Assembly (NCBI GenBank): GCA_040880525.1
Contig: JBBDIG010000059.1
Coordinates: 1 to 60,871, forward strand
Origin: Bacteroidia bacterium
GTDB taxonomy: Bacteria; Bacteroidota; Bacteroidia; CAILMK01; JBBDIG01
Reading direction: 5' to 3'
DNA length: 60,871 bases
Program-made: the position numbers and the translations under genes
Notes under the pieces: generated by a model
What the model saw: the letters and a program-made list of their open reading frames with translations, nothing else
Told to the model about the DNA's origin: nothing
Databases searched by the model: none
Part shown: one piece after another, positions 1-60,871 of the stretch
Numbering within the stretch: the first letter of the stretch is position 1
Layout: the number at the start of each line of letters is the position of its first letter

Positions 1-159
1 TCTCATGCCTTATTAAAAATTGTTAAATGCAAAATAATATTTTTAAAAAAGCTATGAAACCTTACATCTGGCACAAAAACCTATTGCTTTAAATTTTTGA
101 TAAATAATGGCAAACTTCCTTTGCTGCAATATTCAATATACACTTAAAATCCAGGTAAA

Positions 160-1560
160 ATGAATAAATACTACTCGCTGCTTCTGCTTCTTATGGCTTT
201 TCTGCCCGGCCACATATTGGCCCAAACCAATTATAATGACGTGGCCGTGATCGTAAACTCCAACAGCACAGTTTCTCTTGCTATCGGAGAATATTTCAGC
301 CAGGAAAGAAATATTCCTGAGAAGAACATTATTAAGATAAATGTTCCTGAAAAAGAGCAAATTTCTTCTGCGGAGTTTGATGATCTTCGTCAGCAGGTGG
401 AGGATTATATCACTGCAAATAACCTCCTGGGCGATCTGAATTATCTTGTAACTACTAAAGGTGTCCCGCTGGGTATTGCCAGGGACTCGTCTGCAAACTG
501 GGGCGGTGTTCCTTTCGGCTACCACAGGGCATCAGTAGAGAGCGAATTAGCTTTGATTCTCGGCCCTTACGCTCCCTATATCGGAGACTCCCTGGCCATC
601 CAAAATCCATATTTTCAGAAGAATGAGCATTTTACACGCAACAAATTTGGTGTATTCCTCGTAACGCGCCTGGATGGGTACACGCAGCAGGACGTTTTTA
701 GGCTTGTAGATAATGGAGGCCCCAGCCAGGCCGTGAACCGCGATTCGGCAACCTTTGTACTTGATCAGGCGCCAAAGTGGAATACGGCAGGCCAATCCTA
801 CCAGCAGTTGAACCAGCGACTTGGCCAGGTGGCAACTGTATTGAAAGCGAATAATTGGGAAACCTTGCTGAATGACGATACCGTTTTCGTAACCGGACAG
901 AGAAATGTGCTTGGATATGCAAGCTGGGGAAGCAATGATCAGGATGCCCATGCAGTAACTACCTGGGCCAGGCCCGGGAATATCTGGGCAAAAGGCTCTA
1001 TAGCAGAAACCTATGTTTCTACCAGCGGGCGCAGCTTTGAGAGCAGCAATACGATCGGCTGGCAATCCCGCATTGCTGATCTGGTGGAAGAGGGCGTGAG
1101 TGCCGTGAAAGGTTATGTATATGAACCCTTTTCATTCGCGCTGGCCGATGTTTCTGTGCTCTTCAGCCGGTATACTGATGAAGATGCAGATGAGCCATAC
1201 AATATGGCAGAATCTTTCGGAATGGCTTCTGCAGTACTCTCCTGGATGGATGTGGTGATAGGCGATCCGAAAACTTCCCTACAGTTGAAAGAACCTTCCG
1301 CTGTCGCAAAGAGCGGGGCAGGACCAAGCTTTCGGATTTACCCGAATCCGGCAGTTAACGAGGTAAATATTATTTACCCGGCCTCTCAGCCAATACATGT
1401 AATGGTTCAGGATCTTATGGGAAGGCGCGTTCTGCAAAGGTGGATAGACGGAGGTGAAGATTATTTGACTCTTGACGTTTCAGGCCTCAGTGCCGGAACT
1501 TATTTAGTAACTTTAAATTTAGAAAATACCTCTCTTCGGCAGAAATTGGTTGTCAGGTAA
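160..1560 (+). CDS. TIGR03790 family secreted protein with T9SS type A sorting domain
   Basis: The 466-residue product starts with a Sec signal peptide (residues 1-21, ending ILAQ). Its N-terminal half matches my knowledge of the TIGR03790 family: a VIVNSNS segment near residue 30, then IGEYFSQERNIP and a TKGVPLGI stretch near residue 105. The molecular function of that family is unknown. The last 75 or so residues look like a T9SS type A C-terminal sorting domain, with FRIYPNPAVNEVNI near residue 390, GRRVLQ, and LSAGTYLVTL before a basic end. I infer that it is exported across the inner membrane and then through the T9SS, whose components lie downstream in this window. It stands alone, with a terminator after it. 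Confidence 0.85.
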   Translation: MNKYYSLLLLLMAFLPGHILAQTNYNDVAVIVNSNSTVSLAIGEYFSQERNIPEKNIIKINVPEKEQISSAEFDDLRQQVEDYITANNLLGDLNYLVTTKGVPLGIARDSSANWGGVPFGYHRASVESELALILGPYAPYIGDSLAIQNPYFQKNEHFTRNKFGVFLVTRLDGYTQQDVFRLVDNGGPSQAVNRDSATFVLDQAPKWNTAGQSYQQLNQRLGQVATVLKANNWETLLNDDTVFVTGQRNVLGYASWGSNDQDAHAVTTWARPGNIWAKGSIAETYVSTSGRSFESSNTIGWQSRIADLVEEGVSAVKGYVYEPFSFALADVSVLFSRYTDEDADEPYNMAESFGMASAVLSWMDVVIGDPKTSLQLKEPSAVAKSGAGPSFRIYPNPAVNEVNIIYPASQPIHVMVQDLMGRRVLQRWIDGGEDYLTLDVSGLSAGTYLVTLNLENTSLRQKLVVR

Positions 1561-1607
1561 TACAGGTTTCCTGAATCACGTATTGGAAGGAAAAGAAAGT
1601 AAGGATT

Positions 1608-1645
1608 CAAAGGCTCTCAATTAACCAGGAGAGCCTTTGTTATTT
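1608..1645 (+). terminator. Rho-independent-type terminator after the TIGR03790 gene
   Basis: An 11-bp perfect stem (CAAAGGCTCTC at 1608-1618 paired with 1629-1639) encloses a 10-nt loop and is followed by TTATTTT. It lies 48 nt after the stop codon and separates this gene from the FKBP gene. Confidence 0.7.
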
Positions 1646-1771
1646 TAGAGGTATTAAGATATTGTTCATAAAGGAACCATACCTATCTGCAAAATAAACT
1701 CCTGTCATCCGATGGCATCATGCCTGATACCATTATTTTCGCAGCGATTTCCAACAATTTAACAAATCAAA

Positions 1772-2518
1772 ATGAAGTATTTTTTTCTCGCAATGCTAAT
1801 GGCCTTTAGTAGCTTAAGCACTGCATCTTATGCCCAAAAGAAAAAGAAGGACAAAAAGAAAAAGGGAAAGACCGAGAAGGTTGAGCTACTGCAAATGCGA
1901 AACGAGGTTGACAGCCTGAGCTATGCACTGGGGGTGAACATCGGGGCGAATCTTGCGGAGCAGAAAATTGACAGCTTCAATTTCGATCTTTTTGCTGAAG
2001 CTTTTAAAGCGGCTTACCTTAAAGATTCATTGCGTTTGCCCAGCGCAGAAGCAGATATGTTTTTGCAGGCATATTTTATGGAAAAATCACCGGATCAAAA
2101 CCAAACTCAAAATACAGAAAGCATGAATCAGAACACAGCAGAGGGGAAAAAATTTCTTAGTGAAAACAGGAAGAAAGAAGGAGTAACCGAAACATCCAGC
2201 GGACTTCAGTATGAGGTGCTCAAGGAAGGAACGGGGGCACAACCGGGTGCTACCGATCAGGTTACCGTGCATTATGAGGGAAGGTTGCTCAGCGGGAAGA
2301 AATTCGACAGTTCCTATGACCGCGGCCAGCCCGCTACCTTTGGACTAAACCAGGTAATCCCCGGATGGACTGAAGGTGTGCAATTGATGAAGGAAGGATC
2401 GAAATACCGTTTTTATATTCCACCCGGTCTGGCTTATGGCTCAAGGGGGGCCGGAGAATCCATTCCACCCAACAGCACCCTGATCTTTGATGTCGAACTT
2501 ATTAAAGTGGGTAATTGA
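1772..2518 (+). CDS. FKBP-type peptidyl-prolyl cis-trans isomerase, exported
   Basis: This 248-residue protein has a signal peptide (about residues 1-21, ending SYAQ), then a very basic lysine tract (QKKKKDKKKKGK). A helical FKBP_N-type dimerisation segment follows at about residues 40-130 (SYALGVNIGANLAEQ). The C-terminal FKBP catalytic domain spans about 140-247, with VTVHYEGRLLSGKKFDSS, QVIPGWTEGVQLM and IPPGLAYG. The layout is that of Mip/FkpA isomerases, which act as periplasmic or outer-membrane folding helpers. It has no obvious operon partner. The lysine tract directly after the cleavage site is unusual. A weak promoter-like TATTTTCG occurs near 1734. I am confident of the family but not of the client proteins. 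Confidence 0.92.
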   Translation: MKYFFLAMLMAFSSLSTASYAQKKKKDKKKKGKTEKVELLQMRNEVDSLSYALGVNIGANLAEQKIDSFNFDLFAEAFKAAYLKDSLRLPSAEADMFLQAYFMEKSPDQNQTQNTESMNQNTAEGKKFLSENRKKEGVTETSSGLQYEVLKEGTGAQPGATDQVTVHYEGRLLSGKKFDSSYDRGQPATFGLNQVIPGWTEGVQLMKEGSKYRFYIPPGLAYGSRGAGESIPPNSTLIFDVELIKVGN

Positions 2519-2569
2519 TTTGTCATCATAAGGATGGCTAACGAGTGCTGTGCAGCAGGCTGTGACAGC

Positions 2570-2577
2570 TATATTTG
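2570..2577 (+). promoter_or_regulatory. Candidate Bacteroidota -7 promoter box (TATATTTG)
   Basis: TATATTTG fits the Bacteroidota -7 consensus TAnnTTTG exactly and sits 30 nt before the ATG of the 3-hydroxybutyryl-CoA dehydrogenase gene. No clear -33 TTTG was found at the usual distance. Confidence 0.4.
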
Positions 2578-2607
2578 CAGCGAATCAAATAAATTGTAAG
2601 AGTAATT

Positions 2608-3522
2608 ATGAAAAAAATAGCAGTAATCGGTGCAGGAACAATGGGAAACGGGATTGCGCATGTCTTTGCATCCAATGGCTATGAGGTGATACTGAATGAC
2701 CTGTACCAGGATTTTTTAAACAGGGCGCTCAGCACTATTACCAAAAATCTTGACCGGCAGGTGAGCAAGGAGCGCATTACGGAAGAAGATAAACAACGAA
2801 CGCTGGCCAACATCAGCATCTCTACAGATTTGGCGGTTGCGATGAAAGATGCTGACCTTATTATAGAAGCAGCTACCGAAAACGAAAAGCTGAAGCTGGA
2901 CATATTCAGGAAGCTCAATGAATTTGCGAGCCGCGACTCCATCCTGGCAACCAATACTTCCTCAATTTCCATAACAAAAATTGCAGCAGTGACTGACCGG
3001 CCTGAGAAGGTGGTAGGAATGCACTTTATGAATCCCGTACCGGTAATGAAACTGGTGGAGGTGATTAAAGGATATTCAACCAGCGATGAAACTGGCGACC
3101 GGGTTATGGAACTGGCGCGTGAACTGGGAAAAGTACCGGTAGAGGTAAATGACTATCCCGGTTTTGTAGCCAATCGCATCCTGATGCCGATGATCAATGA
3201 AGCTATTTACACGCTTTTTCAGGGTGTAGCTGGTGTAAAGGAAATTGATACGGTAATGAAGCTTGGAATGGCGCACCCGATGGGACCGCTTCAACTTGCT
3301 GACTTTATTGGCCTCGATGTCTGCCTCTCCATTCTCACGGTGCTGCAAAATGAGTTCGGCAACATGAAATTTGCGCCTTGCCCATTGCTGATTAAAATGG
3401 TAACAGCAGGACATCATGGCGTAAAATCCGGATCAGGATTTTATGACTATTCCCATGAAGGGAAAGACCTGGTCATCGCCAAGCAATTTCGCAAGCAAGT
3501 GCTTTTCCCCACAGGAGCATAA
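2608..3522 (+). CDS. 3-hydroxybutyryl-CoA dehydrogenase
   Basis: The 304-residue protein has the expected length for a stand-alone short-chain 3-hydroxyacyl-CoA dehydrogenase. Residues 1-185 form the NAD-binding Rossmann domain, with IGAGTMGNGIAHVFA at 7-21, the acidic DLYQDF after strand 2, ATNTSSISIT, and the catalytic-histidine region GMHFMNPVPVMKLVEV. Residues 185-295 form the helical 3HCDH domain, with DYPGFVANRILMPMINEA and GMAHPMGPLQLADFIGLD. It should convert (S)-3-hydroxybutyryl-CoA and acetoacetyl-CoA using NAD(P)H. The gene is flanked by a promoter-like box and a terminator, so it looks monocistronic. A second, fused dehydrogenase (FadN type) is found near the other end of the window. 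Confidence 0.93.
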   Translation: MKKIAVIGAGTMGNGIAHVFASNGYEVILNDLYQDFLNRALSTITKNLDRQVSKERITEEDKQRTLANISISTDLAVAMKDADLIIEAATENEKLKLDIFRKLNEFASRDSILATNTSSISITKIAAVTDRPEKVVGMHFMNPVPVMKLVEVIKGYSTSDETGDRVMELARELGKVPVEVNDYPGFVANRILMPMINEAIYTLFQGVAGVKEIDTVMKLGMAHPMGPLQLADFIGLDVCLSILTVLQNEFGNMKFAPCPLLIKMVTAGHHGVKSGSGFYDYSHEGKDLVIAKQFRKQVLFPTGA

Positions 3523-3545
3523 GCAGAATAAATAGTTAATTCGTA

Positions 3546-3584
3546 AAAAAGCCCTGGCCGGATATATCTGGCCGGGGTTTTTTT
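3546..3584 (+). terminator. Strong rho-independent-type terminator
   Basis: A GC-rich stem (arms about 3550-3562 and 3567-3579, with a few G-U pairs, GCCCTGGCCGG against CTGGCCGGGG) is preceded by a run of A and followed by seven T (3578-3584). It closes the dehydrogenase transcript 24 nt after its stop codon. Confidence 0.8.
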
Positions 3585-3761
3585 GTGAATCCGTTCATCT
3601 CCTAAATGAAGAGAAGCAAACCCGGATTCTGATGCCCACAGTGCTCGTATGGTTTTACCGGATATTCATCCGTTTTTCGGCTGATTTCGGCTTTAAAATG
3701 CTTATGATCAGAGCAATTAAAAGCTATATACCCTTTGGAAGGTATTCCATGTTATTTGCCC

Positions 3762-3769
3762 TACTTTTG
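3762..3769 (+). promoter_or_regulatory. Candidate -7 promoter box of the suf operon (TACTTTTG)
   Basis: TACTTTTG matches TAnnTTTG exactly and lies 32 nt upstream of the sufB ATG. A TTTG at 3734-3737 could be the -33 element, although the 24-nt gap is slightly long. No recognisable IscR- or Fur-like operator was identified by eye. Confidence 0.45.
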
Positions 3770-3801
3770 CAGCCAATTTAGAAACAGTCTAAATAAGCAT
3801 T

Positions 3802-5247
3802 ATGAGTTCCGACCAGGAATTACTTGAAAAAGTTACAGGCAGTGAGTATAAGTACGGGTTCGTATCGAACATAGATCAGGATTTTGCTCCGAAAGGCTTG
3901 AATGAAGATATTGTACGGTTTATTTCTGCAAAAAAGGGAGAGCCGGAGTGGATGACGAATTGGCGGCTGAAAGCCTTTGGCCAATGGAAAAAAATGAAGG
4001 ACCCGATGTGGGCCAAAGTCACTCATCCACCCATTGATTTTCAGGACCTGCATTATTACGCAGCTCCCAGCAAAAAGAAGAAGCTGAAGAGCCTGGATGA
4101 AGTGGACCCGGAGATCCTCGAAACGTTCAAAAAGCTTGGAATCCCGCTGGACGAGCAAAAAGCGCTGGCTGGTGTGGCTGTGGATGCTGTGCTGGACAGT
4201 GTGTCCATCGCGACAACATTTAAAGGCAAGCTTAAGGAAATGGGCGTGATATTCTGTTCCATGAGCGAGGCAGTTCGCGATTATCCTGAACTGGTGCGTA
4301 AATATCTTGGAACGGTAGTACCGGCCAATGATAATTTTTACGCCAGCCTCAATTCAGCAGTATTCAGCGATGGTTCTTTTGTATACGTTCCCAAAGGCGT
4401 TCGCTGCCCTATGGAATTGAGCACCTATTTCCGCATCAACGCCAGTAATACCGGGCAATTCGAACGGACCCTGATCATTGCGGATGAGGGTAGCTACGTC
4501 AGCTATCTTGAAGGTTGCACCGCTCCGATGCGCGATGAGAATCAGCTTCATGCAGCAGTGGTTGAGTTGATCGCGCACAAAGACGCGGAGATCAAATACA
4601 GTACGGTTCAAAACTGGTATCCGGGTAATAAGGAGGGCAAGGGTGGCATCTATAATTTTGTTACCAAGCGCGGAATCTGCATGGGAGATAACAGTAAGAT
4701 AAGCTGGACACAAGTGGAAACGGGCAGCGCCATTACCTGGAAATATCCCAGCGTCATCCTGAAAGGCGATTATTCGGTTGGAGAGTTTTATTCTGTGGCA
4801 TTGACCAATAACCACCAGCAGGCTGATACAGGAACCAAGATGACGCACGTGGGCAAGAATACCAAAAGCATCATCATATCGAAAGGCATATCTGCAGGCA
4901 GAAGCAGCAACAGTTATCGTGGATTGGTAAAGGTGCTTCCAAGAGCGGAAAATGCCCGCAATTTCAGCCAGTGCGACAGTATGCTTCTGGGCGATAAATG
5001 TGGGGCACATACTTTTCCTTATCTGGAGATTGCCAATAAATCAGCCCACATAGAGCACGAAGCAACCACCTCTAAAATTGGGGAGGACATCCTGTTTTAC
5101 TGTAACCAGCGAGGAATTGATACCGAAGAGGCAGTAGCATTAATCGTAAATGGGTATTGCAAGGAGGTGATCAACCAGCTCCCGATGGAGTTTGCCGTTG
5201 AAGCACAAAAACTATTGGCTATCAGCCTGGAAGGTTCAGTAGGATAA
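3802..5247 (+). CDS. sufB: Fe-S cluster assembly scaffold SufB
   Basis: The 481-residue protein matches SufB along its full length. It is the scaffold half of the cytosolic SufBC2D complex on which clusters are built. Recognisable stretches are [35 protein letters not shown] and the C-terminal [13 protein letters not shown]. Cys391 (in QCDSMLLG) and Glu420 (in IEHEATTS) are 29 residues apart and align by context with E. coli SufB Cys405 and Glu434, the residues used for de novo assembly. It is first in the order B-C-D-S-E-T, with 155 nt before sufC. Confidence 0.97.
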
Positions 5248-5402
5248 AGATCTGATTTTGGTAGTTCTACAGAGATCAGCGTTTATGATCTGCAGAAGAT
5301 GTCAAAGGTGCTGACCACGAATGGAAGCTTCTCCGGACTAAATACAACTTTAAAAGTTTGACAAAAAATTATTCAGGTTTTTAAAAAACGGAAAATTTAA
5401 GA

Positions 5403-6155
5403 ATGATCAAAATAAAAAATCTACACGCTAAAGTTGAGGATAAAGAAATTCTCAAAGGCCTCGATCTGGAGATCAGGCCGGGCGAAATACATGCGGTAAT
5501 GGGACCGAATGGTTCCGGCAAAAGCACGTTGGCTGCCGTGCTCGCGGGCAACGAGAATTTTGAAGTCACCCAGGGATCTGTGGAATTTGCAGGCAAAGAC
5601 CTGCTGGAAATGAGCGCAGAAGAACGGGCACGTGAAGGAGTATTCCTTGCATTCCAATATCCTGTAGAAATTCCCGGTGTCAGCGTTACTAATTTCCTCA
5701 AAACGGCTGTAAACGCAGTGCGCAAGCATAAAGGACAAGAGCCGATGGATGCCATGCAATTCCTTAAAAGAATGAAGGAAAAAATGAAGCTGGTAGAAAT
5801 GGATGAGAAAATGATGAAGCGCTCGCTGAATGAAGGCTTTTCAGGTGGCGAGAAAAAGCGCAATGAAATATTTCAGATGGCCATGCTGGAACCTGTTTTA
5901 GGGGTATTAGATGAAACAGATTCAGGACTGGATATAGATGCCCTGCGCGTGGTGGCCAATGGGGTAAACAAACTCAGAACAGAGAAGAATGCATTTTTAA
6001 TTATCACCCATTATCAGCGATTGCTCAACTATATCACCCCGGATTTTGTGCATGTGCTTTTTGATGGGAAGATCGTGAAATCAGGCGGGAAAGAATTGGC
6101 ACTGGAGCTTGAAGAGCATGGCTATGACTGGATCAGGAATGAAGTTGCAGCCTAA
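5403..6155 (+). CDS. sufC: Fe-S cluster assembly ATPase SufC
   Basis: This 250-residue ABC-type ATPase has no membrane segment. Walker A is GPNGSGKST (about residues 35-43), the signature is FSGGEKKRNEIFQM (about 147-160), and Walker B is LGVLDETDSGLD (about 166-177). The DETDSGLD form and the ERAREGVFLAFQYPVEIPGV Q-loop region are typical of SufC rather than transporters. It binds SufB and SufD and drives cluster assembly by ATP hydrolysis. It follows sufB by 155 nt and precedes sufD by 17 nt. Confidence 0.97.
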   Translation: MIKIKNLHAKVEDKEILKGLDLEIRPGEIHAVMGPNGSGKSTLAAVLAGNENFEVTQGSVEFAGKDLLEMSAEERAREGVFLAFQYPVEIPGVSVTNFLKTAVNAVRKHKGQEPMDAMQFLKRMKEKMKLVEMDEKMMKRSLNEGFSGGEKKRNEIFQMAMLEPVLGVLDETDSGLDIDALRVVANGVNKLRTEKNAFLIITHYQRLLNYITPDFVHVLFDGKIVKSGGKELALELEEHGYDWIRNEVAA

Positions 6156-6172
6156 ACGCAGAATGAGGACTT

Positions 6173-7513
6173 ATGATAAATACTGAAGAAAAAACAGGAC
6201 TGAAGGAGCGGTTGGTGGCCAGGTTTTATGACCTGGAAAAACAACTGAATGGCCAGGCACGCACACATATCCATAGTTTGCGGAGATCTGCACTAAAAAG
6301 ATTTGAGGCCATTGGATTTCCAAACCCCCGGCAGGAAGAATGGAAATATACCAATCTGCGCACACTTCTGGAGCAGGATTTTCAGCCTGTTACTGCAGTA
6401 CACGATGAGGATATTACCCTGGAGGATATCCGGGAATTTTTCATCCCTGAAGCGGATGCTGACCGGCTGGTATTCCTAAATGGTTGGTTTTCTCCAAAAC
6501 TTTCGGTTATAAAAGATACAGCGCACGTTACCGTAAAACCTTTGTCAGATGCGGCAGAAGAGAATCCGGAGCGAATTGAGGAACACTTCAAAGCCGGATC
6601 TGAAGGGAATGAAGCTTTTATCCTCCTGAATACGGCCTATGCGATAGAAGGAGCCTACATCCATGTACCGGACGGAAAGAATATTGAAAAGCCGGTACAT
6701 CTGCTATACATTAACAGCCATGAGGATGGTCCGGCACTTGCCCAGCCACGAACCATTATCAAGGTAGGCGGCAATAGCCAGGTAACCTTGGTAGAGAGCT
6801 TTCACTCTATTACACCGCAGCAGGCGTGTACCAATATTTTTACAGAATTTGATATGGCAGAGGGGGCTAACGTAGACTATTACAAGATACAGCACGAGAA
6901 TGAAAGCTCCTATCATATCGGGACGACAAAAGTTCACCAGGAAAGAAACAGCACTTTTGCTTCTAACACCATCACCCTGGGGGGAAGGCTGACGCGAAAC
7001 AATATTGATATTAAACTGAATGGCGAAGGATGCAATTCCAGGTTCTTTGGATTATTTATAACCAGAGATAAACAGCACGTAGATAATCACAGCCTAGTAA
7101 CCCATGCGAGTCCGGGCTGTTTCAGCAATCAGTTGTATAAAGGTGTGTTGTTTGACAGGAGCGTTGGTGTTTTTGATGGGCGAATCATTGTGGAACCCGC
7201 TGCACAAAAAACAAATGCATTTCAGAGCAACAAGAATATTTTGATGAGTGATGCAGCCAGCATCAATTCCAAACCCCAGTTGGAGATCTATGCAGATGAT
7301 GTAAAATGTTCACATGGAGCGACAATGGGCCAGCAGGATGAGGATGCGGTATTCTATCTGCAGACACGGGGAATTGATAGATTGCAGGCAAAGGCATTAT
7401 TGAATCTGGCATTTGTGAATGATATTGTTGAACAGGTGAAAATTGCATCGTTGAAGGATCGAATTAATGAGTGGGTGCATGAAAGGCTCGATCAACCGAA
7501 ATCTGAGCTATAA
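6173..7513 (+). CDS. sufD: Fe-S cluster assembly protein SufD
   Basis: The 446-residue paralogue of SufB is the other scaffold subunit of SufBC2D. The N-terminal region contains FPNPRQEEWKYTNLR. The C-terminal beta-helix contains NHSLVTHASPGCFSNQLYKGV, GRIIVEPAAQKTNAFQ and CSHGATMGQQDEDAVFYLQT. His381 in CSHGATMG aligns by context with the conserved cluster-related histidine of E. coli SufD (His360). It lies 17 nt after sufC and is followed by an intra-operon hairpin before sufS. Confidence 0.96.
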   Translation: MINTEEKTGLKERLVARFYDLEKQLNGQARTHIHSLRRSALKRFEAIGFPNPRQEEWKYTNLRTLLEQDFQPVTAVHDEDITLEDIREFFIPEADADRLVFLNGWFSPKLSVIKDTAHVTVKPLSDAAEENPERIEEHFKAGSEGNEAFILLNTAYAIEGAYIHVPDGKNIEKPVHLLYINSHEDGPALAQPRTIIKVGGNSQVTLVESFHSITPQQACTNIFTEFDMAEGANVDYYKIQHENESSYHIGTTKVHQERNSTFASNTITLGGRLTRNNIDIKLNGEGCNSRFFGLFITRDKQHVDNHSLVTHASPGCFSNQLYKGVLFDRSVGVFDGRIIVEPAAQKTNAFQSNKNILMSDAASINSKPQLEIYADDVKCSHGATMGQQDEDAVFYLQTRGIDRLQAKALLNLAFVNDIVEQVKIASLKDRINEWVHERLDQPKSEL

Positions 7514-7518
7514 GAACT

Positions 7519-7550
7519 AACCCTCCAGGGTACTGAACTCCTGGAGGGTT
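7519..7550 (+). terminator. Hairpin between sufD and sufS (possible attenuator)
   Basis: An 11-bp perfect stem (AACCCTCCAGG at 7519-7529 with 7540-7550) has a 10-nt loop. It is followed only by TTGGCATC, not a T run, so it may be a weak terminator or an RNA stability or processing element rather than a full stop. It begins 5 nt after the sufD stop. Confidence 0.5.
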
Positions 7551-7602
7551 TGGCATCTATAAGAGAAATTGAAAGGTCCTCATTAAGAATTAAAAAGCAA
7601 AA

Positions 7603-8838
7603 ATGAAGGCGGTAGCAACTGAAGTCATTAATATCCAGGAGATTCGTAAAAATTTTCCAATACTGAGCCAACAGGTATATGGCAATCCGCTAGTTTATCT
7701 GGATAATGCGGCTACCTCTCAGAAGCCACAACAAGTACTGGAAGCCATTCGGAAATATTATTCGGAGTACAACAGTAACATTCATCGCGGTGTACATTAT
7801 CTGAGTGAAAAAGCCACCAACGAGTATGAGAACGCCCGAAGCTATATCGCTGATTTTATCAATGCTAAGCCGCAGGAAATTAATTTTTTACGAGGAACGA
7901 CTGAGGCTGTGAATCTGGTGGCCCAGGCCTGGGGTCGTGAAAATATAAAAGCCGGGGATGAGATCATTATCTCCACAATGGAGCATCATTCCAACATTGT
8001 TCCCTGGCAAATGCTCTGTGAACAGAAGCAGGCACACCTGAAAATTATTCCGGTAAATGATGCAGGGGAGTTGGATATGGAAGCATTCCATAAGCTGCTG
8101 AATGAGAGAACCCGGCTAGTGTCAGTTGTATATATTTCCAATGCCCTGGGAACGATCAATCCGGTAGAGGAAATAATAGAAGCAGCCCATGCTCTGGATG
8201 TGCCGGTGATGATTGATGGCGCTCAGGCTATTCCCCACATGGCGGTGGATGTGAAGAAACTGGATTGTGACTTTTTCGCATTTTCAGGCCATAAAGCTTA
8301 TGGTCCTACAGGGATCGGAGTGCTGTATGGAAAGCAGGCCCTGCTTGAGAAAATGCAGCCGTATCAGGGTGGGGGAGAAATGATCCAATCCGTAACTTTT
8401 GAGAAAACCACCTACAACGAGTTACCCTATAAGTTTGAGGCAGGAACACCCAACATTTGTGGGGGAATTGCGATGGCGGAGGCGCTACGTTACATCAGGC
8501 AAATTGGATATGATAGCATTGGAACCCATGAGCAGGAATTGCTGGAATATGGACATCAGCGGCTCGGAGAGATCGAAGGAATGCGATTTATCGGAACTGC
8601 TGCCAGAAAGGCAGGCGCCATTTCATTTCTTGTGGATAAAATCCATCCTTATGATATTGGTGTTGTACTGGATAAACTGGGAATTGCGATCCGTACCGGC
8701 CACCATTGTACACAGCCTCTGATGAAGAGGTTTGACATAGCCGGTACTTGCCGGGCTTCATTCGCTATGTATAATACAAAGGAGGAGATTGATGCCCTGG
8801 TGGCAGGAGTGAAAAGGGCGGTTGAGATGTTGCGGTGA
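7603..8838 (+). CDS. sufS: Cysteine desulfurase SufS
   Basis: This 411-residue PLP enzyme of the SufS/CsdA type removes sulfur from L-cysteine and passes it to SufE. Seen in the sequence are YLDNAATSQKP near the start, NIHRGVHYLSEKAT, TMEHHSNIVPW and DGAQAIPHM. The PLP lysine is Lys231 in FSGHKAYGPTG, and the catalytic cysteine is Cys369 in RTGHHCTQPLM on the short loop typical of group II desulfurases. It is separated from sufD by 89 nt that hold a hairpin, and from sufE by 125 AT-rich nt. Confidence 0.96.
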   Translation: MKAVATEVINIQEIRKNFPILSQQVYGNPLVYLDNAATSQKPQQVLEAIRKYYSEYNSNIHRGVHYLSEKATNEYENARSYIADFINAKPQEINFLRGTTEAVNLVAQAWGRENIKAGDEIIISTMEHHSNIVPWQMLCEQKQAHLKIIPVNDAGELDMEAFHKLLNERTRLVSVVYISNALGTINPVEEIIEAAHALDVPVMIDGAQAIPHMAVDVKKLDCDFFAFSGHKAYGPTGIGVLYGKQALLEKMQPYQGGGEMIQSVTFEKTTYNELPYKFEAGTPNICGGIAMAEALRYIRQIGYDSIGTHEQELLEYGHQRLGEIEGMRFIGTAARKAGAISFLVDKIHPYDIGVVLDKLGIAIRTGHHCTQPLMKRFDIAGTCRASFAMYNTKEEIDALVAGVKRAVEMLR

Positions 8839-8963
8839 GAGAGGATCTCTGACTATTGCCGGAAAAATAAAAAAATTGAGGTAATGGATTTAGTTATTTT
8901 AAAATTAAATACTTCAAGATCAATATAATTCAATAAAAAATAAGTTAGGAATAAAAAAACAGA

Positions 8964-9398
8964 ATGGCCGGCATTGCTCAAATACAAGAGGAGATCACAG
9001 AAGAGTTCCAGCTTTTTGATGAGCCAATGATGCAATATGAATACATCATTGACCTGGGAAAAAAGCTGCCGGAGTTTCCTGAAGCCTTTAAGAACGAAGC
9101 GCACGTGGTGAAAGGATGCCAGAGCACTGTCTGGCTTCGCAGCTATATGAACAATGACGAACGCATTTATTTTGAAGCAGATAGCAATTCGGTAATAACC
9201 AAAGGCATTATCGCCTTGCTTATCCGCGTGCTTTCAGGCCATCGGCCAGAGGAGGTTGTAGCGGCAGAACTTAATTTTGTGGATAAGATAAATTTGCGTT
9301 CGCATCTCAGCCAGCAGCGGTCAAACGGACTTAACGCCATGATTCGGCAGATGAAACTTGATGCCATGGCTCATTTAACTCAGAAAACACAGAAATGA
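8964..9398 (+). CDS. sufE: Sulfur acceptor protein SufE
   Basis: The 144-residue protein has the SufE fold signature. An N-terminal helical part (LFDEPMMQYEYIIDLGK) leads to Cys52 in VVKGCQSTVWL, the residue that accepts persulfide from SufS, followed by GIIALLIRVLSGHRPEEV and the C-terminal LSQQRSNGLNAMIRQMK. Length and motif order match E. coli SufE. The stop codon overlaps the start of the next gene in an ATGA, which indicates coupled translation. The 125 nt upstream (8839-8963) are AT-rich with no feature I can name. Confidence 0.95.
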   Translation: MAGIAQIQEEITEEFQLFDEPMMQYEYIIDLGKKLPEFPEAFKNEAHVVKGCQSTVWLRSYMNNDERIYFEADSNSVITKGIIALLIRVLSGHRPEEVVAAELNFVDKINLRSHLSQQRSNGLNAMIRQMKLDAMAHLTQKTQK

Positions 9399-9742
9399 TG
9401 AAAGAAGAAAGACTAGAGGACAAGACAGCAGCAGAGGAGGTTTCTGTACGGGACCAGGTGATGGATGTGCTGAGAACCTGCTACGATCCTGAAATTCCGG
9501 TAGACGTTTACGAACTTGGGTTGATCTACGATATCCAGGTGAAGGAGAATAATCATGTACATGTACTGATGACGGTGACGGCTCCCAACTGCCCGGCCAT
9601 TGAAACGCTCCCTGCGGAAATCAAAGACAAAATTGAGCGCATCCATGATGTAAGCGAGTGCGATATTGAAATCACTTTTGATCCTCCCTGGGACAAAGAC
9701 ATGATGAGCGATGTAGCAAGGCTTCAGCTCGGTTTCATGTAA
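9395..9742 (+). CDS. sufT: MIP18/DUF59-family Fe-S assembly protein (SufT-like)
   Basis: This 115-residue DUF59 (MIP18) domain protein contains VMDVLRTCYDPEIPVDVYELGLIYDI, split by a conserved cysteine and the DPEIPV motif, and VTAPNCPAIETLP. It ends with the ITFDPPWDKDMMSD signature usual for the family. Such proteins help mature Fe-S clusters and often follow suf genes, as here. It overlaps sufE by 4 nt, supporting one transcript. The symbol is by family and context; the exact target proteins cannot be told from sequence. Confidence 0.9.
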   Translation: MMKEERLEDKTAAEEVSVRDQVMDVLRTCYDPEIPVDVYELGLIYDIQVKENNHVHVLMTVTAPNCPAIETLPAEIKDKIERIHDVSECDIEITFDPPWDKDMMSDVARLQLGFM

Positions 9743-9802
9743 TTTTTTTAAGAATTGAGTTCTTGTTTAATTTAAACTTCAAATTTTAAAATTGTAGAAA
9801 AT

Positions 9803-10219
9803 ATGTATCCTGCAGAATTAGTTGAACCGATGAAATTGGACCTGACTTCTTCAGGTTTTGAGGACCTTACCTCAGCAGAAGAAGTGGATAATGTGCTTGA
9901 AGAACAAGAGGGAACCGTGTTGCTGGTGGTAAATTCAGTGTGCGGCTGTGCTGCCGGAAATGCACGTCCCGGTGTTAAAATGTCTCTGTCTCAGAGCGAT
10001 AAAAAGCCTGAGCGGCTCGTTACCGTTTTTGCGGGAGTGGATACTGAGGCCACCCAGAAGGCGCGCGAATTTCTTTTGCCTTACCCGCCATCCAGTCCCA
10101 GCATTGCGCTTTTCAGAAATGGTAAGTTGGTACACATGCTGGAACGCCACCAGATAGAAGGCCGTCCTGCTGCGCTTATCGCACAAAACCTTGCGCATGC
10201 CTACGAATCCTATTGCTGA
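9803..10219 (+). CDS. Bacilliredoxin (BrxA/BrxB, YphP/YqiW family)
   Basis: The 138-residue thioredoxin-like protein contains the Cys47-Gly48-Cys49 motif in VNSVCGCAAGNARPGV, the hallmark of the BrxA/BrxB family. Members reduce protein mixed disulfides with bacillithiol or act as low-potential disulfide isomerases. Other recognisable parts are TVFAGVDTEATQKAR and PSSPSIALFRNGKLVHMLERHQIEGR. It lies 60 nt after sufT and is closed by a terminator, so it may be cotranscribed with the suf genes. This suggests that cluster assembly and thiol redox repair are linked in this organism. Whether bacillithiol is made cannot be seen here. Confidence 0.92.
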   Translation: MYPAELVEPMKLDLTSSGFEDLTSAEEVDNVLEEQEGTVLLVVNSVCGCAAGNARPGVKMSLSQSDKKPERLVTVFAGVDTEATQKAREFLLPYPPSSPSIALFRNGKLVHMLERHQIEGRPAALIAQNLAHAYESYC

Positions 10220-10242
10220 CGTGCATTTGCATTAATTTAAAG

Positions 10243-10275
10243 AGCCGGCTCCGATCCTTCGCTGCCGGCTTTTTT
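10243..10275 (+). terminator. Rho-independent-type terminator after the suf/bacilliredoxin genes
   Basis: A 7-bp GC-rich stem (AGCCGGC at 10243-10249 with 10264-10270) and 14-nt loop are followed directly by a T run (10270-10275). Confidence 0.75.
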
Positions 10276-10427
10276 GTGCGGTAATTTTCCGCACAGAAGA
10301 TGATTTGGCCATTGATGTCTTTTTCTCAGTAACCTTTTTAGCCTAAATGTCGTCTGCTAAGGAATCAGGTCGTTCAACCTCAAATGTTAAATACAGGTAC
10401 AGAACGCCAATTATGAAAGGTAAAAGA

Positions 10428-10435
10428 TAAATTTG
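10428..10435 (+). promoter_or_regulatory. Candidate -7 promoter box (TAAATTTG)
   Basis: TAAATTTG fits TAnnTTTG and lies 23 nt before the ATG of the following gene, downstream of a terminator. Confidence 0.4.
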
Positions 10436-10458
10436 ACCTACGATAAAATCAGACAGCC

Positions 10459-10995
10459 ATGAACAATTTTGCAAATTCAGGGAAAAGAACCGGTGCGAAC
10501 CTGGATTCTTCCGGGACAAACGAAAAGTCAGCTTGCTACAATTCCGAAGGCAATGTTAGGCAAAGCCAGATGCGCATGGTGGCGGTATTCCTACTGGGGG
10601 TGGTTGCTGCCACATTCTTCCTATCCGGGACATGGGAGGATGAGAAGCGCAAAGGCATTGTCGCGGCTGTTGCTCAAAGCGATCTCAGACCGGAAACTTC
10701 GGCTGACTATCATATTTACAGGATGAGCTATATTGCGAATAACGCTGGTGATCAGCAATATGCATGGGATCAGCATCCTGAATCGAAGGAGTATAAGAAT
10801 CATTATAAGCGCGTTGACTCATTATATAAAGATCTGATGGCAGAGATAACTGCGAATGGTGCAGACGAGCAGATTATTGACGAGTTAATTTTAAATTACA
10901 AGATAAAAATTAAGATTCTGGAAGCTCTGAAGAAACAGCTTGAAATACAGGGGGGGTCGCAGGAGCAAAAGCCTGAAGCTTCCAAAGGAGTTTGA
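10459..10995 (+). CDS. Single-pass membrane protein of unknown function
   Basis: I do not recognise this 178-residue protein with certainty. It has a polar N-terminal segment of about 37 residues, one transmembrane helix (about 40-58, MVAVFLLGVVAATFFLSG), and a charged soluble C-terminal part. That part contains YKNHYKRVDSLYKDLMAEI, then IIDELILNYKIKIKILEALKKQL, a likely coiled helix. By eye the tail resembles the helical ends of some Bacteroidota anti-sigma-like membrane proteins, but no sigma factor lies beside it. The gene has its own promoter-like box and lies after a terminator. The following 265 nt (10996-11260) hold no gene I can support. Confidence 0.6.
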   Translation: MNNFANSGKRTGANLDSSGTNEKSACYNSEGNVRQSQMRMVAVFLLGVVAATFFLSGTWEDEKRKGIVAAVAQSDLRPETSADYHIYRMSYIANNAGDQQYAWDQHPESKEYKNHYKRVDSLYKDLMAEITANGADEQIIDELILNYKIKIKILEALKKQLEIQGGSQEQKPEASKGV

Positions 10996-11260
10996 ATCTA
11001 AAGTCAAAAGTTGATCACTGCATTACATAATTTTATATTTAAAGCTTAGAAATTGATACGTGGAAATCGGTAGCAGATGAGAAGAAACGAGCTGCCTTGA
11101 AGATTATTCGATCACATCATATTAAGTTTTTATACAGGCGCGACAGGTTCAGGCATCAACCTGAATAGAAAGTTGTGAACAAGAGGCAGATTTTTTATCG
11201 GATAGCCGTTATTAAAATAGAATTTTGCAAAGAATTATTTGTCTGTTTTAATTGCATCGA

Positions 11261-12133
11261 ATGAGAACCTGCCTGATCTTACTGTTCAACCTGACCGTTT
11301 TTTTAAATGTACATAGCTCACCTCCGGATTCGTTGGGCCTGAAGGTGGTCAATGGCAAAGAGTATATTATACATGAGGTGCAGGCTGCGGAGGGTTATTT
11401 TGCCATAAGCAGAATCTATAATGTGCCTGTTGCTGCTATTCGCGATGCGAATCCTGATCTGGGTGAAGTCATTCCTTTGGGCGCAATAGTTTTTGTGCCG
11501 GTTATGAAGAATCAGGAAAAAAGCGAAGCGAAAGAATTGCTGCCAATAGGCGCGATAGAGCATGTCGTTGCAGAAGAGGAAACGCTGTACAGCATTTCCC
11601 GTAATTATAAGGTAGCAGTGGAGCAACTGAAAAGCTGGAATGCACTTTCTTCAGATACGATTCACCTTGGCCAGCGCCTGTACCTCTTTCCTGAAGAAGG
11701 ACGAATTTTGGTACCAATAGCAATGGATTCAGCCGATACAGCTATACCTTCCATTCCCAGAGCACCTCTGATAGTGAAAGGAGATAATGATTACGAAGAG
11801 GTTCACGGTGCTATTCAATCGGCTGCTAGAGAAGAGAAGGAATTTCAGGGTCATTATTGGACCCGTGTGGAGGAAAATGCAATAGCCGGATGGATAGATG
11901 ATGGCAGCCTGATCAGCAATAAATTCCTTGCACTGCATGCCTCAGCTCCGGCAGGTACGGTACTGCAGGTTACGAATCTCATGAATGGCCGTTCTGCGTT
12001 TGTGAAGGTAGTTGGCGGCTTGCCCAATTCGGAAGTAAATACCCGCGTAAAGCTCACTAAGTCCCTTATAAAAAAGCTTGGAGTTATTGATGAATATTTC
12101 CGCGTGGAAATAGAATATGGAATTGAAAAATAG
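11261..12133 (+). CDS. Exported protein with two LysM domains and an RlpA-like barrel
   Basis: The 290-residue product starts with a signal peptide (MRTCLILLFNLTVFLNVHS). I chose ATG 11261 over the in-frame TTG at 11252 because the signal peptide then begins cleanly. LysM domain 1 covers about residues 30-80 (HEVQAAEGYFAISRIYNVP) and LysM domain 2 about 95-145 (EHVVAEEETLYSISRNYKV, ending LGQRLYLFP). The C-terminal 90 residues resemble a double-psi beta-barrel of the RlpA type (LALHASAPAGTVLQVTNLMNG, FVKVVGGLPN). LysM binds peptidoglycan, so a cell-wall role in the periplasm is likely. Whether the barrel cuts glycan strands is not known. Confidence 0.82.
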   Translation: MRTCLILLFNLTVFLNVHSSPPDSLGLKVVNGKEYIIHEVQAAEGYFAISRIYNVPVAAIRDANPDLGEVIPLGAIVFVPVMKNQEKSEAKELLPIGAIEHVVAEEETLYSISRNYKVAVEQLKSWNALSSDTIHLGQRLYLFPEEGRILVPIAMDSADTAIPSIPRAPLIVKGDNDYEEVHGAIQSAAREEKEFQGHYWTRVEENAIAGWIDDGSLISNKFLALHASAPAGTVLQVTNLMNGRSAFVKVVGGLPNSEVNTRVKLTKSLIKKLGVIDEYFRVEIEYGIEK

Positions 12134-12186
12134 AAATTTAGAGTTTAATGGATGATGCCCAGATGATCATGCAACCATAGCTATAG

Positions 12187-12906
12187 ATGTTGGACTCACA
12201 ACTATTCATCTTTTTAAATTCAATCAGACAGATTGGTGAAGCCACAGTAAGAAATGCTTCACAACCACTTGATGGTCTTTTGTTTCTGTTATTTTTGGTA
12301 TTGGCAGCACTTTTCGCAATTGTCCGGGTCACAAGCCCCGACCTCATTTCGGGACTGCTGCGCGGAGTAAGCAGCGCACGACATTCGATGATGCTGCTTA
12401 ATGATGGACGGCTGGGTTTGAGGTTCAGCACCGTTGCGCTGGATATTATTTACGTATCCTGCGTAGCGCTCCTGCTTTTCCGGTTGGTAGGTAACCAGTC
12501 TTTTGAAAGGTTGATCTGGCTTTTTCTCCTGGTGGTGGTATTCTACCTGTCAAGGATTATCCTGATTATATTTTTCCGGATTATATTTTTTCCCTCTGAA
12601 ACCACGAACATTCATCTTCATGAAATTTTGTTGTTTAACAAGAGCCTTGGTTTGGCTTTGCTGCCGTTGTTGGCCGCTTCATATTTTACCCTTTTCGGGG
12701 AGGCGGAACTACTGGCTATTGCCTCAGTTCTTGTTGTAATTGTATTCATTTACAGGTTGATAAGGATTTTCTCCCTGATGCGGACACACTATACTTATGG
12801 GAACTTGTACTTCTTTTTCTATCTTTGCACCGTAGAAATCACCCCGTATTTAGTTGTATTTAAAGGATTTCTGCAACCTAACTTGATAAGTGCTGAAATT
12901 ATATGA
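12187..12906 (+). CDS. DUF4271 family integral membrane protein
   Basis: This very hydrophobic 239-residue protein has about six or seven predicted transmembrane segments, the first around LLFLLFLVLAALFAIV. It fits the Bacteroidota family DUF4271, of unknown function, both by composition and by its conserved position directly before uroporphyrinogen-III synthase. Its stop overlaps the hemD start in ATGA. A TATCTTTG box at 12820-12827 inside the gene could provide an internal promoter for the next gene, but this may be chance. Confidence 0.75.
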   Translation: MLDSQLFIFLNSIRQIGEATVRNASQPLDGLLFLLFLVLAALFAIVRVTSPDLISGLLRGVSSARHSMMLLNDGRLGLRFSTVALDIIYVSCVALLLFRLVGNQSFERLIWLFLLVVVFYLSRIILIIFFRIIFFPSETTNIHLHEILLFNKSLGLALLPLLAASYFTLFGEAELLAIASVLVVIVFIYRLIRIFSLMRTHYTYGNLYFFFYLCTVEITPYLVVFKGFLQPNLISAEII

Positions 12907-13646
12907 GGGTAAAGAGCATTTTAATTTCTCAACCTGAACCAAACGGTTCTCAATCACCATATTTCGATCTCGCAGACAAGTACAAAGTGAAAATCGATTT
13001 TCGACCATTCATCTATGTAGAGTCAGTACCTGCCAGAGAGTTCAGAAAGGAGAAAGTGTCCGTTGTAGGCCATACCGGGGTTGTTATGACCAGTAAAACT
13101 GCGATCGAAAATTTTTTCAGGATCTGCGAAGAAACCAGGCATGAAGTATCTGCGGATCTAAAATATTTTTGCATATCAGAGGCGATTGCCCTTTACCTTC
13201 AGAAGTTTATTACGTACCGCAAGAGAAAGGTTTTCTTTCCAAAATCCAAGGATAAAGATCTTCTGGATATTTTGTTGAAACACAAAGCAGAAAGATTTCT
13301 TTTTCCCCGGTCAAATATCTGTTCCAATGAGATTCCCGAATTTCTGAGAAAAAACAAGTTCAAATTCTCGGAAGCGGTGCTCTATAAAACCATATCAAGC
13401 GATCTTTCTGATTTAACCGATGTGAATTATGATGTGATCGCTTTTTTCAGTCCCTCAGGAATCAAGTCGTTGTTTGAAAATTTTCCTGATTTTAAACAGA
13501 ACTCTACCCGCATAGCGGCATTTGGACCCTCAACTTGTCAAGCAGTGAAGAATGCAGGGCTCAGTCTCAACATAGAAGCACCCACGCTTGAAGCACCCTC
13601 GATGAAAATGGCGCTGGAGCAGTACATACGAAATGTTAATAAGTAG
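12903..13646 (+). CDS. hemD: Uroporphyrinogen-III synthase
   Basis: The 247-residue protein has the two-lobed HemD layout. It starts with SILISQPEPNGSQSPYFDLADKY, has VVMTSKTAIENFF near residue 60, RFLFPRSNICSNEIPEFL in the linker between lobes, VIAFFSPSGIKSLFENF, and RIAAFGPSTCQAVKNAGL near the end. The enzyme closes hydroxymethylbilane to uroporphyrinogen III in haem synthesis. HemD sequences are poorly conserved, so the call rests on this motif order and on the DUF4271 neighbour. The start overlaps the upstream stop by 4 nt, and a terminator follows. Confidence 0.88.
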   Translation: MRVKSILISQPEPNGSQSPYFDLADKYKVKIDFRPFIYVESVPAREFRKEKVSVVGHTGVVMTSKTAIENFFRICEETRHEVSADLKYFCISEAIALYLQKFITYRKRKVFFPKSKDKDLLDILLKHKAERFLFPRSNICSNEIPEFLRKNKFKFSEAVLYKTISSDLSDLTDVNYDVIAFFSPSGIKSLFENFPDFKQNSTRIAAFGPSTCQAVKNAGLSLNIEAPTLEAPSMKMALEQYIRNVNK

Positions 13647-13674
13647 CGTTTCTGATCTTAAAGAGACACCTGAT

Positions 13675-13695
13675 GTATGAGAAATCATACTTTTT
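13675..13695 (+). terminator. Short GAAA-tetraloop terminator after hemD
   Basis: A 6-bp stem GTATGA/TCATAC (13675-13680 and 13685-13690) closed by a GAAA loop is followed by TTTTT. It lies 28 nt after the hemD stop. Confidence 0.6.
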
Positions 13696-13767
13696 AATTG
13701 GCATCTCTTGTTTTATTAGTGGGTTTTTCATTTATTTGACCCTTCCAAAACTCAAGCACAACATAGA

Positions 13768-14709
13768 ATGAAGAAGACCTACCCCTTTCTTCTGATCTTG
13801 CTTTTCTTTAGTATTGAAACCGCAGCTCAGCAAGATCCATATTTTACTCACTACATGTTCAACAAGCTCGTCTATAACCCTGCGTATGCCGGGGCAAAAG
13901 ACGCAATATGTGCCAATCTGGTCTATCACAACCAATGGACGTCTTTGACAGGGCCGGATGATGAAACTGCCCCCGTTACGCAATCCTTTAATATTCACAG
14001 TCCCCTAACTATTCTTAAAGATCACAAGATCGGATTAGGCCTTGATATTTATAATGATGGTCATGTTTTTGAGCGATCATTGAGCCTGATGTTCGCAGCT
14101 AATTATCAATATGATTTGGATATCGGAACCATAAGTGGAGGATTCAATGCAGGACTTTTCCAGAAATCCCTGGATGGTGAGTTCAGACCAATTACAGCTA
14201 ATGATCCTCTAGTTCCGGCATCAGGAATAAGTGATCTTGTACCGGATGTGGGACTGGGCGTTTATTTGCGGAATGAGGATTATTATGTAGGCTTATCGGC
14301 ACTACATTTGTTGCAAAGCAAATTTCAATGGACAACCATTGCAGGTGCGGATTACAGATTAATCAGGAGTTTTTATCTTTCCGGAGGTTATAATTTTCGC
14401 ACCGGAGGACGTTTGGATATTCAGCCAAATATCTTGTTAAAACGTCAGGGTAGTTTACAGGCTGATATTAATGTCAACCTTCTTTTGGATCAGAGGTACT
14501 GGGGCGGATTAAACTACAGGTCTTCTGATGCAATTTCATTGCTATTAGGAATGTACATTAATGATAATTTACGGGCAGGATATTCTTACGACATCACAAC
14601 ATCTGAACTTATTCAGTTTGCCGGGACCCATGAAATATTCGTCAATTATTGCTTCAAGCTCAAGTTTGTTGAGGTTACTGAAAAGCGGTTTGACTCCCGA
14701 CATTTGTAA
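13768..14709 (+). CDS. PorP/SprF family T9SS outer-membrane protein
   Basis: The 313-residue protein begins with a signal peptide (about residues 1-20, ending TAAQ). The family hallmark follows directly: QDPYFTHYMFNKLVYNPAYAG. The rest is a series of alternating amphipathic strands (LSLMFAANYQYDLDIG, YYVGLSALHL, FYLSGGYNFRTGG) ending in an aromatic-rich strand, as expected for a beta-barrel. PorP/SprF proteins sit in the outer membrane and serve the T9SS, some as anchors for type B cargo or attachment complexes. It lies just before gldK on the same strand, the usual arrangement. Confidence 0.93.
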   Translation: MKKTYPFLLILLFFSIETAAQQDPYFTHYMFNKLVYNPAYAGAKDAICANLVYHNQWTSLTGPDDETAPVTQSFNIHSPLTILKDHKIGLGLDIYNDGHVFERSLSLMFAANYQYDLDIGTISGGFNAGLFQKSLDGEFRPITANDPLVPASGISDLVPDVGLGVYLRNEDYYVGLSALHLLQSKFQWTTIAGADYRLIRSFYLSGGYNFRTGGRLDIQPNILLKRQGSLQADINVNLLLDQRYWGGLNYRSSDAISLLLGMYINDNLRAGYSYDITTSELIQFAGTHEIFVNYCFKLKFVEVTEKRFDSRHL

Positions 14710-14834
14710 GAAAGTATAGATATTGGCAATAATGACATTTGGTAAAGCGTTTCCTTTGCTATGTCAAAACTACTCAGGGTAAAACTTAAGATTGATATTA
14801 TTTTTACGTGAAGAAGGAAGAAAATTTGGAGCTT

Positions 14835-16115
14835 ATGATGAATAGGTGGATCACAACTTTATTACTTGGAATCGGTGTGGCATTCTTTACAGGATGCGGA
14901 CTGAATGGCGGAAGTGGAGATTTAACAGGTGTTCAGGGCAGAAGTCCCTGGTTCCATCCACAACCTTATGGTACCGTCTATATTCCTACCGGATCTTTTC
15001 ATATGGGGCTGAGCGATCAGGACATCATGTCAACGATCACTGCACGTCAAAAGCAGGTTACGGTTCAGGCCTTTTATATGGACGATACCGAAATCAGCAA
15101 TAATGAATACCGTCAATTTGTGTATTATGTACGGGATTCAATCGCAGCTAAAACGATGGGTGGCGAATACCTTATCAATGAAGGCGAGGAAAATGAAAGG
15201 ATTGACTGGAGAGAAACCAATAGAATTGATTATTCCGATCCTGACATTGCCGATATGTTGTATGACATGTTTTATCAGGGAAATGACCGTGTTATCAAAA
15301 CGAATCTTTTTGATACCAGAAAACTCATTTTCTCATGGACCTGGTTTGATATTCAGGAGGCGGCAAAAAGGAAGTATTTGGAAAACCCAAGACCGCGTAA
15401 TGAATTTCAGATCGAGGAAGAAATTCCAGTCTATCCTGATACTTTAGCATTCGTAAGGGATTTTACTTATTCTTTTAATGAACCAATGGCGCAGGCGTAT
15501 TTTTGGCATCCTGCCTATGACAATTATCCTGTTGTCGGGGTTTCCTGGAAACAAGCCAATGCATTCAATGCCTGGCGGACCGCATATCTTAACTCCTACT
15601 ATGAAGGCGGTGGTGAACCGATTGTAAACCCTTTCCGTCTTCCCACAGAAGCCGAATGGGAATATGCTGCAAGAGGCAATCGCGAACTGAGCCAGTATCC
15701 ATGGGGTGGGCCGTATGTAAGAAATAGTAAAGGATGTTTCCTTGCGAACTTCAAACCCTTGAGGGGCAATTATATTGAGGATGGAGGGCTTTATCCGGTC
15801 AAGGTGCTGTCCTATTTTCCGAATGACTATGGCCTTTACTGCATGGCAGGAAATGTATCAGAATGGACATCAAGTGCATACGATGAATCCATCTATTCTA
15901 CAATAGACGATTTGAATCCTGATTTTCGCTATGATGCTGAAGATACTGATCCTGATGCATTGAAACGCAAGGTGATTCGTGGCGGTTCATGGAAAGATAT
16001 AGCATTTTATATTCAGGTAGGATCGCGTTCCCACGAATTTCAGGATACTGCGAAGTCCTACGTAGGCTTTAGAAGCGTAATGACCTATATGGGGCGCTCT
16101 AATAAAGACAAATAG
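14835..16115 (+). CDS. gldK: T9SS/gliding lipoprotein GldK (FGE-sulfatase fold)
   Basis: From ATG 14835 the product is 426 residues with a lipoprotein signal MMNRWITTLLLGIGVAFFTGC, the lipobox ending at Cys21. A GTG at 14808 would add nine residues and is less likely. The rest is a SUMF1/formylglycine-generating-enzyme-like domain: YIPTGSFHMGLSDQD, DDTEISNNEYRQF, VVGVSWKQANAFNAWR, LPTEAEWEYAARGN, MAGNVSEWTSSAYDE and VIRGGSWKDIAFY. GldK forms the outer-membrane ring with GldN in the T9SS and has no sulfatase-maturing role. It starts the gldKLMN block. Confidence 0.95.
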   Translation: MMNRWITTLLLGIGVAFFTGCGLNGGSGDLTGVQGRSPWFHPQPYGTVYIPTGSFHMGLSDQDIMSTITARQKQVTVQAFYMDDTEISNNEYRQFVYYVRDSIAAKTMGGEYLINEGEENERIDWRETNRIDYSDPDIADMLYDMFYQGNDRVIKTNLFDTRKLIFSWTWFDIQEAAKRKYLENPRPRNEFQIEEEIPVYPDTLAFVRDFTYSFNEPMAQAYFWHPAYDNYPVVGVSWKQANAFNAWRTAYLNSYYEGGGEPIVNPFRLPTEAEWEYAARGNRELSQYPWGGPYVRNSKGCFLANFKPLRGNYIEDGGLYPVKVLSYFPNDYGLYCMAGNVSEWTSSAYDESIYSTIDDLNPDFRYDAEDTDPDALKRKVIRGGSWKDIAFYIQVGSRSHEFQDTAKSYVGFRSVMTYMGRSNKDK

Positions 16116-16200
16116 TTTCACCTGATTCTCCAGGGGGACAACAATTTTTTACTTTACCTAATCGTTTTCTAATTCATTAACAACTAAAACTAGCTAACAA

Positions 16201-17007
16201 ATGGCAAAAGCAGGTAATTTTTTTAACAGTAAGGCCTTCAAAATTGCAATGGCCCGAATTTATGGTATTGGTGCAGGTGTGGTAATCCTTGGCGCGATGT
16301 TCAAGATTCTTCACCTTCCATTTGCCGGTTTGATGTTGGGAGTTGGTCTTACTACCGAAGCCCTTATATTTTTCATTTCTGCGTTTGAACCCGTTCGTGA
16401 AGATCCGGACTGGACTTTGGTTTACCCGGAACTTGCTGGAATGGACGCGAGAAAAGAAGCTAAGGACGCCAAAGGAAAGTCACTCACTTCTGAACTGGAT
16501 AAAATGCTTGATGAAGCGAGAATTGAGCAGGATACAATTAACAAGTTGGGAGATGGGCTAAAATCACTCTCGGAAAATGTATCCAGGATGTCTAATGTGA
16601 GTGATGCGGCATTAGCAACAGATACGTATACTCAGCGAGTAAATGAAGCTGCGGATAGTATCCAGAAAGTAAATTCATCTTATAGTCGTGCGATTGAGGC
16701 GATTAATAGTTTAGGTGATACAGGTGATGCCTCTAAAGAGTACAACAGTCAGGTTACTGCAGTAACTCAAAAGCTAGCACAACTGAATCAAGTGTATGAA
16801 ATGGAGCTTCAGGAGTCAAATAAACATATCCAGGCAATGGGTAATTTCTATGGCAGCCTTGGTAAAACAATTGAAAATCTTTCTGATTCAGAAGATACTG
16901 CATCACACCTGAAGACGGAGATCCATAAGTTGAATAAGAATCTTTCGAGCCTGAATGCGGTATATGGCAATATGTTATCAGCCATGGCGCCTCCCAGGTC
17001 GGAATAA
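16201..17007 (+). CDS. gldL: T9SS/gliding motor protein GldL
   Basis: The 268-residue protein has two N-terminal transmembrane helices (about residues 18-36 and 40-61) and a long cytoplasmic coiled-coil tail (about 90-265). The segment MFKILHLPFAG between the helices and Glu53 in TTEALIFFISAFEP are typical of GldL. A membrane-embedded glutamate at this place is reported to be essential for proton-driven motor function. GldL forms a pentamer around two GldM helices in the inner membrane and powers secretion and gliding. It lies 85 nt after gldK and 57 nt before gldM. Confidence 0.95.
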   Translation: MAKAGNFFNSKAFKIAMARIYGIGAGVVILGAMFKILHLPFAGLMLGVGLTTEALIFFISAFEPVREDPDWTLVYPELAGMDARKEAKDAKGKSLTSELDKMLDEARIEQDTINKLGDGLKSLSENVSRMSNVSDAALATDTYTQRVNEAADSIQKVNSSYSRAIEAINSLGDTGDASKEYNSQVTAVTQKLAQLNQVYEMELQESNKHIQAMGNFYGSLGKTIENLSDSEDTASHLKTEIHKLNKNLSSLNAVYGNMLSAMAPPRSE

Positions 17008-17064
17008 TCTTTTCTTACCCACAATTATTCTTTAATTTTTTACAACCAATAATAGAGGAAAACT

Positions 17065-18606
17065 ATGGCAGTAGGAAAAGTGCCGCCATTACGGCAGCAA
17101 ATGATTAATATGATGTACCTTGTACTCACGGCTCTTTTGGCCATGAATGTTTCGGCCGAGGTATTAAGAGCTTTCAATCTTGTAAATAATGGTCTGGAAA
17201 GAACCACCAGCACTTATGAAAGCAAGAATGCTGATATTTATCAGGCCTTTGAGCAACAACTTAAGGATGACCCGGAAAGGGTGCAGCCTATAAAGGAAAA
17301 GGCTGAAAAGGTCAGAGAATATAGCAATGAGCTATACACATACATTGAAAAGATTAAGCAAGACATGATCAAAGAAGGTGGTGGTCGGGATCCGGAAAAT
17401 GAAAACCGGATTGAAGATGAAAAGAACCTGGATATAGCAACGCGTGAACTTGCTGAAGGATCGCTTGGAAAGGAACTGAAACAGAAGGTTCTGGAGACAC
17501 GGCAAAAATATTTTTCTGTGGTACCTCAGACGGAAGTTACCATTCCTTTGGATGCTGTAGATCCTAAGATTCCAGGAGAAAAGGAAACCTGGCAAGGTGA
17601 AATGTTTAGAGATGTTCCTCTGACTGCAGCAATCACAATGCTTGCAAAGCTTCAAAATGACGTGAGAAATGCCGAAGGAGAATTGATCAATTATTTGTTC
17701 AAAAGCATAAAAGGTGATATTATCAATTTTGATGTGGTTCAGCCTATGGTAAGAACCTCTTCAAATTTTGTAATGCTTGGTGAGGAATTTACTGCAGATA
17801 TACAAATGGGTGCGTATAGCAGTACCCAGGAATTCAAAGTCGAGGTGAATGGAGAGCCGGTAGAAGTATCAGGCGGAAGCGCTAAATATATAGCGAAGCC
17901 CAGTTCAGAGGGTATTAAGACCATCCAAGGTACGATCACTTATAAAGGAGCGAAAGGTGAGGAGAAAGTAGATACTTTTGAAACTACTATTCAGGTATTT
18001 AAAGGTAGTGCTACAATTTCAGCTGATGCCATGAATGTGCTGTATATCGGATTGGAGAACCCTATCTCTATTTCTGTTCCTGGTTTCCCCCCTGACAAGA
18101 TCAGGGCGAGTATGTCCAGAGGTACACTAAGTGGATCGAATGGTAGATACATCGCTAAGGTAACGGGCGGAAGAAGTAAGGAAGATCGGACGACAACAAT
18201 TTCTGCATCTGTTCAAACCGGGGACGGGAGGAGCATGACCATGGGTTCTGCAACATACAGAATTCGTCCGGTTCCTGCACCTACTGCATACTTTGGAAAT
18301 AAAGCCAGTGGAGCCATTACCAAAGCAGAACTTGGTGCTCAGCAAGGTATTATTTCCCATTTGGGAGAAGGCTTCGCGTTTGAAGGATTAAACTTTAGAG
18401 TTCAGCGGTTTACTTTGATTTATCAGCCGCGTAATGGAGACATGTTAATGGATAAGTCTAACGACTGGCGCATTACTTCACGCATGAAAACCTTTTTTGG
18501 ACAAGCACGGCCGGGTGATCAGATCATCGTTACAGATATCTATGCCGCAGCAGCCGGAGTTGGTGAAAAAAGGCTGGATAACGGAATCGTTTTACAGGTT
18601 AGATAA
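17065..18606 (+). CDS. gldM: T9SS/gliding motor protein GldM
   Basis: The 513-residue protein has one N-terminal transmembrane helix (MINMMYLVLTALLAMNVSAEVL, split at about residues 13-34), then a helical periplasmic region with many charged residues, then beta-rich domains to the C-terminus (VRTSSNFVMLGEEFTADI, NPISISVPGFPPDKI, NDWRITSRMKTFFGQ). This matches the four periplasmic domains of GldM, which carries motion from the GldL motor to the GldK/GldN ring. It sits between gldL (57 nt) and gldN (12 nt). Confidence 0.96.
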   Translation: MAVGKVPPLRQQMINMMYLVLTALLAMNVSAEVLRAFNLVNNGLERTTSTYESKNADIYQAFEQQLKDDPERVQPIKEKAEKVREYSNELYTYIEKIKQDMIKEGGGRDPENENRIEDEKNLDIATRELAEGSLGKELKQKVLETRQKYFSVVPQTEVTIPLDAVDPKIPGEKETWQGEMFRDVPLTAAITMLAKLQNDVRNAEGELINYLFKSIKGDIINFDVVQPMVRTSSNFVMLGEEFTADIQMGAYSSTQEFKVEVNGEPVEVSGGSAKYIAKPSSEGIKTIQGTITYKGAKGEEKVDTFETTIQVFKGSATISADAMNVLYIGLENPISISVPGFPPDKIRASMSRGTLSGSNGRYIAKVTGGRSKEDRTTTISASVQTGDGRSMTMGSATYRIRPVPAPTAYFGNKASGAITKAELGAQQGIISHLGEGFAFEGLNFRVQRFTLIYQPRNGDMLMDKSNDWRITSRMKTFFGQARPGDQIIVTDIYAAAAGVGEKRLDNGIVLQVR

Positions 18607-18618
18607 GAAGAACATATT

Positions 18619-19452
18619 ATGAGGAACTACATTTTAAAGGTATTCTGCATTTTGATGCTAACTGGGTTGGTATCAACAGATGGCTATGCGCAAATTGACT
18701 ACTTTGACTTTACCTATAAAAAGAAAGCGGTAAAGGAAAGAAGAGCTATTCCATTCCGATATGTTCGGGAGGCAGATGCTGTATGGTCCAAGCGTATTGA
18801 GCGTATTATTGATACGCGGGAAAAGAAGAATTTGCCTTTAAAGTGGCCGAAGAATCCCTTGAACAAGATTGTTTATTCTGCTGCAACGGATGGAAGTCTG
18901 ACAGCATATCGCAATGACTCATTGTCTTCTATTTTTACTCCTGAAGAAGTTCTGGAAAGAGGAGGCTCCGAGTCGGTAGTGCAGATATATCCAGACCCCG
19001 ATGATCCATACTATTACATAGATTCGATTGTATATAATCCTTACCAGCCTGAAAAAATTATAAAGTTCAGGATGATGGAAGATTGGATCTTTGACAAACA
19101 AAGTGGATTGTTTTTCTCTCGCATTATTGGTATAGCGCCAATATTTAAACCTGAGATCGAAGGTGCAGAACTGCCTGAGCAGCCTTTATTCTGGTTGAAA
19201 TGGGATGAGCTTCGGGACTATCTTGTGAATTATGAGATATTCAATCGTCATAATGATGCTGCCCGTTTAACTTATTATGATTTTTTTGAGATGAGGCTTT
19301 TCAGCAGCTATATAGTACGTGAGCCGAATGAATTCGATTATTCTATTAAGGATTTTGAAGAGTTCAAGAACGACCCGTTTGCGGCCTTACTTGAATCTGA
19401 AAAAATTAAAAGTGAGTTGTTCCAGTGGGAACACGACCTCTGGCAGTATTAA
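18619..19452 (+). CDS. gldN: T9SS/gliding ring protein GldN
   Basis: The 277-residue periplasmic protein has a signal peptide (about residues 1-24, ending DGYAQ). Typical GldN segments include VREADAVWSKRIERIIDTREKKN, WPKNPLNKIVYSAA, MMEDWIFDKQSGLFFSRIIGIAP, PLFWLKWDELRDYLVNYEIFN and FDYSIKDFEEFKNDPF. It forms the periplasmic ring with GldK. It follows gldM by 12 nt and is the last gene before a strong terminator, so porP/sprF-gldKLMN probably forms one unit. Confidence 0.95.
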   Translation: MRNYILKVFCILMLTGLVSTDGYAQIDYFDFTYKKKAVKERRAIPFRYVREADAVWSKRIERIIDTREKKNLPLKWPKNPLNKIVYSAATDGSLTAYRNDSLSSIFTPEEVLERGGSESVVQIYPDPDDPYYYIDSIVYNPYQPEKIIKFRMMEDWIFDKQSGLFFSRIIGIAPIFKPEIEGAELPEQPLFWLKWDELRDYLVNYEIFNRHNDAARLTYYDFFEMRLFSSYIVREPNEFDYSIKDFEEFKNDPFAALLESEKIKSELFQWEHDLWQY

Positions 19453-19479
19453 TATAGCGTAAGCTTAGAGAGTATAGGT

Positions 19480-19516
19480 TTAAAGGCTCCACGAAGTATA
19501 TTCGTGGAGCCTTTAA
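19480..19516 (+). terminator. Strong symmetrical hairpin ending the gld operon, just before the next start codon
   Basis: A 16-bp perfect stem (TTAAAGGCTCCACGAA at 19480-19495 with 19501-19516) has a 5-nt GTATA loop, followed by TATTTTA. The stem ends 6 nt before the ATG of the next gene, so it is both the terminator of gldN and part of any read-through leader. Confidence 0.75.
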
Positions 19517-19522
19517 TATTTT

Positions 19523-20491
19523 ATGCGGACTTCATACTTTATATTATTTACCGGGCTCAGCTTGTGCATCGCATCAAGTCTCTACTCTTGGGGCTTTTGG
19601 GCTCATAAAAAGGCAAATCAGGTAGCTGTGTTTACCTTGCCTTACGAAATGTTGCCATTCTATAAAAGTTGGGTGAACTATGTTTCAGAGCACGCAGTAG
19701 ATGCTGATAAGAGACGTTTCGTTAGTGAATCAGAAGCTCCCCGGCATTACATTGATCTTGATCATTACGGCACATTTCCTTTCGATTCATTTCCGCATAA
19801 ATATGATAGTGCGGTGGCTAAATATTCAGCCGATACACTGAATGCCTATGGCATTGTGCCATGGATCATTCATTGGAGTTATTACAGCCTCGTAAAAGCT
19901 TTCAAGGAAAATGATCAGAAGCGCATCTTACGAATCTCTGCTGACCTTGGGCATTATGTTGCAGATGCTCATGTGCCTTTGCACACCACGGAAAACTATA
20001 ATGGCCAATTGACCGGACAGGTTGGAATACATGGCTTGTGGGAATCAAGACTACCAGAATTATTTGGAGATAACTATGATTATTTTGCAGGCAAAGCCAG
20101 ATATATAGAAGATCCACTTGAAGCAGCGTGGGGGGCAGTGCTGGAAAGCCATCGGGCTTTAGATTCTGTACTGGGATTTGAAAGGCAGTTAAATGAGGAA
20201 TTCCCACCGGATCAGAAATATTCTTTTGAGCAAAGAGGTGCGCGGATAATCAAAGTGTATTCGAGAGAATATAGTGAAGCGTACCACAAGAGGTTGGATG
20301 GAATGGTAGAGCGAAGGCTGAGAAAGGCAATCGTGGCTATTGGCAGCTATTGGTACACGGCCTGGGTAGATGCAGGACAACCGGATCTCAATGAACTTAG
20401 TAATCCGGATTATGAGCCAGAAGTGGATCCGAAATTTGAGGAGGATTCCTTACATGATCATGATGGCCGTTGGCTTGGCCGCCCGGAATAG
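19523..20491 (+). CDS. Secreted zinc-dependent phospholipase C/S1-P1 nuclease-like protein
   Basis: The 322-residue protein has a signal peptide ending about residue 22. The mature protein starts with WGFWAHKKANQVAVFTLP, resembling the N-terminal Trp plus His zinc ligands of the phospholipase C/P1 nuclease fold. Further metal-ligand motifs are APRHYIDLDHYG, DLGHYVADAHVPLHTTENY and GIHGLWESRLPELF. The family hydrolyses phosphodiester bonds of lipids or nucleic acids with a three-zinc centre, and substrate cannot be read from sequence. No T9SS sorting domain is seen at its acidic C-terminus. It lies directly after the gld terminator, with no clear promoter of its own. Confidence 0.85.
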   Translation: MRTSYFILFTGLSLCIASSLYSWGFWAHKKANQVAVFTLPYEMLPFYKSWVNYVSEHAVDADKRRFVSESEAPRHYIDLDHYGTFPFDSFPHKYDSAVAKYSADTLNAYGIVPWIIHWSYYSLVKAFKENDQKRILRISADLGHYVADAHVPLHTTENYNGQLTGQVGIHGLWESRLPELFGDNYDYFAGKARYIEDPLEAAWGAVLESHRALDSVLGFERQLNEEFPPDQKYSFEQRGARIIKVYSREYSEAYHKRLDGMVERRLRKAIVAIGSYWYTAWVDAGQPDLNELSNPDYEPEVDPKFEEDSLHDHDGRWLGRPE

Positions 20492-20632
20492 CCACGCTAT
20501 TGTTGAATAAGAAGGTCATTCTTTTTTCTCATTTTGAATTTTTACACATATACGCAAGCCTTTTCAAAACTCTGTTTATCAATTTCGGCATAGAATTTTG
20601 ACTTCCATTTTTAATTCAGAATTAGCCTGTTT

Positions 20633-21193
20633 ATGTATATATTGAAAATATCCGCCCTTTTTATTTTTTTTAGTCTCATTTTGATCGGATGCGATGGCAA
20701 CAAAGTGTACAGAGATCTGGACAGTGAAGAACTTCCTGCATCAGCAGTTGTTAACAAGGAAACTCAGGAGAATACTTACTCAATCAAAAATTATGACATG
20801 AAGGATACCGTTGTAAAATCGGAAGATGAATGGAAGAAAGTGCTGACACCTGAGCAATACAAGATTACACGACAGGGCGGAACCGAGCCTCCTTTTAAAA
20901 ATGAATATTGGGATAATCACGAAAAAGGTCTCTATAAATGTGTAGCCTGTGGTTTGCCCCTTTTTGATTCTGAGGCCAAATTTGAATCTGGAACGGGCTG
21001 GCCAAGCTTCTTTAAACCTGTTGAACAGGAAAACGTGCAGGTTAAAAAGGACTATAACTTGGGCATGGTGAGAGAAGAAGTGAGATGTAACCGTTGTGGC
21101 TCTCATCTGGGACATGTATTTGAGGACGGACCAAAGCCTACTGGCTTGCGCTATTGTCTGAACTCTGCTGCACTGGATTTCGAGAAAAAATAG
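20633..21193 (+). CDS. msrB: Peptide-methionine (R)-S-oxide reductase MsrB, predicted lipoprotein
   Basis: The 186-residue protein starts with a lipoprotein signal ([20 protein letters not shown], lipobox cysteine at residue 20), then a polar linker and an MsrB domain from about residue 60. Zinc ligands are seen as CVACG and CNRCG, the substrate region as [11 protein letters not shown], and the catalytic residue as Cys175 in RYCLNS. The lipobox puts it on the periplasmic side of a membrane, where it would repair oxidised methionines in envelope proteins. The resolving cysteine position has no obvious Cys in GTGWPSF, so regeneration may use another partner. Confidence 0.93.
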
Positions 21194-21216
21194 CTGGAGT
21201 AATTCAATGAAATGAT

Positions 21217-21247
21217 AAAGGGAGGCTGATCGCAGTGTCCCTTTTTT
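21217..21247 (+). terminator. Terminator after msrB
   Basis: Outer stem AAAGGGA/TCCCTTT (21217-21223 and 21238-21244) has a short inner CTG/CAG pairing and is followed by a T run to 21247. It lies between msrB and the convergent membrane-SRPBCC gene. Confidence 0.6.
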
Positions 21248-21256
21248 AATGCCTTT

Positions 21257-22201
21257 TTAGTTCTCAGATTGGTGCTGGATATGGCTTAGCACGCGCAGGT
21301 GGATTTTATGAATAATATAATCGCTCCAAAGGTGCCAATAGAATTGAGGGCGGATGCGATATGTATACCAGGTTGTTCCAGTCAACAGCGTACGGTTGGC
21401 CGAGACTTTAGTCAGCGTAAATTGGCCACGGCTGGATTGAAAATGTCCGTTCAGGTGTGGCGGATGTATTGCCAGGAAACTTAGTTCCTGCATTGGAGCG
21501 GGTTGTTCTGTCACATCAAAGGCCAGTACTTCATTGACTTTCCAGGTGGTTATGGGCTCGACAAAACTGCCGGTGGTAAAGTTGCAATAGCGGATCGCTC
21601 CATCACCTTCTCCTTCTATTCTGGCATTCAGGGGATATGCAATTCCTGCCCTGAATAGCCATTCATCAGGTTTTCCTATCTCAGGAAATTCAATGACGTT
21701 TTCCCAAACCTCCTCTGTTGTCGCATCAATCAATACATGCGAAGTCACGGCATATTCCGGATAGGGAAGTGGGTGTGTATTCTCCACTACCATTGTAGCT
21801 GGTATTATTAGCCAAATAGGCAAGATCATAAGTAACTTCCGGCTATGTCTCCATTGCTGCAACCAAAAGCCACTGATGCTGCCAAGCCAGCACAGAAAAA
21901 TAAGAAGAGGGGAAGCCATAACCAGGCATATCAACCCTTCAATGGCAAAGATGAATAGAACAAAACCCGCCATACCAATCGTGAGAAACCCAATGCTCAC
22001 ACATTCCTTCATGGATCTTTGCTGTGGCCAACTGTACACCACAACGGAAATAAAGCCGGAAACAAAGGGAAGAACTATAAAAAGTGCAAAACCATAGTCA
22101 CCAAAGCCATAAATAGCGATAAGTGAAAATAGGATAGTAGTCGCCAAGCCGGTGAATACGGCCAGGGTTTTAATCGTGTTGACGCGAAAGGAAGCTATCA
22201 T
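21257..22201 (-). CDS. Membrane protein with C-terminal SRPBCC-like domain
   Basis: The 314-residue product (ATG at 22201; a TTG at 22255 would overlap the upstream gene by 53 nt and is less likely) has five or so transmembrane helices over residues 1-150. A soluble domain follows, starting YAVTSHVLIDATTEEVWENVIEFPEI, split by a cleft-forming TTSGS-like region and ending with FTLTKVSANRTLLTGTTWYTY. The strand-helix order and VLIDATTEEVWENV opening match START/SRPBCC ligand-binding folds. The ligand is unknown, and a lipid or quinone is possible given the membrane anchor. It directly follows the methyltransferase gene. Confidence 0.7.
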   Translation of the reverse strand: MIASFRVNTIKTLAVFTGLATTILFSLIAIYGFGDYGFALFIVLPFVSGFISVVVYSWPQQRSMKECVSIGFLTIGMAGFVLFIFAIEGLICLVMASPLLIFLCWLGSISGFWLQQWRHSRKLLMILPIWLIIPATMVVENTHPLPYPEYAVTSHVLIDATTEEVWENVIEFPEIGKPDEWLFRAGIAYPLNARIEGEGDGAIRYCNFTTGSFVEPITTWKVNEVLAFDVTEQPAPMQELSFLAIHPPHLNGHFQSSRGQFTLTKVSANRTLLTGTTWYTYRIRPQFYWHLWSDYIIHKIHLRVLSHIQHQSEN

Positions 22202-22202
22202 C

Positions 22203-23108
22203 TCAGTGTAATTTTTTTCCTGTGATAATGAAATAGCCGAAATTTTTGCGGGCAAGTCCCATCAATGGGCTGAGCAAACAAGCTTCTAAATGCTGAAGGG
22301 TGGTGGGTCCAGGAAGTTTACCTTTTAGCAGGTTTTTTATAAGAAACCAGATGACCAATGCAGGAGCATGAAGTACGCTCGGAGCAATGTTCAGGGAGAT
22401 TTCTTTTATGCAGATATCAGTCAGGTCATATTTTCTCAGCAGCTTTTCAAAGCGGTTAATTTGAGCCATGCCAGGAACAGCCCAGTGATCACAGATCTTA
22501 TTGTAGGCCTTATACAACAATGGATGAAACTGGGCTTCGGGAGTCTTGAGAAATGCATCAGCAATGGCAAATCGGCCGTCCGGCTTTAGCAACCGGCTCA
22601 TTTCCTGAATAAAGCATTCTTTATTTGGCGAAGAATCATGGCAGGCACTCTCAATGGCGTAAGTCGCATCTGCATACCCATTCGGGAAAGGGGTGGCCGT
22701 ATAATCTGCTCGCTGCAGCGTTACAGCTTCACTAAGGCCTTGTTTATTAATGAGCTCACGACCTTTTTGCACCTGCCAGTCTACCAGCGTAATTCCGTGA
22801 AAGTTATTTCCGGGAAAGGACTTCGCACCTGTCCTTGCAGTAGCACCCAGCCCACAACCCAGGTCCAGGATGCACAAACCTGTGGCTCCCTGTAGTCCCA
22901 GGGTTTGAAGCACTTCCATATTCATTTGCTCAAGCATTTTTCTTCTGTCCAGAGGGTTCATACCCGGCTTGTAATATCCGAAATGCATGTTGAAATCCCG
23001 ACTCCACGTGCGGTAATCCATTCCGGCTTCATTGTAATGGCGAAGCAACTTTGCCCGGTTTGAAGGCGCTGTCTTCCTCGGTTTCCTTCCTAAAATAATT
23101 GTTTCCAT
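22203..23108 (-). CDS. SAM-dependent methyltransferase (class I, CFA/tocopherol-like group)
   Basis: The 301-residue class I methyltransferase has motif I ILDLGCGLGATART at about residues 99-112. Motif post-I is GITLVDWQVQKG, motif II is ADATYAIESACHDSS, and a post-II region is LLKPDGRFAIADAF. The N-terminal HYNEAGMDYRTWSRDFNMHFGYY resembles the entry helix of cyclopropane-fatty-acid and small-lipid or terpenoid methyltransferases. The substrate is unknown. The stop is 1 nt from the start of the membrane-SRPBCC gene, so the two are translated together and may act on the same hydrophobic compound. Confidence 0.82.
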   Translation of the reverse strand: METIILGRKPRKTAPSNRAKLLRHYNEAGMDYRTWSRDFNMHFGYYKPGMNPLDRRKMLEQMNMEVLQTLGLQGATGLCILDLGCGLGATARTGAKSFPGNNFHGITLVDWQVQKGRELINKQGLSEAVTLQRADYTATPFPNGYADATYAIESACHDSSPNKECFIQEMSRLLKPDGRFAIADAFLKTPEAQFHPLLYKAYNKICDHWAVPGMAQINRFEKLLRKYDLTDICIKEISLNIAPSVLHAPALVIWFLIKNLLKGKLPGPTTLQHLEACLLSPLMGLARKNFGYFIITGKKLH

Positions 23109-23124
23109 TTTTTTATTTTTAGTA

Positions 23125-23136
23125 TTGAACTTTCAG
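23125..23136 (-). promoter_or_regulatory. Operator-like repeat upstream of the methyltransferase gene
   Basis: TTGAACTTTCAG (plus-strand reading) is an imperfect inverted repeat 17 nt upstream of the start at 23108. It matches 10 of 12 positions of the repeat before the GbsR-like gene at 23690-23701. Shared sequence and distance suggest the regulator binds both; this is inference. Confidence 0.4.
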
Positions 23137-23164
23137 AATAAATTGAAAATACTTGGCAAAATTT

Positions 23165-23668
23165 TTACTTAAAAATATTCAGGAAAGAACCCAGGAACCA
23201 GTGTTCATCAGCCTTTATCATTTTCTCCAAGGCATTGTCTGCTTTTCCTGCGAACTGCTCAAGTGTCTTTGTCATTTTCTTGAATTCACGGCTTTTCGCG
23301 CTGTCTTCTACCGGAACCTGGTGTAATTCTTCCAGCACCTTCAGCATCGGGCCCAGTTCCCGTTTGCGTCTCTCCCTGATAATCTGTTTGCTGATGGTCC
23401 AGATGTCCTTTTCTGAGGCGAAATATTCTTTACGCTCTCCGGTTTTCATTTTCTTATATACGATGCCCCAATCTATGAGCATACGTATATTCATGTTGGC
23501 ATTTCCCCTTGAGATATTCAGTTCAGCCATTATTTCTTCGGTGCTGAGCGGTTCAGGCGAGATCAGCAGCAAGGCGTGTATCGAAGCCATCGTGCGGTTT
23601 ATACCCCAACTTGATCCCAGTGTGCCCCAGGCCTCTATAAACTTTTCTTTGCCTTCTTCGTAATTCAT
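23165..23668 (-). CDS. GbsR/MarR-family transcriptional regulator
   Basis: The 167-residue product starts at ATG 23668; a GTG at 23740 would add 24 residues unlike the family. The opening EEGKEKFIEAWGTLGSSWGINRTMASIHALLLIS is the GbsR-type lead helix. A winged helix follows (LSTEEIMAELNISRGNANMNIRMLIDWGIVYK), then a charged dimerisation tail. It resembles the BetR/GbsR subgroup of MarR regulators. It lies 56 nt upstream of the methyltransferase/SRPBCC pair on the same strand and probably controls it and itself through the shared repeat. Confidence 0.88.
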   Translation of the reverse strand: MNYEEGKEKFIEAWGTLGSSWGINRTMASIHALLLISPEPLSTEEIMAELNISRGNANMNIRMLIDWGIVYKKMKTGERKEYFASEKDIWTISKQIIRERRKRELGPMLKVLEELHQVPVEDSAKSREFKKMTKTLEQFAGKADNALEKMIKADEHWFLGSFLNIFK

Positions 23669-23989
23669 GTTGCAAATATAAATATTTATCTGAAGTTTCA
23701 GTAAGTATTGAAAGATTATTTGCTGAACATTGCGATTCACTTCTGGTCACGTGCTCAACGGTCGCCCGGAAGAGAAGTGAGGGAGGATGATTAAACCCAG
23801 CCACGAACAGATTTGGAGTCTGGGTATCAAGCATGTGTTATATTTTCCCACTCTTGGAAGCCCAAGACATTGGCCCATCTGATATTGAAGAAAAAATTTT
23901 ACTTTTAACCATTGAAATAATACGCTTCATATTATGCCAACCCTGCAAACAATGCTAAACTTGCGATACAATTTTAATCCTGACAAAAT
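23669..23989. other. Intergenic region between divergent regulator genes
   Basis: This 321-nt stretch separates the leftward GbsR-like gene from the rightward response regulator. It holds the operator-like repeat at 23690-23701 and presumably both promoters. A short TAAACTTGCG near 23955 is only promoter-like. I see no gene, RNA or repeat family in the rest. Confidence 0.5.
23690..23701 (-). promoter_or_regulatory. Operator-like inverted repeat upstream of the GbsR-like gene
   Basis: CTGAAGTTTCAG has 5-bp arms (CTGAA/TTCAG) around a 2-nt centre and lies 22 nt upstream of the ATG at 23668. It is nearly the same as the repeat at 23125-23136. Confidence 0.4.
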
Positions 23990-24631
23990 ATGATTCGAAT
24001 ACTCATCGCTGACGACCATCAAATGTTTCTGGACGGTATAAAATCTCTGCTTAAAAATGAACCTGACATCAAAATCATCGGAGAAGCACTGACTGGAGGA
24101 GAAGTAATGGCCTTTCTGCTGAAACAGCAACCGGATATTATCCTTATGGACATGCGAATGCCCGTAATGAATGGCCTTGAAACGACTATCGCCATCAAGA
24201 AAAAATATCCTCACTGCAAGGTTGTGATGCTTACCATGGACATTGACGGGGATGTGATTTCCGCGATTCTGGATGCCGGGGCCGAGGGATACATTCTGAA
24301 AAATACCGGTAAGGAGGAACTGGAGACCGCAATCAGAAGGGTGGCTGACGGCAGTACTTTCTATAGCAATGAGGTAACAGAAAAGCTTATTGCCAGCTAT
24401 AAAAACAAACTCAAGGATAAGGAAGTAAAGCCTGAAGAAGTGGAGCTTACCTCCCGCGAAAAGGAAGTATTGGAACTGATAGCCAAGGAATTTACCACCT
24501 CCGAAATAGCCGCAAAACTTTACCTGAGCGCACACACAGTGGAAACATACCGGAAAAATCTCCTCAATAAGCTAGACGTAAGAAATATTGCCGGCCTGGT
24601 GAAATATGCAATAAAGAATGGATTCGAGTGA
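23990..24631 (+). CDS. NarL/FixJ-type response regulator
   Basis: The 213-residue protein has a receiver domain (about residues 1-120) with ILIADDHQMFLDG at the acidic pocket, phospho-acceptor Asp54 in DIILMDMRMPVMNG, and the switch lysine in GAEGYILKNTGKEEL. A LuxR-type helix-turn-helix (about 145-210) contains LTSREKEVLELIAKEFTTSEIAAKLYLSAHTVETYRKNLL, here split by the recognition helix. It should bind DNA after phosphorylation. No histidine kinase is adjacent; the kinase at 31771 lies 7 kb away and need not be its partner. It has its own upstream region. Confidence 0.93.
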   Translation: MIRILIADDHQMFLDGIKSLLKNEPDIKIIGEALTGGEVMAFLLKQQPDIILMDMRMPVMNGLETTIAIKKKYPHCKVVMLTMDIDGDVISAILDAGAEGYILKNTGKEELETAIRRVADGSTFYSNEVTEKLIASYKNKLKDKEVKPEEVELTSREKEVLELIAKEFTTSEIAAKLYLSAHTVETYRKNLLNKLDVRNIAGLVKYAIKNGFE

Positions 24632-24820
24632 TGTTTTAATTCAAAAAATTTAAGAGGTTCGTTATTGTTTTAATGTTTCTTAATTAAATAATAAAAATAA
24701 ATTTAACGGCTAAAAATTTCTCCTTATTTTTCATCACAAAGAAGACCTCAAAATGCAAATTCACCGTTTTCAGCCATAGTGTTTCCCTTGTTACCGTTAT
24801 CTTTTGATCGTTCTGATAAG

Positions 24821-24828
24821 TAAGTTTG
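24821..24828 (+). promoter_or_regulatory. Candidate -7 promoter box (TAAGTTTG)
   Basis: TAAGTTTG fits TAnnTTTG and lies 24 nt before ATG 24853. It overlaps the alternative TTG start at 24826, which argues for the ATG as the real start. Confidence 0.45.
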
Positions 24829-24852
24829 TATAAATTAATTCACCATAGTGAG

Positions 24853-26457
24853 ATGAGAATTTCTATACATCGGGCTGCTATTCTTCTGTTGATCCCTTTG
24901 CTGGCCGGCTGCGTGAAAGATGATCTCTCGCTGGACAAAATCAAGGAACCTGCCTGGGAGCCGGAGCTTGCTGTTCCGCTTTTTCATGCATCTCTTTCTC
25001 TTCAGGACTTGCTGGATAAGGCAGACCAAACCGGAATGGTGCAAGTAGGCAACGATAGATTTTGTACAATCGTTTTTAAAGGTAAGCTACTCACATTTTC
25101 CACAGAAGATTTTCTCAATTTCCCTGATCACCTTCATCAGGAAATATATTCTCTCGGACAGTCCGATATTGAGTTTTTGACGCTTAATAATGAACTCGAT
25201 GTTGCGTATCCATTGGCTTTTCCATTTATATCCGATAATGATAAAAGATTGGATTCCGTACGATTGAGGTCAGGCAAAATCAAAATCAGGATCACATCAG
25301 GATTCCGGCACAATGCCGAACTGAATACAACTTTCGAGAATATATTTTTCAATGGCGACCCTCTTCAGATCAATTCTAAATTAGAATATAATAACGCTTT
25401 ACCTGTGCTATGGGAAGAACAATTCGACCTGCAGGATGCCGTGATAACGCTGGACCAGCTTCTGGCAACTGATGAAATAAAAGCGGAAGTAGCTATGCAC
25501 TTGAAGAATTCCGGGAATAGCGCCACCATTCATGATCAGATGAAAGTGGAGGTATTTCTTACAGACCTGGATTTTGAAGCCGCCTACGGGTATCTTGGAA
25601 ATCACGAATTCCGGGGAGGTGCCGATACTATTTTTCTCGAAATATTTAAGAAAACTCCGGGAATCGGCCGGTTCAGCCTCGTAGACCCGGAACTGGAATT
25701 GGTGCTGAATAATTCCTTCGGCCTTCCTTTGGACATTCAGTTTCTCGATCTAAGGGCTTTAATGATCAATAACCAAACTCATAGCATTACCGGGCCGGGC
25801 GTTTCTACTCCTATATACATAAAAAGCCCATTATTAAGTGAGGCCGGACAGCAGATAGAAACGCGTTTAATATTTAATAAACATAACTCTAATTTATTTA
25901 ACATAGTAGAAAAATTTCCTAAAGAAATAGTGAACGACTTAAGAGTTGTGACGAATCCGCAGGGCCAGACAAACAGCAATTTTGTGCTGCGATCAAGCGG
26001 GATAAATATGGAAGTAAACCTGCGGCTGCCGTTGTATGGCCGGGCCAGCGACTTTATCCTGAATGATACAATTCGACTGGAAATTACGGATGTGGCTGAA
26101 ATTAAAAACATAGCGTTTCGCACACGTGTAAAGAATGGCTTCCCGGTCGGGTTCAATCTGCAGATGTATTTTGTAGATGAAGACGGTGATATCCTAGACA
26201 GCCTGCTGGATTCTGAGCATTTTGCCCCGGCTGCCCCCACGAATGCTGCTTCGGGAAAGGTTACTGTGCCGGCTATCAACGTAATAGATACAGAATTTGA
26301 TGAGCACCGCCTGCACCGGTTGCCAGAAACGCGCATGATCCTCGTGAAGGTTACAGCTTCTACGATTAACGAGGGCTCAAAGGATATCAGGATCTATTCT
26401 GAATATGATTTTGGTGTGGAACTGAGCGCCTCAGCAGGCCTCAAACTGAAATTATAG
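24853..26457 (+). CDS. Large lipoprotein of unknown function, paired with a DUF5723 protein
   Basis: From ATG 24853 the 534-residue product begins with MRISIHRAAILLLIPLLAGC, a clear lipoprotein signal with Cys20. The acidic KDDLSLDKIKEPAWEPELAVPLFHASLSLQDLL follows, split by an aromatic patch. The rest is predicted beta-rich with repeated amphipathic strands and no catalytic motif I recognise. Lipoproteins of this type that open with a WEPELAVPL-like stretch occur in Bacteroidota before DUF5723 outer-membrane proteins. Here the next gene begins 6 nt after the stop, so the two are very likely cotranscribed and act together at the outer membrane. Confidence 0.75.
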   Translation: MRISIHRAAILLLIPLLAGCVKDDLSLDKIKEPAWEPELAVPLFHASLSLQDLLDKADQTGMVQVGNDRFCTIVFKGKLLTFSTEDFLNFPDHLHQEIYSLGQSDIEFLTLNNELDVAYPLAFPFISDNDKRLDSVRLRSGKIKIRITSGFRHNAELNTTFENIFFNGDPLQINSKLEYNNALPVLWEEQFDLQDAVITLDQLLATDEIKAEVAMHLKNSGNSATIHDQMKVEVFLTDLDFEAAYGYLGNHEFRGGADTIFLEIFKKTPGIGRFSLVDPELELVLNNSFGLPLDIQFLDLRALMINNQTHSITGPGVSTPIYIKSPLLSEAGQQIETRLIFNKHNSNLFNIVEKFPKEIVNDLRVVTNPQGQTNSNFVLRSSGINMEVNLRLPLYGRASDFILNDTIRLEITDVAEIKNIAFRTRVKNGFPVGFNLQMYFVDEDGDILDSLLDSEHFAPAAPTNAASGKVTVPAINVIDTEFDEHRLHRLPETRMILVKVTASTINEGSKDIRIYSEYDFGVELSASAGLKLKL

Positions 26458-26463
26458 AAGCGA

Positions 26464-27807
26464 ATGAAACGCCTTTATTTTCTGCTTCTTCTCTGTCCGG
26501 TTCTTTCGCAGGCGCAGTCTCACCTTACGCTTTATAACCTGCCGCTTGTGCCACAGCGGCTAGCCGTTAATCCTGCATTTTCAGAGCACTATAACTTCTA
26601 TGCAGGAATTCCCGGCATTTCAGCGGTGTCAGCTTCTGCCGGTAATACCGGATTCTCCCTTTCAAAGCTGCTGAAAAGAACAGACGATGATTCGCTGGAA
26701 CTAACTATGGATGCGTGGCTTGAAAATGCAAGAAAAAAGACGAACATTTCCGCCCGTACTCATATCAGTATTCTCAATACAGGGTTTAAAACCAAAATTG
26801 GATTTTTTGATTTTTTTATTAATGAACGCGCAAATTTTAATTTTATAGTTCCGGTAGATTATTTTGATCTGGCCTGGAATGGTATTTCAAAAACGGGAGA
26901 ACATTTTGATCTGGGTGCGGCTCTTTATCTCAATCATTACAGGGAATATGGAGCCGGATATACCTATAAGTTCAAAGACCTCTTCCGTGCCGGTATCCGG
27001 GTGAAGTATCTGTATGGCCTGGAGAATATCCATACAAAGCGATCAGATATATCGCTGTCTTCTTCAGATGAAATGTATCACTTAACCGGCAAAAGTGATT
27101 TCAGCATCAAAAGTTCAGGTATCCGTTCTATAGCCAATCTTGATCCTTCTGAAAAAGGGGCCGTGAAAGATTATTTATTTAAAAAACATAACAGAGGAGC
27201 GGCCTTTGATTTCGGGTTTTATTATAATTTAAAAAAATGGACCTTCAGTGCCAGCATTCTTGATTTGGGTGGAATCCGGTGGAAAGACGATACGCATCAT
27301 TTTAGTAGCCGGAATACTGAGGAATTCACCTTTCGCGGAATGGATATAGGCCAGGTGCTTAAGGATTCCTTAACGCTGGAGGAAGCTGGCGACAGACTGC
27401 TTGATTCTGTGGTTTCCTATTTTGATATAGACAGCACCAAAGGCAGTTATACCTCGAATTTACCTTTGCAGCATTATGGCGGTATTAATTATCATTTCAC
27501 CAATCGCACGGAAGCGGGTTTGCTGTTATACGGGTATTGGCTGAATGGCAAACTTTATTCGTCTGCAACCATTGCAGGCACAACCCGCATCAAGCGGTGG
27601 TTTTCTGTTACAGCCAATTATACAATGGGTTATCAGGGATTTAATGTTTTCGGTGCGGGTTTCTCTTTGAGGGTCTGGAAGCTGCAATGGTATGTAGCCT
27701 GCGACAATGCACTGGGAATTTTCGATCCGGAAGGGACCCGGTATGTTCAGTTGCAAACCGGTCTGAATATGCCGCTAAGTATTGAGAAAACTCCGAAGAA
27801 GGAGTGA
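26464..27807 (+). CDS. DUF5723 family predicted outer-membrane beta-barrel protein
   Basis: The 447-residue protein has a signal peptide ending about residue 18 (SQAQ). The mature start LTLYNLPLVPQRLAVNPAF recalls PorP-like and DUF5723 proteins (repeating N-P-A motif). Alternating strands rich in Tyr, Phe and Gly (YREYGAGYTYKFKDLFRAGIRVKYLYG, split by turns) support a beta-barrel. The C-terminal strand region ends in a short polar tail. Function is unknown. It lies 6 nt after the lipoprotein gene. After it, 177 nt hold only a possible TAACTTGC promoter-like element at 27943-27950 for ald. Confidence 0.82.
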   Translation: MKRLYFLLLLCPVLSQAQSHLTLYNLPLVPQRLAVNPAFSEHYNFYAGIPGISAVSASAGNTGFSLSKLLKRTDDDSLELTMDAWLENARKKTNISARTHISILNTGFKTKIGFFDFFINERANFNFIVPVDYFDLAWNGISKTGEHFDLGAALYLNHYREYGAGYTYKFKDLFRAGIRVKYLYGLENIHTKRSDISLSSSDEMYHLTGKSDFSIKSSGIRSIANLDPSEKGAVKDYLFKKHNRGAAFDFGFYYNLKKWTFSASILDLGGIRWKDDTHHFSSRNTEEFTFRGMDIGQVLKDSLTLEEAGDRLLDSVVSYFDIDSTKGSYTSNLPLQHYGGINYHFTNRTEAGLLLYGYWLNGKLYSSATIAGTTRIKRWFSVTANYTMGYQGFNVFGAGFSLRVWKLQWYVACDNALGIFDPEGTRYVQLQTGLNMPLSIEKTPKKE

Positions 27808-27984
27808 GGGCGGCCAGAGATTCCGGATTCGGGATTCTGCGTTGTGGCGGGTATTTTCCTGCTGGCATTTTTTGTTTTTGAGAATAAAAATGTTGTTCAG
27901 TTTCCGATCCTTATTTTCAGCATGTCCTGTTCAAAATTCTGCTAACTTGCGCCCCGATTTTTCACACCGTTTAAAGCAAAAAAA

Positions 27985-29097
27985 ATGATTATTGGTGTTC
28001 CTCAAGAGATTAAAATAAACGAAAACCGCGTGGGATGCACGCCTTCTTCAGCCGCTGAGTTGATTGCCCGCGGCCATGAGGTGTATGTGCAACATGGAGC
28101 AGGCGAAGGAAGTGGGTTTCAGGATGAAGTCTATGAATCCATTGGCGCAAGAATACTTCCTACGATAGAGGATGTATACAAAAAGGCGGAGATGATCATT
28201 AAAGTAAAAGAGCCGATCGCGCCTGAATATGATCTGATCCGGGAAGATCAGTTGGTTTTCACGTATTTCCATTTTGCCAGCAGCGAAGAACTTACCCATG
28301 CGATGATCAAGTCAAAGGCGGTTTGCCTGGCTTATGAGACTGTTGAGAAACTCAATGGATCTTTGCCATTGCTGGTTCCGATGAGCGAGGTGGCCGGACG
28401 TATGGCAGTGCAGCAAGGTGCCAAATATCTTGAGAAACCAATGGGCGGCAAAGGCATATTGCTGGGAGGCGTACCCGGAACAAAATCAGCAAAAGTGCTG
28501 ATACTTGGAGGCGGGATCGTAGGCTATCAGGCAGCAAAAATGGCTGCTGGACTTCTTGCCAGCGTTACTATAATGGATGTGAATCTTGACAGACTTCGGT
28601 ACCTCACGGATGTGATGCCTGCCAACGTCAGCACGCAATTTTCCAATCATTTCAATATTCTGGAGGCGATCCGCGAATCCGACCTTGTAATTGGAGCGGT
28701 GCTGATTCCGGGAGCAAAGGCTCCCAATCTCATTACACGAGATATGCTGAAGGAAATGATGCCGGGAACCGTAATGGTGGATGTGGCAGTGGATCAGGGA
28801 GGTTGTTTCGAAACCACTAAGGCCACCACGCATAAGGATCCTATTTATACGATAGATGGTATTGTCCATTATTGTGTGGCCAACATGCCGGGAGCAGTGC
28901 CTTATACCTCTACTATTGCACTGAATAATGCAACCTTGCCGTATGCTATTCAGCTTGCGAACAAGGGCTGGAAAGCTGCAGCAGCAGAAAGCCGCGAGCT
29001 GAAGCTGGGCCTGAACGTGGTGAGAGGAGACGTGGTGTACAAGGCAGTTGCGGAGGCTTTCGGCCTGGATTACCGTCCTGTGGAAGAGGTGATCTGA
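27985..29097 (+). CDS. ald: Alanine dehydrogenase
   Basis: This 370-residue protein is typical in length for NAD-dependent alanine dehydrogenase, which interconverts L-alanine and pyruvate plus ammonia. It starts MIIGVPQEIKINENRVGCTP. The substrate-binding lysine (Lys75 in IIKVKEPI) and catalytic histidine (His96 in FTYFHFAS) are present. The NAD-binding Rossmann motif LILGGGIVGYQAAKMAAG lies near residue 175, followed by VDVAVDQGGCFETT and CVANMPGAVPYTST. All key residues known for the family are retained. It is probably monocistronic or first before the ABC exporter genes, which begin 38 nt later. Confidence 0.96.
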   Translation: MIIGVPQEIKINENRVGCTPSSAAELIARGHEVYVQHGAGEGSGFQDEVYESIGARILPTIEDVYKKAEMIIKVKEPIAPEYDLIREDQLVFTYFHFASSEELTHAMIKSKAVCLAYETVEKLNGSLPLLVPMSEVAGRMAVQQGAKYLEKPMGGKGILLGGVPGTKSAKVLILGGGIVGYQAAKMAAGLLASVTIMDVNLDRLRYLTDVMPANVSTQFSNHFNILEAIRESDLVIGAVLIPGAKAPNLITRDMLKEMMPGTVMVDVAVDQGGCFETTKATTHKDPIYTIDGIVHYCVANMPGAVPYTSTIALNNATLPYAIQLANKGWKAAAAESRELKLGLNVVRGDVVYKAVAEAFGLDYRPVEEVI

Positions 29098-29135
29098 AAA
29101 CCGGTTCTGACATCAGGAAATATTTTCCGCTGAAA

Positions 29136-30617
29136 ATGGGAATTGGGAACATCATCAAACATGAGTTTTTAGCTTTTTTGAGGAAAGGCGTTTGGCAGAA
29201 ACAGTTGCTGATCAATATAGTGATTGGTCTGTCATTGATTTATCTGGGCATAAGCCTGCTCCTGATGGGATTATTCCTGCCGGATATTTTGAGCAAAGGT
29301 TTTCCTGGTCATGATCCTCTACACCTTGTAAACCGGGTCTTCCTCTATTATCTGCTGGTTGATTTCCTGTTCCGGTTCTTTTTCCAGGGCTTGCCGGTAC
29401 TGCATGTAGTGCCATATCTGCACTTGCCCATCAGGAAATCCAGGTTGGTGAATTACGTCCTGGCCAAATCTTTTTTATCGCCATTCAATATTCTTCCGCT
29501 GTTTATCATTTTGCCGTTTGGCTTACGCGCAGCCGCGGATGTTTATTCTGCGGGAACTGCTTTGGCCTGGTGTGTTTCAATAATATCACTTATACTGGCC
29601 ATAAACTTCCTGCTGATGTACGTTAAGCGAAACCTGAGCGGGAAAATCCTGGTAACGGTGGGGCTGATGTTGCTTATCACGGTATTGATGGCAGCCGAGA
29701 TCATGGGTTGGCTGGAAGCCGGTGTCCTGGCCGGGATGGCGTTGGATGCAGTACTCCGCTTTCCCTTGCTGAGCCTGGCTTTTTTGGCTTTACCCCTGTT
29801 GCTTTACGCAGTCAACTACCGCTACCTGCGCAACAATCTTTATCCGGAAGAAACTGGCATAGGTGCCGCTCAGGTAGCCGGAAAAGAAAGACTCGGATTC
29901 CTGAACAGGTATGGTGTAACTGGGCAGCTTATAGCGGTAGAACTCAAATTGCTGTGGCGACATAAGCGCCCGAGGACAGCACTCATCGTTTCACTGCTGT
30001 TCCTTTTGTATCCGTTTCTACTTTTTATGAATAAAGAAATTGGAGAATTCAATTTCCTGTATCTTCTTATCGGGCTTTTTACCACCGGTATGTTTATCTT
30101 AAATTATGGTCAATACCTGATAAGCTGGGAAGGAAATCATTTCGATTCAATTATGGCGCAGAACATACCGCTGGCGGCATATTTCCGGGCTAAGCTCTAC
30201 CTGTTTATTGGAATCGCCACGATATGCCTTTTCCTTTCTTTGCCATTCATATTTTTAGACTGGAGAATTGTGGCTGCCAATGCAGCGATGTATTGTTTCA
30301 ATATCGGTTTCAGTACTTTTAATGTGATGACCTTCGCCATGTTTGGTGTCAGGAAAATAGATATCAGCAAGAATTCAGTATTTAACTATCAGGGAGCCGG
30401 GATTGCCCAATGGCTGCTTGCCATCCCGATTATGATCTTGCCTTTCATCATTTTCCTGCCATTTATGCTGCTATTCGATTTCATTACGGGACTTATTGCA
30501 CTTGCCGTAATTTCATTGCTAAACTTGTCCCTGTCAACGTTTTGGCTAAGGATGCTTACAAGGCAACTCAAAATGCGGAAATACAGTATGAGTGAAATTT
30601 TCAGACAGGATAATTGA
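29136..30617 (+). CDS. DUF5687 family ABC exporter membrane subunit
   Basis: This 493-residue highly hydrophobic protein has about ten to twelve predicted transmembrane helices (e.g. LLINIVIGLSLIYLGISLLL, split, and LLAIPIMILPFIIFLPFMLL). It matches the Bacteroidota family DUF5687, which pairs with ABC ATPases as an exporter permease. It starts 38 nt after ald, and its stop lies 9 nt before the ATPase gene. The substrate cannot be told from sequence. Confidence 0.85.
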   Translation: MGIGNIIKHEFLAFLRKGVWQKQLLINIVIGLSLIYLGISLLLMGLFLPDILSKGFPGHDPLHLVNRVFLYYLLVDFLFRFFFQGLPVLHVVPYLHLPIRKSRLVNYVLAKSFLSPFNILPLFIILPFGLRAAADVYSAGTALAWCVSIISLILAINFLLMYVKRNLSGKILVTVGLMLLITVLMAAEIMGWLEAGVLAGMALDAVLRFPLLSLAFLALPLLLYAVNYRYLRNNLYPEETGIGAAQVAGKERLGFLNRYGVTGQLIAVELKLLWRHKRPRTALIVSLLFLLYPFLLFMNKEIGEFNFLYLLIGLFTTGMFILNYGQYLISWEGNHFDSIMAQNIPLAAYFRAKLYLFIGIATICLFLSLPFIFLDWRIVAANAAMYCFNIGFSTFNVMTFAMFGVRKIDISKNSVFNYQGAGIAQWLLAIPIMILPFIIFLPFMLLFDFITGLIALAVISLLNLSLSTFWLRMLTRQLKMRKYSMSEIFRQDN

Positions 30618-30626
30618 AAAGACAGG

Positions 30627-31337
30627 ATGGAAAAGACTGAAATGATCATTTTTAAAAACCTGCTCAAGCAATATGGGGATACAAGAGCAGTAGATGTGGA
30701 AGAGCTGATGATCCCGGCTGGCCAGGCGATGGGTTTGGTAGGCAACAATGGCGCAGGCAAAACCACTCTTTTCCGGATGTTGCTGGATTTGGTGCGGCCC
30801 ACCCAAGGAGATGTATCCAGCAAAGGTGAAAATGTCCGCCATTCTGAAAGCTGGAAACATTACACAGGATCTTATCTTGATGAGCATTTCCTGATTGACT
30901 TTTTGACGGCTGAGGAATATTTCAGTTTTATCGCTAAGATCAATGGCCTGACGGAAGGCGACCTGCAGCAGTTTTATGCGCGCTTCGATGAGATATTTAA
31001 TGAGGAAATTCTCGGCAAGCGAAAATACATCCGCGACCTCTCCCAGGGTAACCAGAAGAAGGTAGGCATTGCTGCTGCCATTATGCCCAATCCTGAAGTG
31101 CTTGTGCTTGACGAACCCTTCGCAAATCTTGATCCCTCAACCCAGATCCGGCTGAAGAAACTGCTCCGGCAATTGCAGGAAGAAAACCGGATGACGATGC
31201 TCATTTCCAGTCACGACCTTATCCATGTTACTGAAGTTTGCGAGAGAATAGTGGTTTTAGAGCGAGGTCGGATAGTGAAGGATATTTATACAAGTGAAAG
31301 CACCCTGCAAGACCTGGAAGCTTATTTTGGTGCATAG
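30627..31337 (+). CDS. ABC transporter ATP-binding protein
   Basis: The 236-residue ATPase shows Walker A LVGNNGAGKTTL (about residues 37-48), signature LSQGNQKKVGIAAA (about 137-150), Walker B VLVLDEPFANLD (about 157-168) and the H-loop SSHDLIHV. The signature LSQGN differs from the usual LSGGQ but is common in this exporter subgroup. It pairs with the DUF5687 permease 9 nt upstream. Confidence 0.93.
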   Translation: MEKTEMIIFKNLLKQYGDTRAVDVEELMIPAGQAMGLVGNNGAGKTTLFRMLLDLVRPTQGDVSSKGENVRHSESWKHYTGSYLDEHFLIDFLTAEEYFSFIAKINGLTEGDLQQFYARFDEIFNEEILGKRKYIRDLSQGNQKKVGIAAAIMPNPEVLVLDEPFANLDPSTQIRLKKLLRQLQEENRMTMLISSHDLIHVTEVCERIVVLERGRIVKDIYTSESTLQDLEAYFGA

Positions 31338-31770
31338 ATAGCAAACCGGCACAAGCTCTCAGAGGTGTAAGAAAATTGGGAGAATCAGCCCCTGCCCGGC
31401 ATATTAATTCTTCTCACATTTCTCAGATACCGTTCGATTCCTCAGAACCTATTTTCATTTTTGAATGCTATCCGGCCAGTTAATTTTAACTGTCCACCCC
31501 AACTATTATTTAAACCATAGTAGAAATGATTTTGTGCTTTTTAGATTGTTTGGTTGGTCACGTATGCCAGATTGTGAATAATTCCAAATACTATTTTTTT
31601 CATTGAATGTTTTTTAAAATGAAAGTTTAATTGATTTCTTGAAGATGTAAGAATTGGCTGATTATGGGGATAAAAACGGCAGGGTGGCGCTCTATTTTTA
31701 CCGCGTCATAAATGATCACTATGGCGGTAGATATGACCCAAACCTGCAAGAACAAACCTTCAATTTTAGC
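31338..31770. other. 433-nt intergenic region before the histidine kinase gene
   Basis: No gene can be supported here. An inverted repeat CAGTTAA-TT-TTAACTG lies at 31477-31492. The 3' part is AT-rich (about 31500-31640) and presumably holds the kinase promoter. An in-frame TTG at 31654 would extend the kinase by 39 residues, but this added segment does not look like a membrane-sensor start. Confidence 0.5.
31477..31492. repeat. Operator-like inverted repeat (7-bp arms, 2-nt centre)
   Basis: CAGTTAA and TTAACTG flank TT. It lies 139 nt after the ABC ATPase stop and 278 nt before the kinase ATG. It is not followed by a T run, so it is more like a protein-binding site than a terminator. Confidence 0.35.
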
Positions 31771-33222
31771 ATGATAAGCAAGTTCAGAGAGATCTTTTTC
31801 CCCAGGTATACTGCGAACCAGCGCAGGCAAATAAACAGCATTCTGCTGATCACCAACTTTCAGCGGATGCATATTACCGCATTGTCCTCCCTCGTTGTGG
31901 TGGTGCTCTTTGGATTGCTTCCTGAGATATTGTTTCAGTATTTAGGGCTTGGGAAATTCCAGGCACCCATCAGGCATCTGTTCAATTATTATCTGGCAAT
32001 GTCTGTTCTCCTTTGTATTTATATAGGATTATATCACCTGCTCAAGCCTCGCACTCCTTCAGGATTCAGAGCATATCATGCAGTGCTGGTGATTTCGTTT
32101 ATGTTCCTTTTCATATATATGTCTATTTTCCTCTCGCTGGCCGATCAATATATCACGGGCGCTCTTACGCTGTATACTATGGGTTCAATTTTTCTTGCCC
32201 TCTTATTTTATTTTCCGCCTGCTATCAACGCTGTATTGTTCGTTTCCGGCCTCATCTTTTTTATGCTTACACTGCCTGCCTACCAGTCGGATCCGCTGAT
32301 CATTTACCGCCATTATATTACAGCGTTTGAACTCTGCATAGGGGCATTGCTGGCTTCGGTATTTATTTATTCGTTTAAATGCAGGCAGATTGCTCAAATC
32401 ATGCGAATTCAGAATCAGCATAAAGAAATTAAACGAAGTAACTACCTGCTGAAAAAGAATGCTGAAAAACTGAAGAAGATGGATGAGGAGAAGAACGAAC
32501 TGATGGGAATAATGGCCCATGACCTCAAAAATCCGGTCAGTGGCATTCAGGGCATCACGGAGTTAATTGAGCTTGATCCTGAAATGGACAAAAACCAGAT
32601 GAAGGACCTGCTTGGATTCCTCAAGAACTACAGTGACCGGATGAACGCGATCATTGTAAACCTGCTGAATATTAATGCCATTGATTCCGGAAAAGTAAAG
32701 ATGCAGCGCAAAGAGGTAAATGTATGCTGGCTCGTGAGAGATACTGTTGCGGCTTATACACTGATAGCGTCAAAAAAGGAGATCTCTCTTGAAGTGCTTT
32801 CAGGGGAGGAAAATGCTATGGTTTATGGGGATCCTGATGCCATTTATCAAATTATGGATAACCTGATATCAAATGCCATTAAATTCTCTCCATTAAAAAA
32901 GAAAATCCGGATTCAGATAAAAAGCCATAAATCAAGTGTTTCCATTAGCGTTCAGGATGAAGGTCCGGGCTTGACGGAAGAGGATAAGAAAAAGCTCTTT
33001 GGCCGCTACGCAAAACTCACTGCAAGGCCCACTATGAACGAGCACTCCACCGGCCTGGGATTATCTATTGTTCACAAACTCGTGAGCGCAATGAATGGTA
33101 AAGTGAGTTGTAAAAGCGAACCGGGTATGGGGGCTACTTTTATAATTTCCCTTCCATCTCTATCTTCCAAAACAGAATATAGAAAGAACGGTAAGGCTGT
33201 ATACCCTGGGGTTCCTGCATAA
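31771..33222 (+). CDS. Membrane sensor histidine kinase
   Basis: With ATG 31771 the protein is 483 residues. A short basic segment (MISKFREIFFPRYTANQRRQ) precedes about six transmembrane helices over residues 25-200. A short coiled linker leads to the HisKA domain, with phospho-acceptor His250 in GIMAHDLKNPVSG. The HATPase domain shows the N-box (MDNLISNAIKFSP), G1 (VQDEGPGL) and G2 (HSTGLGLSIV) motifs. It is a hybrid-free kinase of the six-TM (7TMR-like or MASE-like) type, and the sensed signal is unknown. No response regulator is adjacent. Confidence 0.9.
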   Translation: MISKFREIFFPRYTANQRRQINSILLITNFQRMHITALSSLVVVVLFGLLPEILFQYLGLGKFQAPIRHLFNYYLAMSVLLCIYIGLYHLLKPRTPSGFRAYHAVLVISFMFLFIYMSIFLSLADQYITGALTLYTMGSIFLALLFYFPPAINAVLFVSGLIFFMLTLPAYQSDPLIIYRHYITAFELCIGALLASVFIYSFKCRQIAQIMRIQNQHKEIKRSNYLLKKNAEKLKKMDEEKNELMGIMAHDLKNPVSGIQGITELIELDPEMDKNQMKDLLGFLKNYSDRMNAIIVNLLNINAIDSGKVKMQRKEVNVCWLVRDTVAAYTLIASKKEISLEVLSGEENAMVYGDPDAIYQIMDNLISNAIKFSPLKKKIRIQIKSHKSSVSISVQDEGPGLTEEDKKKLFGRYAKLTARPTMNEHSTGLGLSIVHKLVSAMNGKVSCKSEPGMGATFIISLPSLSSKTEYRKNGKAVYPGVPA

Positions 33223-33295
33223 TTTTTTATAATCATTTCCTGAACTCAGTTAAGTCAGGGTTGTTCTGTTTTAAAATTTAATAACCAAAAAAACA

Positions 33296-33556
33296 ATGGA
33301 AGAAAAGAACAGCTCATTCAAAAATGAATTTCAGGTAAAAGGTGAAGACCTCCTGAAGCGAGTGAAAGAAATCATAGAAGAGGGAAATGTTCGCAGAATC
33401 ATAATTAAAAACAGCGAAGGGAAAGTATTCATGGAAATTCCGCTGTCGGTAGGCGTTGTCGGGGCCTTGCTGGTGCCGGTGCTGGCTGCAGTGGGAGCGT
33501 TGGCCGCCCTTGTCAGCAATTTCACCATTCAGGTTGTCCGGAAAGAGGAAGAATAA
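33296..33556 (+). CDS. DUF4342 domain protein
   Basis: The 86-residue protein matches the small DUF4342 family. It has an amphipathic helix (VKGEDLLKRVKEIIEEGNVRRI), a short beta hairpin IIIKNSEGKVFMEIPLSVGV, and a hydrophobic helix ALLVPVLAAVGALAALV that may lie in or on the membrane, with a charged tail. The function is unknown. Related domains occur alone or after UBA-like segments. It follows the kinase by 73 nt. Confidence 0.8.
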   Translation: MEEKNSSFKNEFQVKGEDLLKRVKEIIEEGNVRRIIIKNSEGKVFMEIPLSVGVVGALLVPVLAAVGALAALVSNFTIQVVRKEEE

Positions 33557-33578
33557 TTTCCCGCAATGCTGAAGCGTG

Positions 33579-33586
33579 TACTTTTG
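33579..33586 (+). promoter_or_regulatory. Candidate -7 promoter box (TACTTTTG)
   Basis: TACTTTTG fits TAnnTTTG and lies 16 nt before ATG 33603 of the phosphoribosyltransferase gene. It overlaps the alternative GTG start at 33576, which supports the ATG. Confidence 0.45.
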
Positions 33587-33602
33587 CAAAAAGCATTTCA
33601 AA

Positions 33603-34109
33603 ATGAGCGACCACCGTACACTTATTTTAAATTCATTACAGGTAGAGCAGAAAATAAACCGGATGACCTATCAGGTTTATGAACAAAATTTTGAGGAGAA
33701 AGAACTGGTACTGGCCGGCATTGGAAACAGGGGAATGCAACTGGCCGAAATGGTGGGCGCTAAACTCACCGCAATTGCTCATTTCCCTGTTTCGCTGCTG
33801 CATATAAATTTAAATAAGAACAACCCGCTTGATGAGGAAATAAAAGTAACGCCTGTTGATATTAATTTGCAGGACAAGGCGGTAATAGTAGTGGATGATG
33901 TGCTTTATACAGGAAAAACATTAACCTACAGTTTGCTGCCGTTTCTCCAAAAGCGCGTGAGGAAGTTGCAGGTTCTTGTGCTCGTCAACCGTGCGCATAC
34001 CAGCTTTCCCGTCTCGCCTGATTTTACCGGAATTTCGCTCGCTACTACCCTGCAGGAGCATATTGATGTGGAACTGGCTTCAGGAGAAATGGGTGTGTAT
34101 CTGAGCTAA
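33603..34109 (+). CDS. PRTase-fold phosphoribosyltransferase (PyrR-like)
   Basis: The 168-residue protein has a type I phosphoribosyltransferase fold. The PRPP-binding motif is AVIVVDDVLYTGKTL (about residues 99-113), with LAGIGNRGMQLAEMV as the first loop. It is most like PyrR proteins, which bind uracil or PRPP and may act as uracil phosphoribosyltransferase or RNA-binding regulator. No pyrimidine genes lie next to it, so a regulatory role is not supported by context. It is convergent with the next gene, 22 nt apart. Confidence 0.85.
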   Translation: MSDHRTLILNSLQVEQKINRMTYQVYEQNFEEKELVLAGIGNRGMQLAEMVGAKLTAIAHFPVSLLHINLNKNNPLDEEIKVTPVDINLQDKAVIVVDDVLYTGKTLTYSLLPFLQKRVRKLQVLVLVNRAHTSFPVSPDFTGISLATTLQEHIDVELASGEMGVYLS

Positions 34110-34131
34110 AGCCTTAAAATAGCTCTCAGGT

Positions 34132-35550
34132 TTAATCGAATTGCAAAGGCATGGGACGCGGACCATGTGCATCAATCGTCATATAAGTCTGAAAGATGGT
34201 TCGGTCAGATCGAACATCATAAGTGAATTCACTGCTGGCTGCCGGACGGTCTGGAGCCTGCGTTATGAGTTTCACTTTTTGTTCCCCTGCCGGCAAATAG
34301 AGCCTTGTGTAGAAAATACTGTGGGGAAGAGTTTGCCAGTTTCGAGTATCCGCCTGTTCTGAGATCGCATTAATGGCGCCTACTACCGCACCCGCCTCCT
34401 CGTTTTGTTCACGGATGGAATATTCGGCAGCTTTCTTCAGTGCCAGGCGAAGCAGGCCCTTGCCCATTTCCAGCAGCATCCGGTCCTGTAGCGTTTTCTG
34501 AGCTACTGCATTCACGTTTTCGGCAAGTTCCAGAGGTTTATCCTGCCCATTGTATTCCAGCTTTGCGCTGGTATAAACCAGCGGACGCTCCAGATAGCGC
34601 GGAAATGCCACCCTTACAAATTCAACCTTTTCCAATCCTTTATCTTCCGTTTTCCGGTCACTCATGTCATAGCCGAAAGAGAGATTGTAAGCCTGGTTGC
34701 GGAAAAACAGCATTCCGCCTTCTCCCCGCACCAGTGCGAAAGTTATCCCCCATTCGTCCTTTACGGGAGCCAGGCCGTCATGCCACAGGAATATTAATTC
34801 GCCCGAATTGGCCGGAACCGGTTTATATTTAATACCAAACTCCCGTTCATATCGCTGGGCGTCTTCCGTAAATCCTGTACGATAGGCTGCCCGGACTAAA
34901 TCCTGTTTCAATTGTTCGGGTGCTCCCGTTCCAAACATGCTTTTATAATCTTCCTGATAAATATTATAGGAATTCCTGTAGGCAATAAAAGCATTATTGT
35001 GGTCATTATTGGCTTCGTAAATAATGCCCATTAAATTATGAATAAATGCGTCTCGTTTAAACCGTTTTTCCGATTTGTATTTATCCCCCAGTGTCGTCAG
35101 CCTGTTGTTCATCCGCCTTGTCTCCACCAGAGCAGCGTCAAAGTCATTCAGCTTAAGATAGTTAAGCGCCTTGATATAATTAAGATAAAGCAACTCGAAA
35201 TCCTCACCAGGGTATGGAAGTATCTTAGGATTTGTAATAAATGAGGCAGCCTCAGCTAGATAATTTTTTCTGATATCATCCGCTATTAAAATGGCTTTTT
35301 CGAGGCTTTCATTGCTTGCAGGATATTCTCCGCGAAGATGCTGAACCATGCCCAGGTTCATAAAGTGGAGCAGGCGACTGTTTTTTCGTGCAGCTTTTTC
35401 ATCAGATGCCAGCAGGTTTTCAGCCCTCTCCAGTTTTCCTTCTTCAAACAGCCGGTTAAACTTCCGATTCTTTTGATAATAAGTACTGCAAGAGCTGAAG
35501 CTGATAAATATAAGGACAAATACTGCACAAACAGGCCATCGTCTCAGCAT
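34132..35550 (-). CDS. COG3014-like lipoprotein with TPR-like N-terminal region
   Basis: The 472-residue product begins with MLRRWPVCAVFVLIFISFSSC, a lipoprotein signal with Cys21. The N-terminal half has helical repeats typical of TPRs (LLHFMNLGMVQHLRGEYPAS, ALNYLKLNDFDAALVETRRM, HNLMGIIYEANNDHNNAF). The C-terminal half is beta-rich (ELIFLWHDGLAPVKDEWGI, VRVAFPRYLERPLVYTSA). The layout matches the uncharacterised COG3014 family, which often lies beside LpoB-like lipoproteins, as it does here. Function is unknown but presumably envelope-related. It lies 59 nt downstream of the LpoB-like gene on the same strand. Confidence 0.82.
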   Translation of the reverse strand: MLRRWPVCAVFVLIFISFSSCSTYYQKNRKFNRLFEEGKLERAENLLASDEKAARKNSRLLHFMNLGMVQHLRGEYPASNESLEKAILIADDIRKNYLAEAASFITNPKILPYPGEDFELLYLNYIKALNYLKLNDFDAALVETRRMNNRLTTLGDKYKSEKRFKRDAFIHNLMGIIYEANNDHNNAFIAYRNSYNIYQEDYKSMFGTGAPEQLKQDLVRAAYRTGFTEDAQRYEREFGIKYKPVPANSGELIFLWHDGLAPVKDEWGITFALVRGEGGMLFFRNQAYNLSFGYDMSDRKTEDKGLEKVEFVRVAFPRYLERPLVYTSAKLEYNGQDKPLELAENVNAVAQKTLQDRMLLEMGKGLLRLALKKAAEYSIREQNEEAGAVVGAINAISEQADTRNWQTLPHSIFYTRLYLPAGEQKVKLITQAPDRPAASSEFTYDVRSDRTIFQTYMTIDAHGPRPMPLQFD

Positions 35551-35609
35551 TGACTGGCTTTTAAAATTTAAACTAAATAAATAGAACTGAGCACCGGGTT
35601 TTCAGCGAA

Positions 35610-36203
35610 TCAGTTAACAATCGCTTTCTTGATCTTTTTTTCTCCAATCCATACTTTCTCGTTGGTTTCAAGATCGGTAAGCTCAAGGTTAACCTGGTAA
35701 AAGAAGGTGCGCTCTTTCCCGGCCTGATCAGAGATTTTGCTAATGTTTCCGTTCAAAATATAGTCTGCACCTTTTTCACGGCCCCAGCTTTTTGCTGTTT
35801 CGGGGGAAGAATATTTTTGTTGGTCGGCCCGCTCTTCGCGAAGTTGCTCCCGGAATTCGCCTCCCTGCACAATGCTGATCATGTTGCTGTTAATAAATTC
35901 CCTCTCCATATTCTTGATGAAAACTTCGGAATCAATGTGCTCGTCAGTTTTATTATTTACCAACCCAATAATAATAACCGGAGGGCGGTCATTCTTTGCG
36001 ATAAAATTGGTTCTCCAGGGCCGGTTAATGGCATCGTTGGTCATTTCTTCAGCCACGAGGCGGGCATCAGTATCGTTCCAGCGACCGCTCAGGTCAGTTT
36101 GGGAATTAGGGTCAATACGGTCCACTTTGCGTTGGGCACAGCCGCCAAGCACGAGGGCGAACATCAGAAGGTGAGCAGTAAATATTTTTTTGATCATGGC
36201 CAT
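35610..36203 (-). CDS. LpoB-like penicillin-binding protein activator lipoprotein
   Basis: The 197-residue protein has a lipoprotein signal (MAMIKKIFTAHLLMFALVLGGC) with Cys22. ATG at residue 3 is an equally good start. The rest matches the LpoB fold: DLSGRWNDTDARLVAEEM, a conserved IIIGLVNNKTDEHIDSEVF strand-helix, MISIVQGGEFREQL, KGADYILNGNISKI and YQVNLELTDLETNEKVWIGEKKIKK. E. coli LpoB activates PBP1B from the outer membrane. This protein may act on the PBP1A-type enzyme at 45391-47628, but that is inference from the shared window. Confidence 0.88.
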   Translation of the reverse strand: MAMIKKIFTAHLLMFALVLGGCAQRKVDRIDPNSQTDLSGRWNDTDARLVAEEMTNDAINRPWRTNFIAKNDRPPVIIIGLVNNKTDEHIDSEVFIKNMEREFINSNMISIVQGGEFREQLREERADQQKYSSPETAKSWGREKGADYILNGNISKISDQAGKERTFFYQVNLELTDLETNEKVWIGEKKIKKAIVN

Positions 36204-36489
36204 AATAAATTTTGTTTAAGGTTGGCGTGTTCTCAAAAGAGATGCCAATGCCGCAGGCCCTTGAAAGCAGCGGTATTGTAACCAAACACTCTCCTTTCAT
36301 TCGATTAAATTTAGCTACTTTTGGCAGGTAAGCTCCCGGAGTAATTTTGACTTTCTGGGAAATTTGAGATTGGTGCAATTGGGTTTAGGGATTTGGCGGG
36401 TGTGATTCTGAATTGGTTGAATTGAAACGAATAATAAAAGGGCTTTCTATATTAGAATTTGGCAACAAAGGGAAATTGTAAAAAAAGGA

Positions 36490-37335
36490 ATGGATAGGAC
36501 AATTGATATTGAAAACGAAACCCATGATTTAAATGAATGGATTTTAAAAAGTATCCAGCTATTTGAAAGAACACCATACTTAGATAATCTATTGGAAGTT
36601 TACCCATTGGAATCAGCAGTACCTGTACATTTAGATCCACACCTGAAGAGAAGAATTATCTCGGCACATCAGGGAAGAAGAACGAATGAATTGATCAGTA
36701 TTCTCCAGGGTGAAACAAAATTTCCTTATGATGAACCATTAGCCTATTTGATAAAAGAAGTTCAGAACTGCCTAGGAAGCAATCCTAAGCAAATGCATAG
36801 AATTGCCAACACTCTTTACGCAATGACTGCTGATGAATTATTGGTACATCTTGAATCTGCCCCAAAATTAAATACCCAAATGGGACCTATGTTCACTACC
36901 TGGTTACGTAATAATTTTGAGTTATTAAATATGGAAGATTTTCAAGAATCTATGGAGGGTATATTCATTCTGAGTTCATCTGAAGAAGAGGGAAGAATTT
37001 TTATTAATAATGTTTTAAATCAAAATTTGGGAAAACGACCAGATTTGGTTGCGAAGGTAAATCAAACCTATATAATTGGAGAAGCTAAATGGATTGGACG
37101 TTCGGGAGGTAACCAAAATAATCAGGTAAGGGATGTTTTAAATTTTTGTCGCGACCAACGTGGTGCAGTAATAAGAGTTGGTATAATAGATGGTTTTCCC
37201 TGGGCAACTCGCAAAATCAACAACTCCATAATCAATGACAAAGTAAATGTGCTGGTACAGGAATTTCCTTACGATATAGTAAGTGCCTTGCTTCTGAAAG
37301 ATTATCTGACCACGTTCTTAAAACCTAATCTTTAG
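36490..37335 (+). CDS. Putative type II restriction endonuclease (PD-(D/E)XK fold)
   Basis: I do not recognise this 281-residue protein by name. It carries a credible PD-(D/E)XK nuclease core: Pro184-Asp185 in KRPDLVAKV, then Glu198-Ala-Lys200 in IIGEAKWIG, with 12 residues between Asp185 and Glu198 and hydrophobic strands around both motifs. Upstream helical residues could form a DNA-binding part. It is convergent with, and overlaps by 11 nt, a DNA methyltransferase gene, which strongly suggests a restriction-modification pair. Recognition site cannot be read. Coding DNA is AT-rich: 36901-36960 has 17 G/C of 60. Confidence 0.75.
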   Translation: MDRTIDIENETHDLNEWILKSIQLFERTPYLDNLLEVYPLESAVPVHLDPHLKRRIISAHQGRRTNELISILQGETKFPYDEPLAYLIKEVQNCLGSNPKQMHRIANTLYAMTADELLVHLESAPKLNTQMGPMFTTWLRNNFELLNMEDFQESMEGIFILSSSEEEGRIFINNVLNQNLGKRPDLVAKVNQTYIIGEAKWIGRSGGNQNNQVRDVLNFCRDQRGAVIRVGIIDGFPWATRKINNSIINDKVNVLVQEFPYDIVSALLLKDYLTTFLKPNL

Positions 37336-38626
37336 AAACATATTCAAAGTAATTGCATTTTATTTTTCGGTTCTTAAATATTTTACGGACAACTTCGAGC
37401 GAGTGAGTGGAGTTATCAATTCCAATCCATTGTCTGTTAAGCTTATTTGCAGATTTAAGGGTGCTTCCGGAGCCACAAAAGCAATCCAAAACAATTGAAT
37501 TCTCATTTGACGAATTTAAAATTATCCTGTCCAGCATGGATTCATTTTTCTGTGTAGGATAATCAACATAAGATAACCCCTTGTCTTTAAACTCCCATAC
37601 ATCCTGAACTTTAAAACCTTTGTGCTCATCTGCCAAAACTATTTTTCTAGGATTTCCATTGCCTGACCATTCGATTAAGCCCTGTTTATTTAATTCTGAA
37701 AGCACTTTCCTGCTGTATCTCCAGTGCCTTCCTTTTGGTGGCATTAATCCTTTCCATTCCAGCCCGGTATCGCCATCCACGGTTTTTCCCGGGGCATGAA
37801 TCGGGTTTGTGGTATAATATCCTAATTCCGGATGTTTCTTTGGGAATAGTTCCTTCCTTTTTTCTTCTGACATAGGCTCCTTAATTTCATTCCAGATTTG
37901 CCTGTCCCTGTTTTTAGCATAATACAGGATCATGTCAGAATAATTGCCATAGGCATTTCGTGCAAAATTTTTAGGATTGCATTTAATTCTGGTTATATCA
38001 TTTATATAGTTTTTAAACCCAAAGACTTCATCCATAATAATTTTTACATAGTGTCCGATTTTCTTGTCAATATGCAAATAAATACTCCCCTGATCAGAAA
38101 GCAGTTCACGAAGTAAAAAGAGCCTTTTTCTGATAAATTCCAGGAATTCGCTATTAATCAACTTATCTGAATAGGCAGAATCATCATCAATGGAATTAAA
38201 ATCAAGACCGGTTCCAAACGGTGGGTCAATATAAATTAAGTCAATTCTGCCCTTGTGGGTTTCCAGAAGCTTTTTAAGAACAAACAGATTATCTCCAAAA
38301 ATGTATCGGTTTTCTTTTTCATTGTGGTTTTGTTCTATTAACTTAAATTCTCCGTGGCTAATGGAATAAAGTATTTCAAATTCATCAGTTTTATCGCCAT
38401 AGTCCAAAGAACAGTTTTTCGTTCTTTTAAGATAACTTACCTGCGGCTCTTCTACAGTGGAGTTGTTGCTAAGAAAGTTTTCAAAGTCATGCACTGTTAT
38501 TCTGTAGCTTTTATTTATCCTGACTGCATTTAAGTGCTTGTTTTTAATGTACTTGGAAACTGTTTGACGGGTTACTTTCAGGTTTTGCGCTACTTCGTCC
38601 ACTGTTAGAAAGCCTGACTTGTTCAT
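37325..38626 (-). CDS. Beta-class DNA methyltransferase with N-terminal excisionase-like HTH
   Basis: The 433-residue protein is a beta-type amino-methyltransferase. Motif IV DPPF is at residues 134-137 (in IYIDPPFGTG), and the SAM motif I lies near the C-terminus (VLDCFCGSGST, about 379-389). Such enzymes methylate N6-adenine or N4-cytosine; DPPF does not settle which. The first 55 residues form an excisionase/MerR-like helix-turn-helix (FLTVDEVAQNLKVTRQTVSKY), joined by a linker. It is convergent with the putative nuclease gene. 38041-38100 has 19 G/C of 60, far lower than the ydeP-like gene next to it. Confidence 0.88.
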   Translation of the reverse strand: MNKSGFLTVDEVAQNLKVTRQTVSKYIKNKHLNAVRINKSYRITVHDFENFLSNNSTVEEPQVSYLKRTKNCSLDYGDKTDEFEILYSISHGEFKLIEQNHNEKENRYIFGDNLFVLKKLLETHKGRIDLIYIDPPFGTGLDFNSIDDDSAYSDKLINSEFLEFIRKRLFLLRELLSDQGSIYLHIDKKIGHYVKIIMDEVFGFKNYINDITRIKCNPKNFARNAYGNYSDMILYYAKNRDRQIWNEIKEPMSEEKRKELFPKKHPELGYYTTNPIHAPGKTVDGDTGLEWKGLMPPKGRHWRYSRKVLSELNKQGLIEWSGNGNPRKIVLADEHKGFKVQDVWEFKDKGLSYVDYPTQKNESMLDRIILNSSNENSIVLDCFCGSGSTLKSANKLNRQWIGIDNSTHSLEVVRKIFKNRKIKCNYFEYVSKD

Positions 38627-38691
38627 ATCCTCTGATTTGACGCAAAGTAACGCGTATTAACATAAAATAGCAAGTGACAATAGAAGGTAGT

Positions 38692-38703
38692 ACGCAATTG
38701 CGT
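38692..38703. repeat. 12-bp perfect palindrome between methyltransferase and YdeP-like genes
   Basis: ACGCAATTGCGT is its own reverse complement. Its arm ACGCAATT is the inner part of each arm of the longer palindrome at 41082-41109, on the other side of the YdeP-like gene, and GTAG precedes both. Confidence 0.5.
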
Positions 38704-38739
38704 TTAGCATTCAATATTCCTCTTCTTAACTATTCATAA

Positions 38740-38747
38740 TAGCTTTG
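38740..38747 (+). promoter_or_regulatory. Candidate -7 promoter box (TAGCTTTG)
   Basis: TAGCTTTG fits TAnnTTTG and lies 28 nt before the ATG at 38776. Confidence 0.4.
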
Positions 38748-38775
38748 GTAACGAATTACTGCTGACTGAAGATCT

Positions 38776-41085
38776 ATGGCTGATCAAAAAAAATCGTCTC
38801 ATCCGGAATTTACTTCTACTGATCCCACCGGGCTGAAGCTGGGTAAACCAAAGGAAAGTGCTGCTGGGGTCGCAGGGGTGGGCGCTGCCCTGTCGCATTT
38901 GCTGAAGTATATGGACCCTGTACGGGCGGCAAAAGTGATGCTTGAACTAAACCAAAAGGGCGGAATTGACTGCCCCGGCTGTGCATGGCCGGATCCGCAG
39001 GAGAAGCGCTCGCGGGTGGCGGAGTATTGCGAAAATGGCGCAAAGGCCATTGCAGAGGAAGCCACAACCCGGAAGCTTGATCCTGAGTTTTTCGCGAACC
39101 ATTCTGTAGCAGAGATGGCGGCTCAATCCGATTTTTGGATCGGGAAGCGCGGACGCATTATGCAGCCCATGCTTCTGGAAGCGGGCGAAACGCACTACAA
39201 ACCGGTGGAATGGAATACTGCATTCCGTATCATCGCTGATGAGTTGCTAAGCCTGGATTCACCGGATGATGCAGCTTTTTACACTTCTGGCCGCACGTCC
39301 AACGAAGCGGCATTTCTCTACCAGCTTTTTGTGCGGATGTTCGGCACCAACAATCTGCCCGATTGCAGCAACATGTGCCACGAAAGCAGCGGTGTGGCCC
39401 TCACTGATACGCTGGGCATCGGCAAAGGCTCGGTGAAGCTGGAAGATCTTTATGAAGCTGAAGTCATCCTGGTTATTGGCCAGAATCCCGGAACGAACCA
39501 TCCACGGATGCTCAGCGCGCTGAAGACGGCAAAGCAAAACGGAGCGAAGATCATCACCGTGAATCCATTGCCGGAAACGGGATTGATCGCATTCCGCGAT
39601 CCGCAAAAAATGCTTGACCTCATTGGCAAGGCAACGCCCCTCACCGATCTTTTCCTGCAAGTGAAGATCAATGGTGATGTGGCCCTGCTGAAAGCCATAA
39701 TGAAATTGCTCTGGGATGAAGAACAGAAGCATCAGGGGACGGTATTCGACCTTCATTTTATAGAGCAGCAAACCGATGGTTACCGGGATTTTATCGAATC
39801 GCTGCAAAATGTGGATGTGGAGGAAATGGCGGAGCAATGCGGGGTTTCGCTGGATAAAATTAAGGAAGCTGCAGCGTTGCTGATGCACAGGAAGAAGATC
39901 ATTGCCTGCTGGGCCATGGGATTGACGCAACATAAAAATGGCGTGGAAAACATACAGGAGGTGGTAAACCTGCTGCTGCTGAAAGGCAGCCTGGGAAAAC
40001 CCGGAGCCGGCACTTGCCCGGTACGCGGCCACAGCAATGTACAGGGCGACCGCACGATGGGAATTTGGGAAAAGCCGTCATCAGCCTTCCTGGACCGGCT
40101 GCAGGAGGTTTTCGGATTTGAGCCGCCACGGGCTCACGGACTGGACGTAGTAAACGCCATTAAACGGATGGCACAGAAACCGGGAATGGTATTTTTTGCA
40201 ATGGGCGGAAATTTTCTTTCGGCTTCTCCTGATACAGCACTAACGGCTAAAGCGCTGCAAAACTGCAAACTCACGGCCCATGTGAGCACCAAGCTGAACC
40301 GGTCTCACCTGGTTACCGGCAAGCGTGCACTGATTCTGCCGGCCCTGGCTCGTTCGGATCAGGACATGCAAAATGGCACGCCTCAGCTCATCAGCGTGGA
40401 GAATTCTATGGGCATTGTGCATTCCTCGGCTGGCCGGGTAAAACCGCTTTCACCACACTTGCTGAGCGAACCGGCTATTGTGGCGGGGCTTGCCAAAGCT
40501 ACATTGCCTCCCAATCCAAAAGCAGACTGGGATGCGTTTATTGAAAGCTATGATAATATCCGTGAGAAGATTGAGGCGGTGATCCCGGGATTTGAAAATT
40601 ATAATGAGCGGGTCCGGCAGCCCAATGGTTTTTATTTGCCGAACTGTATACGTGATGGCCATTTTAATACGCTGAGCGGGAAGGCCAACTTTACGGTAAA
40701 TCCGGTGCCCGACAACCGCCTTGAGCCTGGCGAATACATGCTCACCACTGTTCGGACCCACGACCAGTTCAATACCACCATCTATGGCCTGAACGATCGC
40801 TACAGGGGAATTTATAATGAGCGCAGGGTGCTGATGATGAACCCTGAGGATATGGCAGCAGCCGGATTGGAAAAGAAGGATGTCGTGGATCTGATCAGCC
40901 ATTTTAACGGCACTGAGCGCGTTGCTCCGGCATTTATTATTGTTCCCTATAACATCCCGCGAGGCTGCACCGCCACATATTTCCCGGAGGCCAATGTGCT
41001 GGTTCCTGTAGATTCGGTTGCAGCAAAGAGCAATACACCAACCTCTAAGATGATAAAGGTGCGGTTGCGGCCTGCCTCCTTGTAG
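38776..41085 (+). CDS. FdhF/YdeP-family molybdopterin oxidoreductase
   Basis: The 769-residue protein matches the YdeP/FdhF-like family of molybdopterin guanine dinucleotide enzymes. It has GIDCPGCAWPDP near residue 70, SQDFWIG-like AAQSDFWIGKRGRI, FYTSGRTSNEAAFLYQLF, NLPDCSNMCHESSGVAL, VILVIGQNPGTNHPRML and, near the C-terminus, LTTVRTHDQFNTTIYGLNDR. No twin-arginine signal is seen, so it is probably cytoplasmic. E. coli YdeP is linked to acid resistance, but the substrate is unknown. GC content is higher than in the restriction pair (39481-39540 has 34 G/C of 60). It is flanked by two related palindromes. Confidence 0.92.
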   Translation: MADQKKSSHPEFTSTDPTGLKLGKPKESAAGVAGVGAALSHLLKYMDPVRAAKVMLELNQKGGIDCPGCAWPDPQEKRSRVAEYCENGAKAIAEEATTRKLDPEFFANHSVAEMAAQSDFWIGKRGRIMQPMLLEAGETHYKPVEWNTAFRIIADELLSLDSPDDAAFYTSGRTSNEAAFLYQLFVRMFGTNNLPDCSNMCHESSGVALTDTLGIGKGSVKLEDLYEAEVILVIGQNPGTNHPRMLSALKTAKQNGAKIITVNPLPETGLIAFRDPQKMLDLIGKATPLTDLFLQVKINGDVALLKAIMKLLWDEEQKHQGTVFDLHFIEQQTDGYRDFIESLQNVDVEEMAEQCGVSLDKIKEAAALLMHRKKIIACWAMGLTQHKNGVENIQEVVNLLLLKGSLGKPGAGTCPVRGHSNVQGDRTMGIWEKPSSAFLDRLQEVFGFEPPRAHGLDVVNAIKRMAQKPGMVFFAMGGNFLSASPDTALTAKALQNCKLTAHVSTKLNRSHLVTGKRALILPALARSDQDMQNGTPQLISVENSMGIVHSSAGRVKPLSPHLLSEPAIVAGLAKATLPPNPKADWDAFIESYDNIREKIEAVIPGFENYNERVRQPNGFYLPNCIRDGHFNTLSGKANFTVNPVPDNRLEPGEYMLTTVRTHDQFNTTIYGLNDRYRGIYNERRVLMMNPEDMAAAGLEKKDVVDLISHFNGTERVAPAFIIVPYNIPRGCTATYFPEANVLVPVDSVAAKSNTPTSKMIKVRLRPASL

Positions 41086-41109
41086 AGACGCAATTAATTG
41101 CGTCTCTAC
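41082..41109. repeat. 28-bp perfect palindrome between convergent genes
   Basis: The 14-nt arm GTAGAGACGCAATT is followed directly by its reverse complement, with no loop. It overlaps the stop codon of the YdeP-like gene and touches the stop of the porin gene. Similar palindromes beginning GTAGAGACG are, from memory, dispersed in other Bacteroidota and cyanobacterial genomes. It may serve as a bidirectional terminator here. Confidence 0.7.
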
Positions 41110-42356
41110 TACAAATGCACCTCCAACTGCAGGCGAACCATGATTCCATCCTCTACGAAATCGGGGCTGTCAAATTCTTTTTCGGTGGTATAGATCACGT
41201 CAGTCTGTACCTTCAGCTTGTGCCCGACAATATACCTGGAGACGCCCAGGGTGTATTGTTGATGGTCGGCCTTCTCAGTAATTTCATCGGTATTGGTAGT
41301 GGTGTATCGTCCGGCTACTTCCCAGTTATTTTTGAAAAGGTAGCCGGCCTGGATATTCAGTCCGGTGCCGGTGAGGTAAGAAATGGAATTTCCTGCAGTA
41401 TCTGCTACAAGCGGGCTTTTATCGGATTGCTTGTTAACATATTCGGCCATGACAGATATGCCGCGGTATTTAAACATCATATCAATAAAAACTGTGGACA
41501 GCGATCGCAATTCATCCTCTGAAATGATCACGCGTGGTTCCAGGACATATTCTCCCAATTGTCCTCCGGTTCGGGGAGCGTGGTCGTTGTAATCGTAACT
41601 TGCTGCTACAGAAAGTTTGGGCTGTTGTTCCCGTGCGAGGTCACTGCTCACGTAATCGCCCTTGCCGGCAAACGATCCAAAAGGCAGGACTTCCACGCGA
41701 CCGGTATATCCAAAACCGCCAATATTTCCTGCGGTAACGTTCCGGCCTTCTCCCTGCGAAACGGCCGCAATTTCCCTGATGATCACTTTGCCTATTTTAA
41801 AATGGTGGCGCAACTGAAAACCCATGTCCCGGTCAATATTGTAAAGGCTGTTCAACATACTGCGTTCTACGAACTGAAGATCGGCAGAAGAAATGACGCG
41901 TTCTCGATTTCCGGGAAGCTTGGTTTGCCCTGCCCAAAGCACGAAGTTCCCGGCAAAATTCCATTGTGCAACCGCATCAAGAATGAGAAAAGGCGCATTC
42001 CGTGAATACCGGCTGGCCCCGGCAATATCCGAGTTCGTCATTCCGATCTCTAATTTATATTTCAGCCGGGGGGAATAAGCGAAGCCATCAAACTTGAGCC
42101 GTGAGCGTCTTACCAGCCAGGAAGTGTGGCTCTCAGAAAAGTCCAATCCGCCTTCACCTGCCGGAACCTCATAAACAAAGAGATTTTGAAACCGGAAGCC
42201 CGCGTTGATGAGAAAGGAAGAATCCTTAGCCATTACTGAAAGGCCCTGACCAAACCGGCTATTCACCAGGTTTTGTGACCAGCCTTGCGTTGTTCCCGCT
42301 ATTAGAAACAGGGCAACAGAGAGGAGAATTGCAAAAGAATACGGTGCGTTTTTCAT
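41109..42356 (-). CDS. Phosphate-selective-type porin (OprO/OprP family)
   Basis: The 415-residue protein has a signal peptide ending about residue 27 (GWSQ). The mature beta-barrel starts FLINAGFRFQNLFVYEV and shows SWLVRRSRLKFDGFAYSPRLKYKLEIG, split by a turn, a strong hallmark of the OprO/P family. It then has LWAGQTKLPGNRERV, VERSMLNSLYNIDRDMGFQL and NNWEVAGRYTTTNTDE, and ends MVRLQLEVHL. The length fits the family. It should form an outer-membrane channel for phosphate or other small anions. It is convergent with the YdeP-like gene and divergent from the ArsI-like gene; CAAATGTG at 42384-42391 (minus-strand CACATTTG) is a near-consensus promoter. Confidence 0.9.
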   Translation of the reverse strand: MKNAPYSFAILLSVALFLIAGTTQGWSQNLVNSRFGQGLSVMAKDSSFLINAGFRFQNLFVYEVPAGEGGLDFSESHTSWLVRRSRLKFDGFAYSPRLKYKLEIGMTNSDIAGASRYSRNAPFLILDAVAQWNFAGNFVLWAGQTKLPGNRERVISSADLQFVERSMLNSLYNIDRDMGFQLRHHFKIGKVIIREIAAVSQGEGRNVTAGNIGGFGYTGRVEVLPFGSFAGKGDYVSSDLAREQQPKLSVAASYDYNDHAPRTGGQLGEYVLEPRVIISEDELRSLSTVFIDMMFKYRGISVMAEYVNKQSDKSPLVADTAGNSISYLTGTGLNIQAGYLFKNNWEVAGRYTTTNTDEITEKADHQQYTLGVSRYIVGHKLKVQTDVIYTTEKEFDSPDFVEDGIMVRLQLEVHL

Positions 42357-42575
42357 GTTAAATCATGGTAAAAAATGGTGGGGCAAATGTGAAGAAATAC
42401 TGCCGATGTCTCTTAATTTTCCACCGGAAGATATTCACAAGGACCAGGGATTATTTCCTTCCGTTTTATGACATGGCGGAAATGACTTTTTTATTATTTG
42501 ACATCAACCTCCAATTTTTTTGTAACATTCAAGGGATCGCTCAGTCATCTCATTAAATATTAAAAATTTACTACG

Positions 42576-43028
42576 ATGAAAAGATTTCATGTAAACCTGG
42601 GAGTGAAGAATATTGATGAGTCAACCGCATTTTATACCGCCTTATTTGGCGCATCGCCCACCGTTAAGAAAGATGACTATGCCAAGTGGATGTTAGACGA
42701 TCCTCGAATTAACTTTGCCATTCATTTAAAGCACTACGATTTTGGTGTTGAACACCTGGGTCTGCAGGTAGATGCCCTGGAAGAACTGGATGAAGTATAT
42801 GCGGGAATGGAGAATGCAAAAGGAAAAGTAGACCACGAGGGGGAGACGGTATGTTGTTATGCCAAGTCAGAAAAGTCCTGGATCAAAGATCCGCAGGGAG
42901 TGGAGTGGGAGGCCTTTTACACCTTTGGAGAGAGCACCGTGTATGGAAAAGAAAAAGAAACGAAAGCCGATGGAGACGAAAATAAAGAAGGTGTGCGAGC
43001 CTGTTGCGCCAGCGTTCTTGCTGTATGA
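42576..43028 (+). CDS. ArsI/CadI-family VOC dioxygenase
   Basis: The 150-residue VOC-fold protein is close to ArsI, the C-As lyase that demethylates organoarsenicals. Metal ligands fit by context: His5 (MKRFHVNLGV), His60 (VEHLGLQVD) and Glu112 (EWEAFYTF). The vicinal pair Cys93-Cys94 in TVCCYAKSEKSW is the known trivalent-arsenic binding site of ArsI. The C-terminus carries a further Cys pair (RACCASVLAV). No arsR, arsB or arsC gene lies close by. Its 3' end overlaps the SigZ-like gene by 59 nt. A role in metal or metalloid detoxification is inferred. Confidence 0.87.
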   Translation: MKRFHVNLGVKNIDESTAFYTALFGASPTVKKDDYAKWMLDDPRINFAIHLKHYDFGVEHLGLQVDALEELDEVYAGMENAKGKVDHEGETVCCYAKSEKSWIKDPQGVEWEAFYTFGESTVYGKEKETKADGDENKEGVRACCASVLAV

Positions 43029-43548
43029 GGAGGCGCTGAAAGGCTTCCTTTTAAATAAAACCAAAGATGCAGACCTGGCCGGAGAAATTCTCCGGCAGGT
43101 GCTGCTGAAGGTTTATAACAATTGTGAGAAGCTGGCCGAAGTGCAGAACGTAAAAGCGTGGCTTTTCCAGATCACACGAAACGCGCTGTATGACTATTAT
43201 AAAGAACAGCAAAAAACCACGGATATTGAGGCCATGCATGAGGAGGACGAGCCGGAAATGGATGCTCCTGAAGAGGAGATTAAGGAATGCATAAAGCCGC
43301 TAATGCGGTTGCTGCCGGATAAATATTACCAGCCCCTGAAAATGTATGATCTGGAAGGCATTCCTCAAAAGGAAATCGCTGAAAAGCTTGGACTTTCCCA
43401 CGGGGCCGTGCGGGTGCAAATAAAGCGCGGCCGTGAAAAGCTTCGTGAACTCTTCCTGGAATGTTGCGATTTGGAAATGGACAGCCGGGGAAGGGTAGTG
43501 GCGATGGAGGTAAAGGATAGCTGCAAGCCTCTGAAGGGGAAATGTTAG
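42970..43548 (+). CDS. SigZ-like ECF RNA polymerase sigma factor
   Basis: Starting at ATG 42970 the product is 192 residues (ATG 42943 would add nine basic residues; longer starts are not credible). Sigma region 2 is seen in GFLLNKTKDADLAGEILRQV followed by VKAWLFQITRNALYDYYKEQ. An acidic linker leads to region 4, LLPDKYYQPLKMYDLEGIPQKEIAEKLGLSHGAVRVQIKRGREKLRELF, split by the helix-turn-helix. The C-terminal tail has cysteines (LECCDLEM). This fits the SigZ subgroup of ECF sigma factors. It overlaps the ArsI-like gene by 59 nt in another frame, so the two are probably coexpressed. It is convergent with the GlxA-like gene. Confidence 0.88.
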   Translation: METKIKKVCEPVAPAFLLYEEALKGFLLNKTKDADLAGEILRQVLLKVYNNCEKLAEVQNVKAWLFQITRNALYDYYKEQQKTTDIEAMHEEDEPEMDAPEEEIKECIKPLMRLLPDKYYQPLKMYDLEGIPQKEIAEKLGLSHGAVRVQIKRGREKLRELFLECCDLEMDSRGRVVAMEVKDSCKPLKGKC

Positions 43549-43558
43549 TTTCAGGTTA

Positions 43559-44542
43559 TCAAACTGCCACGGATTCTTTATTATACTTGTTGCGATATTC
43601 GAGCGGTGAAAGGCCGGTGATCTTTCTGAATACCGTTCTGAACGCTTTGGGGTCAGAATAGCCTACCTCATACATGATTTCATTGATGTTCTTGCGGCTG
43701 GATTCGAATTCCTTTTTGGCCGCTTCCATTTTCACCCGCTGAATATATTCAGAAAGCGTGTTGCTGGTGGCTTTCTTGAATCTGCGTTCCAGGCTTCTGC
43801 GGCCCAGTGCCAGTATTTCGGTCAGCCGGTCTACCGTAATCTTGTCCTGATAATTTTTCTCTATGAACTCCTGGGCTTTTTTCACTTCCTCATCCTCATG
43901 CGCTTTTTGGCCTTGGAATATGATGAAGGGTGACTGGCTATGACGGTCAATATCTATCATAAATGATTTTGCAATGAGAATGGCGATTTCTCTTCCAGCG
44001 TGTTTCTCAATGAGGTAAAGCAGAAGATTCAGATAAGAATAAGCGCCACCGCTGGTATATATTCCATCTTCCTCCGTCATGATCCTGTCATCCACCAGGT
44101 TCACCTCCGGAAACATCATTCTGAAGGTATTGGCTTCTGCCCAATGCGTTGCGCATTGCCTGCCATTTACTAAACCGGTTGAAGCCAGGAAAAACGCCCC
44201 GATGCAAAAGCTGGCTACTTCCGCTCCTTTTTTATATTGTTCTATGATCCAGGGAATAAAGGCCCGGTTATCCTCGATGGCTTTCTGCTTGTCTCCATGA
44301 ATTGCCGGAATGATGATCAGGTTGGTTTTCCGTACTTCATCAAATAATACGTCCGGGTTTACGGTAAACAGGCCTGTGGACTGCCTCGCCTCCCGGGCAA
44401 GTCCTACAAGTTGTACCTTGAAAAGAGGAGCATTCCCTGCATGGCTCATGAATTCATTGACATGAGAAAAGATCTGGTGCGTGCCCTCGATATTTACGAG
44501 GCTGGTATGCCCGTTCGGAATCAGAATAGATATATGTTTCAT
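43559..44542 (-). CDS. GlxA-family transcriptional regulator (DJ-1/PfpI plus AraC HTH)
   Basis: The 327-residue product starts at ATG 44542 (MKHISILIPNG); upstream in-frame codons back to 44602 do not resemble the family. The N-terminal DJ-1/PfpI-like domain (about residues 1-190) includes VASFCIGAFFLASTG with the conserved nucleophile-position cysteine, and THWAEANTFRMMFPEV. The C-terminal AraC/XylS helix-turn-helix pair (about 220-320) includes LGRRSLERRFKKATSNTL and IMYEVGYSDPKAFRTVFRK. It probably controls the divergent VOC gene, from which it is separated by 182 nt. The inducer is unknown. Confidence 0.92.
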   Translation of the reverse strand: MKHISILIPNGHTSLVNIEGTHQIFSHVNEFMSHAGNAPLFKVQLVGLAREARQSTGLFTVNPDVLFDEVRKTNLIIIPAIHGDKQKAIEDNRAFIPWIIEQYKKGAEVASFCIGAFFLASTGLVNGRQCATHWAEANTFRMMFPEVNLVDDRIMTEEDGIYTSGGAYSYLNLLLYLIEKHAGREIAILIAKSFMIDIDRHSQSPFIIFQGQKAHEDEEVKKAQEFIEKNYQDKITVDRLTEILALGRRSLERRFKKATSNTLSEYIQRVKMEAAKKEFESSRKNINEIMYEVGYSDPKAFRTVFRKITGLSPLEYRNKYNKESVAV

Positions 44543-44627
44543 AATGACAAATCTACAGGATGAATTTGTCGTGATCAACCTCTGAAATTGCCGTAATAAC
44601 ACCCTTCTGGTCTGCTTGTCTCCAGGC

Positions 44628-44635
44628 TATATTTG
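44628..44635 (+). promoter_or_regulatory. Candidate -7 promoter box (TATATTTG) in a divergent regulatory region
   Basis: TATATTTG fits TAnnTTTG. It would give a leader of about 80-90 nt before ATG 44725. The region between 44543 and 44724 is shared with the GlxA-like regulator. Confidence 0.35.
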
Positions 44636-44724
44636 TTGAGCAGAAGCAAGGGATATGAGGAGAAAGCAAGCAAAATACTTTTATAGCCATTAATTTTACA
44701 ATTAATCATAAATCAAAAAAAACC

Positions 44725-45102
44725 ATGTTAGACAAATCAACAGCATTCAGCAGTTTTTCAGTGGATGACCTTAAAAAAGCAAGGGAGTTCTATGAAAAAA
44801 AATTAGGCCTGGAAGTAACGAGCAATGAGATGGGACTTCTGGAAATTGGCCTGAAAGGAAATAATATAATGGTCTATCCCAAGCCGAATCACATTCCGGC
44901 TACTTACACCATTCTGAATTTTATGGTGGAAAATATTGACAAAGCGGTGGATGAACTGGCCGGCAAAGGAATCGTGTTTGAGCAATATGAGGGCGAAATA
45001 AAGACGGATGAAAAGGGCATTTCGAGGGAAGGCGGGCCACCGATGATTGCCTGGTTTAAAGATCCTGCAGGGAACATTCTCTCAGTGATATCCGAAGAAT
45101 AA
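44725..45102 (+). CDS. VOC family protein (glyoxalase/bleomycin-resistance fold)
   Basis: The 125-residue protein has one VOC domain built of two beta-alpha-beta-beta-beta units: [24 protein letters not shown], then [24 protein letters not shown] and [16 protein letters not shown]. It lacks an obvious His in the first metal position (FSVDD), so metal binding and catalysis are uncertain; it may bind rather than transform its ligand. It is divergent from the GlxA-like regulator. The next gene begins 15 nt after its stop. Confidence 0.88.
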
Positions 45103-45116
45103 TATAGGTTGGGTTC

Positions 45117-45377
45117 ATGGTAGAAGTGTTCAGAACCAACGTCATTTTTCAGCATCAGGCAAAATTTCTTGAGGATCAAATCAGGCAGCAGTTTGCGGAT
45201 TACTCATCGAATTTTGATCTTGAAGATTGTGATAAAATACTTCGGGTAGAATGTAAAACCGGGACAATAGCGCCTGAACCGATTCAACGGTTATTCAAGG
45301 ATTCAGGATTTTATGCCGAAGTGTTGCCGGATGGGGCAAACAGTGGACACGGTGCAATTATTCAGAAGAAGAAATAA
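45117..45377 (+). CDS. Small conserved protein, likely ferredoxin-like (HMA-like) fold
   Basis: The 86-residue protein has the pattern strand (VEVFRTNVIF), helix (QAKFLEDQIRQQFADY), strand (NFDLEDCDKILRVECKTG), helix (IAPEPIQRLFKDSG) and strand (YAEVLPDG). This recalls HMA-like small proteins but lacks a CxxC metal site. I remember similar short proteins in other Bacteroidota (VEVFKTNV and LEDCDRILRV patterns) without a known function. It follows the VOC gene by 14 nt and is probably cotranscribed. It is convergent with PBP1A, 13 nt apart. Confidence 0.75.
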   Translation: MVEVFRTNVIFQHQAKFLEDQIRQQFADYSSNFDLEDCDKILRVECKTGTIAPEPIQRLFKDSGFYAEVLPDGANSGHGAIIQKKK

Positions 45378-45390
45378 TCAGACGATTGGA

Positions 45391-47628
45391 TTAAGGGAAT
45401 CCAAGAAGATCATCACGGCCCAGGCCATCCTGCATCTGGTCTTTTTTATAGAGACTGCAGTTGATCTCTACGGGGAGGTCTTCTTCCGGGCGGTCAAATT
45501 CCGTTTTGGTCATTTTAAGTATGGGATCGGCATTTACCTTATTGATGAACAGCGCCCAAATGGGAAGCGCCATATTCGCCCCCTGGCCTAGTGCAGTGCT
45601 GCGAAAGTGAACTGCACGGTCTTCAGCTCCCACCCATACTCCGGCAGTCAGCTCTGGCACCACTCCGATAAACCATCCGTCAGAGTTATTTTGCGTTGTG
45701 CCGGTTTTGCCTGCAATTTCCTGCCTCATATTGTACTTGCTGCCACGAAGCCGCAGTCCTGTACCATATTGCGTTACGCCCTTCAGCAATTCCAGCATCA
45801 CGTAATTATATCCCTCGTCTAAAACCTCTACGATGCGCGGCTGAAAGCTGGCAATCTCATTTCCGTTCTTATCCGAGATATGGGTGAGGTAGTTGGGCTG
45901 CACCCAGGAACCTTTATTTCCAAACGTGTTGTATGCACCTACCATTTCAAATACCGAAATATCAGGCGTCCCCAGGGCAATAGAAGGGTAAGGTGGAATT
46001 TCACTCTCAATGCCCATGTAGTGCGCAAATTTGGCTACCTGTTCCGGTCCTACTCTTTTCATTACCCAGGCAGTAATGGTATTTACTGATTTTGCCAATC
46101 CGGCTTTCAATGAATACATTCCGCCATATTCGCCATCCGAATTTTTCGGGCTCCAATTCTTAAAATCTTCAAACGTTACGCGCTGGTTAGGCACCTCCAT
46201 GCATGGAGAATATTTATTGACGACAATTCCTGCGGTATACACAAAGGGCTTAAAGGTGGAACCTACCTGGCGCTTCGCCTGGATGTTGACGTGGTCGTAC
46301 TGAAAATATTTGTAATCAATACCGCCTACCCATGCTTTGATCTGGCCTGTGGGTTGGTCCATTGCCATCATTCCGGGATGGAAGAACATCTTATGATACT
46401 TCACTGAGTCCAGGGGAGACATCGTGGTGTCAATTTCTCCGCGCCAGCTAAAGACCTTCATTTCCACCGGTTTGCTGAAAATTTCCTTAATGTCATCCAT
46501 GGTATATTCGGGATTGGCATTTTTTAGCTGCCAATAGCGATCGGAGCGCCTGATGCCATCTGTGAGAATTTTTTCCTCATCAGCTTTTGAAATTGGAATA
46601 TCTTCCCATTTGCTGTAAAACTGGCCCTGCAGAACGGGCAGATGTTCCTTCACCGCTTCTTCGGCATATTGCTGCATTCTGCTGTCAATCGTGGTGTAAA
46701 TCTGCAAGCCATCCCGGTACAGATCAAAACCGCGTTCACGCGCCCATTTGCCGAGTTCACCGCGCAGGTGTTCGCGGAAATAAGTTGCGAGGCCCCTGCT
46801 GTGGCTTTCTACCTGGTAGTTAAGTTCTATGGTTGTTTTCTTTAGCGAATCATATTCTTCCTGGGTGATGTAGCCGTATTTATTCATCTGCTTCATCACC
46901 ACATTTCTGCGCAACCGGGAGTTTTCAGGATTGCTCACGGGCGAATAGTATGTTGTAGCCTTCAGCACTCCGACAAGAATAGCCGCTTCAGGAACGGTCA
47001 GGGAATCAGGCGCTTTATTAAAGAAAGTCTTTGCTGCCGAGCGAATACCGTAAGTGTTGCTTCCAAAGTCCACGGTATTAAAATACATCGTTATAATCTC
47101 TTCCTTGGTATAGCGTCTCTCGAGTTCAGTAGCAATCACCCATTCCTTCAGCTTTTGCTTTATCCGCCCTATCATGCTTCGCGGTTTTTCATGGAATAAA
47201 TTCTTGGCAAGCTGTTGCGTAATTGTGCTCCCACCTCCGGCATTTTGCTGTAAAACCACGGTTTTAAAAAATACACGGGCCAGCCCTCTGAAATCAATAC
47301 CAGAGTGGCTCTTAAACCTTGCATCTTCAGTGGCCACGAGAGCATTTTCAAGGTTTTCACCCAAGCGGTCATAATCAATCGGTGTCCGGTTTTCCTTGTA
47401 ATATTTTCCGAGAATTTTTCCGTCAGAGGAGAATACGATGGAGGCTTCCGGAGTTTGCGGGTTCTCAAGCTCCTGAGGGTCTGGCAGAGGGCCAAACACT
47501 CCCCAGCTAATTGCAAAGTATAACAGGACTATGCTTAACAGACCTCCAGTTAAAATTATCCAAAAGCCGAGAATGGATCGGCTATAATTGGTTTTGGCAT
47601 TGCCCGGTTTTTTTTTGGAAGCGGTCAT
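45391..47628 (-). CDS. mrcA: Class A penicillin-binding protein (PBP1A type)
   Basis: The 745-residue bifunctional murein synthase has one transmembrane helix at about residues 20-42. The GT51 glycosyltransferase domain has catalytic Glu101 in VATEDARFKSH and GGSTITQQLAKNLF at 132-145. The transpeptidase domain has the active-site Ser457 in GSTFKP, SVN at 514-516 and KTGT at 641-644. All key residues are present. It polymerises and cross-links peptidoglycan outside the inner membrane. It begins 6 nt after the SprE-like gene on the same strand, indicating one operon. The symbol denotes the family. Confidence 0.95.
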   Translation of the reverse strand: MTASKKKPGNAKTNYSRSILGFWIILTGGLLSIVLLYFAISWGVFGPLPDPQELENPQTPEASIVFSSDGKILGKYYKENRTPIDYDRLGENLENALVATEDARFKSHSGIDFRGLARVFFKTVVLQQNAGGGSTITQQLAKNLFHEKPRSMIGRIKQKLKEWVIATELERRYTKEEIITMYFNTVDFGSNTYGIRSAAKTFFNKAPDSLTVPEAAILVGVLKATTYYSPVSNPENSRLRRNVVMKQMNKYGYITQEEYDSLKKTTIELNYQVESHSRGLATYFREHLRGELGKWARERGFDLYRDGLQIYTTIDSRMQQYAEEAVKEHLPVLQGQFYSKWEDIPISKADEEKILTDGIRRSDRYWQLKNANPEYTMDDIKEIFSKPVEMKVFSWRGEIDTTMSPLDSVKYHKMFFHPGMMAMDQPTGQIKAWVGGIDYKYFQYDHVNIQAKRQVGSTFKPFVYTAGIVVNKYSPCMEVPNQRVTFEDFKNWSPKNSDGEYGGMYSLKAGLAKSVNTITAWVMKRVGPEQVAKFAHYMGIESEIPPYPSIALGTPDISVFEMVGAYNTFGNKGSWVQPNYLTHISDKNGNEIASFQPRIVEVLDEGYNYVMLELLKGVTQYGTGLRLRGSKYNMRQEIAGKTGTTQNNSDGWFIGVVPELTAGVWVGAEDRAVHFRSTALGQGANMALPIWALFINKVNADPILKMTKTEFDRPEEDLPVEINCSLYKKDQMQDGLGRDDLLGFP

Positions 47629-47634
47629 TTTAAA

Positions 47635-50325
47635 TTAGAGTTTAAACTGGTTCCGGAAGAATTTTAAATAAGAATTAAGATCCTTAGTTTTTATCACTTC
47701 TTTGAAATTTGCTTCAGAAATGATGAAGTCTTCCGGGGAATTTATTTTTAAGGACTTTCTGAATTCAGCATCATTGGTTACCCCGGTAAAGTATTTTTCT
47801 GCCTTATCCCGGTTGCTGAATTGTTTTACCAGCAACACCTGTGTTTCACGATCCAGTAAAAAGGAATTTACCTGGAGGCTGGCGATCTTGAAATACTTGG
47901 AGTTATAGTCAGAAAAGCGGCTCTTGATATTTTCGATATTTCCCCCTTCAATCGGGAAGGATACCATATAATAAAAATTTCCTTTGTTGTTATCGGCATA
48001 TACGCCAGGATCCGTTTCTCCCTCAGAGCCAATCGCAGATACGGAGGCAGAAGCTGTATCGCCTTGTGCCTTCAGGTAGCGGATCACGTTCTGCGCATGA
48101 TCGCTCACCCGGTCGTTTTGATACTGGTCTACAATTCCCTGAAGATTGCTGATGAACTCTTCCTCATCCTGCGATTTGCCCTTGCACAATACCTCCAGAT
48201 AGTCGTACTTAGGTTTCAGGTAGTTCAGGGAATACTTGGCATTGGCGGCCATCGCCATCTTATTCAACTGGTCACAATCGCCAAGCTTATATACATCGTA
48301 CGCCCGCTGGTAGTCGGCTTCCAGTTCTTCATCTTTATTGGAAGATCCGAATTCCCTCATAAAAGCATCAGGGTTTTCCAGCAGCATCGCATATTGGCTT
48401 TCAGGAAATTTATCAATGATTATCTTTTTGTATTTATTGGCATTTTGCTCATCACCGGTTTCTACATAGAGCTTATATAGATTATAGTATACATCTAATG
48501 CATATCTGTTTTCGGGATAGCGTTCCAATAAGTCATTATAAACCAATATCGCCTGCTCGTAATCCTTTAGCTGCTCGAAATAAATATTTCCTACGGTAAA
48601 TAAAGATTCAGTAATGCGATTGTCAGAGGCATTCATCTGCACCGGGTTCAGGGGAATATCCAGATAATATTGCTGTTGTTCCTTCGGGATGTTTTCCAGT
48701 ATTTCGGCATCTACGCCTTCCCGGGATGCCAGATCTTCTGTAGCCTCCACGGTGTCTTCCTCTTCTTCAATGGTAGTCATGGTTGCGGCTTTTTTACTCC
48801 TGCGCCAGTTGTCCTCCAACGGCCGGGGACCCCACTTCCGCTGAAACTCGTTATAGCCCACCGCCATTGCACTGGGATTGTACAACGGAAACCCTGATGA
48901 GCCGGCCTCTGAACCCTGCAAAGGATTAATAGGATCATCAAACTCCGGTATCCCAGAGGAACGATAATCTGATTCTTCCTCGCCCAGGGCTTCCAGTCTC
49001 TCTTTTTCAAGCTTCCTTGCCTGGATGAGGCTGTCAATGTATTCAGATAAATCCTCCTCAGAAAGCCCGGCCAGATGTTGCAGGCTGTCTTCTCTTTCCA
49101 CGACTAATAAATTTGTTACCAATTCATCCAATACTTCTTTTTTGAGCTTTACCTGCTCATGATCGGGATATTCCTCGGTAATGGTAAGGCTTGCACTGTC
49201 ATAATATGCTTTGGCAAAACGAAATTCTTTATCCTTAAAATAAATATCCGCCAGCGTGAGGTAGCTGAGCGTTTTCTGATTTTGGTTATCGGTACTGGCC
49301 CGGGCGCTCTGGCTGTAAAAGCCAATAGCTTCCTCTTTGTTGCCCTGCCTCATGGCGAGATTTCCCAGTTCAAAATAGATCTGATCCAGGAACTGGATGT
49401 TCTTGTCATCCTTCAACATTTTTAACAGAAGCTTTTTTACCTGATTGGCTTCAGCGATACTTTTTACATCTACAGAGCGGGCCAGGTTTACACGGGCATT
49501 AAATGCGATTTCATAAGGTGGATTTTTGCGGATAATTTCACGGTATAGCAGGTTGGCCGAATCAGTTTTTCCTGCATTTTCAAGCAACTGGGCAAGGATG
49601 AACTTGTACCGCAATTTAGGTTGCTTCTTCTTCACTTTGGGGATAGCATCCTGCAGCGGCTTAATGGCACTGTTATAATTTCCAATATCAATATTAATGG
49701 CCGCCATCGTCAGATCCCTTTCCATCTTCACATCCTCCGGATACCTTTTTTCGCTTCGCACCAGAGAGAGGATTGCCTGTGCCTCCTCCGGCTGGTCGAG
49801 TTCCATATAACTTTTGGCAATCCACAACGTAGAGCGGTAGGCCAATTCAGTTCTTTTGTATTTAGAGACGACATATTGAAAGATCTCAATCCCTGCGTAA
49901 TAATCTTGTTTAAGAAAATAGGATTTGCCGATAAGAAAATAGCTGTTATCCAGGTAGTTGCTCAGCGGTCTTTTATCAATTACCGATGATGCCTTTGTGA
50001 TGACAAGATCCAGATTAGAGGCAGCAGCCTTAGCGTCCTCCTCTTTTCCATATTTATATACCGGTAAAATGCGGCTGAAATCATCTTCCTGATTCTGGTT
50101 TAGATTTTGTTCAGTCGCGGAATATAACTGCCGGGCGTTAAAATAGCCATTGAATTTGGCATTTACATTCTGCCATGCCTTATCCACTTTGGAGCCTTTC
50201 AGTGCAGCACAGCCGCTAAGCGAAAGTAAGGAGGCAGCAATAAGAAGCAGAATTGCTCTTCTGAAGAAATTAAGGATCAAGATTAGAAGGTGCTTAAGAT
50301 TTGATGTATAACTAAGAGGGGTCAA
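47635..50325 (-). CDS. sprE: SprE/PorW-like T9SS TPR lipoprotein
   Basis: The long product (896 residues from TTG 50325) has a lipoprotein signal ending LLSLSGC and many TPR-like repeats (YFLIGKSYFLKQDYYAGIEI, AILVYNDLLERYPENRYAL, YYNLYKLYVETGDEQNANKY, each split by helix turns). Its C-terminal part ends YLKFFRNQFKL. The size, repeats and opening VDKAWQNVNAKFNGYFNARQLY match SprE (F. johnsoniae) and PorW (P. gingivalis), which support T9SS function. No in-frame ATG lies near the 5' end: the start is TTG 50325 or TTG 50280, the latter giving a cleaner signal (MILNFFRR...). It is followed by PBP1A. Confidence 0.88.
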   Translation of the reverse strand: MTPLSYTSNLKHLLILILNFFRRAILLLIAASLLSLSGCAALKGSKVDKAWQNVNAKFNGYFNARQLYSATEQNLNQNQEDDFSRILPVYKYGKEEDAKAAASNLDLVITKASSVIDKRPLSNYLDNSYFLIGKSYFLKQDYYAGIEIFQYVVSKYKRTELAYRSTLWIAKSYMELDQPEEAQAILSLVRSEKRYPEDVKMERDLTMAAINIDIGNYNSAIKPLQDAIPKVKKKQPKLRYKFILAQLLENAGKTDSANLLYREIIRKNPPYEIAFNARVNLARSVDVKSIAEANQVKKLLLKMLKDDKNIQFLDQIYFELGNLAMRQGNKEEAIGFYSQSARASTDNQNQKTLSYLTLADIYFKDKEFRFAKAYYDSASLTITEEYPDHEQVKLKKEVLDELVTNLLVVEREDSLQHLAGLSEEDLSEYIDSLIQARKLEKERLEALGEEESDYRSSGIPEFDDPINPLQGSEAGSSGFPLYNPSAMAVGYNEFQRKWGPRPLEDNWRRSKKAATMTTIEEEEDTVEATEDLASREGVDAEILENIPKEQQQYYLDIPLNPVQMNASDNRITESLFTVGNIYFEQLKDYEQAILVYNDLLERYPENRYALDVYYNLYKLYVETGDEQNANKYKKIIIDKFPESQYAMLLENPDAFMREFGSSNKDEELEADYQRAYDVYKLGDCDQLNKMAMAANAKYSLNYLKPKYDYLEVLCKGKSQDEEEFISNLQGIVDQYQNDRVSDHAQNVIRYLKAQGDTASASVSAIGSEGETDPGVYADNNKGNFYYMVSFPIEGGNIENIKSRFSDYNSKYFKIASLQVNSFLLDRETQVLLVKQFSNRDKAEKYFTGVTNDAEFRKSLKINSPEDFIISEANFKEVIKTKDLNSYLKFFRNQFKL

Positions 50326-50384
50326 AAATATTTCAATTTTAAGAGAAAATTCACTTGCTGCGTCCTGCTAAGCGTGGCGACCTC

Positions 50385-51254
50385 ATGAAGAAGAATAGTT
50401 CTAAATACTTCAAAAAACTTACCAACAGGTATAGGATCGTCATCCTCAACGAGAAGACGTTTGAAGAGAAAACAGCCTTTGCGCTGACACCTCTCAATAC
50501 ACTGACCCTTTTTAGCATTACTTTCCTCATCTTCTTTTTTATGGTATATGGGCTCATTGCTTACACGCCCCTCCGGGAATATATACCCGGATATTCTCAG
50601 TTCAGGAATACTGAGGAGTTTGCCGAACTGATCATGAAAGCCGATTCTATGGAGAATCAGCTTTATACCACGGAAATTTACCTGGCCAATCTTAAGCGTA
50701 TTATCACGGGCACTATTGGCGAAACTGCGGAAGATTCCGCTGAATTAGCAAAGCCCATAACCAAAGTAAGGAGCGAATATTTTAAAACTTCCCGTGAAGA
50801 TTCATTGCTGAGAGACGAGATAGAGAATGCTGATAACTACAGCCTTAGCTATTCCAGCCAGGCTTCATCCAAAGAAAAAGCCTCCAATATTCTGTTCTAT
50901 CCTCCCGTGAAAGGATTCATTTCTGACCGCTTTAACGCTGCCACCCGCCATTATGCTGTAGACATTGTGGCAGAACCTAAACTTGGAATTAAGGCTACTA
51001 TGGATGGAACTGTGATATTTGCTGATTGGTCAGTGAATACCGGACACGTAATTGTACTTCAACACGCAAATAATCTCATCTCGGTCTATAAACACAATTC
51101 AGAGTTATTTAAAAAAGTAGGTAACTTCGTCCGTGCAGGTGAGGTAATTGCAATTATCGGGGAATCAGGGGAGCTAACCACAGGGCCCCATCTCCATTTT
51201 GAACTGTGGCAGAACGGTCATCCAATGGACCCTGAGAAGCACATTGTTTTTTAA
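50385..51254 (+). CDS. M23 family metallopeptidase, membrane-anchored
   Basis: With ATG 50385 the protein is 289 residues; the TTG at 50355 adds ten and is less likely. A basic cytoplasmic segment precedes one transmembrane helix (about residues 37-60, TLFSITFLIFFFMVYGLIAY), then a periplasmic helical linker and a LytM domain. Zinc ligands fit the family: His and Asp in RHYAVDIV, and the second HxH in GPHLHFELW. GEVIAIIGESGELTTG precedes it. It probably cuts or binds peptidoglycan cross-links. It lies 30 nt before a bactofilin gene, a pairing seen in other bacteria. Confidence 0.92.
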   Translation: MKKNSSKYFKKLTNRYRIVILNEKTFEEKTAFALTPLNTLTLFSITFLIFFFMVYGLIAYTPLREYIPGYSQFRNTEEFAELIMKADSMENQLYTTEIYLANLKRIITGTIGETAEDSAELAKPITKVRSEYFKTSREDSLLRDEIENADNYSLSYSSQASSKEKASNILFYPPVKGFISDRFNAATRHYAVDIVAEPKLGIKATMDGTVIFADWSVNTGHVIVLQHANNLISVYKHNSELFKKVGNFVRAGEVIAIIGESGELTTGPHLHFELWQNGHPMDPEKHIVF

Positions 51255-51283
51255 AGAACTGAAAGTTAAAAATAGAAAAAAGG

Positions 51284-51742
51284 ATGTTTGGAAAAGAGAA
51301 AAACGGAATAGGAAAAAGAACCTCAGATGCTATCGGCAAGATTAACCTGATCGGAAGTGGAACCAGCATAGAGGGTGAGGTTAAGACGGACAGCGATATC
51401 CGGATAGATGGAACAGTAAAAGGAAATATTCATTCGCAGGCAAAAGTGGTGATTGGCGAGAATGGCAATATACATGGCGACATCCATTGCCAGGAAGCAG
51501 ATATCCACGGCAACATTTCAGGCAATATCTTCGCAGCCCAGCTTCTGCACCTGAAAGCTCCCGCCAAAGTAAGAGGTGACATGCATACCAAGAAGTTGGT
51601 GGTAGAAGCCGGAGCAGAATTTAATGGCCAAAGTCACATGGGAGATGTTTCAGCAGATATACATGCCGCGCGCAGTGAAAAAGGAAGAGAAAACGGACAA
51701 AGACCAACAAGAACGACAGCCGAAAAAGTCGCTGTCTCCTAG
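51284..51742 (+). CDS. Bactofilin (polymer-forming cytoskeletal protein)
   Basis: The 152-residue protein has a short basic N-terminus, then the bactofilin beta-helix core at about residues 20-120 (NLIGSGTSIEGEVKTDSDIRIDGTVKG, IGENGNIHGDIHCQEADIHGNISG, split, and AGAEFNGQSHMGD), and a variable basic tail. Bactofilins polymerise without nucleotide and place cell-wall enzymes, often M23 peptidases as here. The last 80 nt overlap the start of the next gene in another frame. Confidence 0.92.
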   Translation: MFGKEKNGIGKRTSDAIGKINLIGSGTSIEGEVKTDSDIRIDGTVKGNIHSQAKVVIGENGNIHGDIHCQEADIHGNISGNIFAAQLLHLKAPAKVRGDMHTKKLVVEAGAEFNGQSHMGDVSADIHAARSEKGRENGQRPTRTTAEKVAVS

Positions 51743-51920
51743 TGATTTCGGCCGCTACCTAGGCCTCGGTACGCAAATTATGGCTACCGTTCTTTTTGGG
51801 GTGCTAGCAGGTCTCGGACTGGACCATCTGGCAGGAACCGAAAAGCCTATCTTCACAATTATAGTTTCAAGTGTCGCCATCATCGCTGCTATTTATCAGC
51901 TTATTAAACCATTTATTTAA
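51663..51920 (+). CDS. atpZ: AtpZ/AtpI-family ATP synthase accessory protein
   Basis: The 85-residue product from ATG 51663 starts within the bactofilin gene (80-nt overlap). A charged N-terminus leads to two transmembrane helices, first around GLGTQIMATVLFGVLAGLGLDHLAG (split) and second around FTIIVSSVAIIAAIYQLIKPF. The DFGRYLGLGTQI and GLGLDHL patterns fit AtpZ (PF09527), which helps assemble the ATP synthase c-ring and may bring in magnesium or calcium. The rest of the ATP synthase genes follow at once. Confidence 0.85.
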   Translation: MPRAVKKEEKTDKDQQERQPKKSLSPSDFGRYLGLGTQIMATVLFGVLAGLGLDHLAGTEKPIFTIIVSSVAIIAAIYQLIKPFI

Positions 51921-51923
51921 CTC

Positions 51924-52352
51924 ATGTTTGCTTCCATGATGAAGAGGTTCTTCCTCTATATTTTCATCTTCTCCATATTAGTTTATGCCGTAGGATACTT
52001 TGCCGTACTGAAGTTTGGGAACCCGGTGCTTGCCGAAGCTGATCTATTCAACTTCACTTTTTTCCTGCTGGTTACAGTCATCAGCTATCCGCTGCTTGCC
52101 CATTCTTTGGTGAGCAATCCCAAGTCATTTAATAATCTACTTTTCGGAGGTATTGCCCTAAAGATGGTGCTGAGCCTCGTTTTCATACTTTTATTCATCA
52201 GCAGATTTGAAGATAGCAAGATAACTTTCGTCCTCAGCTTCTTTGCCTCCTACATTTTATTTACAGGCTTTGAGGTTTATCTATTATTGCTAAATTTGCG
52301 GCAAATTTCAGAAGCCCATAAAAATGCAGAAAAGCCTGATGCTGTTGGTTAA
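51924..52352 (+). CDS. Four-TM membrane protein in the AtpI position of the ATP synthase operon
   Basis: The 142-residue protein has four predicted transmembrane helices (e.g. FFLYIFIFSILVYAVGYFAV, FFLLVTVISYPLLAHSLV, GGIALKMVLSLVFILLFIS and FVLSFFASYILFTGFEVYLL) and a short charged tail. It sits 4 nt after atpZ and overlaps atpB by 29 nt. Helix count and position suggest an AtpI-like c-ring assembly helper, but I do not recognise a diagnostic motif, so that role is inference from context. Confidence 0.72.
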   Translation: MFASMMKRFFLYIFIFSILVYAVGYFAVLKFGNPVLAEADLFNFTFFLLVTVISYPLLAHSLVSNPKSFNNLLFGGIALKMVLSLVFILLFISRFEDSKITFVLSFFASYILFTGFEVYLLLLNLRQISEAHKNAEKPDAVG

Positions 52353-53574
52353 GCAGCACATTTTACCTCTCACACTCCTGCTCTTTTCAGTCTTTTCTTC
52401 CCCTGTTTTAGCACAACATGATCCTGATCCCATTCAAAAAGGTGAACAAGGACGTAGTCATGATGAGCACCTGCCGGAGGGAGATATTGTTAAAGAAGAA
52501 TATGATGCAGCCGCAACCACCATGCATCACCTCGGTGATTCTTACTCATTTGATCTGTGGAAGCAGGACGGCCATTACGTAGGGTTTCAGTTCCCACGCA
52601 TCTTCTTTGACCAGAAGACCAATCAACTGCGTTTTTTTCTTACCACCACAAGGGCTAAGGAAGCCGGATATATTGATCCCCACGATTTCCACGGCCTCCA
52701 TAGATACACTAAAGATGTAAAGCATGGTTTCCTGATGACGCCATCTGCACATGGCGAACTACAGGAACTTGAGGAGCAGGTTGAAGCCGGAACGCTCGCG
52801 GGAGAAGAAGCTGAACTGCAATTGGATAATCTCATCAGGGAATATGGTCCCTGGGATTTTTCCATTACCAAGAATGTTTTCTTTATGCTCATCACCGCAT
52901 TGTTGATGCTGTTGATATTCGGCTCTATGGGCAAGAGATATAAAAGTAATCCTAACCGCGCTCCCAAAGGGGTATCCTCATTTTTTGAACCCATCGTTGT
53001 TTTTATCCGCGATGATATTGGCAAGAATTACATTCCCCATCAATATGAGCGGTTTATGCCGCTCCTGTGTACGATGTTCTTCTTCATCTGGTTTCTCAAC
53101 ATGTTTGGTCTGGTACCTTTTGGCGCCAACGTTACCGGAAATATTTCCGTTACCCTGGCGCTTGCGCTCATTACCCTCGTTATTACCAATATTAATGGGA
53201 CAAAAACTTATTGGGGCCACATCTTCTGGTTTCCGGGAGTGCCCCTTCCTGTTAAATTTCTGATGATGATCGTGGAGGTAATTGGGATTTTTACAAAGCC
53301 CTTTGCCTTGATGGTTCGTCTGTTTGCCAATATTACAGCCGGCCACGTTATCATTTTGTCGCTGATCGGCCTCATTTTCATACTTGGAGAAATGGGTGCT
53401 AACCCTGCTGCAGGATGGGGAGTGTCAATACTTTCTACAGTATTTGTGCTCTTTATTGATCTACTTGAACTTTTTGTGGCGCTGCTCCAGGCTTATGTAT
53501 TCACACTTCTTTCCGCAGTATTTATCGGACAGGCACTGGAAGATCATACGCATCATGAAGAGGCCGCACATTAA
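52324..53574 (+). CDS. atpB: F0F1 ATP synthase subunit a
   Basis: The 416-residue subunit is long because of an exported N-terminal extension. A signal peptide (about residues 1-31, ending PVLAQ) is followed by about 150 polar residues, rich in His and acids, before the first core helix. The core a-subunit helices carry the essential arginine, Arg332 in MVRLFANITAGHVI, and the conserved LQAYVFTLLSAVFI at the C-terminus. It forms the proton half-channels against the c-ring. It overlaps the upstream gene by 29 nt. The extension is known in other Bacteroidota, but its role is unknown. Confidence 0.95.
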   Translation: MQKSLMLLVKQHILPLTLLLFSVFSSPVLAQHDPDPIQKGEQGRSHDEHLPEGDIVKEEYDAAATTMHHLGDSYSFDLWKQDGHYVGFQFPRIFFDQKTNQLRFFLTTTRAKEAGYIDPHDFHGLHRYTKDVKHGFLMTPSAHGELQELEEQVEAGTLAGEEAELQLDNLIREYGPWDFSITKNVFFMLITALLMLLIFGSMGKRYKSNPNRAPKGVSSFFEPIVVFIRDDIGKNYIPHQYERFMPLLCTMFFFIWFLNMFGLVPFGANVTGNISVTLALALITLVITNINGTKTYWGHIFWFPGVPLPVKFLMMIVEVIGIFTKPFALMVRLFANITAGHVIILSLIGLIFILGEMGANPAAGWGVSILSTVFVLFIDLLELFVALLQAYVFTLLSAVFIGQALEDHTHHEEAAH

Positions 53575-53600
53575 TTTGTTTTTTCATTTTTTCTAAATAA

Positions 53601-53873
<273 letters not shown>

Positions 53874-53881
53874 TCAAACCA

Positions 53882-53919
53882 GTCCGGGTTTCTTAGCGAT
53901 TGGCAAAAGGAACCCGGAC
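53882..53919 (+). terminator. Stable hairpin between atpE and atpF
   Basis: A 9-bp perfect GC-rich core (GTCCGGGTT at 53882-53890 with 53911-53919) can extend inwards to about 13 pairs with one G-U. Only ACTTTTACC follows, so it is probably a partial terminator or RNA-stabilising element within the operon. It starts 9 nt after the atpE stop. Confidence 0.55.
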
Positions 53920-53971
53920 ACTTTTACCGTGAACTTAAATTTTGATTAAAATCATATTTTAAAAAAAAATA

Positions 53972-54484
53972 ATGAACACATTACTGCTGAGTGCTTTGAT
54001 TACCCCTGATGTCGGGTTGGCATTCTGGACTGTTTTTATTTTTATCATTCTTCTGATTTTACTCAGGAAGGTAGCATGGAAGCCCATTGTTACCGGTCTG
54101 AAAAACAGGGAGCACTCCATTAATGAAGCGCTGGAATCGGCTAAGAAAGCACGTGAAGAGATGAGCCAGTTGCAGAGCCAGAATGAGGAACTGCTGCAGG
54201 AGGCCCGCCAGGAACGCGATGCCATGCTGAGAGAAGCCCGCGACATAAAGGAAAAGATCGTAGCGGAATCCAAAACGGCTGCTCAGGAAGAAGGACGGAA
54301 GATCATTGCAAAAGCCCGCGAAGAGATTGAACGGGAAAAAGAAAAAGCCTTCCGTGAAGTGAAGGACCAGGTAGCTATGATAGCAGTGGATGCAGCAGAA
54401 AAGATTCTGCGCCAGCACCTTAGCAATCCAGAACAGCAGCAGCAACTCATTCGCGATTACATCAAGGAAACGAAGCTCAATTAA
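53972..54484 (+). CDS. atpF: F0F1 ATP synthase subunit b
   Basis: The 170-residue protein has a short N-terminus, one transmembrane helix (about residues 10-29, VGLAFWTVFIFIILLILLRK) and a long charged coiled coil to the end (KAREEMSQLQSQNEELLQEARQERDAM split; VKDQVAMIAVDAAEKILRQHL). It is the peripheral stalk that links F0 to subunit delta. Only one b gene is seen, so the stalk should be a homodimer. It lies 98 nt after atpE and 9 nt before atpH. Confidence 0.94.
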   Translation: MNTLLLSALITPDVGLAFWTVFIFIILLILLRKVAWKPIVTGLKNREHSINEALESAKKAREEMSQLQSQNEELLQEARQERDAMLREARDIKEKIVAESKTAAQEEGRKIIAKAREEIEREKEKAFREVKDQVAMIAVDAAEKILRQHLSNPEQQQQLIRDYIKETKLN

Positions 54485-54493
54485 GCAACTACC

Positions 54494-55030
54494 ATGTCTC
54501 AGCACAGGATCAGTCAACGATACGCGAAGGCGCTACTGGAATTTTCGCTCGAAAAAAATGAGCTCGAAGAAATAAGGACGGATGTTCAGGATTTCCTGAA
54601 ACTGACACGGGAAAACCGGGACTTCAGGTTACTGCTCGAAAGTCCGGTGATAGATCAGGATAAAAAGAAGCAGATCCTCAACAGGATATTGGAAGGTAAA
54701 ATAAATAATATCCTCCTGCGCTTCATTCATCAGGTTTTGACAAAGAAAAGGGAAGAATTGCTGGCCGGTATTTTCAATCAATTCCTTGTGCTTTATAATG
54801 AACGAATGGGAATAGCCAAGGCCACGCTTTTTACGGCAGTGCCCATTGATGAAAAGCTGCACAAACAGATCTCAGAAATGTTGCAGCAAGGCACTAACAG
54901 GCGATTTGAACTGGATGCACAAGTTCAGGAAGACATGATAGGTGGATTCATTTTGCGCTATGATGATAAGCTGGTAGACAGCAGCATAAAAACAAGGCTA
55001 AAAGAATTAAAGCTTCATTTGGCCAACTAA
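54494..55030 (+). CDS. atpH: F0F1 ATP synthase subunit delta
   Basis: The 178-residue subunit has an N-terminal helical domain (ISQRYAKALLEFSLEKNELEEI, split) and the C-terminal signature LDAQVQEDMIGGFILRYDDKLVDSSIKTRLKELK, here broken into parts, which is typical of the delta/OSCP family. It joins the b stalk to the top of the alpha-beta hexamer. It lies between atpF (9 nt) and atpA (45 nt). Confidence 0.94.
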   Translation: MSQHRISQRYAKALLEFSLEKNELEEIRTDVQDFLKLTRENRDFRLLLESPVIDQDKKKQILNRILEGKINNILLRFIHQVLTKKREELLAGIFNQFLVLYNERMGIAKATLFTAVPIDEKLHKQISEMLQQGTNRRFELDAQVQEDMIGGFILRYDDKLVDSSIKTRLKELKLHLAN

Positions 55031-55075
55031 TCCAATTTTTATTTTAAGAAAACAAGATTTAAAGAAATCAAAATA

Positions 55076-56680
55076 ATGAACGTAAGACCAGACGAAGTTT
55101 CGGATATTTTAAGGCAGGAACTGTCGGAGTTCAAGTCAGAGGCCGAACTGCAGGAAGTAGGAACTGTGTTGCAGGTAGGCGATGGCATTGCCCGCATCTA
55201 CGGGCTCAATTCAGTGCGTGCAGGTGAACTTATTGAATTTGACAAAGGATTAATGGGCATTGTTCTCAACCTTGAGGAAGACAATGTGGGTGCAGTACTC
55301 CTTGGTAGTTCAGATCTTGTTCAGGAGGGCGATACTGTAAAAAGAACCAATCGAATAGCTTCCATCCAGGTGGGAGATGGGATGTTGGGCCGCGTGGTGA
55401 ATCCACTCGGTGAACCCATTGACGGCAAAGGGCCGCTTGAAGGTGAAAAATATGAAATGCCGATAGAGCGAAAAGCACCGGGTGTAATATTTCGTCAGCC
55501 GGTAAATGAGCCGCTGCAAACCGGGATTAAGGCCATAGATGCAATGATCCCCATTGGCAGAGGCCAGCGTGAACTTATTATTGGTGACAGGCAGACTGGC
55601 AAAACCACCATCGCCATTGATACTATTATTAATCAAAAAGAATTTTACGACCGGGGAGAACCTGTTTACTGCGTATACGTGGCCTGCGGACAAAAAGCAT
55701 CTACAGTTGCGGGTATTGTTAAAATCCTGGAAGACAAAGGTGCTTTGGCCTATACAGTGATAGTAACGGCAACTGCTTCAGACCCTGCGCCTTTGCAGTT
55801 TTACGCACCATTGGCGGGCGCTTGTATCGGAGAATTTTTCCGTGATCGCGGGTTGCCTGCATTGATTGTGTATGATGATCTCTCAAAACAGGCCGTTGCA
55901 TATCGTGAAGTTTCCCTGCTTTTGCGCAGACCTCCGGGACGCGAGGCATATCCGGGAGATGTTTTTTATCTCCACAGCCGCCTCCTGGAGCGCGCCTGTA
56001 AGGTCATCAATTCTGATGAACTTGTTCAAAACATGAACGACCTGCCCGAAAGCATCCGGCCTCTGGTAAAAGGCGGTGGTTCCCTCACGGCATTACCGAT
56101 TATCGAAACGCAGGCCGGAGACGTTTCGGCCTATATTCCAACAAACGTGATCTCCATTACAGATGGTCAGATCTTTCTCGAATCTGACCTCTTTAACTCC
56201 GGAGTACGGCCGGCTATTAATGTGGGTATTTCAGTATCCCGCGTAGGGGGAAATGCTCAGATCAAAGGCATGAAGAAAATTGCCGGGACGCTGAAACTTG
56301 ATCAGGCTCAGTACCGTGAACTTGAGGCATTTTCCAAATTTGGCTCTGACCTGGATCCTACTACCAAGAGAGTGCTGGACAAAGGATCCAAAAACGTGGA
56401 GATCCTGAAACAGAAGCAATTTAATCCTATGTCTGTTGAAAAGCAGATCGCGATTATTTATTTAGGTACACAGGGCTTGCTGGCAAACATTCCGGTGGAG
56501 AGAGTAAAGGAATTTGAAAAGGAATATTTGGAACTGCTTGAATTGAAACAACAAGATGTTTTGAATGAGCTTCGCAAGGGAGTGCTGAATGATGATATCA
56601 CAAATGCACTGAAAGCTGTTGCAAAAGATATTGAACCGAAATATAAGATCAAGGAAGAGCCTGTAAAAGCTAAGGCATAA
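55076..56680 (+). CDS. atpA: F0F1 ATP synthase subunit alpha
   Basis: The 534-residue regulatory nucleotide-binding subunit is full length. The N-terminal beta-barrel includes [16 protein letters not shown]. The P-loop is [13 protein letters not shown] at about residues 170-182, the Walker B region is [33 protein letters not shown] (split), and the arginine-finger loop is [12 protein letters not shown]. It forms the catalytic head with beta, whose gene is not in this window. It lies 45 nt after atpH and 30 nt before atpG. Confidence 0.97.
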
Positions 56681-56710
56681 ATATGCTTTAACTGGTATTA
56701 GAACATAAAA

Positions 56711-57607
56711 ATGGGAAACTTAAAGGAAGTACGGAATCGCATCACATCTGTAAAAAGTACGCAGCAGATTACTAAGGCGATGAAAATGGTCTCTGCTGCG
56801 AAACTGCGGAGGGCACAGCAAAAGGTGCTGAAGATGCGGCCTTATGATCTGAAGCTTTCAAGTGTGCTGCAAAACCTGGCTGCACAGATAGGAGAGGAGT
56901 ACGATCATCCCTTGTTTAAAAAGCGGGAACCCAATCGTGTGCTCCTGGTAGCCATAACGGCTGACCGCGGGCTGGCAGGCTCTTTCAATTCAAATGTGAT
57001 CAAAGAGACCATGCGCCTCGTCCGTAATGATTACAATTCACAGTTCAATGCCGGAAATCTCAGCATTTATTCCGTAGGCAAAAAGGGCCGGGACAATTTC
57101 CTGAAATATAAATATCCTTTGGCAGGTGAGAATAATCATATATTTAATGATCTCACAACCGAGGAAGCGCACCGCGTGGCCAGCGAGATCACTCAAAAAT
57201 TCAGTCACAATGAGTTTGATCGCATAGTCCTTATTTTTAATCAGTTCCGCAATGCTGCTGTTTATAACACACAAGTAATACAGTTGCTGCCAATACCTGA
57301 GGCGGCACCTGAAGAAGTGGCGGAGAAGGAGCAGGGCAGGCGTGTGAATTACATCTTTGAACCTTCTATGGAGGGAATTATGGATAAGTTAATCCCGCTG
57401 GCATTGCAAACCACGATTCACCGGGCGCTGCTCGATTCAAATGCAGCCGAACATGGAGCACGAATGACAGCAATGGACAAAGCCACGGAGAATGCCGAAG
57501 ACCTGATCAAGGATCTTCGGCTCAAGTACAACAAGGAGCGCCAGGCCACCATCACTAAAGAACTCCTCGACATTGTAGGCGGTGCAAGGGCTTTGGAAGA
57601 AGGATAA
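56711..57607 (+). CDS. atpG: F0F1 ATP synthase subunit gamma
   Basis: The 298-residue central-shaft subunit starts MGNLKEVRNRITSVKSTQQI and AMKMVSAAKLRRAQQ. Its Rossmann-like middle includes LVAITADRGLAGSFNSNV. The C-terminal helix ends LRLKYNKERQATITKELLDIVGGARALEE, split here, as in the family. It turns inside the alpha-beta head as the c-ring rotates. It is the last gene of the operon: a terminator follows, and atpD and atpC are missing. Confidence 0.96.
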   Translation: MGNLKEVRNRITSVKSTQQITKAMKMVSAAKLRRAQQKVLKMRPYDLKLSSVLQNLAAQIGEEYDHPLFKKREPNRVLLVAITADRGLAGSFNSNVIKETMRLVRNDYNSQFNAGNLSIYSVGKKGRDNFLKYKYPLAGENNHIFNDLTTEEAHRVASEITQKFSHNEFDRIVLIFNQFRNAAVYNTQVIQLLPIPEAAPEEVAEKEQGRRVNYIFEPSMEGIMDKLIPLALQTTIHRALLDSNAAEHGARMTAMDKATENAEDLIKDLRLKYNKERQATITKELLDIVGGARALEEG

Positions 57608-57634
57608 AAGCTTTATTAATTATCCAGATATGCA

Positions 57635-57668
57635 AAAGGCCTCATACCGCAGTGTGGGGCCTTTTTTT
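57635..57668 (+). terminator. Strong terminator ending the ATP synthase operon
   Basis: A 13-bp stem with two G-U pairs (57635-57647 with 57652-57664) closes a CGCA loop and is followed by four more T (57665-57668). It lies 28 nt after the atpG stop. Confidence 0.8.
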
Positions 57669-57806
57669 ATACTGAATTACCCACTCACAATTGTTTTCTG
57701 TGATTTAGATTTCTCATTTCCGTCTTTATTTTTTCCTCAAACTTTTCCGGTTCTCCATCCTTTATCTGGCATAAGTAAATTCTTTTATCAGAATTAAATC
57801 CTCATT

Positions 57807-60212
57807 ATGAACCGAATAATCAGAAAAGTTGCAGTGCTTGGCTCAGGCGTGATGGGCAGCCGCATTGCGGCCCATTTTGCAAATGCCGGATGCCAGGTAT
57901 ATCTGCTTGACATAGTGCCGAAAGAAGTTAACGATGCCGAAAAACAAAAAGGATTATCACTGAAGGATAAGGCCGTACGCAACCGGATAGCGAACGAAAA
58001 TCTGCAAAATACACTGAAAGGAAAGCCGGCAGCCTTTTACCATCCGGATTTTGCCAGCCAAATAACTACCGGGAATTTTGATGATAATCTTGAATGGATT
58101 TCCGAATGCGACTGGACGATAGAGGTGGTGGTGGAAAACCTGGAGATTAAACGGCAGCTTTTCGAAAGGGTAGAAAAATTCCGGAAACCCGGCTCACTCA
58201 TTACCTCCAATACATCAGGCATTTCCATAAATGAAATGGCAAAAGGGCGGAGCGAAGATTTCAGAAAGCACTTTTGCGGAACTCACTTCTTTAATCCTCC
58301 GCGGTATCTGCAATTGCTGGAAATTATTCCTGCGGAGGATACGGATCCTGAAGTAGTGGAATTCCTGATGGACTATGGCGACCGCTTTCTCGGAAAAACC
58401 ACTGTCCACGGTAAAGACACGCCAGCATTTATTGCTAACCGAATCGGTGTATTCAGCATAATGACCACGCTGCACCTTATGCAAGAAATGGACATGACGA
58501 TAGAGCAGGTAGACGCGCTCACCGGCCCCATTTCCGGAAGGCCCAAATCTGCTACATTCCGCACCACGGATGTAGTGGGTATTGACACGCTGGTGAAAGT
58601 GGCTGAAAATACTTTCACCGCTACACCCGATGACGAAAAAAGGGAACTCTTTAAAGTCCCCGAATTTGTTAATGAAATGGTAGAAAAGGGCTGGACCGGT
58701 GAAAAAGGAGGGCAGGGTTTCTATAAAAAAACAAAGGATAAACAGGGGAAAACAAATATTCTGGCCCTGGACCTGGGAAGCCTGGAATATCGCGCGCAGC
58801 AGAAAACGAAATATGCAACAGTAGAAACCGCCCGTCCTATTGAGAACCTCCAGGAGCGGCTGCGCGCATTGCACAGTGGGAATGATAAGGCAGCGGAATT
58901 TTTAAGGAAACTTTCCTTTGGGATTTTTGCCTATTCATCCAACCGCATTCCTGAAATATCTGAAGCAGTTTATAAAATTGATGATGCATTGCGGGCAGGC
59001 TTTGGATGGAAGCTCGGACCATTTGAAACGTGGGATGTGCTGGGACTGGAAAAGGTATTAGCACAAATGAAGGAGACCGGCCACAAACCCGCCAACTGGG
59101 TACAGGAGATGGTGGATGCAGGTGTTGATTCCTTTTATAAAGCGGAGAACGGGAAAAGGAAATTTTATGATATCGCAGAGAAAAAGTACAAGGATATTCC
59201 TGGCAGGCAGGATATTATCCTCCTGGACAATTTCCGGGCACAGCAGGCGGTATGGAAAAATGAAGGCGCCACCCTGCATGACGTTGGCGAAGGGATTCTT
59301 TGCCTGGAGTTTCATACCAAGCTGAATACACTCGGTAGCGAAGTTTTGCAGGGAATCCAAAAGGCAGTCGAAATCGCGGAGAAGGATTTCCGGGGGCTGG
59401 TCATCGGCAATGAGGCGGAGCACTTTTCAGCAGGTGCCAACTTGGGGATGATCTTTATGCTGGCCGTAGAGCAAGAGTTTGATGAACTGGATTTTGCCGT
59501 ACGAACTTTCCAGAAGACAATGATGTCGCTCCGATATTGCGGCATACCGGTGGTAGCAGCCCCACATGGAATGGCGCTGGGTGGAGGCTGTGAACTCAGC
59601 CTCCATGCTGACAGAATTGTGGCTTCGGCTGAAACCTACATGGGGCTGGTAGAGGTGGGCGTGGGCCTCATTCCCGCAGGTGGTGGTACCAAGGAAATGG
59701 TGAAACGTGCATCTGAAAACTATCAGAAAGGAGAAGTGGAATTTCCTGAACTGCAGCATCGCTTCCTCACCATTGCGCAGGCAAAAGTTTCAACTTCTGC
59801 CCATGAAGCGATAGAACTGAAGTTTCTGAAGATGGATCACGATCAGATAACCGTCAATCCCGGCCGCGTGATCACAAATGCCAGGAAGGCCGCCATTGAA
59901 CTGGCAGAAGCAGGATATACACCGCCTCTCAGGGAAGCGAATATTAAGGTGCATGGACGTGAATTTCTGGGGGCATTGCTCACAGGTGCCAATGCATTTT
60001 TTACCGCAAATTATATTTCAGCGCACGATAAAAAGATAGCCGAAAAACTTGCTTACGTAATGTGCGGAGGGGATCTGACCGCTGAAACAATGGTTACCGA
60101 GCAATACCTTCTTGACCTGGAACGAGAAGCATTCCTTTCGCTGCTAGGGGAAAAGAAAACACTGGAAAGAATAGAGCACATGCTGAAAACAGGAAAACCA
60201 TTGAGAAACTGA
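57807..60212 (+). CDS. FadN-type 3-hydroxyacyl-CoA dehydrogenase/enoyl-CoA hydratase
   Basis: The 801-residue bifunctional protein has domains in the FadN order. An NAD-binding dehydrogenase comes first (residues 5-200, VLGSGVMGSRIAAHFANAG, TSNTSGISIN, THFFNPPRYL), then 3HCDH helical domains (about 200-470), and last a crotonase-fold enoyl-CoA hydratase (about 490-680) with AEHFSAGANLGM and HGMALGGGCELSLHADRIV. This is reversed from E. coli FadB. It works in fatty-acid beta-oxidation, usually with a partner thiolase (FadA-like), which is not seen in this window. It stands between a terminator and the truncated methyltransferase gene. Confidence 0.94.
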   Translation: MNRIIRKVAVLGSGVMGSRIAAHFANAGCQVYLLDIVPKEVNDAEKQKGLSLKDKAVRNRIANENLQNTLKGKPAAFYHPDFASQITTGNFDDNLEWISECDWTIEVVVENLEIKRQLFERVEKFRKPGSLITSNTSGISINEMAKGRSEDFRKHFCGTHFFNPPRYLQLLEIIPAEDTDPEVVEFLMDYGDRFLGKTTVHGKDTPAFIANRIGVFSIMTTLHLMQEMDMTIEQVDALTGPISGRPKSATFRTTDVVGIDTLVKVAENTFTATPDDEKRELFKVPEFVNEMVEKGWTGEKGGQGFYKKTKDKQGKTNILALDLGSLEYRAQQKTKYATVETARPIENLQERLRALHSGNDKAAEFLRKLSFGIFAYSSNRIPEISEAVYKIDDALRAGFGWKLGPFETWDVLGLEKVLAQMKETGHKPANWVQEMVDAGVDSFYKAENGKRKFYDIAEKKYKDIPGRQDIILLDNFRAQQAVWKNEGATLHDVGEGILCLEFHTKLNTLGSEVLQGIQKAVEIAEKDFRGLVIGNEAEHFSAGANLGMIFMLAVEQEFDELDFAVRTFQKTMMSLRYCGIPVVAAPHGMALGGGCELSLHADRIVASAETYMGLVEVGVGLIPAGGGTKEMVKRASENYQKGEVEFPELQHRFLTIAQAKVSTSAHEAIELKFLKMDHDQITVNPGRVITNARKAAIELAEAGYTPPLREANIKVHGREFLGALLTGANAFFTANYISAHDKKIAEKLAYVMCGGDLTAETMVTEQYLLDLEREAFLSLLGEKKTLERIEHMLKTGKPLRN

Positions 60213-60377
60213 GGGCAAATATTTTTATAATTAAAAATGAATACCGGTTTTAGTTTTTATAAAAGATTAAATAATTGATATTACATTTAAAATTGAAAGA
60301 ATCTGTAAAGCATCAAATATTTTCCGGAATTTGCCGGAAGGCGTATGTTATCTGGTTTAAATTCAAATAAAAATAAA

Positions 60378-60871
60378 ATGAAAGAAATAGCACCCATCGC
60401 CATGCCTGGCACCCATCAGAAGTTTTTAGAATACTTCAGGGAAAGGAAAGAACCGACAGAAATGAAAGTGCTGGATATGGGAGCCGGACATGGAGCATTT
60501 ACCAGCAGGCTGTATGATATGGGCTATGATGTGCATGCCTGCGATCTTTTTCCGGAAATATTTCAGTTCGATAAAGTTGAATGCAGAAAAGTGGATATCA
60601 CCAGGAAGTTTCCCTATGAGGATAATTCTTTCGATCTTGTAATTGCTATAGAAGTCAGCGAACATATTCTTGATCACGAAAATTTTTTCAGTGAAACGGG
60701 CAGAATCCTGAAGCCGGATGGAAAGCTATATATTTCCACTCCCAATATTTTATCTTTAAAATCAAGGTTTCGATTTCTGTTCAGGGGGTTTTATTATAGT
60801 TTTAAACCCCTGGAATTAAAAAATAGGTATAGGCGCTTAGGTAGCAATATGTTATTTTTGCTCCATGTTAA
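60378..60871 (+). CDS. Class I SAM-dependent methyltransferase, 3' end outside the window
   Basis: An open frame from ATG 60378 runs off the window edge, giving 164 residues without a stop. Motif I is MKVLDMGAGHGAFTSRLYDMG, here about residues 30-50. Motif II is FDLVIAIEVSEHILDHENF and motif III ILKPDGKLYISTPNIL. These fit Methyltransf_11/23-type enzymes. The 165 nt upstream (60213-60377) are AT-rich with no feature I can support. The substrate is unknown; the following basic and aromatic region (RFRFLFRGFYYSFKP) suggests a membrane-near or glycan-cluster enzyme, but this is weak. Confidence 0.85.
   Translation, partial: MKEIAPIAMPGTHQKFLEYFRERKEPTEMKVLDMGAGHGAFTSRLYDMGYDVHACDLFPEIFQFDKVECRKVDITRKFPYEDNSFDLVIAIEVSEHILDHENFFSETGRILKPDGKLYISTPNILSLKSRFRFLFRGFYYSFKPLELKNRYRRLGSNMLFLLHV

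Follow-up and report, generated by a model that had tools for sequence, protein, structure and literature searches.

The window analysed here, a stretch of 60,871 nucleotides from a Bacteroidia bacterium, carries a convergent pair of genes that almost certainly forms a type II restriction-modification (R-M) system of the Tsp45I family, one that reached this genome by horizontal acquisition. Judged from its own sequence and that of its relatives, the system would probably cut GTSAC, and its methyltransferase would regulate itself by means of a fused helix-turn-helix (HTH) domain, with a GTSAC copy in the promoter of its gene taking part in the feedback. The nuclease family is already described and its recognition site is predictable; the newer point is the methyltransferase with its fused HTH and the arrangement of the promoter. 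This arrangement seems to join two known types of R-M feedback, i.e. HTH autorepression as in SsoII and promoter methylation as in CfrBI, in an m6A enzyme. R-M genes that arrive in a new host need the protector before the cutter. A literature search (with most subscription journals lying outside it) did not find such an arrangement described for m6A enzymes, and the locus provides the exact sites to mutate.

The gene pair and its products

The nuclease is encoded by an open reading frame (ORF) of 281 aa on the plus strand (36490-37335, ATG start) and the methyltransferase by one of 433 aa on the minus strand (37325-38626, ATG start), such that the genes meet tail to tail and overlap by 11 nt (37325-37335), just as a first-pass annotation of this DNA had stated. 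The G+C content of the pair is 35-36% versus 44% for the window, as is to be expected of an acquired module. The same annotation had read the pair as a type II R-M system with a PD-(D/E)XK nuclease on the strength of four motifs, namely P184-D185 and E198-A-K200 in the nuclease and DPPF (at 134) and FCGSG (at 383) in the methyltransferase. All four are found at the residues quoted and they go beyond chance, given that all of 30 relatives have D185, E198 and K200, that both ORFs match curated families far above the cut-off and that about 25 genomes carry such a convergent pair; the reading itself is supported by the Pfam and PADLOC matches, the invariant residues, and the structure model and comparison. 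That annotation made no mention of the less ordinary features of the locus, namely the HTH domain and the conserved element in the promoter.

The nuclease aligns with the Tsp45I profile of Pfam (PF06300) over model positions 1-258 of 260 at 125.9 bits (E 2.7e-36), where the curated cut-off is 25 bits, and is labelled REase_II by PADLOC. The profile search that had been proposed as a test for the 281-residue protein thus returned a nuclease family and not a known non-nuclease one. Its catalytic core, PD-X12-EAK (37039-37089, plus strand), contains the three invariant residues, which are retained down to 25% identity and are located on, or adjacent to, strands 186-190 and 193-202 of an AF2 model built from 27 sequences (pLDDT 90.7); P184 is variable, with L at the same place in the relatives that stand in tandem with their methyltransferase. 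To these tandem Tsp45I-type enzymes the nuclease is about 27% identical. A search of NCBIfam gave no family for it, the sequence search of the PDB no credible relative and the phage search no match, and the plasmid search returned two distant matches only. When the Foldseek candidates were compared with the model by VIA-align, BstEII came first (Z 7.7 over 236 residues), followed by AgeI (6.4), PspGI (5.1) and MunI (5.1). The Z for BstEII stays below 8, too low to be decisive alone, and Foldseek itself gave nothing better than E 0.01, so that the fold link comes from VIA-align only; we treat it as supporting and did not use it for family membership. Of the solved structures in the comparison none is closer in fold than BstEII, which shares only 11% sequence identity with the nuclease and whose 7-bp site, GGTNACC, contains GTNAC.

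The methyltransferase combines an N6_N4_Mtase catalytic domain (Pfam, 147.5 bits; 37391-38245, minus strand) with an N-terminal HTH_17 domain (48.5 bits; residues 6-55, 38462-38611, minus strand), and scores 453.6 bits as PADLOC MTase_II. Motif IV (DPPY/F) precedes motif I (FxGxG), with the TRD in between, which is the order of the beta class of adenine-N6 DNA methyltransferases; the profile and the fold matches (MboIIA, CcrM, EcoP15I Mod) agree with this, and the Pfam profile, being N6_N4_Mtase and not DNA_methylase, places the enzyme outside the m5C (C5) class. The HTH is MerR/excisionase-like: it is modelled as a winged helix (helix-helix-two strands-helix), and T22, V23, I27, A34, K39 and F51 are invariant in 15 fused relatives. 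The linker between the domains (residues 56-70) has low confidence in the model and is probably flexible. Compared by sequence with PDB chains the HTH had no significant match, and among ORFs of at least 80 aa there is no separate HTH ORF of the C-protein type next to the pair. The methyltransferase is about 51% identical to its counterparts in the tandem Tsp45I-type systems, the similarity starting only after the HTH.

Prediction of the recognition site

Tsp45I recognises GTSAC (GTCAC/GTGAC), and since the nuclease is a member of its family, GTSAC is the site predicted for the window system, very likely correctly in our estimation. The 281-aa enzyme would cut GTSAC where it is unmethylated and, like Tsp45I, probably before the G (^GTSAC), leaving a 5' overhang of 5 nt, and the 433-aa enzyme would protect by N6-methylation of the adenine. 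A beta-class m6A enzyme of GTSAC, M.Hpy99II, is found in H. pylori J99 (PMC3936762). With Tsp45I and Hpy99II (GTSAC, PF06300) the window system has in common the nuclease family, the beta-class m6A methyltransferase and the predicted site; it differs from them in that the tandem relatives examined have neither an HTH on the methyltransferase nor the promoter footprint described below. A probable site is in this way assigned to a Tsp45I-like branch whose identity to the tandem enzymes is as low as that given above. The first-pass annotation had considered the site unknown, whereas it can be predicted from the family, from its avoidance in the genome and from the promoter footprint.

In sampled stretches of the host genome (458 kb) the observed/expected ratio (o/e) of GTSAC is 0.67, the third lowest of the 32 symmetrical 5-mers. 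By the same k-mer statistic GGWCC stands at 0.69, and the host possesses an EcoO109I-type R-M pair (G000:C18; L115:2641-4219, minus strand; PF14511, 306 bits) that fits the depletion of GGNCC in its genome, the site of EcoO109I being RGGNCCY; the coincidence suggests that the statistic works. Across 8 genomes that bear the family the median o/e of GTSAC is 0.38; it is 0.87 across another 35 (Mann-Whitney p 0.0018), which were screened for the nuclease family or for the methyltransferase, mostly not for both. Several samples comprise 20 kb at most. Counter-cases occur in both directions: G235 carries a fused system and yet shows weak depletion (0.92), and strong depletion is found without such a system in, for instance, G411 (0.15) and G395 (0.40).

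GTSAC occurs 7 times in 50.8 kb of R-M genes and 67 times in 107 kb of flanking sequence; the higher AT content of the genes accounts for part of this scarcity. In the window, the stretch from 35.5 to 40 kb has no GTSAC other than the GTCAC of the methyltransferase promoter. Being rare in R-M genes and around the locus and yet present in the promoter, the word appears to be kept there. A contig from a viral collection (L180) combines an HTH-methyltransferase 61% identical to that of the window with a convergent nuclease that scores 280 bits against PF06300, and has the same type of promoter; as this nuclease is much closer to the Tsp45I model, we counted the contig in favour of GTSAC.

The methyltransferase promoter and its possible role in self-regulation

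Upstream of the methyltransferase gene, on the minus strand, lies the predicted R-M target GTCAC (38674-38678), followed by a probable promoter (38643-38673) that consists of TTG (38671-38673), a spacer of 20 nt and TTACTTTG (38643-38650). Compared with the -33/-7 consensus of Bacteroidota, TTTG/TAnnTTTG (PMC6847099), the -7-like box TTACTTTG departs in a single base, at a position that is almost invariant. Three direct repeats, GTTA, GTTA and GTCA (38658-38661, 38648-38651 and 38638-38641; together 38638-38661), are spaced 10 bp apart and constitute a candidate operator for the HTH. The repeats extend over parts of the spacer and of the -7-like box, and GTCAC abuts the -33-like TTG.

The same elements recur upstream of HTH-methyltransferase genes as a footprint, GTCAC-N12-GTTA-N6-GTTA, often with a third repeat 10 bp further on. 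Column information is 1.4-2.5 bits in GTCAC and 1.0-2.6 in the two GTTA blocks, versus about 0.4 bit or less in the upstream columns. A loose form of the footprint was present at 23 of the 25 fused loci, the misses being L038 (contig end) and L027 (GTTAC instead of GTSAC, with the remaining footprint intact), and again in all of three further loci, two of which are near copies of each other; since the loci are related, these counts overstate the number of independent events. The loose form was missing upstream of the nuclease gene at every locus, from all 12 tandem or other loci and from 955 kb strand-bases of the host sample; by chance it arises in 1 of 12,500 shuffles. The strict motif occurs a single time in 395 Bacteroidota genomes, namely at the window locus, and the idea that the GTTA repeats are a generic Bacteroidota promoter was set aside for that reason. 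GTSAC itself precedes the repeats by an almost constant 12 nt in 26 of the 27 readable fused loci, so that, given GTSAC as the site, all 26 show a recognition site overlapping the methyltransferase promoter as in CfrBI; the spacing is altered in L008 and L040 (26 and 16, respectively). The middle base is C in 24 cases, G in 2 and T in 1, and the change from C to G, seen in two divergent loci, is what the degeneracy of GTSAC recognition allows.

Three separate ways of controlling R-M transcription are known, namely a C protein, methylation at a site that lies in the promoter of the methyltransferase, and an HTH on the methyltransferase (PMC3978073); the second and the third of these seemingly meet here in one promoter, outside the m5C enzymes that are known for HTH autoregulation. 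In SsoII, EcoRII and others the HTH of the methyltransferase binds a separate site and represses its own gene. The window system resembles this SsoII/Ecl18kI/EcoRII type in the N-terminal HTH, the candidate operator in the gene's own promoter and the linker, which the model suggests to be flexible, but M.SsoII is an m5C enzyme that uses a 15-bp quasipalindrome distinct from its methylation site, whereas here a beta-class m6A-type enzyme has a MerR/excisionase-like HTH and direct repeats. CfrBI has just one recognition site in the promoter of its methyltransferase gene, on the -35 element (PMC3978073, PMC3874152). The window system is like it in having one predicted site in overlap with the upstream promoter element; it is unlike it in that the methyltransferase promoter of CfrBI overlaps that of the nuclease and control is by methylation alone, whereas the window genes are convergent and have a fused HTH with repeats besides. 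A parallel for the mode of binding is BldC, a small MerR-like winged HTH that binds 9-bp direct repeats head to tail. Such binding to repeats of about one turn fits the 10-bp GTTA repeats, for which it is predicted here, although BldC is a stand-alone protein and the HTH of the window is fused to an enzyme.

As the promoter holds both a candidate docking site for the HTH and the enzyme's own target, the methyltransferase probably turns itself down. From the hallmarks of HTH autorepression and of CfrBI-type control, together with the positions of the repeats and of GTCAC, we infer autorepression to which the embedded GTSAC adds an input. The HTH would bind the GTTA repeats head to tail and, once bound, would repress the promoter, whose spacer and -7 region they overlap; that it binds there and represses its own gene is quite likely. 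The GTSAC, which borders on the -33 region and precedes the repeats by about 12 nt, would put the target of the catalytic domain in the same promoter, and its occupancy or methylation could join the feedback, a role to which we give somewhat better than even chances. Immediately after the genes enter a new cell, the promoter would be free and unmethylated and the methyltransferase made at once; later, with protein accumulating and sites becoming methylated, transcription would be turned down. The nuclease gene would be served by its own upstream region, without the elements of the footprint. We put forward more tentatively, at a little under even chances, that the promoter is bivalent and self-sensing, one polypeptide reading it twice: the HTH would register the level of the protein, and the catalytic domain, acting at GTSAC, the state of methylation. 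If true, methyltransferase synthesis would follow both the amount of enzyme and the protection of the genome, and the two methyltransferase-based kinds of R-M control would be combined in one system of the m6A class.

Autorepression by the HTH might also suffice by itself, with the promoter GTCAC being part of the operator or of the -33 element and its methylation having no role. This would account for the position of GTCAC against the -33 TTG in most loci, for its near-fixed distance to the repeats and for L027, which keeps its footprint with GTTAC; we nevertheless hold it to be rather unlikely, because the TTG after GTCAC varies (L015, L025, L028, L031, L034, L035, L041) and GTSAC does not, because the change of the middle base in two divergent loci matches the degeneracy of recognition, and because few copies of GTSAC are found elsewhere in the R-M genes. 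The fused HTH could also be an activator, or first an activator and then a repressor in the manner of C proteins: activation by way of the promoter spacer is common among MerR relatives, the spacer here contains one of the repeats, and a stand-alone HTH_17 ORF stands before a related methyltransferase on Geobacillus pBSO1 (see below). The overlap of the repeats with the -7 region as well, which is a repressor position, the repression of their own gene by known HTH-methyltransferases and the lack of such a site upstream of the nuclease make this reading improbable.

Still less probable is an ordinary Tsp45I system with an inert HTH remnant, in which the footprint would be a strong core promoter only: core promoter elements do overlap the footprint and R-M genes often carry promoters of their own, but the HTH is strongly conserved, the strict footprint occurs nowhere else in the 395 genomes, unlike a core promoter, and tandem loci without HTH are also without footprint. 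To the first-pass reading of an unrecognised or poorly described nuclease family with an unknown site we attach next to no credence; the low identity to the tandem enzymes and the lack of an NCBIfam model and of a credible PDB sequence relative could speak for it, but the PF06300 match, well above the cut-off, already contradicts it, and the invariant residues common to the tandem enzymes and the resemblance of the partner methyltransferase to theirs speak against it too. A self-regulating methyltransferase with promoter GTSAC in the feedback is the reading we prefer.

Distribution of the system and missing words in the host genome

When one genome per species was scanned, 28 relatives of the nuclease came to light, mostly in Bacteroidota and also in Planctomycetota, KSB1 and Omnitrophota, and the family is present in 10 of 395 sampled genomes of the phylum. 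A convergent pair with the HTH on its methyltransferase is present at about 25 loci, usually with a stop overlap of 4 nt; the 11-nt overlap is also seen in L029 and L030. The tandem Tsp45I-type loci (L002-L007, L042, L044) have a co-directional methyltransferase without HTH, and two Planctomycetota loci (L033, L039) combine a close nuclease with a tandem methyltransferase, again without HTH. These distant hosts and mixed pairings point to frequent transfer. The fused class is conserved in Bacteroidota and has few members elsewhere (L036 in KSB1, L040 in Omnitrophota). The nuclease frame is broken in L034 and L032 and the methyltransferase frame in L022, the promoter footprint being kept in all three; these may be decaying systems or sequencing errors.

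Related methyltransferases (45-47%) are encoded on Geobacillus stearothermophilus plasmid pBSO1 (L045:2742-5074) and Acinetobacter johnsonii pDJ-Red (L046:2899-5061). Their convergent partners, proteins of 287 and 291 aa, have no Pfam match and a better claim than the nuclease of the window to being unrecognised restriction enzymes. On pBSO1 a stand-alone HTH_17 gene of 60 aa precedes the methyltransferase; considered as a possible ancestor of the fused domain, its product is only 36% identical to it.

In the window genome (G000) CGNCG is nearly absent, with 1 copy seen versus about 940 expected in 494 kb (sampled stretches L047-L066, L087-L090, L114 and L115 plus the window), while CG-N0, N2, N3, N4 and N5-CG have normal counts. 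The word is likewise absent from the samples of G395, G398, G408, G409, G412, G414 and G049, and normal in most other genomes of the phylum. Its absence is much stronger than usual restriction avoidance, and the systems seen here do not explain it. G000 also encodes an N6_N4 methyltransferase (TSPPY motif) with a C-terminal staphylococcal-nuclease-like domain (G000:C5; L114:4990-6288, minus strand), of which copies about 70% identical occur in the CGNCG-free G395 and G412 and no close copy in the CGNCG-free G398, G408, G409 and G414. In a related genome, G399 (L075, L116, L117), it is CGNNCG that is missing (0 versus 15 expected in 40 kb), CGNCG being normal.
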